Part shown: positions 1 through 39,599 of the stretch, one piece after another
Numbering within the stretch: the first letter of the stretch is position 1
Layout of the letters: each line of letters starts with the position of its first letter
Assembly: GCA_030749035.1 (NCBI GenBank)
Contig: JASMKV010000068.1
Span: forward strand, 1 to 39,599
Direction: 5' to 3'
DNA from: Myxococcota bacterium
GTDB lineage: Bacteria; Myxococcota; XYA12-FULL-58-9; JASMKV01
DNA length: 39,599 bases
Translations under genes and position numbers: made by a program
The notes under the pieces: generated by a model
Database searches by the model: none
Told to the model about the DNA's origin: nothing
Seen by the model: only the letters and a program-made list of their open reading frames with translations

Positions 1-1224
1 CACGTAACCAAAATGTTCTCGCAATGTTTCAAGCTTATATTCTTCAAGGCGATGTCCACCCAGAAAGACCCCGCCACAATCAATGTTCTCCAAACGCAAG
101 AGACAGCGTAAAAGCGTTGTTTTTCCACTTCCAACCGTACCAATAAGACCAATCGTTTCTCCAGATTTTACCTTAAACGAAACATTGTTGAGAATTTTTT
201 TCTCTTCGCGAGAAAAACTGACCCCTTCAAAACTTATCTCGGGTGAAATGGTTTTTGTACTGATCGTACCATCTTGGATTTTAGGTTCATGTCCCAGTAT
301 TTCTTCAATGCGCCACATGGCTGCTTTGGAACGTTGCCAAAGTGAAAATATCCAACCTAAGGCAAATGTCGGCCATGCCAATAGCGCCATATACTCGACG
401 ATCGCAACCAAATCTCCCAAAGTAATGCGCCCCTCCAAAACATCGAAAGCCCCCACAAAAACAACCAGCAAGATACCTGCACTGCTTAAAGACCCCGCCA
501 AGCGAAACATTCCTGAGCGAATCAAACTTTGGAAGACACAAATATCGTAATAATTTTGATTGAGCTCTGAAAAAGAATTCTCCCGCTCACCTTCGCGACC
601 AAAGGCTTTGATCACATGCGCGCCTGCAAGACTTTCCTGAACCAGCGTAGATATTTTGCCCATCTCTTGATGCTGTTTACGATGCTCAAAATAAAGTTTT
701 TTACCCAAGAACCGCATCACATAGAGGGCTGGTGGGAAAATAATAAAGCATAAAATCGTCAATTGAATCGAAATATTCCACATCAGCGGCAGTGCCACCG
801 CGTAAGCAATGATGGTATTTGTTATATTTAAAAGCCCCGGTCCCAAGAGCAATCGAACCTGGCCTAAATCATTTGTGGCTCGGCTCATCAGATCGCCACT
901 GGCGTTTTCCTGGTAAAAGCCCGGCTCCAATGAAGTCAAATGCTTATAATAATCACAGCGTAAATCTAATTCGACATCACGTGCTGAATAAAAAATATAA
1001 ATGCGACTGAGTGTCCGAAAAAATGCGCCTGCCAAGGCCAGAAGGATCAAGAGCAAAGCAATATCCCGCAACATCCCAAAAGCATCGCCTTCCTTCATAC
1101 CATCGATAGCAAAACGAAAAAGTTGCGGAATCGCCATTGTGGTGGCGTTGGTCAAAACCAACATAAAAATGCCCCAAAGCCATTTGAAGCGGTAGGCATA
1201 GGCATATTTCCATAAACGCCCCAT
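1..1224 (-). CDS. ABC transporter, fused permease/ATPase (3' end cut by window edge)
   Basis: The minus frame from an ATG at 1224 stays open to base 1 (408 codons), so the C-terminus lies outside the window. Residues about 1-290 form an ABC exporter transmembrane domain with several hydrophobic segments and the usual coupling sequences (LMSRATNDL, QESLAGAHVIKAFGRE). The nucleotide-binding domain follows, with Walker A LIGTVGSGKTT near residue 365 and the start of the Q-loop region (LREHFGYV) at the edge. The signature motif, Walker B and H-loop are missing only because of the cut. The type is MdlB/LmrA/MsbA-like, exporting lipid, peptide or drug as a homo- or heterodimer; the substrate cannot be told. 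The ATG lies directly against the stop codon of mutH, so the two are probably cotranscribed. Confidence 0.93.
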   Translation of the reverse strand, partial: MGRLWKYAYAYRFKWLWGIFMLVLTNATTMAIPQLFRFAIDGMKEGDAFGMLRDIALLLILLALAGAFFRTLSRIYIFYSARDVELDLRCDYYKHLTSLEPGFYQENASGDLMSRATNDLGQVRLLLGPGLLNITNTIIAYAVALPLMWNISIQLTILCFIIFPPALYVMRFLGKKLYFEHRKQHQEMGKISTLVQESLAGAHVIKAFGREGERENSFSELNQNYYDICVFQSLIRSGMFRLAGSLSSAGILLVVFVGAFDVLEGRITLGDLVAIVEYMALLAWPTFALGWIFSLWQRSKAAMWRIEEILGHEPKIQDGTISTKTISPEISFEGVSFSREEKKILNNVSFKVKSGETIGLIGTVGSGKTTLLRCLLRLENIDCGGVFLGGHRLEEYKLETLREHFGYV

Positions 1225-1929
1225 TTATTTTAATGACTCCAAAAGAATTTGCTCTGTACACGAAGCCCGCAAATAAAAACCCAGTGGCAACACCTGCTTT
1301 GGACCATCCTGACCTAAACCTTTTGTGCGTACCGCGCTGTGGGCAGCTTTGGGACGGACCTGCAAATAGGTCCCCATGTGTGCACTTAATTCATCACTCA
1401 TACCTGCGCCAATAAAGCCCATTAATAGGTTCCAATCCTGCTCAAGTACAGAAATCATTTTCTCACTTGGCGACCAAAGCAGTGCACGACCAAAACAACG
1501 CGCTTTTAGATCGGCAGATTTCGCCGATTCCACGGGCAACCAAAGAACTTTTTTCAATTTGTTGTGTAACCTGGACGTCTCCCAGGTTTCTCTATCCGCA
1601 TGGGCCATATCGATGGCACAGCAAAAAGTCGATTCTGAAGGGCGACCATCCGCATTTAAAGGTAAGGTTTTTAACTCTACCCCCAAATCAACAAAGTCCG
1701 GTTTTTCCCCAGCTTTAGGATCTGCGCCCAGAGCGCATTCAGCAACCAAGCCGACATAGCCTTTGCCGTATTTATTATCTTTGGGCAGCTCAATGCCTAA
1801 TCGATCTGCGACATCGCCAACACGGTTGCCACACAGAGCTTCGGCCCGTAAGCCCAGCTCAGCAATCGTCTTTGGGGCCGGCTGTCGGCTGCTTGAAGAT
1901 GTTTTTTTCAATTGAGTATACCTCTGCAT
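1225..1929 (-). CDS. mutH: DNA mismatch repair endonuclease MutH
   Basis: 234 aa, close to the E. coli MutH length (229). MutH is the methyl-directed nickase that cuts the unmethylated strand at hemimethylated GATC after activation by MutS/MutL. The family signatures are visible: acidic residue in LVAECALGA (E64), PDF (D78), and the LGVELKT motif (E85, K87), which together form the D-x(n)-E-x-K nuclease centre. Also present are TWETSRLHNKLKKVLW, LLWSP, YLQVRPKAA and a C-terminal PLGFYL matching the E. coli recognition region. The N-terminal 20 residues are extra and Ser/Gln-rich. Sau3AI-type restriction nucleases share the fold but are usually about twice as long, so MutH is preferred. No mutS, mutL or dam gene is in the window. 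The gene is divergent from def and its stop abuts the ABC transporter start. The ribosome-binding site is weak. Confidence 0.9.
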   Translation of the reverse strand: MQRYTQLKKTSSSSRQPAPKTIAELGLRAEALCGNRVGDVADRLGIELPKDNKYGKGYVGLVAECALGADPKAGEKPDFVDLGVELKTLPLNADGRPSESTFCCAIDMAHADRETWETSRLHNKLKKVLWLPVESAKSADLKARCFGRALLWSPSEKMISVLEQDWNLLMGFIGAGMSDELSAHMGTYLQVRPKAAHSAVRTKGLGQDGPKQVLPLGFYLRASCTEQILLESLK

Positions 1930-1970
1930 TTAGGGCAGACTCTCATTACATAAATATTGGAGTCTTGGCT

Positions 1971-2546
1971 ATGGCAATTAAAGAAATAGCGCTTATTGGC
2001 GAACCGATTTTACGCAAAAAAAGTCGCTTACTTGATCCAGAAGAGATCCATCATGCCGAAACTCAAGAATGCATCAATGATATGATTGAAACGATGCATC
2101 GTGCACATGGAGCTGGAATTGCCGCCAATCAGATATTTTCTCCGCGACGTATATGCGTCATCGAAGTGAATAATAACCCGCGCTACCCTTATAAACCAAA
2201 CATACCGCTGACTGTCTTAATTAATCCGCAAATAACTTTGATCGGCTCAGAAACATTTGAAAACTACGAGGGCTGTCTAAGTGTGCCGAATTTGCGCGGC
2301 CGTGTCACACGCCATTGCGAAATAAAAATAGAGGCCTTTGATCGAGCCGGCCACAAAATTGAAAACGTGATTAAAGGAATTACCGCCGGTACCTATCAAC
2401 ATGAAATTGACCACCTTGACGGTAAACTCTTTGTCGATCGCGTTAAAGACCCAACAAGCCTGTGCACCTGGGAAGCATTTAAAAAATATAATGAAGAAGA
2501 TGTTGAAAAAGAAGTCAAAACAATTGTCCAACGCTGGGGAGAATAG
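1971..2546 (+). CDS. def: peptide deformylase
   Basis: 191 aa. It removes the N-formyl group from nascent proteins at the ribosome, using a metal (usually Fe2+). All three family motifs are present: GAGIAANQ (motif I, around residue 47), EGCLS (metal Cys102) and QHEIDH (His144, His148 and catalytic Glu145). The frame is open upstream to 1872, but that would overlap the divergent mutH. The ATG at 1971 has a GGAG eight bases upstream and gives the family-typical start MAIKEIALIGEPILR. The stop is three bases before moeA, so the two are likely cotranscribed. The insertion NNNPRYPYKPNIPL before the EGCLS motif is a type seen in some deformylase subfamilies. Confidence 0.95.
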   Translation: MAIKEIALIGEPILRKKSRLLDPEEIHHAETQECINDMIETMHRAHGAGIAANQIFSPRRICVIEVNNNPRYPYKPNIPLTVLINPQITLIGSETFENYEGCLSVPNLRGRVTRHCEIKIEAFDRAGHKIENVIKGITAGTYQHEIDHLDGKLFVDRVKDPTSLCTWEAFKKYNEEDVEKEVKTIVQRWGE

Positions 2547-2549
2547 AAA

Positions 2550-3758
2550 ATGATATCCATCGAAGAAGCACAACATCAAATTATAAACACATTAGAACCC
2601 TTGGATGAGCAAACTGTCAATATATCAGCTGCCCTGCATCGGGTATGCACAGAAAATATCTATGCAAGAGAGAACTCGCCCCTATTTGATAACAGTGCCA
2701 TGGACGGATACGCCTTAAAAGCCGAAGATACCCTAAACGCGAATCAAACAAACCCTATAACCTTGGAAGTCCTTGATAAAATACCTGCTGGCAGCCCCAC
2801 AACACATCGACTTACAAACAACCAATCTTGTCGTATTTTTACCGGTGCACCGATGCCACAAGGGGCCGACGCGGTGATTATGCAAGAAAACACCGAAGCC
2901 AAAGAAAAATCAGTAGAAATATATCGGCCAATGCGTTCAAAGGAAAATGTTCGCTTTGCTGGAGAAGATATTTGCGCGCAAGATTTGCTCTATCAAAAAG
3001 GAGATATTCTCGATGCTGGAGCGATTGGTCTTTTAGCCGCGCAGGGGATTGCACAAGTCAAAGTCTCACAACGTCCAAAAATTGCCGTTGTACCCACCGG
3101 TGATGAGATTGTGGAGTTAGGACAGAACCTTCAACCAGGACAAATTCGAAATTCAAATGCCTACATGCTTGCTGCACAAGTTGAGCAAGCTGGCGCACAG
3201 AATGTGAAAAGCCCTATTGCCTACGACACACTCGAAGCACTGCGGCATGCACTTACCCAAAGTGCAAAAAATGCCGATCTGATCATCACCTGTGGTGGCG
3301 TTTCCGTTGGCGAATTCGATCTGGTTCGTAAAATTATCGAAGAAGAGGGTTCTTTAAACTTTTGGCGAGTCGCAGTGAAGCCGGGAAAACCCTTACTTTT
3401 TGGCCATTTCAACAACACCCCACTGATTGGTTTACCGGGTAACCCGGTATCGGCCTTCGTTTGTTTTGAGCTCTTTGTCCGCTTAGCCATTAAAAAATTA
3501 CAAGGCGCCAAACCCACAAAACACGATTTTGAAATGGCCATACTCAACAAAAACGTTAAACCAAATAAGAAACGCACAGAATTTTTGCGCGGCAAGTGTT
3601 TTTCAAAAGATAAAAGTAGGCTTGTAGAGCCTCATTCCAAGCGGGGCAGCGGTCACTTAAGCTCTATCACACATATCAATACACTCATTGAAATTCCGCC
3701 AGGTGAAAAAGAAATACAAGCTGGTACCTATGTAAAAATTTTATCTCTTAAGAATTAA
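2550..3758 (+). CDS. moeA: molybdopterin molybdenumtransferase MoeA
   Basis: 402 aa, a typical MoeA length. It inserts molybdate into adenylylated molybdopterin to give active molybdenum cofactor in the cytosol. Visible features are the N-terminal MoeA_N region with PLFDNSAMDGYA, the central MoCF-binding domain with VVPTGDEIV, TCGGVSVGEFDLV and GLPGNPVSAFVCFELF, and a C-terminal beta-barrel (MoeA_C) from about residue 325. It lies three bases downstream of def. The presence of both moeA and selC in this genome segment fits a genome using molybdo/seleno-enzymes such as formate dehydrogenase, but none is encoded here. A 14-base repeat element begins within its stop codon. Confidence 0.96.
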   Translation: MISIEEAQHQIINTLEPLDEQTVNISAALHRVCTENIYARENSPLFDNSAMDGYALKAEDTLNANQTNPITLEVLDKIPAGSPTTHRLTNNQSCRIFTGAPMPQGADAVIMQENTEAKEKSVEIYRPMRSKENVRFAGEDICAQDLLYQKGDILDAGAIGLLAAQGIAQVKVSQRPKIAVVPTGDEIVELGQNLQPGQIRNSNAYMLAAQVEQAGAQNVKSPIAYDTLEALRHALTQSAKNADLIITCGGVSVGEFDLVRKIIEEEGSLNFWRVAVKPGKPLLFGHFNNTPLIGLPGNPVSAFVCFELFVRLAIKKLQGAKPTKHDFEMAILNKNVKPNKKRTEFLRGKCFSKDKSRLVEPHSKRGSGHLSSITHINTLIEIPPGEKEIQAGTYVKILSLKN

Positions 3759-3905
3759 AACGTACTTTTTTATAAAATTAAAAATTCAATTTTCTTATCT
3801 TCTTTTTAAAGAATCGCTGAAAACCGCTATTTTATAGGCTCTTTTTCTTGTTTTAACAAAACGTACTTTTTAGTTTTCAGAGATCGCTATAAACCCCTAT
3901 TTTAT
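3757..3905 (+). repeat. paired direct-repeat elements upstream of hup
   Basis: Two elements each occur twice in the same orientation. Element A, aaaacgtacttttt, is at 3757-3770 and 3858-3871 (perfect, 14 bases). Element B, 23 bases beginning atcgct and ending ctattttat, is at 3813-3835 and 3883-3905 with three differences. The A-to-B spacing differs (42 versus 11 bases between elements), so this is not a simple tandem duplication. The second B copy ends ten bases before the -35 hexamer of the hup promoter. The arrangement suggests binding sites for a regulator or nucleoid protein, or an upstream A/T-rich activator region. Confidence 0.7.
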
Positions 3906-3915
3906 GCACTTTAAC

Positions 3916-3944
3916 TTGACCCGGTCTCTGAGAGCCAATAATAA
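3916..3944 (+). promoter_or_regulatory. sigma-70-type promoter of hup
   Basis: A -35 of TTGACC (3916-3921) and a -10 of TAATAA (3939-3944) are separated by exactly 17 bases. The expected transcription start is near 3951, giving a leader of about 95 bases before the HU start codon. Confidence 0.7.
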
Positions 3945-3956
3945 TCCGCATCAAAC

Positions 3957-4039
3957 GCGGTTGCAAAGGATAAGTATTAACTCTTCATCCAGCGATCAGG
4001 GTGGTCCTGTTTTCGTTTTAGCAACCGCAATTTAAGGAG
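3957..4039 (+). promoter_or_regulatory. foldable 5' leader of hup mRNA with strong ribosome-binding site
   Basis: GCGGTTGC (3957-3964) is the exact complement of GCAACCGC (4021-4028), forming a long-range 8-bp stem that encloses 56 bases. Within it CAGG (3997-4000) pairs with CCTG (4006-4009) around a 5-base loop. The stem ends just before AAGGAG (4034-4039), which sits eight bases from the ATG. The structure would leave the ribosome-binding site free, so mRNA stabilisation is as plausible as control. No known riboswitch family was recognised. Confidence 0.45.
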
Positions 4040-4046
4040 AAAAGAA

Positions 4047-4325
4047 ATGACTAAAGCAGAACTTATCGAGCGTATCCATGGCAACATGAAAAATGCTGAC
4101 CTCACCAAGAAGCTTACTGGTGAATTGGTTGACGCTGTTTTCACTAACCTTTCCTGGGCCATCAAGAAAGAAAAGCGATTTTCTTACCCCGGTTTTGGTA
4201 CATTCACCGTACGTAATCGTAAAGCTCGTAAAGGTCGTAACCCTCAAACTGGCGAACTCATCAAGATTAAAGCTTCTAAGAGCGTAGGTTTCCGCGCTGC
4301 TAAAGCTCTTAAAGACGTTCTTTAG
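4047..4325 (+). CDS. hup: HU family DNA-binding protein
   Basis: 92 aa, the normal size for HU. It is a nucleoid protein that binds and bends DNA as a dimer. The sequence runs through the helical dimerisation half (MTKAELIERIHGNM...) into the beta-arm with the family signature GFGTFTVRNRKARKGRNPQTGE and the C-terminal helix. The proline in the arm (RNPQTG) that intercalates into DNA is conserved. It stands alone with its own promoter, a long leader, AAGGAG at good spacing and a strong terminator, consistent with high, independent expression. The codons are more uniform than in neighbouring genes, as expected for an abundant protein. Confidence 0.96.
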   Translation: MTKAELIERIHGNMKNADLTKKLTGELVDAVFTNLSWAIKKEKRFSYPGFGTFTVRNRKARKGRNPQTGELIKIKASKSVGFRAAKALKDVL

Positions 4326-4366
4326 TTTGAGCATCTAAGTTTAACTTAGAACAATAGGATATTCAA

Positions 4367-4405
4367 AAACGCTGCTCTGGTTATGCCAAAGCAGCGTTTT
4401 TTTTT
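4367..4405 (+). terminator. rho-independent terminator of hup
   Basis: Left arm 4367-4380 and right arm 4386-4399 pair over 14 positions with one mismatch around loop TTATG, followed by an uninterrupted T-run to 4405. A smaller interrupted palindrome, CTAAGTT-T-AACTTAG, lies upstream at 4335-4349. Confidence 0.92.
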
Positions 4406-4423
4406 ATCTGAGATTTGACCGAG

Positions 4424-6250
4424 TTATAAATTAACAACAAGCTTAAGTGCTGAACCGCGTGTATGGAATTTTTTAATCTCTGCAGAAACGCTTTTCTCAC
4501 GCGATTTGCCACTTCTGTCGACACCGACAATCTTAATTTTATGCTTACCAACAATATACTTGTGAAAAAGTAAAGGTGAGTACCCTACTTCTTTACCATT
4601 GATAAAAATCTTTGCATTCCTTGCCCCGTTGGCTTTGATAGAAATAAAACCATAAACTTTAGGAGGGGGCGGAGGAGCCGGAGACTCGGGCGCCTTTACT
4701 TTTTTGGCTTTTTCAACTTTGACCGATTCCTGAACGGCAACCTTTACCTCCCTGGACGGTCCTGCTTTTTTCTTTGTTGGGGGCCTTTTACGCGCTTTTA
4801 CCTTTGGTGTCACAGGCACAACATCTTCTTTGGGCTCCTCTGCTTTAGGTTTTGTCGCAGTAACCTCAACCTTTTTAACCACCGTTTGCGCAGGAGGGCT
4901 TACATTGGTTTGAGCACGCCAAAATTGTTTCGCATAATAGCCTCCCAAAACAGCCAGCGGGATGGCCAAGAGCATCAAGACAAATGGAATTCTTGATGTG
5001 CGGCCACCAGTTTGTTTTGTCGTGCTCACTTGTGTTTCTGTAAAATCTTCGCGCTTATTGGTGTTCAGCGTTTGAAAGTCCAGTGCCGTCGGGTTGTATT
5101 CTGAAGAACGATCGACCTTCGTTGAAAAGGCTTCGCCCAGAGATTCAAAATTATCTCTTGCCTCGGCCTGATGCGCATCGGCGTTTAAACGTACTGTTGA
5201 ATTAAAAACTTCGGTAGATGCCTCGGGCCCCTCTCCGCCTATCGAGGCCACGCAATCCAACTGGTTAATCTGCATGTATCTCGCCATTTGTTCGCGCAAA
5301 AATTCAATTTCAGAGCTGTAGAGTTCATACATAAATGCTTTGGCCTGCTTGGCGCCGTAGATTCGATTTTCACTGATCAACAAGGGCGTCAGTTTTTCTG
5401 CAAATTCTGACGCATAAGCGTAGCGGTCATCGGGATCTTTCGCCAAGCACATATTCGCAATCTCGCCAAGCCCCTCTGGCGCACCTTCAAGTTCGACACG
5501 CATATCAGGAACTTCCGCGTCCCTGGCCTTCATAAGGATAGAAAGTTCACTCTCCCCTGTATACAGACGTTTGCCCGTATAAAGTTCGTAAATAAGAGCG
5601 CCCAGTGCAAAAACATCCACCCGATGGTCAATTTTTCTGTCCGAAAGCTGCTCTGGTGCCATGTAGGAAAATTTTCCCTTTACAACCCCCGCCTGAGTCT
5701 CTGAGGCACGAGCCTCACTTTCGGCTTTAGCGATACCAAAATCCACAACTTTAACTTCACCGTCATAAGAGACCAAAATATTTTGTGGGCTCACATCTCT
5801 ATGCACCAAATTTAAATGTTTTCCATCAACATCCACAAAGCGATGCGCATAATCCAAGCCCTCACCGGCTTTAGCCAAAATATAAGCAATAAGTTGTGTC
5901 GGAATTTTAAGATTCTTTTTTGCCGCTGTTTTCATAATGTGGCGCAAATCACGCCCATTCACGAGTTCCATGGCAATATAGAGGCGCTCGGTTAAACGCC
6001 CTAATTCATAAATCTGTACAATATTCGAATGACTTAATTTAGACGCAAGCTTGGCTTCATCAATAAACATCTTAATGAAGTCTTCATCCTCAACCAAATT
6101 AGGCAACATGCATTTTATGGCTAAAAGCCTCTGAAATTCCGCGACGCCTGAAATTTTGGCGCGGTAAACTTCTGCCATTCCGCCCGAAGCCACCCGATCG
6201 AGAAGAATGTACTTACCAAAATGGGACGGAAATCGTGTATTCGAAGACAT
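4424..6250 (-). CDS. membrane Ser/Thr protein kinase with C-terminal PEGA-like domain
   Basis: 608 aa. Residues about 12-290 are a Hanks-type kinase: glycine loop ASGGMAEVY, ATP lysine K46 in LAIK, catalytic loop VHRDVSPQN (D152), DFG at 170-172, activation segment ending APE (198-200), and DVFALGALIYEL. All catalytic residues are intact, so it should be active. A linker of about 130 residues follows, then one membrane segment (about 421-440), a Lys/Pro-rich stretch with PAPPPPP, and a terminal PEGA-like beta domain (KIFINGKEVGYSPL) that would be extracytoplasmic. This architecture is common in Myxococcota. The gene is single, convergent with hup and divergent from selC. The FHA protein encoded at 10005 is a conceivable phospho-Thr reader, but that link is inference. 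Confidence 0.93.
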   Translation of the reverse strand: MSSNTRFPSHFGKYILLDRVASGGMAEVYRAKISGVAEFQRLLAIKCMLPNLVEDEDFIKMFIDEAKLASKLSHSNIVQIYELGRLTERLYIAMELVNGRDLRHIMKTAAKKNLKIPTQLIAYILAKAGEGLDYAHRFVDVDGKHLNLVHRDVSPQNILVSYDGEVKVVDFGIAKAESEARASETQAGVVKGKFSYMAPEQLSDRKIDHRVDVFALGALIYELYTGKRLYTGESELSILMKARDAEVPDMRVELEGAPEGLGEIANMCLAKDPDDRYAYASEFAEKLTPLLISENRIYGAKQAKAFMYELYSSEIEFLREQMARYMQINQLDCVASIGGEGPEASTEVFNSTVRLNADAHQAEARDNFESLGEAFSTKVDRSSEYNPTALDFQTLNTNKREDFTETQVSTTKQTGGRTSRIPFVLMLLAIPLAVLGGYYAKQFWRAQTNVSPPAQTVVKKVEVTATKPKAEEPKEDVVPVTPKVKARKRPPTKKKAGPSREVKVAVQESVKVEKAKKVKAPESPAPPPPPKVYGFISIKANGARNAKIFINGKEVGYSPLLFHKYIVGKHKIKIVGVDRSGKSREKSVSAEIKKFHTRGSALKLVVNL

Positions 6251-6283
6251 ATTACTTTCTAATTCTGGTGTTCAATACATAAA

Positions 6284-6312
6284 CCTATACACGGCTCTTT
6301 CATCGAGCTCAA
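6284..6312 (-). promoter_or_regulatory. probable promoter of the Ser/Thr kinase gene
   Basis: Read on the minus strand, TTGAGC (6312-6307) and TATAGG (6289-6284) are separated by 17 bases, about 35 bases upstream of the kinase ATG at 6250. The match is good but not perfect. Confidence 0.45.
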
Positions 6313-6352
6313 GGGTAGTGCATAGCAAGAAAACTATGTTATAGCCAGTCAC

Positions 6353-6451
<99 letters not shown>

Positions 6452-6468
6452 AATATAGGGCTAAAATC

Positions 6469-7641
6469 ATGCAAACTGGACTTACACGACTTCTCCATCA
6501 GCCAAAGACTTGGCTCAAAAATTATCGCGTTGGCCTTATTGCGAATCCTACAACACTAACCCCGAATTTAATGCATGCCGCCGATCTACTTGCCCAACAC
6601 TCTGAAGTTGAGCTGCGTAAATTATTTGGCCCCGAGCATGGTATACGTGGTGACGAACAAGACATGCTCGGTGTCGGTGATGAAGTCGATCAACACACGG
6701 GACTTCCAGTCATTAGTCTCTATGGTAAAACTTTTGATTCTCTTAAACCACAACCTGAACACCTAAACGATATTGATATTCTTATCTTTGACATTCAAGA
6801 TATTGGCACACGATATTATACCTACGCCGCCACAATGGCTCTGGCCATGCAGGCATGTGCACAAGCAGGCATAAAATTTTTGGTCCTCGACCGTCCCAAC
6901 CCTATTGGCGGAATGCAAATTGAAGGCGGCGGTATTGCACAAGGTATGGAAAATTTCTGTGGACTTTATTCTATACCGCAACGGCATGCCATGAGTGTTG
7001 GGGAGCTGGCAAAGCTCTACAACACATATTTTGGAATTGGTTGTGAATTAGAGGTCATCACCTGCGAGGGATGGCAGAGGGAAAATTATTTCGATGCACA
7101 TACCCTACCCTGGGTCATGCCCTCCCCCAACATGCCAACTCTGGAAACGGCCATTGTCTATCCGGGCCTGGGCCTCTTTGAAGGTACGAATATTTCTGAG
7201 GGTAGGGGTACCACAAGACCTTTCGAACTTTTTGGTGCACCATTTATCAACGCCCCAAAACTCAAACGGGAGCTTGAAAACCTTAAATTACCCGGTGTCT
7301 TTTTTCGAACCTGCACCATCATGCCCACATTTCATAAATACCAAAACGAAATATGTGGTGCACTGCAAGTTCACATTCTCGATCGGCAGACATTTCATGC
7401 CTACAATACAGGCTTGGCCCTGCTTGCTACCCTGAGAAAGCTTTACCCTGAGGACTTTAAATGGCGCACAGAAATGTATGAATTTCGTGACGATGTGCCT
7501 GCCATTGATCTTCTCACTGGTTCACCCGACATACGTATCGCCATCGATGCGGGTAAATCCCTCGAAGAGATCTGGCAAATAAGTCAACATTCTCTACAAA
7601 AATATGAGAGCGCCCGCCCCGATGTTTTAATCTACGAATAG
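6469..7641 (+). CDS. DUF1343 / NamZ-family protein, probable exo-beta-N-acetylmuramidase
   Basis: 390 aa, the full length of the family whose founding member, Bacillus subtilis NamZ, releases N-acetylmuramic acid from the non-reducing end of peptidoglycan fragments. Family-typical stretches are RVGLIANPTT near the N-terminus, LFGPEHGIRGDEQ, SLYGKTFDS, FDIQDIGTRYYTY, VLDRPNPIGG, PSPNMPTLETAIVYPG and EGTNISEGRGTTRPFE. No signal peptide or lipobox is seen at the chosen ATG, so a cytoplasmic, recycling role is more likely than secretion. It starts 18 bases after selC and converges on a NahK-like sugar kinase, the last 15 bases overlapping; the pair may handle muropeptide sugars. The family is secure; the exact substrate is inferred. 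Confidence 0.9.
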   Translation: MQTGLTRLLHQPKTWLKNYRVGLIANPTTLTPNLMHAADLLAQHSEVELRKLFGPEHGIRGDEQDMLGVGDEVDQHTGLPVISLYGKTFDSLKPQPEHLNDIDILIFDIQDIGTRYYTYAATMALAMQACAQAGIKFLVLDRPNPIGGMQIEGGGIAQGMENFCGLYSIPQRHAMSVGELAKLYNTYFGIGCELEVITCEGWQRENYFDAHTLPWVMPSPNMPTLETAIVYPGLGLFEGTNISEGRGTTRPFELFGAPFINAPKLKRELENLKLPGVFFRTCTIMPTFHKYQNEICGALQVHILDRQTFHAYNTGLALLATLRKLYPEDFKWRTEMYEFRDDVPAIDLLTGSPDIRIAIDAGKSLEEIWQISQHSLQKYESARPDVLIYE

Positions 7642-8676
7642 AGCTTTAATTGTTGCCTCGGCCGCAACACGTCGCCCCTTAACCGATTCAGATAAATGGA
7701 ATTGTCCCAATGCACGCTGAAAATTGTGCTCGGCTGCGCTGGCGTAGTTTTCTCGATCCCAGGCAAAATAGGATTCCTCTAGCGCGTCTGCACAATAACG
7801 GGCCGATAACTCCAAAGAAATTCTTTCAACGCACATAGGCACACGCAAGAGATCTTCTTTTTTCCACAAAGAGTGCGCAGATTTCCAATAACCACAAATC
7901 CCTGTCTCAAAACAGTCGAGATCAAACTCGCTGTCCTCTGCATTTTCTCCCTGCGGGTTACACCATGATCTAAATGCATCACCCAACTCAAAGAGCAAAT
8001 CCATGGGTCCTAACGTGTCCAAATCAATCAGGCATAAAGCTTTGCCCTCATCAGAAAAAACAAAATTATTTAGCTTCAAATCACCATGGGCAATGTGCTT
8101 GTCACCATCAATGTGAGATTCGAGTTCTTCTGACTTTGCAATGATCTTGTTGGCCAAAGAAGCCACATCATCATAAGCGTCGTGTCGCTTATGCGTCTCT
8201 ATAACGGATTTTAAATGCGAAAGATGTCTGTTAAAATCATGCACGCCTAAACGATTACTTTGAAATTGATATTCCAAACGACTTAAACATGTATGAAATC
8301 GCCCTGCCAAATGCCCTGCTTCAAAACAAATTTCTGGCGAAGGTGCCCGCGAATGAATATGGCCCACAATATAATCATACATGCGCCAGACATGGCCCTT
8401 GGAATCCGTGAACCACAACTCATTTTGACGCGTTTTTTGTATATGAGGCGTCAAAAACCCATGTGCAGACAAGTGCTCTGTCACGGAAACAATATCATAA
8501 TGTATCGCCGGATTAAAAATCGGGTTGAGTTCTTGTAAAATGTATTGTTTCTCGCCTTGATATATAAAATACGTTTTGTTGATGTTGCCAATGCGAATGC
8601 GCTCGATGGTGCTCTCGGGGGAGACCTCAAACTCAGCCAAAACAAGCGGCTCTATTTCATCTCTTATCTTGTCCAT
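7627..8676 (-). CDS. APH-fold phosphotransferase, NahK-like sugar kinase
   Basis: 349 aa. The kinase fold of the aminoglycoside-phosphotransferase superfamily is clear: a nucleotide loop near IGNINKTYFI, catalytic loop HGDLKLNN (H197, D199), and metal site IDLDT (D218/D220) followed by LFELGDAFRSWCN. The last block closely resembles the N-acetylhexosamine 1-kinase (NahK) pattern (HGDxKxNN ... IDLDT ... GDAxR). Such enzymes phosphorylate the anomeric carbon of GlcNAc or GalNAc; the related AmgK acts on MurNAc. Convergence with the NamZ-family gene supports a cell-wall amino-sugar substrate, but choline/homoserine-kinase-like members of this superfamily cannot be excluded. It is divergent from the PatB-like gene. 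Confidence 0.85.
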   Translation of the reverse strand: MDKIRDEIEPLVLAEFEVSPESTIERIRIGNINKTYFIYQGEKQYILQELNPIFNPAIHYDIVSVTEHLSAHGFLTPHIQKTRQNELWFTDSKGHVWRMYDYIVGHIHSRAPSPEICFEAGHLAGRFHTCLSRLEYQFQSNRLGVHDFNRHLSHLKSVIETHKRHDAYDDVASLANKIIAKSEELESHIDGDKHIAHGDLKLNNFVFSDEGKALCLIDLDTLGPMDLLFELGDAFRSWCNPQGENAEDSEFDLDCFETGICGYWKSAHSLWKKEDLLRVPMCVERISLELSARYCADALEESYFAWDRENYASAAEHNFQRALGQFHLSESVKGRRVAAEATIKALFVD

Positions 8677-8733
8677 TAACCTTAGCTATGTCAGTTTAGA
8701 ATAAAAGAACACCACAATCCACCATGGAAAACG

Positions 8734-9897
8734 ATGTCGATTCCAAAAAAATTCCAACTTCATCATGGCTTGAATCGAACAAGTATTAAATGGGACTTTT
8801 TTAGCCAAGATGTTTTACCCGCATGGGTCGCAGAGATGGATTTTCCATTGGCGCCACCAATTAAGGAAAAGCTTCTTGCGATTCTGAATTCTTCGGATAC
8901 AGGCTACCCCTCAGCACACCTCGAAGAAGAACTGCGCACTGTTTTTATTGAACGCATGCAAGCACAATTTGACTGGACCCCCAGCGATCTCCCCCCCGTT
9001 TACTTTCAAGATGCGGTACAGGCTATATTTCATGTCGTTGATTGCTTTACGCAAAAGGGCGATAAACTCCTCACCCTAACACCAATTTATCCACCCTTTC
9101 TCGAAGTTGGAGAAAAACTAGATCGCCCATGCAGCGAAATTGAACTGTCCAACATCAATGGGGTTTATAGAATTCCATGGGATGAGCTGCGTACTGCAGC
9201 CAAAGGTGCGCGTATGCTTCTGCTCTGTAATCCACACAATCCCACTGGCCGTGTTTTTTCAAAAAGTGAATTGCAGACATTGGCCGAGATCGTCCTGGAA
9301 AACAATTTAATCGTTGTTGCGGACGAAATACACGCCGATCTTATCTACACGCCACATGAACACATCCCATTTGCTCAAATTTCTCCCGAAATCAACGCGC
9401 AAACAATCACGCTTACATCCGCCACCAAGGCTTTTAACTTAGGTGGGCTGCGCTGTGCCATACTTGCCTTTGGTCATATCGAGCAGCAAAAACTTTTTGC
9501 CAAACGCCCCTGGCAGATACGTGGCGGACTAAATATTATGGGCATCCATGCCACCATCAGTGCCTGGCGTGACGGCAACACATGGCTGCGAGAAACAATG
9601 AAAACGCTGGAACAAAACCGAGAAACCCTTGTGGATTATATACAAAACAGACTTCCTGAAATTATCTGCGCCAAGCCTCAAGCAACCTATCTCGCTTGGC
9701 TGGATTGTCGAAACCTCAACCTCGGAGATGATCCTGCTGCCCACTTTTTAGAACACGGCAAGCTCGGACTGTCTTCAGGCACATTCTTTGGAAAAGCCGG
9801 AGCAGGCTTTGCACGTTTAAATTTTGCAACATCACCAACGATCCTCAACGAAGCACTTCGCAGGCTTGAACAAAGTGTAAAGAATACAAGAGGATAA
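8734..9897 (+). CDS. PatB/MalY-type PLP C-S lyase (cystathionine beta-lyase) or aminotransferase
   Basis: 387 aa, fold-type I PLP enzyme. The N-terminus (SIKWDFFSQDVLPAWVAEMDFPLAPPIKEKL) is the hallmark of the MalY/PatB subgroup. Also visible are NPHNPTGRVFS, VADEIHADLIY, and the Schiff-base lysine K232 in TSATKAFNLGGLR. These enzymes cleave C-S bonds of cystathionine or cysteine conjugates to pyruvate, ammonia and a thiol; some act as transcriptional modulators (E. coli MalY). It is a stand-alone gene between the divergent sugar kinase and the FHA gene 107 bases downstream. No other sulfur gene is nearby to fix the substrate. Confidence 0.9.
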   Translation: MSIPKKFQLHHGLNRTSIKWDFFSQDVLPAWVAEMDFPLAPPIKEKLLAILNSSDTGYPSAHLEEELRTVFIERMQAQFDWTPSDLPPVYFQDAVQAIFHVVDCFTQKGDKLLTLTPIYPPFLEVGEKLDRPCSEIELSNINGVYRIPWDELRTAAKGARMLLLCNPHNPTGRVFSKSELQTLAEIVLENNLIVVADEIHADLIYTPHEHIPFAQISPEINAQTITLTSATKAFNLGGLRCAILAFGHIEQQKLFAKRPWQIRGGLNIMGIHATISAWRDGNTWLRETMKTLEQNRETLVDYIQNRLPEIICAKPQATYLAWLDCRNLNLGDDPAAHFLEHGKLGLSSGTFFGKAGAGFARLNFATSPTILNEALRRLEQSVKNTRG

Positions 9898-10004
9898 AGA
9901 ACACTTTTGCAATCGCCACAGAGCCCAAAAGAAATGGCCGACAATTTGCTTTCTCCTGCAAAAACAATACCATACAATCGAATTAGGAGCTTAAACAAAA
10001 AGCC

Positions 10005-12251
10005 ATGGCCGATAAAGATAAACCCATTACACTCGATGATGATGACTTTTCTTTGATCGAAGATGATGCGTCGAAAAAATCGAGCCCCAAAACAGAATCT
10101 GATCCTCCTGAAGAGAAATTTTTTTCGGCACCCACAACAATTGATGACAACAGTTTTTCTTCACCTGAGCATACTGTTATTGATCCAGAAATCGCCGCGC
10201 GCTTTATGCGCCACGCAGAAAGCCAGTCCCAAGCCAACAAGGAAGATCTCACAAAACCCGAACCCCCACCATCAGATGTCCCCCCTGAACAAAGTGCCAG
10301 TGAATCAGCACTCCTCAAAGAAAATGTTGAAGTCGATAAAATGTTGCCACCCGAAGACTCCAGGCTGGGCGATGGACCAATTTCTGTCGATTTCTCTGAC
10401 TCTCTTATGCAACAAGAGAATACATCACCCAAGCTTGAGATCCCCACAGGCATTAGCTCTTTAAAACCTGAAGAGGATGACTGGGACGACCTCGAAAAAA
10501 GTCAAGCCGGCTGGCGCAGCATTACCGGTGAGAGCGATGTCAAAATGGTTCCCGAAGAACTTTGGGAAAAATCTTATGGCAATAAAAATACGGATGTTTA
10601 TGACGAAGAAAAAGAGGCCAAAGGACTCCTTGAAACCCAACAAAAAGTTAAAAAACAAAATCTGGCCAGAATGATTGGACTTAAAGGAAAAGACAACTCT
10701 AAAGAATTCGATATCAATCAACCCCAAACATCACTCGGTCGCGGTTCAAGCAATGATATCGTTTTGAAAGATGCCTCAATTTCCCGCTATCATGCGCGCA
10801 TTCAGCGAGATCAAGAAGGGTATATGATTATTGATCAACGCTCGGGCAACGGAACTTTCGTCAACAGCCAGCGCGTGAGTCAAAACCGCCTGCGGTCTGG
10901 CGATGAATTCACATTGGGAAAAGCCACTTTTCGGTTTCTTGAAATAGGTGACGCCTACAAATCCGCCCCCAGCACACAAGCCCCCAACACCCCAACACCC
11001 CAAAAGACCAACGCCCAGGAGCCTGCCTCTGACATACCAAAAGAAATTGCCCCGCCCAGTCATGCAATGAAAACAGAAAAACCTTATCTTGTTTATATTG
11101 CAGTGAGCGTCTGTATTCTTCTTCTTGCCATGGCCGTGCTTGGCATCACCTTCTATCGTCGGCATACACAAAAGCAACAAACCCAACAAACCCTGGTGAC
11201 CCAAACCTATTATGATGGCATTGAAGCTTTTAAAGAACGCAAATGGAAAGAAGCAGAGCAAAAGTTTCTTATTCTTGCCTCATTGGATGCCAATCAAACA
11301 AGCAGCACCCGTTATTTAAAACGCATTAAGCATGAAAAAATAATGCAGAACCTTTTTAAGGAAGCACAAAAAGATTTTAAAAATGGATTTCTTGCCGAGG
11401 CCTTTACAAAATGCAAGGACGTTAAGGATTCTGTTTATGAATCAGATGCACGTAAATTGTTAAGCAGCATTCCTGAGGCGATTCCTCGTGAATTAAAAAA
11501 TATTGCAAAACAAATCGAGCGAGGAAGGATAGAACTTGCCTTAAAGAAACTTGCAAGTATGGGGCAAATCTGGCCCAAAAAATCTGATATCGCTCGGCTC
11601 AAGGCAAAGGCCTTACGCATACGAGGTGAGCAAAATAAAAAGAACGCCGTATCCACCAAGAAAGCGCCTGAGCCATCAAGTCAGCTCCTTAAAAAAACGC
11701 ATCTTGGAACGGTGATCCAAGCCAAGGCTCTTTTTGCCGACAACAAAATCAAGGACGCAATTACCCTACTCGAGGGTCTCGAAAATGCCAGTGCACAAAA
11801 AGTGAGGTCATCTCTTCTGACAATTCAGGAAAAGCTGCCCAATGCACTTGAACAACATCGGTTAAAACGTGCCGGTGCGGCCTTAAGTATATTAAATGAC
11901 ATTTATCGCCACACCCTGGAACTGGCAGACTCTGAGAGTTCTTTTGCGCTCAATATAAGACAGAAAATCGCCGATATGCATTGCCTTTCGGGCATTCAAA
12001 GCAGCTTGTCGGGAGATCTGCCCGCCACATACCGCAATTTGAAATCGGCACTAAGAACCTTTCCACAACACCGACTTGCACAACGAAAAATGCAAGAGCT
12101 CACAGAAAAAGCAAATAAAATTCTACGACAAGCACAAACGAATCAAGATCCAGAAAGTGCCCGCAAGCAATTGAACACCGTGACGCAGATCTCCGCCCCG
12201 GAGAGCACCCTATACCAAAAAGCAAAAGCTGCCCTCGAAAAGTTGCCCTAG
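10005..12251 (+). CDS. FHA-domain single-pass membrane protein with helical-repeat C-terminus
   Basis: 748 aa. Residues 1-230 are strikingly acidic and Ser/Pro-rich, probably disordered. An FHA domain spans about 235-312, with the phospho-Thr pocket motifs LGRGSSNDIVL, SISRYHARI and GNGTFVNSQRV intact. A Pro/Thr linker leads to one membrane segment (about 361-383), then a long helical, Lys/Ala-rich region with TPR-like repeats to the C-terminus. The orientation would place FHA in the cytoplasm and the repeats in the periplasm. It probably reads a phosphorylated partner made by a Ser/Thr kinase; the kinase at 4424-6250 is the nearest candidate (inference). It begins a same-strand run with an ECF sigma factor 31 bases downstream. 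An AGGAG (9985-9989) lies 15 bases before the ATG, farther than usual. Confidence 0.88.
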   Translation: MADKDKPITLDDDDFSLIEDDASKKSSPKTESDPPEEKFFSAPTTIDDNSFSSPEHTVIDPEIAARFMRHAESQSQANKEDLTKPEPPPSDVPPEQSASESALLKENVEVDKMLPPEDSRLGDGPISVDFSDSLMQQENTSPKLEIPTGISSLKPEEDDWDDLEKSQAGWRSITGESDVKMVPEELWEKSYGNKNTDVYDEEKEAKGLLETQQKVKKQNLARMIGLKGKDNSKEFDINQPQTSLGRGSSNDIVLKDASISRYHARIQRDQEGYMIIDQRSGNGTFVNSQRVSQNRLRSGDEFTLGKATFRFLEIGDAYKSAPSTQAPNTPTPQKTNAQEPASDIPKEIAPPSHAMKTEKPYLVYIAVSVCILLLAMAVLGITFYRRHTQKQQTQQTLVTQTYYDGIEAFKERKWKEAEQKFLILASLDANQTSSTRYLKRIKHEKIMQNLFKEAQKDFKNGFLAEAFTKCKDVKDSVYESDARKLLSSIPEAIPRELKNIAKQIERGRIELALKKLASMGQIWPKKSDIARLKAKALRIRGEQNKKNAVSTKKAPEPSSQLLKKTHLGTVIQAKALFADNKIKDAITLLEGLENASAQKVRSSLLTIQEKLPNALEQHRLKRAGAALSILNDIYRHTLELADSESSFALNIRQKIADMHCLSGIQSSLSGDLPATYRNLKSALRTFPQHRLAQRKMQELTEKANKILRQAQTNQDPESARKQLNTVTQISAPESTLYQKAKAALEKLP

Positions 12252-12282
12252 AGCCCCGCATCATGCTAGTAAAACCAGCAAC

Positions 12283-12909
12283 ATGAGCGATGCCCTGACC
12301 ATAGAACCTGAAATTGCCAGCACCGATGAAGATTTGCTTGCGGCCATCGGCAAAGCCGACGAAGTCGCTTTTGAAGAACTCGTTCGTCGGTATCGCGATC
12401 GAGTCTATCGGCTCACAATAGGTATGCTCAAAAATACCGCGGAGGCCGAAGAAGTCTGCCAAGAGGTCTTCTTAACACTCTTTCAAAAAGCATATACCTA
12501 CAAAGGTAAAAGTTCGGCATCAACATGGATTTATCGCGTTGCCACCAATTGCGCACTCATGAAACTGCGACGACAAACCAAAACACCAGAGCTTGCTGTT
12601 GAAAGTGGCTGGCTGGGCTTTGAAGAAGGCTATCGCGCGCCGATGGAACATGTCGCGAAGTGGCCCAAAGGGCCTGAAAAAGCCTTGCTCAACAATGAAA
12701 TTCGGGTACTGATTGAGAGCGCTTTAACACAGCTGCCAGAAAAATATCGCATTGTATTGCTTTTAAAGGACGTTGAAGGACTTAGCCTTAGTGAAATATC
12801 GCAAACACTCGGCCTCACTGTCGCCAGCGTGAAATCACGAATTCATCGCTCCAGACTCTATATTCGTGAGCAACTCGATAATTATTTCAAGGAGAATCAC
12901 CGTGAATAA
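12283..12909 (+). CDS. ECF-type RNA polymerase sigma factor
   Basis: 208 aa, with only regions 2 and 4, as in the extracytoplasmic-function class. Region 2 is at about residues 28-95 (FEELVRRYRDRVYRLTIGML, AEAEEVCQEVFLTLF, STWIYRVATNCALMKLRR). Region 4 is at about 140-198 (LPEKYRIVLLLKDVEGLSLSEISQTLGLTVASVKSRIHRSR), including a helix-turn-helix. It would redirect RNA polymerase to a stress regulon. The 3' end overlaps the start of the next gene by 8 bases, a coupling typical of sigma/anti-sigma pairs. It lies inside a block encoding membrane signalling proteins and just upstream of the tig-clp-lon proteostasis genes. The ECF subgroup was not assigned. Confidence 0.95.
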   Translation: MSDALTIEPEIASTDEDLLAAIGKADEVAFEELVRRYRDRVYRLTIGMLKNTAEAEEVCQEVFLTLFQKAYTYKGKSSASTWIYRVATNCALMKLRRQTKTPELAVESGWLGFEEGYRAPMEHVAKWPKGPEKALLNNEIRVLIESALTQLPEKYRIVLLLKDVEGLSLSEISQTLGLTVASVKSRIHRSRLYIREQLDNYFKENHRE

Positions 12910-13150
12910 TCCTAAATTTATCGAGTTGATCGGTGATTATTGCAATGACAGCTTGGACCCCAAAGATCGTGAGATCTTTGCGCGTAAGCTCCAAAGTGAA
13001 CCAAATTTGGCTTCATTTTTAAGAAGTTACGAGATGACGACCACTTTATGCAGCGAAATACTAAAGCGTGGGATTCCAGATGGCGCCCAGGACAGACTCA
13101 ACACCTATCTCAAAAGCCATATAGAAAAATTAAAAACTAAAGAGCTTTGA
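12902..13150 (+). CDS. small soluble protein coupled to ECF sigma factor, probable anti-sigma
   Basis: 82 aa from a GTG at 12902. An AAGGAG at 12888-12893 sits eight bases upstream, which decides this start over an in-frame ATG at 12866 that would overlap the sigma gene further. The start lies inside the last codons of the sigma gene (8-base overlap), giving translational coupling. The layout of the helical core (FIELIGDYCNDSLDPKDREIF ... LASFLRSYEMTTTL) resembles the N-terminal anti-sigma domain (ASD). The His and CxxC zinc ligands of the ZAS subfamily are absent, and there is no membrane segment. It would therefore be a zinc-independent, cytoplasmic regulator. The role is inferred mainly from position. 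Confidence 0.65.
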   Translation: MNNPKFIELIGDYCNDSLDPKDREIFARKLQSEPNLASFLRSYEMTTTLCSEILKRGIPDGAQDRLNTYLKSHIEKLKTKEL

Positions 13151-13230
13151 GGAAAAAACTTTATCTTAGGCCAAAACAGTTTAGTATTTCCCATATATTG
13201 GACAATGCACGGATAGGGAACAGACCTTAA

Positions 13231-14976
13231 ATGAGAAAACAGCGCAAAATCGCATGGCTCTTATGCACTCTTTTTTTTGCAGCTGTTGTGGTTCTCATCC
13301 TGCAACGCACTTCTTCGATTACACAAAGCTACCCGACGCTTAAAAAAGCCTTGCTCGAAGCCAATACCGAAAGTCTACGCAATAAACTGCTCGAAGAGGA
13401 CCGCAAGCTTATTGATCAAATTCAGGCGATCTCTGAGAATCAAAATTTAATTCAAGATGTTGGGCGCGTGGTCATTTCCCAAAAGCGCTATGACAGCGCC
13501 AGTGCCCGTAAGAAACTCAAACTTGATAAAAGGTTAAAAAATCAACGCACTCTTCTTGAGGAGCGCCTCATACGCATTAAACAAAATCATCCCAATATTG
13601 ACAAGGTGACCATCGTCAATCCACAGGGTGTGATACTTTATAGTGAAACACAAAGTTTACCCGCAGGCAGCGGCACCATTAATTTATCGAAATTAAATCA
13701 AGCTGAAAATGATGAAAACAAAAAGCCTTGGGCCTTTGTCGGCAAAGCCCTGGAAGGATCAAGTCAAATTCGCACACAAACCTGGCTTGGACAAGTCTAC
13801 CGCCATGCTGCTCTTAGCCTTGTATTGAAAAAGAAAACCATCGCTGCCCTTATCCTGCACGAAAAACTCGACATCTTGCCCGAACTCAAAAACTCGCAAG
13901 CCTTTGTTGTCGTCGATCAATATGTGATCGGAAAAATCCCACCGGCGGTTAAACTGAGTGACCTCAAAACCACACCTTTGGCACTGCATTTACCATCACA
14001 AATAGAGCCACCTTCGTTCCCTTTAATCTCATTTATAAAATTAACATCATTTTTTATAAATACGCATGAGATGGGACTTTCTATTATTGAAGCCCCCTTA
14101 CCTGAGCGTCCCTATATGCGGGCATTCATCTATAATGACAGTGGAGATATTTTAAAAGATATTGCCGCATACCAATGGGCCATTATTCTTTTAGGTTTAA
14201 TGCTTTGGATTGTGGCTTCAAGCCTCATTCTTAATACGGGAACAAAATTACTCTGGGGCGTAGAGCATATTTCAGACTTTTTAGGTAGGGTGCATCAAGG
14301 GATGCCTGATGATAAGCACTTGGCTGTACATGAACTTGACCCGGAGCTCAATCGCCTCGGAAGACTTGCCAATAAGCTTGTGGAACGTATGCCTAAACCT
14401 GGCAGCGTAACTGCAATAAAAAAACTTGAAGATATTATCAAAACAAATCCAAACCAGCGCCCCGCAGAACTCTCAGAACAGGAATTTAGTGGGCTTGAAA
14501 CACCGCCCATGAACAAAACCGTGGTCGCTGGACTGCCGGCCTTTAAAAAAGAGAAGTCTTCCGAGGATGACCAAAAAGAATTGCCCCGGCTCACGGATGT
14601 CTTAGAAAAACATGTCGAAGTTGTTGAAGAAGAGAACAACGACACCGCTAAAGACAACTTGCCGCTTGAGCATCAAGGACAAGCACTGGGAACACAACAA
14701 ATGGCCGCCTTCGATCCTGAATCAAGTGGCTCTTCGGGAAAAACATCGGACGATGGCAATTTCAACAAACTCTACCACGAATTTATTACCATGCGCCGTG
14801 CATGTGGCGAATCTATCGAGCAATTGACATATGATAAATTTGCAAAACGTATTATGAAAACAAAAAACTCCGTCATGGAAAAACATCAATGTGAGGATGT
14901 CTTTTTTAAGGTTTACTCTAAAAACGGTAAAGCAGCCTTAAAAGCGATTCCCAAACGCCCCACACAACCCGTATGA
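13231..14976 (+). CDS. two-TM signalling protein with MXAN_5187-type C-terminal domain
   Basis: 581 aa. Membrane segments at about 8-25 and 312-334 flank a periplasmic region of about 285 residues. That region begins with a coiled-coil-like helix and has a Cache-like stretch (IDKVTIVNPQGVILYS). After TM2 there is a short HAMP-like stretch, then a long acidic linker (about 380-505). The terminal module at about 510-575 has YHEFITMRRACGESIEQLTYDKFAKRI and VFFKVYSKNGKAALKA. This tail matches my memory of the C-terminal domain of Myxococcus MXAN_5187-like proteins, function unknown. No kinase, GGDEF or methyl-accepting domain is present. Its last 4 bases overlap the DUF502 gene (ATGA), so they are coupled. 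It probably senses an envelope signal; what it passes on is unknown. Confidence 0.75.
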   Translation: MRKQRKIAWLLCTLFFAAVVVLILQRTSSITQSYPTLKKALLEANTESLRNKLLEEDRKLIDQIQAISENQNLIQDVGRVVISQKRYDSASARKKLKLDKRLKNQRTLLEERLIRIKQNHPNIDKVTIVNPQGVILYSETQSLPAGSGTINLSKLNQAENDENKKPWAFVGKALEGSSQIRTQTWLGQVYRHAALSLVLKKKTIAALILHEKLDILPELKNSQAFVVVDQYVIGKIPPAVKLSDLKTTPLALHLPSQIEPPSFPLISFIKLTSFFINTHEMGLSIIEAPLPERPYMRAFIYNDSGDILKDIAAYQWAIILLGLMLWIVASSLILNTGTKLLWGVEHISDFLGRVHQGMPDDKHLAVHELDPELNRLGRLANKLVERMPKPGSVTAIKKLEDIIKTNPNQRPAELSEQEFSGLETPPMNKTVVAGLPAFKKEKSSEDDQKELPRLTDVLEKHVEVVEEENNDTAKDNLPLEHQGQALGTQQMAAFDPESSGSSGKTSDDGNFNKLYHEFITMRRACGESIEQLTYDKFAKRIMKTKNSVMEKHQCEDVFFKVYSKNGKAALKAIPKRPTQPV

Positions 14977-15608
14977 AAAAAAATACCAAACGAACATTTA
15001 TTACTGGACTTGTCATTATTCTTCCCATCGTGATTACCTTGTGGGTGGTCAAATTCATTGTCATTCAGACAACTTCAGTCCTGACACCTGCCATTCATAA
15101 TCTGATCGCTTCTTTTGGGCTTGGAACCCTGATTGACACAGCCAGCATCAAATATTTAATCATGTTTTTGAGCCTCGTCCTGACTTTATTGGTGATCTAT
15201 TTTGTTGGGCTCATCGGTGGGACAGTCATTGGCAAACAACTTCTGGTATGGTTTGAGCGACTGCTCATGCAAGTGCCCGTTGTGCGCAGTGTGTACTCGG
15301 CTGTAAGACAATTTTTAGATACTTTTTCACGCTCTGACGGCTCTGCGTTTCGTAAGGTTGTGATGGTCGAGTACCCCCGTAAAGGCCTATGGACACTGGC
15401 TTTATTGACGGCTGACACCAAAGGTGAAATCCAATCGAAATTGCCCCAGGAAATGCTGAGCGTCTTTGTCCCCACCACACCGAATCCGACAAGCGGATGG
15501 CTTTTGCTGGTGCCCAAAGATGATGTTATTGAGCTTGAAATGTCTGTCGATGAAGCCTTTAAGCTTATTATTTCCGGCGGCGTCCTCACCCCTGAATATA
15601 AAGCCTAA
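14973..15608 (+). CDS. DUF502 family membrane protein
   Basis: 211 aa. Two membrane segments, at about 10-32 (ITGLVIILPIVITLWVVKFIV) and 58-83, are followed by a conserved soluble domain. The family blocks are GKQLLVWFERLLMQVPVVRSVYSAVRQFLD, RKVVMVEYPRKGLWTLALLT, VFVPTTPNPTSGWLLLVPKDDV and SVDEAFKLIISGGVL. DUF502 proteins are widespread in bacteria, and plant homologues (LCV/COV1) affect vascular patterning and membrane trafficking; the bacterial biochemical role is unknown. The start overlaps the stop of the preceding gene. The following 104 bases lead to tig. Confidence 0.92.
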   Translation: MKKNTKRTFITGLVIILPIVITLWVVKFIVIQTTSVLTPAIHNLIASFGLGTLIDTASIKYLIMFLSLVLTLLVIYFVGLIGGTVIGKQLLVWFERLLMQVPVVRSVYSAVRQFLDTFSRSDGSAFRKVVMVEYPRKGLWTLALLTADTKGEIQSKLPQEMLSVFVPTTPNPTSGWLLLVPKDDVIELEMSVDEAFKLIISGGVLTPEYKA

Positions 15609-15634
15609 TTGGTCTTTTAAAGGTAAATCTGGAT

Positions 15635-15664
15635 TGACCCCAAAGAACTCTCAGTGGTAGAGCC
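15635..15664 (+). promoter_or_regulatory. possible tig promoter
   Basis: TTGACC (15635-15640) is followed after 18 bases by TAGAGC (15659-15664) preceded by TGG, which could act as an extended -10. The -10 match is weak, so this is tentative. A small hairpin, GCTG-CTGA-CAGC, follows. Confidence 0.3.
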
Positions 15665-15712
15665 GCTGCTGACAGCAACTCATTTTCTATGCATTTGCAT
15701 TTGGGGATAAAC

Positions 15713-17011
15713 ATGGACGTACAAGTTGAAGAAAAAGGCTCTTATCAGCGTGAAATAAAGATCACCTTACCTGTAGAAACTGTAGAAAATATCTTTAGTT
15801 CAGTTTATCGCGACTTTAGCAAAAAAGCCCAAGTGCCTGGATTTAGGCCTGGCAAAGTGCCAAAAAAAATTATCGAACAGCAGTTTGGCGGCCGACTTTC
15901 CCATGAAGTGAGAGAAAAACTTGTGGATACAACGCTTTTTAAAGCGCTGGCAGAAAAAAAATTAGCCCCTGTTGCGATGCCCCACATTCATCCTGGCGAA
16001 CTCGAAAAAGGTGCAGAATTCACTTATACGGCCCATTTTGATGTCCAACCTGAAGTTGAATTAAAAAGCTACAAAGAGCTTTCCATTAGTCTGCCTAAAA
16101 CGAAGGATGTTGCAGAGCAAGTCGACCAGGAACTTGAAAAACTACAAAAACAAAGCGCCCAACTGGTACCATTGATGATCAGAGATGTTGTAGAAGATGG
16201 CGATACACTTGTTATGGATTATGAGGGTACGATGGGAGGCATGCCTTTTGATGGCGGAGCGGCACAAAATGCACTCATTGAAATCGGTCAAGACCACTAT
16301 TTGCCGGAATTTTCAGCCACACTGCGAGGCTGCAAAGTACCAAGCACACAAACGATCCATTTAACTTTTCCTGCAGATTATGCGGCCAAAGATCTCTCTG
16401 GCAAAGATGCGACTTTCAAGGTTGAACTTAAAGAACTCAAAACAAAAGAGCTGCCCGAATTAAATGATGATTTCGCCAAAGACCTGGGCGAAGAAACTTT
16501 AACTGCCCTTAAGGCAAAAATTCTAGAGGGTCTCGAGCAGCGCTCTGAAGAAGAGTATAAAAACACAAGACGACGCCGTATTCTTGAAGCCATGGTAGAG
16601 GCCAATGCATTCGACGTGCCTGAATCGATGGTCAAAAGCCGTGCTGCCGAACTCACACAGTCAGCCACCATGCGCGCAAAGCAAATGTTTGGTCCTGACT
16701 TTGAACTGCCTGCTGCTGAACTCGAATCCTTGACCAAGGACAACGAAGCAGAGGCACGCTTTCAAGTGCAAGCGGGGCTTCTCTTAGATACGATCGCGCA
16801 AAAAGAAGACATCCAGCCGGACGACGAAGCCGTGCATGTTGAAATAGAAAAAATGGCTGCTAATGCCGGAGAACATGCGGAACAATTGAAGGTCTTTTAC
16901 AACAAGCCGGAAAATCGACAACAACTTGAATTTAGAGTACTTGAAGATAAAACGCTTAACTTTTTACTTGAAAACGCCGAGGTAAGCGAAGACAAGGAAG
17001 AAGATTCTTAA
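15713..17011 (+). CDS. tig: trigger factor
   Basis: 432 aa. This is the ribosome-bound chaperone that shelters nascent chains at the exit tunnel. The N-terminal ribosome-binding domain carries the signature GFRPGKVP (residues about 43-50). The central FKBP-like PPIase domain spans about 150-245 ([21 protein letters not shown]...[10 protein letters not shown]), and the C-terminal helical chaperone arms occupy the rest. The ATG at 15713 has GGGGA five bases upstream and begins MDVQVEEKG, matching the usual start; an in-frame ATG at 15689 would only add eight residues. The stop is 14 bases before clpP. The order tig-clpP-clpX-lon is widely conserved and links nascent folding to regulated degradation. 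Confidence 0.96.
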
Positions 17012-17025
17012 GAAACGAGGTCACT

Positions 17026-17631
17026 ATGCCCTATCAAGTTCCATTTGTTTTAGAGCAAACCCATCGCGGCGAGCGCCAGTACGACATCTGGTCAAGATTA
17101 CTCAAAGATCGCATTGTTTTTGTGGGCACCCCCATCAACGATGATGTGGCCAACGTCATCGTGGCGCAATTGCTTTTTCTTGAGTCAGAAGATGCCGAAA
17201 AGGAAATTAACCTTTATATCAATAGCCCAGGGGGCTCTGTGACGGCAGGTTTGGCTATTTATGACACCATGCAATACATCAAAGCACCCATTTCGACTCT
17301 CTGCATGGGGCAAGCCGCCAGCATGGGGGCAGTACTTTTGGCCGCCGGAGCCAAAGGCAAACGCTACGCATTGCCCAATTCAAGGGTTATGATTCATCAG
17401 CCCCTTGGTGGTGCCCAGGGACAGGCCTCGGATATGGCCATTCAAGCCAAGGAAATCATTAAAATTAAAGAGCTTTTAATTTCTTTATTGGCCAAACATT
17501 CGGGCCAGGAGCAAGAAAAAGTGCGCGAAGATTGCGATCGTGACTTTTTTCTTTCCGCCATAGACGCCAAAGAGTACGGATTGGTCGATTCTGTCGTGGA
17601 TAAACGACCGAATACCCCTACAAAAACATAA
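17026..17631 (+). CDS. clpP: ATP-dependent Clp protease proteolytic subunit
   Basis: 201 aa. ClpP forms the double-heptamer peptidase barrel. The catalytic Ser99 lies in GQAASMGA and His124 in MIHQPLGG, and the Asp is in the segment around [16 protein letters not shown]. The IGG-type axial loop region starts with [21 protein letters not shown], a near-universal ClpP N-terminus. It lies 14 bases after tig. The last codons contain a 17-base sequence that recurs just upstream of clpX. Confidence 0.97.
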
Positions 17632-17760
17632 ATATTTATACCATTTCGACGATGTTTGGAAAATCAGGTTGAGTTTTCTTGCGCTTAGGCAAGACTTAGG
17701 GAAAAATACAAGAATATGCCTTTGGGGCAAGAACACGTTGAAAGTGTATAAACGACCGAA
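17596..17760 (+). repeat. 17-base direct repeat bracketing the clpP-clpX gap
   Basis: GTGGATAAACGACCGAA at 17596-17612 (within clpP codons) recurs as GTGTATAAACGACCGAA at 17744-17760, ten bases or so before clpX's ribosome-binding site, with one difference. The spacing is 148 bases. It may be the trace of a local duplication or a pair of binding sites. The gap otherwise holds no gene. Confidence 0.6.
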
Positions 17761-17777
17761 ATTTTAAGGAGCTTTTC

Positions 17778-19028
17778 GTGCCAAGCCGGAATCATACAAC
17801 AAATTCGCTGGTTTGCTCATTCTGCGGGAAAAATCAAAAAGAAGTCCGGAAACTGATCGCCGGGCCCACCGTATACATTTGTGACGAATGCATTGGTTTG
17901 TGCAACGATATTATCGCTGAAGAACTGGAAATTGAGGAAAATGAAAAATCCAGCGATCCTATCCCCAAACCTTCTGAAATTAAAGATGTTCTTGATGAAT
18001 ATGTCATTGGACAAGAACACGCCAAAAAAGTTTTGGCCGTCGCGGTACACAATCATTACAAACGCATCGATTGCCCCGTGGATATTGACGACGTTGAGTT
18101 GCAAAAATCGAATATTATGCTCGTTGGCCCTACCGGCTGTGGAAAAACACTCTTAGCCCAAACTCTGGCTAAAATTCTTAATGTGCCCTTTTGTATCGCC
18201 GATGCAACCAGCCTCACAGAAGCAGGCTATGTGGGCGAAGATGTCGAAAATATTATTGTCAATCTTGTTCAAGCCGCCGATGGTGACATTGAAAGAGCAC
18301 AACGCGGTATCGTCTATATCGATGAAATTGATAAGATTGCCCGCAAAAGTGAAAACCCATCGATCACACGCGATGTTTCCGGGGAAGGGGTACAGCAAGC
18401 CCTGTTAAAAATCATCGAAGGTACAACCGCGAATATTCCACCTAAGGGCGGGCGCAAGCACCCACAACAAGAGTTTCTACAGGTCGACACCACCAATATC
18501 CTTTTTATCTGTGGTGGCGCCTTTTCCGGCTTAGAGAAAATTATTCAACAACGAGAAGGTAAACAGTCCATCGGCTTTGGCTCTAACTTAGCCAAACGCG
18601 AAAAAGGTGGTATTGGCGAGATTTTGCGTAAAGTTCGAGGCGAAGATCTTCTTAAATTTGGACTTATTCCAGAATTTGTCGGACGCCTCCCCGTCCTGGC
18701 CACATTAAGTGACCTCGATGTGCATTCCCTTATACGTGTGCTTAAAGAGCCCAAAAACTCTCTGACCAAACAATATAAAAAGCTCTTTGCCATCGATGAG
18801 GTTGAGCTGACCTTTGCTGAAAATGCCCTTAACGCCATTGCGAAAAAAGCGATTGATCGAAAAACGGGGGCCCGTGGGCTGCGCTCTATTCTTGAAAGCG
18901 CCATGCTTGACATCATGTACAGTATCCCGAGTCATCCAGAAATAAGCGGGGTTGTCATCTCTGAAGAGGTGATCACACGCAATGAGCAGCCGCTTATCGT
19001 TTATCGTGAAGAAAAAGAGGTCGGCTAA
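17778..19028 (+). CDS. clpX: ATP-dependent Clp protease ATP-binding subunit ClpX
   Basis: 416 aa from a GTG at 17778, supported by AAGGAG at 17766-17771. ClpX is the AAA+ hexameric unfoldase that feeds substrates to ClpP. The N-terminal zinc-binding domain has four cysteines (C13, C16, C35, C38). Walker A is [15 protein letters not shown], Walker B is [11 protein letters not shown], sensor-type arginines lie in [11 protein letters not shown], and sensor 2 is in [10 protein letters not shown]. The gap to clpP is 146 bases, larger than between other genes here, so clpX may have its own promoter as well as read-through from tig-clpP. lon follows about 130 bases downstream. Confidence 0.97.
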
Positions 19029-19157
19029 AGCTGGTTCCCTGCACGATTATTTGCTAGACTATCCCAACCATAAATTAACTTGCAACGGACACTTCTTTGC
19101 ATAGAATTGCCTCCCAGTGAAGTCCTGCACGAAGAACCTTTAGAAACGACGGGTACG

Positions 19158-21572
19158 ATGAAAAAGAAAACGCTTCCCCTGTTACCACTGCGCGACATTG
19201 TTGTCTTTCCACATATGATGGTGCCGCTCTATGTCGGCCGGGCTAAATCCATACATGCTGTTGATGAAGCCATGCGCGAGGGTCGTCAACTCGTCCTTGC
19301 GGCCCAAAAAAGAGCCAAGACCAACGAGCCTAAAGATGAAGATATTTGTGACGTTGGGACAATTGGCGTTGTCATGCAACATATCAAACGACCCGATGGT
19401 ACGGTCAAAATTCTTATTGAAGGTCAAAATCGAGTTCGTATTCATCAATTTCTGGGCAACGATAAGTTTTATCATGTTGAAATAGAAGATTATCCACAAA
19501 GCGATACCAATATTGCGGAGTCCAAGGCGTTAATACGTACGATACATGAAGTTTTCGAGCATTACGCACGCATATCCAGAAGGCTTCAAGCCGACGTGGT
19601 GACCAGCATTAAACAAATCGATGACGCACAACGCTTGGCATACACTATTGTTGCCCACCTGCCACTTAAGCATGATGACAAGCAATCTATTCTGGAAATG
19701 AACGGTACGCAAAAGCAACTTGAAAAGCTCTGTGAACTTATCCAAGCCGAAACTGAAATCCTGCAAGTTGAGCGAAAAATCAGGTCACGCGTCAAAAAAC
19801 AAATGGAGCGAACCGAGAAAGAATATTATCTCAACGAGCAAATGCGTGCGATTCAAAAAGAGCTCGGAGATCGAGATGAACTCAAATCAGAATTGAGCGA
19901 AATCGAAGAAAAAATTAATGAAAAAGGACTTTCAGCAGAAGCCGAAGAGCGTCTGAAAAAAGAATATAAAAAACTGAAAATGATGTCGCCCATGAGTGCC
20001 GAAGCGACTGTGGTTCGAAATTATATTGATTGGTGCCTCTCACTTCCATGGAATGAGGTTAGTGAAGAGAAACTTGAAATCGACGAGGCTGAAAAAATTC
20101 TTGAAGAAGATCACCATGGGCTCAAAAAGCCCAAAGAGCGTATCTTGGAATATTTAGCTGTACAGAAACTTGTAGAACGCATCAAAGGGCCTATCTTATG
20201 CCTTGTTGGCCCACCTGGCGTGGGTAAAACCTCTTTGGGGAAATCTATCGCACGCGCCACAAATCGTAAATTTGTCCGGCTTTCACTCGGTGGCGTCCGG
20301 GACGAAGCGGAGATACGCGGTCATCGACGAACCTATATTGGTGCCATGCCCGGAAAAGTCATTCAAAGCCTTAAAAAAGCGGGTGCCAATAACCCGGTCT
20401 TTCTGCTCGATGAAGTCGATAAGATGTCTTCGGATTTTCGGGGAGATCCAAGTTCAGCTTTGCTGGAAGTTTTAGACCCAGAGCAAAACAATACATTTAA
20501 TGACCATTATTTAGATCTAGATTACGATTTATCGCAAATCATGTTTGTTTGTACGGCCAACAACATTCAAGGCATTCCACACGCGTTAATCGATCGAATG
20601 GAAATCATACGGCTCTCTGGCTATACCGAGCTCGAAAAATTAAGTATCGCTAAGCGTTATCTGATTCCCAAACAAATTGAAGAAAATGGACTCAAGACAG
20701 AAAAAATTAAATGGAATGAATCGGCCACCGAAAAAATTATTCAACGCTACACCAGAGAAGCGGGCGTAAGAACCCTGGAGCGTGAAATCGCCAGCGTCTG
20801 TCGTAAAATTGCTCGCCAAGTCGTGAAATCAGATGAGGCAAAATCCTACAATATTAACCCAAAACGTATTCGTGAATATTTGGGGGTAGAAAAATACCGA
20901 ACCCAGAAAAAAGAAAATGACGCACAAATTGGTATGGCCACCGGCCTCGCTTGGACCTCTATGGGCGGAGAAGTCTTGCAAGTCGAAGTGACCACCATGC
21001 CTGGTAAAGGTAAGCTGCATGTGACCGGAAAACTCGGTGAGGTTATGCAGGAATCTGCCAGAGCTGCCATGAGCTACGTGCGATCGCGCTCAAAAACATG
21101 GGGCCTCGACGATGAATTTTATTCGCTCCTGGATGTACACATCCATGTGCCCGAAGGCGCTATGCCCAAAGACGGACCGTCTGCAGGCATCACCATAGCA
21201 AGTGCCCTGGTTTCTGCCTTCACTAAAATTCCCATCAAAAACAACATCGCCATGACCGGAGAAATTACTTTGCGAGGACGGGTCTTGCCGATTGGAGGCT
21301 TAAAAGAAAAATCTCTGGCAGCCCACCGCGCTGAAATATTTGATGTCATCATCCCGGCAGAAAATGAAAAAGATCTTGAGGAAATCCCTAAATCGGTCGC
21401 CAAAGTCATGCACTATCATGTTGTTGAACATATGGATGAGGTCATTAAACACGCTCTGGATTTAGACAACCCCAACGAGTATTTTGCCAAAATGACCGAA
21501 AATCTTGCCAAAGCTGCTGAAAATTCAGAGAATGAAAGCGAAAATAAGACTGAAACGCACCATGTGCATTAA
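19158..21572 (+). CDS. lon: ATP-dependent endopeptidase Lon
   Basis: 804 aa from the ATG at 19158 ([24 protein letters not shown]), which matches the usual Lon N-terminus. A TTG at 19080 would add 26 unrelated residues and has no ribosome-binding site. The substrate-binding N-domain is followed by the coiled linker ([22 protein letters not shown]). The AAA+ module has Walker A GPPGVGKT and Walker [10 protein letters not shown]. The serine-lysine protease domain has catalytic Ser in [10 protein letters not shown] and Lys in [13 protein letters not shown]. Lon degrades misfolded and regulatory proteins. The tail is acidic and His-containing. It converges with the unrecognised gene at 21596; no hairpin terminator is visible in the 23-base gap. 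Confidence 0.96.
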
Positions 21573-21595
21573 AAATCAAAAATATCTGTGAAATT

Positions 21596-22228
21596 CTAAA
21601 CTTTATTTGTAGAACGCAAAGAAACGCCACCCGTATGGGGTTCCGCCAGGGCTTTGCCATTGTGACTTAACTTGGCCAGGCGCTCACCGATATCCGATAA
21701 ACGCGAGAGCAGCTTATGCTGTTGGCTTTGATCGACCCCGTCAAGGCTTTCATGGCCCGACAAAGGCTGCAGGCTCTGCAGCATGTGCTGCTGATATTCG
21801 CTGCTGATATGGCCACCATCCTTGGCTTTCACCAATGCCAGGCGTAATTGACGACGGGCCAGCGCTGGATCGAAGGCCGGCGTGTTGTCTTTTTTCTTCT
21901 GACGATAGCGTTTATGCGATTCTTTGTCTTTTTTAGCGTTTTCCCGAATACTCTCCGACCAGGAATCGAAAAATTCCTGCATCGATTGCGCCCTGGAATC
22001 CAGTATCATTTGTGCCACATCGGGCGGTAAATCTAAAAGGCTAAAGTTATCCATACTTTGCTGACAAATGGCCAGGAATCGACGCTCCGTTGTACCGGCG
22101 TTTGCCGCTTGTCCAGAACGAATTTCTTTGAGTAAAGCGATACGCGGGTCGCCCTTGGGCAATTGCGCCACAGCCTGCTCAACGGCAGGATTGACCAATT
22201 TTAACGTATTTAGGGCTTCTGTATTCAT
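21596..22228 (-). CDS. hypothetical protein, unrecognised
   Basis: 210 aa, no family recognised. It is hydrophilic, has no signal peptide or membrane segment, and is predicted mostly helical. The middle is strongly charged (ESIRENAKKDKESHKRYRQKKKD, about residues 91-113). The second half is rich in Gln, His and Leu (YQQHMLQSLQPLSGHES, SQQHKLLSRLSDIGERLAKLSH), suggesting amphipathic helices or a short coiled coil. It is last in the minus-strand run after the cyclophilin and DUF1015 genes, separated from DUF1015 by 67 bases containing a GCCC-AAAAAA-GGGC inverted repeat (22251-22264). It is convergent with lon. The coding frame is free of competing long frames, so it is probably real. Confidence 0.75.
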   Translation of the reverse strand: MNTEALNTLKLVNPAVEQAVAQLPKGDPRIALLKEIRSGQAANAGTTERRFLAICQQSMDNFSLLDLPPDVAQMILDSRAQSMQEFFDSWSESIRENAKKDKESHKRYRQKKKDNTPAFDPALARRQLRLALVKAKDGGHISSEYQQHMLQSLQPLSGHESLDGVDQSQQHKLLSRLSDIGERLAKLSHNGKALAEPHTGGVSLRSTNKV

Positions 22229-22295
22229 GCTTCTTTAAACTTACCCGTGCGCCCAAAAAAGGGCTAGTCTTTTATCCTTTTATTTTAGTTTGAAC

Positions 22296-23507
22296 CTACA
22301 ACTTATGAATAATCAGCCCATCTCGTAGTTTTGGCTCAAACCATGTACTTTTGGGCGGCATCACTTGATTGGCATCAGCAATATCCAACAAATCATCGAT
22401 CGAGGTCGGATAAAGACTAAAAGCTGCCGACCAGCCCTCAGCGACCCGTTTTTCAAGCTCATCGTCACCACGAATGCCGCCGACAAAATCAACTCGGCCA
22501 TCCCGTCTTGGGTCCTGGATATCCAGAATTTTCGCCAAACAATGCTCCTGTAAAAGACTCACATCTAAACACGCCACAGGATCCCCCGTATTAAGCAAAG
22601 CAGACTTTATCTGCAAGTGATACCATTTGTTCTGCAGATACATATTAAAGTGTCCACGCACTAAGTCTACTTTACCTTCACTGATTTCAAAACTTTCCGC
22701 CAAGAGGTTCAAGAATTCTTCGGGGCTATGGCCCTTAAGATCTTTGACCACACGATTATAAGACAAAATTTTAATTTCATTGGTGGGGAACGACACCGCT
22801 AAAAACATATCCCAAGGTCCAGACTGGCCTTGTGCTTTTTCTTCAACATAACGTGAAGCCGCTGCCGAGCGATGGTGTCCATCGGCAATATAAATCGGAC
22901 CCAGTTCAACGAAGGCCGCTTGGCAGTTTTCAATATCCTGCACATCATCGATCACCCAAAGCGTATGCTCGATAGAATCTTCGCTGGAAAAAGAATAGAC
23001 GGGTGATGCCTGAGAAATACGCGCCACCAATTCACTCAAAAAGTGATGCGGTTTGTGCACCAAAAAAACGGTTCCCGATTGTGCCTCAAGGGCACACATA
23101 TGCTTCACGCGATCATCTTCTTTAACGGGTCTGGTAAATTCATGCTTGCGCACTAAATTATCGTTATAGTCAGCGACTGACGCCCCTAAAACAATTCCTG
23201 TTTGCGTATGCTCACCCATCTTTAAACGATACAAATAAAACGAGGCGGCTTTGTCCTGGGCCAAAACACCATCGGCAACAAAACGGTCAAGAGCCTGACG
23301 CCCCTGGCTATAAACCTCATCGCTATAAAGATCGACCGATTCGGGAAGGTCAATTTCAGGCTTCGTCACATGTAAAAAAGATAAGGCATTTTCGCCAGCC
23401 AACTTTTTGGCCTCGCTCGGGTTAACCACATCATAAGGTACGCTGGCAACCTGAGCGACAAATTCAGGCTTCGGGCGTAAGGCCCTAAAAGGGTATACTC
23501 TTGCCAT
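22296..23507 (-). CDS. DUF1015 family protein
   Basis: 403 aa, full family length. Recognised by the N-terminal block VYPFRALRPKPEFVAQVASVPYDVVNPSEAKKLA, the segment FYLYRLKMGEHTQTGIVLGASVADY, the conserved IADGHHRSAAASRY and YNRVVKDLKG, and a C-terminal FSLYPTSIDDLLDIADANQVMPPKSTWFEPKLRDGLIIH. The family is widespread and in some genomes lies near serine-biosynthesis genes; its biochemical activity is not settled to my knowledge. The gene starts one base after the stop of the cyclophilin gene, so the two are translated from one message. No serA or serC is nearby here. Confidence 0.93.
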   Translation of the reverse strand: MARVYPFRALRPKPEFVAQVASVPYDVVNPSEAKKLAGENALSFLHVTKPEIDLPESVDLYSDEVYSQGRQALDRFVADGVLAQDKAASFYLYRLKMGEHTQTGIVLGASVADYNDNLVRKHEFTRPVKEDDRVKHMCALEAQSGTVFLVHKPHHFLSELVARISQASPVYSFSSEDSIEHTLWVIDDVQDIENCQAAFVELGPIYIADGHHRSAAASRYVEEKAQGQSGPWDMFLAVSFPTNEIKILSYNRVVKDLKGHSPEEFLNLLAESFEISEGKVDLVRGHFNMYLQNKWYHLQIKSALLNTGDPVACLDVSLLQEHCLAKILDIQDPRRDGRVDFVGGIRGDDELEKRVAEGWSAAFSLYPTSIDDLLDIADANQVMPPKSTWFEPKLRDGLIIHKL

Positions 23508-23508
23508 C

Positions 23509-24156
23509 TTAGTTTGCCTTTCTTTGGTAAGCTTTCTTAATCACGACCGCTTGCGCTGGCACATCACGCATGCCCATGGGCAAATTCTCGCGACACGGTT
23601 GGCGTTTTGAACTTGGGCAAAGCGTTTGCTGCCCTGCAATCTTATCCACAACTTCCATACCTTTGATCACCTTGCCAAAAACAGCATAGCCATAACCACG
23701 CGAATCCTTAGAGCGATGATCCAAACGTGAATTGTCTCCCAAGTTAATAAAAAATTGCGATGATGCCGAATCGACAACTTGCGTACGCGCCATGGCGACT
23801 GTGCCGCGCGTATTACTCAAGCCGTTATGCGCTTCGTTTTTAATCGTTTTCTTTAATGGCCCATGACGCTTTAATGTCGCATCAAAACCACCCGCTTGGA
23901 TCATAAACCCGGGGATCACACGATGAAAAATAACGCCTGTATAAAAACCGTCACGCGCGTAGGAGAGTATATTCTCCGTACTTATGGGCGCTTTTTGGCG
24001 ATCAAGCTCTATAGAAATGGCGCCCTGATTCGTCTCCAGCACCAATACAGGATTCTTCTGAGAAGCTGACTTTTTTGTCGGCTCACTTGCCTCAGCCCCC
24101 GCCTGACAGCCACTCGCCACAAAACCCAGCCATAAAATTATGCACCATTTGTTCAT
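23509..24156 (-). CDS. cyclophilin-type peptidyl-prolyl cis-trans isomerase, lipoprotein
   Basis: 215 aa from ATG 24156. The GAGG six bases upstream decides this over an in-frame GTG two codons earlier. The N-terminus has a lipoprotein signal ending in a lipobox (VASGC), so it should be anchored in an envelope membrane facing the periplasm. The cyclophilin fold spans about 38-205 with [15 protein letters not shown], the typical catalytic Arg/Phe/Gln segment, then RGTVAMART and [10 protein letters not shown]. It contains the expected inserted loop after the FFI motif and a Cys pair near the C-terminus ([16 protein letters not shown]) that could form a disulfide. It probably helps fold exported proteins. 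It is the first gene of a minus-strand unit with DUF1015. Confidence 0.93.
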
Positions 24157-24316
24157 CTTCACCTCGTCTCTGCACAGGGATTAGACGATCTAAGTCCACA
24201 ACTCAAGTCCCCTACAAAGACTTTAATCATTCACGAACATCTCTATAAGCCTTTGTATTTAATGTGTTTTTATGGGGAAAATAAAGTGTCAGACCCCTAT
24301 GGCATAAGAATTAGCA

Positions 24317-24353
24317 TTGACACTGAAACATTTGTTCAGTATCACACTGAACA
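24317..24353 (+). promoter_or_regulatory. recA promoter with overlapping LexA-like operators
   Basis: The -35 TTGACA (24317-24322) and the -10 TATCAC (24340-24345) are 17 bases apart. The spacer is exactly CTGAAACATTTGTTCAG (24323-24339), an inverted repeat with CTGAA/TTCAG arms like myxobacterial LexA sites. A second inverted repeat, TGTTCAGT (24333-24340) and ACTGAACA (24346-24353) with 5 bases between, has perfect 8-base arms and covers the -10. A repressor bound at either would block RNA polymerase, as expected for SOS control. LexA itself is not in the window. Confidence 0.75.
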
Positions 24354-24395
24354 TGCGAGACAGAATGTCTCGATAAAGAAAGGCATTAGAAAACA

Positions 24396-25544
24396 ATGGC
24401 AAAGCAAAACACATTTGATCGGGAAAAGGCAATTGAGCTGGCAATGGGCTCCATTGAAAAACAATTCGGCAAGGGCTCCATTATGCGCCTCGGCGAGAAT
24501 GAGCAAATCCTTCATGATATCCCTACGATTTCAACAGGTTCCATTGGAATCGACGTCGCACTGGGCATCGGTGGTTTGGCCCGTGGCCGTGTGATTGAAA
24601 TCTACGGTCCAGAATCCAGTGGTAAAACGACCCTGACGCTGCATGCTTTAGCCGAAGCACAAAAACTTGGTGGCGTGGCCGCATTCATTGACGCGGAGCA
24701 TGCTTTAGATGTCAGCTATGCACGCAAGCTGGGCGTGAAAACTGACGATCTCTTGATCTCACAGCCGGACAATGGCGAACAAGCGCTGGAGATTGCCGAA
24801 ATGCTCGTGCGCTCGAATGCGGTTGATATCCTGGTCATCGACTCGGTGGCGGCTTTGGTGCCTCGCGCTGAAATTGAAGGTGATATGGGTGATTCACATA
24901 TGGGTCTACAGGCACGCCTTATGAGTCAAGCGCTGCGCAAGCTCACAGGCATCATTGCCAAAAGCAGAACTTCGGTCGTTTTTATTAATCAGATTCGCAT
25001 GAAGATCGGCGTCATGTTCGGTAATCCAGAAACAACCACAGGTGGTAACGCATTGAAGTTTTATGCCTCACAGCGTATGGAAATCCGCCGCATTGGTCAG
25101 ATTAAGCAAGGCGATAAAATTACTGGAAATCGTACCCGCGTTAAAGTTGTCAAAAATAAACTTGCACCACCATTTCGCGATCATGAATTTGATATTCTTT
25201 ATGGTGAAGGTATTTGTAAATATGGTGATCTTATCGATCTTTCAACCGATCTGGGCATCATCGATAAATCTGGTTCATGGTACGCCTATAAAGGCGAAAA
25301 GCTCGGACAAGGACGAGCGCAGGCCAAAGAATTCCTCTTGGGCAACGAACATATTGCACAAGAGCTTGAAGAACGTATCAGGCTGCATTTTGGTGTCCTG
25401 CCCAAAGAGGCCCAGGGCAACAAACAAGCAAGCTCAGTGACCATCAAAGCGAAAAAGCCACCTGAGAAGGAGATCGATCCTGCAATCAAAGGGGCGGCAA
25501 GCAATAAATCCAACGGAGCAGCACCAAGCAATCGTGCCAACTAA
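24396..25544 (+). CDS. recA: recombinase RecA
   Basis: 382 aa. RecA forms the ATP-dependent filament for homologous recombination and LexA self-cleavage. Walker A GPESSGKT is at residues 71-78; Walker B region [32 protein letters not shown] includes loop 1. Loop 2 is in [27 protein letters not shown], and the C-terminal domain is present. The tail is Lys/Pro/Ala-rich and not strongly acidic, unlike E. coli. The start has an AAGG-containing stretch 12 bases upstream, a little far. It stands alone between the minus-strand cyclophilin and reductase genes and has its own SOS-type promoter. Confidence 0.97.
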
Positions 25545-25557
25545 AACAATTTGAGTC

Positions 25558-25600
25558 ATTTATCTGCACTCTATCGCTTTGAGGTATAGTGCAGATAAAT
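25558..25600. repeat. inverted repeat between recA and the RibD_C gene (possible bidirectional terminator)
   Basis: ATTTATCTGCACT (25558-25570) and AGTGCAGATAAAT (25588-25600) are perfect 13-base arms around 17 bases. A further TAT/ATA pairing is possible with one bulged C. The right arm and loop encode the last codons of the minus-strand reductase gene. There is no T-run on either side, so it is at best a weak terminator for both converging genes. Confidence 0.6.
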
Positions 25601-26227
25601 CTCATCACCGCAGACTTCTTGGCTTACCAGGCTAAACTTCTTTAAAGTATCTGCATCAAACCCCTCACCGTCACTTAGAGTAGGGGTGTCCGTGCCCCCA
25701 ATAATAAGAGGACAAAGCGTAAGGTATATCTCATCAATGAGATCGAGTTTAAATAACTCAAAAAGCAACTCTCCTCCTGCCTCAAGAAGCAATAATTCAC
25801 AGCCACGACTTTCAATATACTCAATCGCATCGATGATGCTTAAAGTTTCGTATCGTAAAATTTGTGCTGCACTTAATTCAATTATTTTTTCAGAAAATTG
25901 CGCACTTTCATGTGCACAAAAAACCAATTCAACATCTTGATTCGGCCAACCCTTAAGCTTTAATTGCGCGTCGTGCATCCCCTCGTGCGTTAAAACGACA
26001 TTAAGAAGCGGTTTGGGCCTGGCCTGCCATGTGCCATATTGACTATTTTCAATCAGAGGGTAGGGCCAATTTCTAAACGTTTTTCCACCAACCAAAACCG
26101 CATCCGCTCTGGAACGAAGCTCGGACATCTTAATCCGGTCCTGGTTCGAGCCTAAACTCAAATGCTCGTGGCGACGTGTGGATATTTTACCATCGAGACT
26201 GATCGCTGTATTCGAAATGATTCTCAT
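25571..26227 (-). CDS. RibD C-terminal / dihydrofolate-reductase-like family reductase
   Basis: 218 aa. Matches the RibD_C domain family: MRIISNTAISLDGKIS at the start, SRADAVLVGGKTFRNWPYPL, a central RPKPLLNVVLT, and a LLLLEAGGELLFELFKLDLIDEIYLTLCPLIIGG block near the end. Free-standing members reduce pyrimidine intermediates in riboflavin synthesis or act as NADPH reductases on other substrates, including pterins. The N-terminal deaminase domain of bifunctional RibD is absent. It lies five bases after folB, so a pterin/folate role is worth considering, but that is inference. Its C-terminal codons lie in a large inverted repeat shared with the end of recA. Confidence 0.85.
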   Translation of the reverse strand: MRIISNTAISLDGKISTRRHEHLSLGSNQDRIKMSELRSRADAVLVGGKTFRNWPYPLIENSQYGTWQARPKPLLNVVLTHEGMHDAQLKLKGWPNQDVELVFCAHESAQFSEKIIELSAAQILRYETLSIIDAIEYIESRGCELLLLEAGGELLFELFKLDLIDEIYLTLCPLIIGGTDTPTLSDGEGFDADTLKKFSLVSQEVCGDEIYLHYTSKR

Positions 26228-26232
26228 GAATC

Positions 26233-26607
26233 TTAATTCTGATAATCTTCCTTGCGCCGATAACAGCTGGCCGAAACTTCATGCACATTGGGCATATCTA
26301 AAGGTTTTTTGTTCACTTGAACCCGAACCGCATGGGCATTGAAATTTGTGCAAATAAGTTTTGCGACATCTTCCGCCAGACTCTCAATAAGGTTCCAGCT
26401 CTTTTGAGAGATCATTTTTTCTAACGCTTCATTGATATGGTAATAATCAACAATATCAACGGGCTCATCCTTTTCGACAGCCTTTTGCCAATTGGTTTCT
26501 GCCTCAAAATTGATTTTTACGCGCTGCTGGATATTTCGTTCAAAATCATGAAATCCAACTCGAACCTGATAAGTTAAATCATGACCGCAAATCATATCGT
26601 TTTTCAT
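26233..26607 (-). CDS. folB: dihydroneopterin aldolase family protein
   Basis: 124 aa, normal FolB length. FolB converts dihydroneopterin to 6-hydroxymethyl-dihydropterin in folate synthesis and is related to epimerases acting on the same pterins. The family pattern is visible: an early GFHDFERNIQQRVKINFEAE, DIVDYYHINEALEKMI, LIESLAEDVAKLIC and a lysine-containing VQVNKKPLDMP. It is the first gene of a two-gene minus-strand unit with the RibD_C-family reductase. The ribosome-binding site is AAGGAT about ten bases upstream. Confidence 0.88.
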   Translation of the reverse strand: MKNDMICGHDLTYQVRVGFHDFERNIQQRVKINFEAETNWQKAVEKDEPVDIVDYYHINEALEKMISQKSWNLIESLAEDVAKLICTNFNAHAVRVQVNKKPLDMPNVHEVSASCYRRKEDYQN

Positions 26608-26678
26608 TGCACTTCAATCCTTAGTTAAAAACGTTTTATATTTCACAGGCATGTCTCCTAAAGCAGTCAAAAATCAAC

Positions 26679-26741
26679 CTAAAAATACATTATTTTTAGC
26701 GCCCAAGACTGGATCTTTAGATTTTCGATTGATATGGGCGC
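26679..26741. promoter_or_regulatory. two inverted repeats upstream of bactofilin gene
   Basis: CTAAAAATA (26679-26687) and TATTTTTAG (26691-26699) are perfect 9-base arms around CAT. Directly beside it GCGCCCA (26699-26705) pairs with TGGGCGC (26735-26741). Together they occupy the 155-base gap between folB and the bactofilin gene and end 22 bases before its start. This is the pattern of an operator or of overlapping divergent promoters; the binding factor is unknown. Confidence 0.5.
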
Positions 26742-26762
26742 ACATTCTTAAGGGAGATACAC

Positions 26763-27200
26763 ATGGCAGCACTGCGAAAAAATCAGGATGAAATAGAGGC
26801 ACCAGCTATGAACGTTGAAGATATCCATACTATTTTAGGGCCAGAAAGCTCCTTTGAAGGTAAATTGGCTTTTGAAGGCACCGTACGTATCGATGGTCGC
26901 TTTCAGGGTGAAATCAATACCGACAATGTTCTTGTGATTGGTGAAAGCGCCCATGTCCAGGCCAATATGTTCGTTGGCAGCATCATCATTAACGGTGAGG
27001 TTCGCGGTGATATCACAGCCAAACAGGTCGTAGAAATTCACGCCCCTGGCAAGCTTTATGGCAACATCACAACGCCACAGCTTCTCATTGAACGTGGTGT
27101 TATTTTTGATGGTAATTGTAATATGAGCGGCACTGCGGATGCGCAAAAAGAAAAGGTCACCTTCTTAAAGCAACCTGACGAACAAATACAAAGCTCCTAA
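26763..27200 (+). CDS. bactofilin family cytoskeletal protein
   Basis: 145 aa. Bactofilins polymerise into filaments that organise cell-wall synthesis, polarity or chromosome positioning. The DUF583 beta-helix repeat is obvious at about residues 22-125: short strands with alternating hydrophobics and Gly turns (FEGKLAFEGTVRIDGRFQGEI, LVIGESAHVQANMFVGSIIINGEVRGDI, VVEIHAPGKLYGNI). The charged N- and C-terminal tails are typical. GGGAGA lies a few bases upstream of ATG 26763; an internal ATG at 26808 is possible. It stands alone, convergent with lgt (7-base gap). The M23 peptidase often next to bactofilins is not present. Confidence 0.95.
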   Translation: MAALRKNQDEIEAPAMNVEDIHTILGPESSFEGKLAFEGTVRIDGRFQGEINTDNVLVIGESAHVQANMFVGSIIINGEVRGDITAKQVVEIHAPGKLYGNITTPQLLIERGVIFDGNCNMSGTADAQKEKVTFLKQPDEQIQSS

Positions 27201-27207
27201 GGGCTCT

Positions 27208-28029
27208 TTAACCAACGGCTTCGCGTTGCATGCGCTTCTGGCGTAACTTAAAGTACAAAACGACAGCAATGATTGCGATTCCCACCGAAATATATTGGGA
27301 TGTCGAAAGCACGTACACACCTCGGCCCTTGTCTCCTCTGAACATTTCAATGATTGAACGAATGACTGGGTAGGCCCCAAGCCATACGAGTAAAAGTTGA
27401 CCATGAAAAACTTTTGCTCGACGGATCCAAAGCAAGAAGAGAAAAAGTAAAAATTCAGCCCCAGCCTCATACATCTGTGTGGGATGTACTGGTAAAGATG
27501 CAATACCGGGTGCAATTAATCCTTCAACCTGATGACTGTGTGCCGCCATGGACTCTGCAGGAAAAACAATACCCCACATAAGATCTGTTGGCTTTCCGTG
27601 ACAGCAACCTGCGGCCAGACAACCAAAGCGACCAATCGCGTGTGCCAACGCCATATAAGGCACTAAAATGTCCGCATATTTGAAAAAATCTATTTTATAG
27701 CGACGTGAGTAAAAAAGCAGAAACAAGGCTGCGCCAATAAAGCCGCCATACCAAACCAAACCACCACGCCAAAACATAAAAATTTCAACCGGGTTTCGTG
27801 CGTAATCGCTCCACTTCGTAATAATAAAAATCAGTCTTGCGCCCAATAAACCCGCAAGCAAGACGTAAAAGGCCATATCGACAATGCGATCTGGATCTTC
27901 ATGCTCCCTTTTAGCCTGACGCGCACTAAGCATCATCGCGATTAAAAAACCACTGGCAATCATAAGGCCATATGTATGCAGGGGTAGCGATAAACCAAAA
28001 AAGTTTAATTCGAAAAGCTTAGGATGCAC
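27208..28029 (-). CDS. lgt: prolipoprotein diacylglyceryl transferase
   Basis: 273 aa from GTG 28029, chosen because AAGAGG (28044-28039) lies nine bases upstream and the product then begins MHPKLFELNFFGLSLPLHTYG, the usual Lgt start; an ATG at 28053 is an alternative. Lgt transfers diacylglycerol to the lipobox cysteine of prelipoproteins at the inner membrane. Seven or so membrane segments are visible, with LVWYGGFIGA, HAIGRFGCLAAGCCHGKP (signature) and HPTQMYEA. It overlaps the end of lspA by 11 bases, so the two lipoprotein-processing steps are translated together. It also matures substrates such as the cyclophilin lipoprotein found here. Confidence 0.94.
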   Translation of the reverse strand: MHPKLFELNFFGLSLPLHTYGLMIASGFLIAMMLSARQAKREHEDPDRIVDMAFYVLLAGLLGARLIFIITKWSDYARNPVEIFMFWRGGLVWYGGFIGAALFLLFYSRRYKIDFFKYADILVPYMALAHAIGRFGCLAAGCCHGKPTDLMWGIVFPAESMAAHSHQVEGLIAPGIASLPVHPTQMYEAGAEFLLFLFLLWIRRAKVFHGQLLLVWLGAYPVIRSIIEMFRGDKGRGVYVLSTSQYISVGIAIIAVVLYFKLRQKRMQREAVG

Positions 28030-28609
28030 TGCTAGAAACCTCTTCACCGACATCGTTTTTTTTGTATAAAAAGATATCTGCAATCATCAGCACTGCGCCT
28101 ATTGTAATCGCGGCATCGGCAATATTAAAAGTTGGCCATCGGTGTTGTTTGTAGTGCCAATCAATAAAATCAATGACATAGCCCAAGCGCACTCTGTCTA
28201 TAAAATTACCCCAGGCACCGCCAAACACCAATGCCAGAGCCAGACGATAAAATAATTGATCAAGCTCCGCACTTTTATAGAGATAAACAATAAAGACCAT
28301 TGCGATAAGGGCCACCACAAGAAAAAACGGTGTGCGCCAGGCATGGTCACTCGATGCCAAAAAACCCCAAGCTGCTCCAGGGTTTTCAACGTAACGAAAA
28401 CTCCAAAAATCTTTCAATATATCAACAGAACCAGAGCGTGGCGGATGCTTGAACCATAAAAATTTATCGACCTTCTCCGCAAAAGATAAAGCGTTGCCAT
28501 TTGTACCCTGAAAAGCCTGAGTAAGCCTGGACACCGCCCAAAACTTAGACCACTGATCCAAAATACATACAACAAGTGCAATTATTCCAAAGCTTTTAAA
28601 AGTTTTCAT
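28019..28609 (-). CDS. lspA: lipoprotein signal peptidase (signal peptidase II)
   Basis: 196 aa, longer than E. coli (164). LspA cuts the signal peptide after Lgt has acted. The two aspartic catalytic motifs are visible: NFIDRVRLGYVIDFID and FNIADAAI. Four membrane segments are present. The extra length is an insertion of about 35 residues in the first periplasmic loop (around KVDKFLWFKHPPRSGSVDILKDFW) before ENPGAAWGF. It starts 35 bases after the metallophosphoesterase gene and its 3' end overlaps lgt. Confidence 0.95.
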   Translation of the reverse strand: MKTFKSFGIIALVVCILDQWSKFWAVSRLTQAFQGTNGNALSFAEKVDKFLWFKHPPRSGSVDILKDFWSFRYVENPGAAWGFLASSDHAWRTPFFLVVALIAMVFIVYLYKSAELDQLFYRLALALVFGGAWGNFIDRVRLGYVIDFIDWHYKQHRWPTFNIADAAITIGAVLMIADIFLYKKNDVGEEVSSSAS

Positions 28610-28644
28610 CGTTTATTCTCTAAGATTACGCTCTTCTAACTTGT

Positions 28645-30081
28645 CTAAGCACTCTCTTGCAACTGCTTAGAAGAAAAAATAATGGTTGGTTTCTCTCTAC
28701 TGTGCCATCTTTTTAAAAAAGCCCCCTCGGTGTTTAATTCTGCGTAGGTCATGCCTTTTGCATCATCACTCACAATTTCCCGTGTAACCCACGAACCAGT
28801 ATTGATATAGAAGCAATACTCACCATATGAGCTATCCTTAACGCTCTCGAGCATCACTAGATCAGGGGCGTGGGAATGGCCAAAAATAATATAACGGGCA
28901 CCGGTCAATTCTGCGATTTGGCCTGCTGATTCCCTCAATTTTTCCTCGGAATCCGAACTTCCCACCTGATTTAATGTGTATACAGCCGTTAAAACTGCCC
29001 CTACAAGAGCCAATCCTGCCCATACGATGTTCAATCCTTCAAAAAGAAAAACACTCACCAATAAGAGCAAAGGCAGCATCACAAGCAAAAGCAGTCGATC
29101 AAGAAAGAGGGCATGAAATATTTTAAGCCATGAATACTCTGCCGGCTTGGCCTTTAAACGGTCAAGATCCTGTAAAATAGGCCGGCCGTAAATCGTATGT
29201 TGGGCCATGCCATCTAAGGCTTCCTGGTGTTGTTGTTTAAATTCAAAAAGCTGCTCCTCGCGCTTTTTTCCCGACTTGGCAACTAAATCAAAAGCAATAG
29301 AGAAATAGAGCTTTGCCAATTTCCAAATAATTTTAGGGCTGTGGGAAAAACTAAAAAGCAAATAATCTATCATCCCCCATTTTTCTAAACCATGGGTGGA
29401 AAAATCACCCAAAACCTCTGTGAATGGCGCAATAGCACGATGCACAATCGGAATCGCCAATTGTTCACCGGAGGGTTCAAAAGGCGCGAGCAGATGCGCA
29501 AATGAACACATGGGATCATATTGATGCCCATGCTCTATATGATAACGGCCAATCCTTGCCTCAAACCAATTTTGAAAAATCACTTTCTCGCTAAAAAGAC
29601 GAAATTCATCCCCCGAATCTGATTCAATGAAAGCATATAATTCCCGGCGGAAAGTTTCTTTAACCGCATCGAAATAAAGCTCAGCATCGTGATTGCCTTC
29701 AATGATTGTCAATCGATGACCTGCACTAACAAAATAGGCGATGGCCTTGAAAATAGGGCGATGAATTTCAATAATTCGTTTTAATTTGGACACCGTCTTG
29801 TCTGGAGTATTGTCATAGGTCTTTGCCTCCGACCTTGTAGATCTTCCCAGGTCAACATTCACCTTGAGAAAATCAAACATATCTCCATTAATCACCAAAT
29901 GCCAAAGCGGTCCTGATTCAGTACTCTCGGTATGCGCTGTGATAAAGCCACTCAATTCAAAATTAAGTCGCTTAATATATTCAGAAAGCTTTAAAGAACC
30001 CTCCTCAAGAATATCCTCACCGAGATGGATATCACTGATCACAAGGATACGCTCTTCGCGTTCTAAAGTATTTTTATGCAT
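28645..30081 (-). CDS. calcineurin-like metallophosphoesterase with membrane segments
   Basis: 478 aa from ATG 30081 (an in-frame TTG five codons earlier is less likely). All metal motifs are intact: SDIHLGE (DxH), INGDMFDF (GD), IIEGNHD (GNHD), IEHGHQYDP and a late IFGHSHAPD (GHxH). Two membrane-spanning stretches (about residues 330-375, LLLLVMLPLLLLVSVFLFE and GLALVGAVLTAVYTL) interrupt the fold between IEHGHQ and GHSH. The general plan recalls LpxH/UDP-diacylglucosamine hydrolases, but the insertion is unusual and the substrate unknown; a lipid-linked phosphoester is plausible because of the membrane segments and the location between jag and lspA. It is part of the long minus-strand run from rpmH. 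Confidence 0.88.
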   Translation of the reverse strand: MHKNTLEREERILVISDIHLGEDILEEGSLKLSEYIKRLNFELSGFITAHTESTESGPLWHLVINGDMFDFLKVNVDLGRSTRSEAKTYDNTPDKTVSKLKRIIEIHRPIFKAIAYFVSAGHRLTIIEGNHDAELYFDAVKETFRRELYAFIESDSGDEFRLFSEKVIFQNWFEARIGRYHIEHGHQYDPMCSFAHLLAPFEPSGEQLAIPIVHRAIAPFTEVLGDFSTHGLEKWGMIDYLLFSFSHSPKIIWKLAKLYFSIAFDLVAKSGKKREEQLFEFKQQHQEALDGMAQHTIYGRPILQDLDRLKAKPAEYSWLKIFHALFLDRLLLLVMLPLLLLVSVFLFEGLNIVWAGLALVGAVLTAVYTLNQVGSSDSEEKLRESAGQIAELTGARYIIFGHSHAPDLVMLESVKDSSYGEYCFYINTGSWVTREIVSDDAKGMTYAELNTEGAFLKRWHSREKPTIIFSSKQLQESA

Positions 30082-30119
30082 CACTTTAGAAACCAAACAA
30101 AAACTTTAATCCAATATCA

Positions 30120-31040
30120 CTATTGAGGATTATCGTTGTTTGCATTGGCGCTTTCTGAGTCCTCAGGAACAATAAACAGGTTACGATATAATCCTGTGCC
30201 CTCTGAATGTGTGGATACACCTTCTTTTTCTTTAAGCGTCATATGGAAAACTCGGCGGTCATGTGCAGACATTGGCGTGAGCTTAACAACTTTATGCTCA
30301 TCACAGGCACGTGCTGCTAATTTTTCCGCTAAATGAGAAAGGGCAGACTTACGTCGCTGGCGATAACCGGCAACATCAAGAACAACCGTAGGTGTTTTCT
30401 CTTCAGCACTACCGACAATGCGATTCAATAAAAATTGCAATGAAAGCAAGGCCTCACCCTTGGCGCCAATCATGCGCTCGGCATCATCGCCCCAACCGTC
30501 AATATGGATTTCTTCGTCACCATCGTCAACAATTTGCACATCGATATTGAATTCCAAATGCTTTAACATCTCTTCAATCGTCGTTTTTGCCTGTTGAGCG
30601 TTTTCACTCACATCACCTTCCAATGCCGGTCGTCTTTCAACGCCCTCAGGAGGAAGAACATCAAAATCAAGCATGTCGTCAATAGCCGGCTCTGGACGCC
30701 GGCGGGCATCGCGGCCACCACGACCATCACGACCACCACGACCACCACGACCACCATAAGACCGTCCACCCTCACCCTCACGGGACGCTGGGTGTTCATG
30801 ATTTGCGTTCATTGCAGACTGAGAATCGTCTTCGAGTTCATCGACTGCTGCAACTTGTTTTTCTTGTGCTTTTTCTTTTGTGGCAGCAACATCAACGGAC
30901 AAGACCACACGTTTGTCCAACGCTTCACCGGTTTCTGACACAATCGTATAAATAAGTTGCTTGCGCATCACACCCAATGCCTCGCAAGCTGCAATAGAGG
31001 CCTCAGCCACACTTCTTCCCTCAAATTCTTGTTGAGCCAT
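30120..31040 (-). CDS. jag: Jag/KhpB RNA-binding protein (Jag-N, KH, R3H) with RGG-rich linker
   Basis: 306 aa. It has an N-terminal Jag domain (FEGRSVAEASIAACEALG), a KH domain (about 180-215, with GAKGEALLSLQFLLNRIV as the GxxG segment) and an R3H domain (about 235-295, with ALSHLAEKLAARACDEHK and PMSAHDRRVFHM). KhpB/EloR homologues bind RNA and influence cell elongation; the gene habitually follows yidC, as here. Between the Jag and KH domains lies a low-complexity stretch (about 89-115) with RGG/GGR repeats, encoded by degenerate 9-base units at 30714-30760. RGG runs favour RNA binding and condensation; whether they matter here is unknown. The start is 20 bases after the yidC stop. Confidence 0.93.
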   Translation of the reverse strand: MAQQEFEGRSVAEASIAACEALGVMRKQLIYTIVSETGEALDKRVVLSVDVAATKEKAQEKQVAAVDELEDDSQSAMNANHEHPASREGEGGRSYGGRGGRGGRDGRGGRDARRRPEPAIDDMLDFDVLPPEGVERRPALEGDVSENAQQAKTTIEEMLKHLEFNIDVQIVDDGDEEIHIDGWGDDAERMIGAKGEALLSLQFLLNRIVGSAEEKTPTVVLDVAGYRQRRKSALSHLAEKLAARACDEHKVVKLTPMSAHDRRVFHMTLKEKEGVSTHSEGTGLYRNLFIVPEDSESANANNDNPQ

Positions 31041-31059
31041 AACGATGCTCCTTTTCCCT

Positions 31060-32784
31060 TTAAATAGTTATTTTCATGTTGTTGATAATTAGCTGCTGAA
31101 AAAGTGTCAGTACACTATTTACCAAGATATAAAGAACCAACCCACTCGGCAGCGCAATCATGAAGACCATCAACATGATCGGCATGATGATCATCATCAT
31201 GCGTGCTTGTGCATTATCTACACTTGTTGGAGTGAGTTTTTGCTGCAATACAGTTAATCCCCCAATCGCCACTGCCATAAATGGAAATGGTTCTTTGGCG
31301 GTTAAATCTGGAATCCAGGCGAAAGACTGTTGATAGATGTCAACCGCAGACCACAAGCTTCGATAAAGCGCAAACCATACAGGCATCTGTAAAAGCATCG
31401 GCAGACAACCACCCAAAGGATTCACGCCTTTTTCCTTAAAGAGCTTCATCTGCTCTACATTCATGCGTTCACGATCTGCACCAAAACGCGCTTTAAGCTT
31501 ATCTAATTCAGGGCGAAGCAATTGCATTTTTCGCATCGAGACTGTGCTTTTAATGGTCACAGGTAAAAGCAGGGCCTTCACAAAAAATGTAAGAAGAATG
31601 ATTGCGATACCCCAGCTGGCGGTCCAGCCGTGAAATATATTTAAAAAATAAATCATCGGGCGAGCAATAAATCCCAAAGGTAAACCCATAATGTTGTAAT
31701 CGACAAAAGAGCCCAATGTTTTGCCTACTTCTTCAAGCCTTTCAACTTTCTTAGGACCTGCATAAAGCGTAAATTTTGCATTCCATTCCCCTTCGGGCGC
31801 GATAAGCTCTTGGGCAAAATGGACATGCACTTCTAAATGTTCACCATAAGCATTCATTGAACATTTCGCCGAACCCGGTTTTTCGGGGGCTGCGGCCAGA
31901 ACAAAATATTGTCGATCAATACCTGCCCAATGGAGTTTTTGATTGCCTTGTGAACGCCAACCCGATTGTCCATCATCATCTTCTTCTTGAAGTTCATTGA
32001 TGTCGTACTCTTCGATTTCTTCGCCCAGTAAGCATCGTCCCTGCATCGGTTGGGCGCCTGCCGCTGCCATCATACTGCCCGATGAGGCCGATTCTGCTTG
32101 ATTGAGTGCCAATATTAATGTCGCATCTACCGGCAATGTCACCAATGAGTTATTGAGTACGCTTAATGTATAATGGATTGCATAGGATTCTTCGTCTGGC
32201 TCAATTAAAACATTTGTCGTTAAGCCTTTGGCCGATTGTCCTCGAAAGAGTGTGCCTTCAGAACTTGCGACCTCTTCCATACGGGGCGATTTATATTCTC
32301 CCAAATGCCATTTGATTAAAGCTTGCCTCGATTCACCTGAATCATACTTATCAATCAAATTCACACGCGAGCGCTCCCCTTCTTCATCCGCGCTTTCCTT
32401 GTACTTTAAGAGCTCAAGTTTTTTTAAACCCAATATATTTTTATCCGAAGTTCCTTCAACGTTAAGTCCATTATCAATGGTCAGTGAAAAATTTTCTGTT
32501 TTTAGATCTTTAACCTGCAGAGCAACCTGTTTTTCCTGAACCTCCAGAGCTTCGGGTTTATCTCCTTGATTCAGAGTTGTTTCTTCCGCCAAAACAGCAA
32601 CGCCACTCTTTTCAGTTTTTGTCTGGGCAACTCCAGATGATTCTTTCTCTGCTTTTGGGGTTGCGATAAAATCTTCACCTGCCCCCACAGGCTGTTGTGG
32701 TGGTGGCGCAAAAAGATATTGCCAACCAATGAGAATGGCTAAGCATAGGGAAATGGCTAAAAATACGCGTTGTTGTTCGTTCAT
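31060..32784 (-). CDS. yidC: membrane protein insertase YidC
   Basis: 574 aa, the long Gram-negative form. It inserts and folds inner-membrane proteins with or without Sec. The N-terminal membrane anchor (LAISLCLAILIGWQYLF) is followed by a large periplasmic domain (about 30-370) and the conserved five-TM core. Its motifs are GWGIAIILLTFFVKALLLP, MRKMQLLRPELDKLKARFG, NPLGGCLPMLLQMPVWFALY and a C-terminal SGLVLYILVNSVLTLFQQ. The periplasmic domain has an unusually acidic insertion (EEIEEYDINELQEEDDDGQSG). It lies two bases after yidD. Confidence 0.96.
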   Translation of the reverse strand: MNEQQRVFLAISLCLAILIGWQYLFAPPPQQPVGAGEDFIATPKAEKESSGVAQTKTEKSGVAVLAEETTLNQGDKPEALEVQEKQVALQVKDLKTENFSLTIDNGLNVEGTSDKNILGLKKLELLKYKESADEEGERSRVNLIDKYDSGESRQALIKWHLGEYKSPRMEEVASSEGTLFRGQSAKGLTTNVLIEPDEESYAIHYTLSVLNNSLVTLPVDATLILALNQAESASSGSMMAAAGAQPMQGRCLLGEEIEEYDINELQEEDDDGQSGWRSQGNQKLHWAGIDRQYFVLAAAPEKPGSAKCSMNAYGEHLEVHVHFAQELIAPEGEWNAKFTLYAGPKKVERLEEVGKTLGSFVDYNIMGLPLGFIARPMIYFLNIFHGWTASWGIAIILLTFFVKALLLPVTIKSTVSMRKMQLLRPELDKLKARFGADRERMNVEQMKLFKEKGVNPLGGCLPMLLQMPVWFALYRSLWSAVDIYQQSFAWIPDLTAKEPFPFMAVAIGGLTVLQQKLTPTSVDNAQARMMMIIMPIMLMVFMIALPSGLVLYILVNSVLTLFQQLIINNMKITI

Positions 32785-32786
32785 GC

Positions 32787-33050
32787 TTAATGTGATGCGT
32801 TTTTATCTGGGCACAAAGGCTCAAAACCGCCCTTGCTCCATGGATGACAGCGCAAAACTCTCCAAGTAATTCGAATAAGAGCATCTTTAAATGTTAACTG
32901 TTCGCAAGCTTGTAAGGCATATGCTGAACACGATGGATAAAAACGACATTGTCCACCGAGCAATCCACTGAGCGTATATCGATACATCTGAATCGCAATT
33001 TTTAGGATGGCTCGCAAAATGTTTTGTCCGTTTTTTTTAAAAGATGACAT
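32787..33050 (-). CDS. yidD: membrane protein insertion efficiency factor YidD
   Basis: 87 aa. The conserved core is YRYTLSGLLGGQCRFYPSCSAYALQACEQ, followed by WRVLRCHPWSKGGFEPLCPD, with the family cysteines. It aids YidC-dependent insertion. The gene overlaps rnpA by 49 bases, an arrangement also found in E. coli. The ATG at 33050 has no clear ribosome-binding site and gives about a dozen extra N-terminal residues, so translation is probably coupled to rnpA. Confidence 0.93.
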   Translation of the reverse strand: MSSFKKNGQNILRAILKIAIQMYRYTLSGLLGGQCRFYPSCSAYALQACEQLTFKDALIRITWRVLRCHPWSKGGFEPLCPDKNASH

Positions 33051-33382
33051 AATTCTGTTTCAAGCGTTTTATAATTAGACCGCGCACTTTTTGGGCCAAC
33101 AATAATGACATAATCGTAAAGCGAGGAAAAAAGATTCTTATTGAGTCGAATGATTTCCCGTAAACGCCGGCGAATTTTGTTGCGCATAACTGCGTTCCCA
33201 ACACGACGACTTAGCGTAATTCCAACCCTTGGATATTCCAAAGTTTGCGGATGACTCAAAAGTATCAAATGTTTGCTTTTAAATCGCTTACCTTTCCCCT
33301 GTACGCGTAAAAAATCTTTTCGATTTTTGAGCCCCTGCACAGCCAAATCCGGTGTGTTACTAAGAGAGCTATGTTTCAACAT
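33002..33382 (-). CDS. rnpA: ribonuclease P protein component
   Basis: 126 aa. This is the basic protein subunit of RNase P, which removes 5' leaders from tRNA precursors. It has the family segments LKNRKDFLRVQGKGKRFKSKHLILL, RVGITLSRRVGNAVMRNKIRRRLREI (the RNR signature) and YDYVIIVGPKSARSNYKTLE. The ATG at 33382 follows the rpmH stop by three bases. It overlaps yidD at the 3' end. Confidence 0.95.
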   Translation of the reverse strand: MLKHSSLSNTPDLAVQGLKNRKDFLRVQGKGKRFKSKHLILLSHPQTLEYPRVGITLSRRVGNAVMRNKIRRRLREIIRLNKNLFSSLYDYVIIVGPKSARSNYKTLETELCHLLKKTDKTFCEPS

Positions 33383-33385
33383 CGT

Positions 33386-33535
33386 TTATTTTGATGCGGT
33401 GACAACGGCTAAACGATGCCGACCTTTTTGACGACGTGCTTTGAGTATCTTTTGACCGGCTGCAGTCGAAGCGCGTTTACGGAAACCGTGTTTACGTTTA
33501 CGTCGACGGTTGTGTGGTTGAAATGTCCGTTTCAT
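33386..33535 (-). CDS. rpmH: 50S ribosomal protein L34
   Basis: 49 aa, read directly from the minus strand: start [20 protein letters not shown], with GRHRLAVV near the end. This is the conserved L34 pattern of small, highly basic sequence. GGAG lies five bases upstream of the ATG at 33535. It is the first gene of the run rpmH-rnpA-yidD-yidC-jag, divergent from dnaA, the classical bacterial origin arrangement. Confidence 0.97.
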
Positions 33536-33590
33536 GGGTCTCCAACTTCCTTTCTAAAAAAACTATTCTATTATTAGCTTGTTGGCGGCC

Positions 33591-33618
33591 TTTTTACCTG
33601 CACAGAGCACTTTGTCAA
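33591..33618 (-). promoter_or_regulatory. probable promoter of rpmH
   Basis: On the minus strand, TTGACA (33618-33613) and TAAAAA (33596-33591) are separated by 16 bases and lie about 55 bases upstream of the rpmH start. Confidence 0.55.
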
Positions 33619-33936
33619 TGGGGCAGAAGTGGTTTTTCGCACTTGAGCCACTTAAGCCTATTCTTTGGGGCCACAAAAGATCCTTAGGCCCCTATTTTCT
33701 ACGGTGATCTTTTAAAACAAAGAAAAGCACAATTTTCGCGCTTGACTTGAGAACAGCCTCCTCGCTAATAGAGATAATACTATTGAAAGGTAGTAACGAC
33801 TTAAGCAAAGCAAAATGATTGCGTGACAAGACATTTTGATACTTTGAACGGGGGAAGGGTGAAAACGGCGCCCAAGCGCACATTCAATTCACCAACACCA
33901 AAAATTGAGTTACACGTATTCTTAGCTTGGAAAAGC

Positions 33937-33957
33937 TGTGGATAGGTTTGTGGATAA
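33937..33957 (-). promoter_or_regulatory. DnaA box pair upstream of dnaA
   Basis: TGTGGATAG and TGTGGATAA, the second an exact complement of the consensus TTATCCACA, are spaced 12 bases apart (start to start) in the same orientation. Confidence 0.75.
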
Positions 33958-34027
33958 AAAGTGAATAAGGACTTTATGTCTTTGTTTTTATTTGTAATTT
34001 TAAAAATAACGGTCCTGTGAATAACTG

Positions 34028-35431
34028 ATGCTAAAACAACAAATTGATATCCATACACTCTGGGCTAACTTTTTGTCCGTCGCCCGTACGAAAGTTTCTG
34101 CCCACGTCTGGCAAACTTGGTTTAAACCCATTCAACCGCGTGAAATTGTGGATGGTACACTTATTCTTGCGGTCCGAGATCAATTTTTTAGGGATTGGTT
34201 ATCCGACCATTATCTCGATTTTATTCGTGACCATCTCAACGATATTGCCGGCGAGAACTTGGCCTTGGATTGGTCCTTAGATCCAACCATCAAAGCTGCC
34301 ATGGTGGATTCAAATGAAGATATGGCCGGAGAAACTGAGGTCTTGCTTGAAAATACCCAGGAGGTCGTATTCAACCCGCGTACACAGGCACTCTATTCCA
34401 AACAGTTTAATCCCCGCTATACCTTCGATACGTTTATTGCAGGCCCCTCAAATCAATTGGCCTTTGCCGGCTCTAAAGCGGTCGCTGAAAACCCAGCCAG
34501 CTCTTATAATCCACTCTTCCTTTTTGGTGGTGTGGGTTTAGGCAAAACACACCTTATTTCGGCCATTGGGCAACAAATCCTGCAAGATAGACCCGGTGCA
34601 CGTGTGATTTATACTTCTGCCGAACAATTTGTGAATGAAGTCATTGCCGCCGTTCGATTTTCAAAACTCGAAGAATTCCATGCCAAATACCGTCGAAATT
34701 GTGATGTTATTTTAATTGATGATATTCAATTGATTGCCGGAAAAGTGCGTACACAACATGAATTTTTTCATGTTTTCAATACCTTATATGACTCGCAGCG
34801 CCAGATCGTCGTCACCTCTGACAAGCTTCCGCATGAGATACCGGATATTGAGGAGCGTCTGCGCTCACGTTTCCAATGGGGTCTTATTGCCGATATTCAG
34901 CCTCCAGAACTTGAAACACGTGTCGCTATTCTGCAAAAGAAAGCTGAAAATGATAAAATTGATTTGCCTGATGAGGTTTTACATTTCCTAGCTTCCAGCA
35001 TCCGCTCTAACGTCCGTGAATTAGAAGGTGCCCTCGTTCGTATTGCTGCCCATTCTTCCTTAACGGGCTCTGCAATTGATATCAACTACGCGCGTAACGT
35101 CTTAACAGACATCTTAAGCACAAGGCCCGCACAAATATCCATTGAATCCATTCAAAAAACAGTTGCAGGATACTACCAAGTTAAAATGGGAGACCTGAAA
35201 AGTGCCAGTCGACAAAAAGTGATTGTCCGCCCAAGACAAGTCGCCATGTATTTATGTCGAAAACATGCAGGTGCATCTTATCCTGAGCTTGGAATTAAGT
35301 TTGGAAATAAAGATCATACAACTATCTTGAGTGCCTTTAAGAAAATAGGTTCCCTTCTTAAAGAAGATCCAACCCTACGCTCAGAGGTTTTTGCCCTTGA
35401 ACGCAAGCTGGATTTAACCAATCTGGTCTAA
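34028..35431 (+). CDS. dnaA: chromosomal replication initiator DnaA
   Basis: 467 aa. DnaA opens the origin. Domain I is at the N-terminus (WANFLSVARTKVSAHVWQTWFKPI), then a variable linker of about 60 residues. The AAA+ domain has Walker A GGVGLGKTH (K173) and Walker B CDVILIDDIQ. The C-terminal DNA-binding domain IV has the signature CRKHAGASYPELGIKFGNKDHTTILSAFKKI. It starts just after a cluster of DnaA boxes and is divergent from rpmH. Upstream boxes suggest self-regulation. The stop is followed by a short palindrome GTCTAA-TT-TTAGAC (35426-35439). Confidence 0.97.
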   Translation: MLKQQIDIHTLWANFLSVARTKVSAHVWQTWFKPIQPREIVDGTLILAVRDQFFRDWLSDHYLDFIRDHLNDIAGENLALDWSLDPTIKAAMVDSNEDMAGETEVLLENTQEVVFNPRTQALYSKQFNPRYTFDTFIAGPSNQLAFAGSKAVAENPASSYNPLFLFGGVGLGKTHLISAIGQQILQDRPGARVIYTSAEQFVNEVIAAVRFSKLEEFHAKYRRNCDVILIDDIQLIAGKVRTQHEFFHVFNTLYDSQRQIVVTSDKLPHEIPDIEERLRSRFQWGLIADIQPPELETRVAILQKKAENDKIDLPDEVLHFLASSIRSNVRELEGALVRIAAHSSLTGSAIDINYARNVLTDILSTRPAQISIESIQKTVAGYYQVKMGDLKSASRQKVIVRPRQVAMYLCRKHAGASYPELGIKFGNKDHTTILSAFKKIGSLLKEDPTLRSEVFALERKLDLTNLV

Positions 35432-35666
35432 TTTTAGACTCTTCATCTTTAAAAATGACATTTTTTTGAAACTTTTTTCACAAAAGATCGCCATAATTTA
35501 CACTCATTTTTGTGTATAAAGTGTGACTAAGACTTTGAATGAAACTGTGATTAAAATGTGGCTTTCTTCAATCGTCGACTTACCCACAATTTTTTAGCAT
35601 TTCTATACAAACCATAAACACAATTAAAAAAATCAAACTTGGCTATTTTTTAAAGATAAATCCGGC

Positions 35667-35706
35667 TTATCCACATATGCACAGCCCATTATTATTATTA
35701 TTATTT
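35667..35706 (+). promoter_or_regulatory. consensus DnaA box beside ATT-repeat tract (candidate unwinding element)
   Basis: TTATCCACA at 35667-35675 is followed about 13 bases later by ATT repeats and further A/T-rich DNA, the arrangement expected at an origin. Confidence 0.55.
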
Positions 35707-35767
35707 TCTTTATAACTATAAGATAATTAAAGAGGGAAGAGCTTCATCGGACCTGACTTTCAAAGGC

Positions 35768-35796
35768 TTGACAAAAGCAGCGCAAAACCCTAGCTA
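35768..35796 (+). promoter_or_regulatory. possible dnaN promoter
   Basis: A perfect -35 TTGACA (35768-35773) is followed after 17 bases by TAGCTA (35791-35796), a weak -10. It lies 26 bases upstream of the dnaN start. Confidence 0.35.
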
Positions 35797-35821
35797 CCTG
35801 AGAACAGCTAAGGAATAAGCC

Positions 35822-36934
35822 ATGAAATTTACCACGCAGTCTTCCGAACTTACCAAAGCCCTTTTTCGAGTCCAGGGTATCGCCGATAAAAAAAGTACCA
35901 TGCCTATTTTAGCGCATGTTTTAATTGAAGCCAGCAATGCAGGCGAGCTTCGTTTGAGTGCCACAGATTTAGAAGTGGGTTTAACAGGAAACTATAGCGC
36001 TGAGGTGAAAAAACCAGGCTCGATTGCAGTACATGCCCGACATTTATACGATATTTTGAAATCCCTTCCAGATGGTGATGTTGATTTTGAAGTGACTGAT
36101 AATCATTGGATTAAAATTACTTCAGGGAAATCAAACTTTAAATTGGTTGGTATGACGGGCGACGATTTTCCAAACCTGCCCTCACATACAGAAACGGATA
36201 TTTTTAAAATTCCATCTGATGATTTAGCGCAAATGATTGAACGCACAATATTTTGTGTTTCTTCCGATGATAACCGACACAATCTTTCTGGCGTATATTG
36301 TGAAGTCAGAGACCAAAAAACGCTTCGTTTAGTCGCCACCGATGGTCATCGACTTGCTTTTACAGAAAAAAACTTCACCAATGAACTGCCTTTTGAGGAT
36401 GGCGTTATTGTTCCTAAAAAAGGCTTTCAAGAGCTTCGACGCGTTTTACAAGATAATGACGCTGTAGAAACTGTAGAGCTTGGGTTCACCAACAACAGTG
36501 GCTTTTTAAGAGCTGATAATGTGACTCTGACAACCCGTTTAATTGAAGGTCAATTTCCAGATTACCAACAAGTGATACCTAAAGATTCCGGTGAAGAAAT
36601 ACGTATTTCTAAATCTAAATTAGGACAAGCTTTAAAGCGTGTTTCATTATTATCCCAAGGAAAATCTTATGGTGTAAGATTTCAATTCAATGATAACACC
36701 CTTGAACTCGTCGCAGAAGATCCTGAATTAGGTAATGCCCATGAATCTATCGAAGTTGCTTATCAAGGTGAGCCACTGACAATAGGTTTTAATGCACGCT
36801 ATATTATGGAGGTTCTAGGCCTTATCTCTGAAGAAAGCATTTGTTTAGAATTAACCGATGATTTATCGCCAGGAATTATTCAACCGCTTGAGGAAAAAGG
36901 TTTCCTTACGGTTATTATGCCTATGCGTATCTGA
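35822..36934 (+). CDS. dnaN: DNA polymerase III beta sliding clamp
   Basis: 370 aa. The clamp tethers polymerase III to DNA as a ring dimer. It shows three repeated clamp folds with the typical start MKFTTQSSELTKALFRVQGI, central RLVATDGHRLAFTEK, and the C-terminal PMRI motif region. It is 17 bases upstream of recF and downstream of the A/T-rich region, in the canonical dnaA-dnaN-recF order. Confidence 0.97.
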   Translation: MKFTTQSSELTKALFRVQGIADKKSTMPILAHVLIEASNAGELRLSATDLEVGLTGNYSAEVKKPGSIAVHARHLYDILKSLPDGDVDFEVTDNHWIKITSGKSNFKLVGMTGDDFPNLPSHTETDIFKIPSDDLAQMIERTIFCVSSDDNRHNLSGVYCEVRDQKTLRLVATDGHRLAFTEKNFTNELPFEDGVIVPKKGFQELRRVLQDNDAVETVELGFTNNSGFLRADNVTLTTRLIEGQFPDYQQVIPKDSGEEIRISKSKLGQALKRVSLLSQGKSYGVRFQFNDNTLELVAEDPELGNAHESIEVAYQGEPLTIGFNARYIMEVLGLISEESICLELTDDLSPGIIQPLEEKGFLTVIMPMRI

Positions 36935-36951
36935 TAGCTTAGTCAGATGTT

Positions 36952-38058
36952 ATGTATATTGAGCGTCTTCAATTAAAAAATTTCCGTAATATAGAATCCA
37001 TCAACACGGCCGTAGAAAAATCCTGGGTTGTGATCTCTGGCAACAACGCCCAAGGTAAAACAAATCTTTTAGAAGCCCTCTATATAGCCTCTACAGGACA
37101 ATCATTTAGAAAAAGTCTTCTTAGTGACTTCATTAAAGATAATCATGAAAACAGCATTATTCGTTGTCAAATCATCAAGCAAAATGTGCGTCATCAAATA
37201 GATGTTCAATTACAAAAAACAAAAAGAAGTATTCGTGTTGATGATAAACCGCTCAGAAGTTTAACTAAACTTTTAAGTCTTATGAATATTGTGGCTTTTT
37301 TTCCCGATGATTTAATGCTTGTTAAAGGCAGTCCAGAAGGTAGAAGGAAATTTATTGATCGCTGTGCTTTGAGTTTTTACCCCGACTCTGCTGATATTTT
37401 TAAGGCGTTTCGTCGGTCATTAAAGGAACGCAATAGTATTTTAAGAAAATACCAGAGGCAGGAACAAAAATTAGATGTACAACTTCTTAAGGCTTTTGAT
37501 GAACAGCTCATAAAATATGGAGCGAAGGTTCATCAGTATCGTAAAGATGCTTTAGATGAGTTAAAAAAATACGTTGAGCATTATTTATTAGAGTTTAATG
37601 TCATCAAAGATAGTCTTGAAATAAGCTTAGAGCCTGGTGTGCCTATTCACGATATCAATTCTTTTCAAAGTTCATACAGAAGGGCTTTGGCGGAAAGTAT
37701 GCAAATAGATCAAATAAGAGGATTAACAACAGTAGGGCCGCAAAGAAGCGATTTATTATTTAATCTTGATGGTAAAGAGGCTAAATCCTTTGCATCTCAA
37801 GGACAACAAAGATCTCTGGTATTGGCGCTTAAATTGGCTGAACTTAAAGTCATTGAAGAAAAGGTAGGTTGTGCCCCTCTTCTTATTTTAGATGATGTTT
37901 CCAGTGAGCTTGATCAGACAAGAACCGAGTATCTTTTTAAGGCTATAGAGGATCTTGGATGTCAGGTTTGGATCTCTACAACAGGCAGTGTGGATTTAAA
38001 GATCCCCAAAGAAAACCACCATTTCAACATCACAAATGGCGCTCTTAAAGAGCTCTAA
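36952..38058 (+). CDS. recF: DNA replication and repair protein RecF
   Basis: 368 aa. RecF is an SMC-like ATPase that helps load RecA at gaps. Walker A is SGNNAQGKTNLLEAL (about residues 29-43), with QLKNFRNI at the N-terminus, the signature TTVGPQRSDLLFNLDG, SQGQQRSLVLALKLAE and Walker B PLLILDDVSSELD near the C-terminus. It is 17 bases downstream of dnaN, so the two are probably cotranscribed. Confidence 0.96.
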   Translation: MYIERLQLKNFRNIESINTAVEKSWVVISGNNAQGKTNLLEALYIASTGQSFRKSLLSDFIKDNHENSIIRCQIIKQNVRHQIDVQLQKTKRSIRVDDKPLRSLTKLLSLMNIVAFFPDDLMLVKGSPEGRRKFIDRCALSFYPDSADIFKAFRRSLKERNSILRKYQRQEQKLDVQLLKAFDEQLIKYGAKVHQYRKDALDELKKYVEHYLLEFNVIKDSLEISLEPGVPIHDINSFQSSYRRALAESMQIDQIRGLTTVGPQRSDLLFNLDGKEAKSFASQGQQRSLVLALKLAELKVIEEKVGCAPLLILDDVSSELDQTRTEYLFKAIEDLGCQVWISTTGSVDLKIPKENHHFNITNGALKEL

Positions 38059-38134
38059 TACTTGAGATTTTAGAGTAATACCCATAAGGTAAGTGTTTAA
38101 TGCGTATATCGTTAGACAGATAACGGAGAGTATC

Positions 38135-39241
38135 ATGGCAAGAGATTTAAGTATCGAAGTTTCAGGGCTTAAATTTGATAACCCTTTCGTCATTGGCAGT
38201 GGGCCTCCGGGCACCAATGCACGTGTCATTTGCAAGGCTTTTAAAGCCGGTTGGGGGGGCGTTGTTGCCAAAACAACAAGTTTAACAGACACGCAGGTCG
38301 TTAATGTGATGCCTCGTTATGGCAAGCTTCGCACTAAAGGCGGTGAAGTTTATGGATTTCAAAATATAGAGCTTATCTCAGATCTTCCTTTTGAACAGTG
38401 GGAAGAGGAATTCAAAATTGTTAAAAACGAATATCCCGACAAAATTCTGATTGGCTCCATCATGGAATCCTATGATAAAGCCCGTTGGCAAGAGGTCGCA
38501 CAACGTTCTGTAGAGGCTGGCTGTGATGCACTTGAACTGAACTTCTCATGCCCTCACGGACACCCTGAGACAGGCATGGGCGCAGCCATGGGCCAAGATT
38601 CGGCCCAGGTTGAAGAGGTGACACGTTGGGTCGTCGAAGCGGTGGATGTGCCTGTGTGGTCAAAAATGACCCCAAATATTACCGATATCGTAAAGCCTGC
38701 CAAAGCGGCTAAAGCGGGAGGGGCACATGGTGTGAGTGCGATCAATACCGTGCTTGCGATTATTGGAATTGACTTAAAGACCTTACGACCTTTACCCACA
38801 GTTGAAGGACATTCAACGCCTGGTGGATATTCTGCCCCGGCCGTCAAACCGATTGGTTTACGTGCCGTCAAAGAAATTGCCACTGATGTGCCCCAATTTG
38901 ATATTTCAGGGATTGGCGGTGTGGTTACGGCAGAAGATGCGATTGAATTTCTTTTGGTGGGGGCCAATACAGTGCAGGTCTGCACTGGCGCCATGATATA
39001 TGGTATGAAAATGGTGAATCCGCTTATGGATGGACTTGCGAAGTTCATGGACGAACACGGATTTGAATCTGTCCAGGATATCGTTGGTAAGAGCCTACCC
39101 TATTTTACCACGCATCATCATTTGGTGGATTTACAAGCTGAAAAGAGAGCCAATAAGGAAGAGGCGCGTACAAGTCGTGATAAAATGTGGGGTTCCGGTA
39201 ATCTTGAGGATGAAACCGCTTCTCTAACTTCTAATGAATAA
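38135..39241 (+). CDS. PreA-like dihydropyrimidine dehydrogenase / dihydroorotate dehydrogenase family flavoprotein
   Basis: 368 aa from ATG 38135, with GGAG upstream; an in-frame GTG at 38093 is not preferred. It is a FMN-binding TIM barrel of the DHOD/DPD family. It aligns with the C-terminal part of dihydropyrimidine dehydrogenase and with E. coli PreA: GWGGVVAKT, the catalytic cysteine in LELNFSCPHG, MGQD, SKMTPNITDIV, and GGYSAPAVKPIGLRAVKEI. E. coli PreA carries two [4Fe-4S] clusters C-terminally; here that ferredoxin domain is absent, replaced by a short charged tail. The reductase partner PreT is not nearby, so the electron donor is unknown. It may reduce pyrimidines or a related substrate. 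Confidence 0.85.
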   Translation: MARDLSIEVSGLKFDNPFVIGSGPPGTNARVICKAFKAGWGGVVAKTTSLTDTQVVNVMPRYGKLRTKGGEVYGFQNIELISDLPFEQWEEEFKIVKNEYPDKILIGSIMESYDKARWQEVAQRSVEAGCDALELNFSCPHGHPETGMGAAMGQDSAQVEEVTRWVVEAVDVPVWSKMTPNITDIVKPAKAAKAGGAHGVSAINTVLAIIGIDLKTLRPLPTVEGHSTPGGYSAPAVKPIGLRAVKEIATDVPQFDISGIGGVVTAEDAIEFLLVGANTVQVCTGAMIYGMKMVNPLMDGLAKFMDEHGFESVQDIVGKSLPYFTTHHHLVDLQAEKRANKEEARTSRDKMWGSGNLEDETASLTSNE

Positions 39242-39269
39242 CTGATCATTTAAAGATAGAATAAATAAT

Positions 39270-39599
39270 ATGCGTTGGGTTGTGACAGGTGGTGCTGGAT
39301 TTATCGGGTCGAATTTTGTTCGCCGTGCATTGCTCGAAGCATGGGCCGATGAAGTGGTTGTTCTCGATGCCTTGACCTATGCGGGGAACATGGAAAACCT
39401 TGAACCCGTCTTTAAACATCCAGGATTTCATTTTATTCATGGCAATATCAACAACGTTGATGATGTGCACAAAGCTTTAGACAAGAGTGCGGATGCTCTT
39501 TTTCATTTCGCCGCTGAATCGCATGTCGATCGTTCTATAGAAAGTGCACTACCCTTTGTTGAAACGAATGTTGTTGGCACACAAAACCTTATTGATGCA
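39270..39599 (+). CDS. rfbB: dTDP-glucose 4,6-dehydratase (3' end cut by window edge)
   Basis: 110 codons are present from ATG 39270 to the window end. It begins MRWVVTGGAGFIGSNFVRRAL (Rossmann NAD site GxxGxxG), then DALTYAGNMENL, HGNINNVDDV, HFAAESHVDRSI and FVETNVVGTQNLIDA, the run that identifies RfbB within the short-chain dehydrogenase superfamily. It makes dTDP-4-keto-6-deoxyglucose for surface polysaccharides. The catalytic YxxxK would lie beyond the window. It is 28 bases after the PreA-like gene and may start a sugar-nucleotide cluster to the right. Confidence 0.88.
   Translation, partial: MRWVVTGGAGFIGSNFVRRALLEAWADEVVVLDALTYAGNMENLEPVFKHPGFHFIHGNINNVDDVHKALDKSADALFHFAAESHVDRSIESALPFVETNVVGTQNLIDA

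Follow-up and report, generated by a model that had tools for sequence, protein, structure and literature searches.

The window, by which we mean the whole 39,599-nucleotide stretch of DNA that was analysed, is contig C68 of a MAG of 3.97 Mb in 527 contigs (97.7% complete, 2.1% contamination). It encodes dnaA, dnaN, recF, recA, clpPX, lon, an FHA protein and a Ser/Thr kinase. An open reading frame of 234 aa fills positions 1225–1929 of the minus strand exactly; this gene and its surroundings are laid out as follows (G188 to G194 are other genomes of the window's order).

1–1224, minus strand: ABC exporter truncated at the contig end, with membrane and ATPase domain
1225–1929, minus strand: mutH, MutH mismatch-repair endonuclease, 234 aa, assigned from the ORF list and from profile, PDB, residue and model matches
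1971–2546, plus strand: peptide deformylase, divergent neighbour of mutH, near mutH also in G188 and G190
2550–3758, plus strand: moeA, molybdopterin biosynthesis, near mutH also in G188 and G192
4424–6250, minus strand: Ser/Thr protein kinase, with a homologue near mutH in five of seven relatives of the order (G188, G191, G192, G193, G194)

A selenocysteine tRNA gene lies between the kinase and NamZ genes (6353–6450, plus strand), and a likely origin region (rnpA/rpmH-dnaA-dnaN-recF) spans 33383–38058 with no GATC cluster, there being two sites in the 645 bp before dnaA. Nor are GATC sites enriched across the window (147 versus 175 expected). Neither of the two features considered as marks of Dam/SeqA control, a cluster at the origin and general enrichment, was seen there, and the idea was rejected.

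A reading of this DNA from its sequence only had remarked on the unusual placing of mutH directly before an ABC exporter. The placing is real, the TAA stop of mutH being followed at once by the exporter ATG, but direct adjacency was found only in the window and not in relatives of the order; a functional link between the two genes was rejected on this ground and the exporter context is regarded as incidental. The genes that recur near mutH in the order are those for peptide deformylase, a Ser/Thr kinase and MoeA. Among contigs that bear a name, those with the nearest MutH are “Bdellovibrionales bacterium F1-60-MAGs024” and “Myxococcota bacterium isolate bin.157”, both placed in the window's order; “Bdellovibrionales” is the submitters' label, and the classification used here moves that relative into the order. 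The second contig bears out the impression of a Myxococcota-like setting, and the host is not gammaproteobacterial.

Profile searches with the window protein returned Pfam MutH (E 1e-26), and the NCBIfam MutH equivalog models gave 223.8 and 190.5 bits, slightly missing the curated thresholds of 243 and 229.9. Residues 18–230 matched the PDB MutH entries 2aoq and 2azo at E about 1e-49 to 1e-48, with a far weaker match to Sau3AI (E 3e-5), and identity to the MutH proteins of E. coli and H. influenzae is ~42%. The best PDB matches of an AlphaFold model (pLDDT 88.7) were DNA-bound MutH structures (TM 0.85–0.87, 1.6–1.7 Å); the model has the MutH fold in common with known MutH structures at 1.6–2.9 Å, while its superposition on Sau3AI gave 2.7 Å with 20% identity. 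Eleven of eleven residues checked (K48, G49, E56, D70, E77, K79, F94, K116, R184, P185 and Y212) are those of E. coli. Among them are E56, D70, E77, K79 and K116, the active site of E. coli MutH, and F94, R184, P185 and Y212, engaged in DNA contact and methyl sensing; the full-length match is thus accompanied by both the catalytic and the methyl-sensing/recognition sets. These data confirm that the window ORF is a genuine MutH and not a chance match, and the earlier description of a canonical-looking protein retaining every catalytic and recognition block stands. Its predicted function is MutL-stimulated nicking of hemimethylated GATC. At the K116 position, all seven relatives in the order (L010–L012, L014, L016, L018, L020) carry arginine; the window protein carries lysine.

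Besides its single MutH, the genome encodes one Dam-family methylase (contig C385), one MutL (C202) and one MutS (C460, a match of 907 bits). The Dam scores 293.7 bits against TIGR00571 (cut-off 114.85), and its closest solved structure is DpnM (2dpm, E 1.5e-65), followed by E. coli Dam (E 2e-41). It is 57–62% identical to the Dams of G188, G189, G190 and G192 and 52% to that of G191, versus 35% to gammaproteobacterial Dams. A GATC methylase in the same genome had been predicted from the presence of MutH, and a Dam-family adenine methylase with relatives native to the order was indeed found; family membership suggests that its specificity is GATC. The wider search that had been proposed, for dam, seqA and the MutL endonuclease motif, thus yielded dam and a MutL without the motif, while SeqA was absent from the window genome as from all 195 genomes of the phylum (0/195). 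SeqA is the usual companion in Gammaproteobacteria; it has no part in the repair step and is hence not defining.

The resemblance to DpnM, which is part of a restriction system, raises the question of whether the locus might instead encode a GATC-cutting restriction enzyme of the Sau3AI type, or a DpnII/Sau3AI-like restriction-modification remnant partnered by the Dam-like methylase, all the more as fold and sequence similarity are common to MutH and Sau3AI. However, the window protein scores 224 bits with MutH models and 51 with Sau3AI, and it possesses the C-terminal Y212 methyl-sensing region. Sau3AI proteins have about 470–510 aa, a second MutH-like half and an adjoining cytosine methylase, whereas the window protein has 234 aa and lies between exporter and peptide deformylase genes. 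mutH and dam are on different contigs; dam is flanked on C385 by genes for an aldehyde dehydrogenase and a protein of unknown kind, with no restriction gene beside it, and the Sau3AI partners found in this analysis are cytosine methylases. In a tree of MutH and Sau3AI proteins, a check that had been suggested beforehand, the window protein grouped with MutH and not with the restriction enzymes (outgroup 100/100). We therefore regard the restriction-enzyme explanation as very unlikely.

Contamination as the source of this gene set was considered and rejected on the basis of the tetranucleotide profile, the lack of duplicate markers and the order-specific Dam and MutH. Tetranucleotide correlation with the sampled bulk genome is 0.81 for the window and 0.61, 0.64 and 0.55 for the mutL, dam and mutS contigs; most native contigs of like size fall at 0.47–0.82, and 5-kb pieces of order relatives at 0.17–0.40. 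No second copies of 21 window genes were present in 539 kb of other contigs sampled. The GC content of the window contig, 0.44 versus 0.49 for the sampled genome, seemed suspect when taken by itself, but another contig of the genome has 0.43. The tetranucleotide match and the lack of second gene copies make contamination unlikely, and composition assigns the mutH, dam, mutL and mutS contigs to one organism. One genome, then, holds a MutH intact at the residue level, MutS, a methylase of the Dam family and a MutL devoid of nuclease motifs.

Of the phylum's 195 genomes surveyed, 25 have MutH, as do all eight of the window's order. It is also encoded by Sorangium cellulosum So0157-2 and Minicystis rosea, both represented by complete genomes, and by further Polyangiaceae (the Polyangia sample comprises the named Polyangia genomes that the scan turned up). 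The notion that MutH is chiefly gammaproteobacterial is correct in that it is commonest there, but exceptions have been published (PMC2734928), and the two complete genomes are further cases. A tree built from 103 MutH proteins placed those of Gammaproteobacteria in one clade (100/97), which leaves out all eight sequences of the window's order, and those eight in another (99/97).

Gammaproteobacteria being by far the commonest home of MutH, mutH (with dam) could have been acquired recently from a gammaproteobacterium, and a Sau3AI-rooted tree did place the root among gammaproteobacteria, with the Myxococcota as one nested clade (97/94). The outgroup stem in that tree measures 10 substitutions per site, so this rooting was dropped as unreliable; at best it would indicate an ancient transfer. 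Judged by the tree, the separate clades exclude a recent transfer of mutH. The Dam is far closer to most Dams of the order than to gammaproteobacterial ones, the neighbours of mutH are common to the order, and the GC3 of mutH falls within the range of the neighbouring genes. Recent acquisition is in our estimation extremely improbable; the data can accommodate one ancient transfer, whichever its direction. Where transfer or an independent lineage had been offered as alternatives, the phylogeny points most likely to an old, divergent MutH lineage, vertically kept in the order, and not to a recent gift from Gammaproteobacteria.

Divergent MutH-like proteins of families f31 and f29 (L017, L021, L024–L027) may be other subfamilies; in f31 they occur alongside a MutL whose motif is intact, in f29 alongside a MutL lacking it and on very long branches. 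One MAG labelled Gammaproteobacteria (SJ809, L120) has a MutH outside the gammaproteobacterial clade, either a mislabelled contig or a transfer, and an unannotated phage scaffold from human faeces (L275) encodes a Sau3AI-like protein.

The MutL of the window genome has recognisable ATPase and dimerisation domains, but where nuclease-active MutLs have DQHA(X)2E(X)4E it reads DCKRLAQAHFRVHM, and it contains no CPHGRP block. In an alignment with N. gonorrhoeae MutL (3ncv), the D of the motif and a few alanines align, while the H and both E residues are lost. The combination that had been named as telling against methyl-directed repair, a genome with no methylase and an intact MutL motif, is thus the reverse of what was found: Dam is present and the MutL motif is gone. 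Across the order, the nuclease motif is gone from the MutLs of G188, G190, G191 and G192, as is an intact CPHGRP (G192 retains PHGRP without the C); the MutL of G189 lacks CPHGRP, that of G193 retains both DQHA(X)2E(X)4E and CPHGRP, and that of G194 is broken off at a contig end. The order is not uniform in this respect, since the G193 motif is intact and the genomes G193 and G194 (86% and 92% complete) yielded no D12 methylase.

In the Polyangiaceae with MutH (Sorangium, Minicystis and others), the MutL DQHA(X)2E and CPHGRP motifs are intact. Co-occurrence of MutH with an intact MutL motif, there and in G193, would fit a hybrid form of repair in which MutH is an accessory nick-maker, strand choice is still made by MutL nicking or replication ends, and MutH-dependent repair is partial. 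Both motifs have been lost from the window-genome MutL, so MutL nicking is not expected there, and we consider hybrid repair unlikely for this organism. A general association between MutH and loss of the MutL motif was also examined. The core is broken in 16 of 36 scored MutH-bearing genomes versus 4 of 62 MutH-free ones, raw counts in which part of the MutH-free sample was chosen by high MutL_C score and so favours intact motifs. The contrast was not upheld in phylogenetically independent pairs: among seven, about two were concordant and none opposite, and the link is not significant after phylogenetic correction. Two further patterns were observed within the survey. The complete 4.4-Mb genome G162 of the same phylum (L005, L096, L276) has MutH and an altered MutL motif (DLHA, CLHGKP), with two N6_N4-class methylases and no D12/Dam-type methylase found; genomes of family f19, most of them 9–13 Mb (L103, L241–L257), have an altered MutL (DPHA..E, CIHGT, or DPRA) and no MutH found.

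The data presented above have led us to propose that the window gene is very probably the native MutH of a myxobacterial order, inherited vertically and serving methyl-directed mismatch repair of the E. coli type. In the model, Dam would methylate GATC sites, leaving the new strand briefly unmethylated after replication. MutS would find a mismatch and recruit MutL, and this MutL, itself devoid of the nuclease motif, would activate MutH; MutH would then nick the unmethylated strand at a hemimethylated GATC, allowing the new strand to be removed and resynthesised. The GATC specificity, hemimethylation sensing and MutL activation of MutH that these steps call for in this organism are predicted from the gene set and its conserved residues. 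The MutH is ordinary in its anatomy; its setting, a myxobacterial order with the full set of Dam, MutS, MutL and MutH, is unusual but coherent.

Methyl-directed repair is usually presented as a gammaproteobacterial speciality (PMC8744996; PMC2734928). In the latter, a 2009 study, MutH outside Gammaproteobacteria is noted as “a few exceptions”, MutH and the MutL nuclease are described as mutually exclusive (citing Kadyrov 2006), and every MutL from an organism with a known MutH is said to lack the nuclease motif. Judging from their sequences, the Polyangiaceae genomes with MutH and an intact MutL motif contradict this exclusion rule. A search of papers open without subscription found none describing MutH in Myxococcota. 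New here is a Myxococcota series in which MutH occurs in some members with an intact MutL and in others with a MutL whose nuclease has decayed. This series could perhaps, though we hold the view only tentatively, preserve evolutionary stages: MutH beside a nuclease-competent MutL (Polyangiaceae, G193), then repeated independent loss of the MutL nuclease (the window's order and several other families). If true, the staged reading would break the supposed mutual exclusion of MutH and the MutL nuclease motif. With MutH beside both an intact and a decayed MutL nuclease in an old home outside the Gammaproteobacteria, at the level of a phylum, the question of how the E. coli system arose can be tested directly, cultured Sorangium included.

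Among known systems, Sau3AI has the fold and the GATC-type active-site block in common with the window MutH; it differs in being twice as long, in its cytosine-methylase partner and in its much weaker sequence score. The Dam-MutS-MutL-MutH system of E. coli and H. influenzae resembles that of the window genome in the key residues of MutH, the Dam family, MutS and a MutL without the endonuclease motif. It differs in that the window's host belongs to the Myxococcota and has no SeqA, its Dam resembles DpnM more closely than E. coli Dam, and its MutH falls outside the gammaproteobacterial clade. The Polyangiaceae (Sorangium cellulosum, Minicystis rosea) are like the window genome in combining a non-gammaproteobacterial MutH with a Dam-family methylase, but their MutL retains the DQHA(X)2E and CPHGRP motifs that the window-genome MutL does not.
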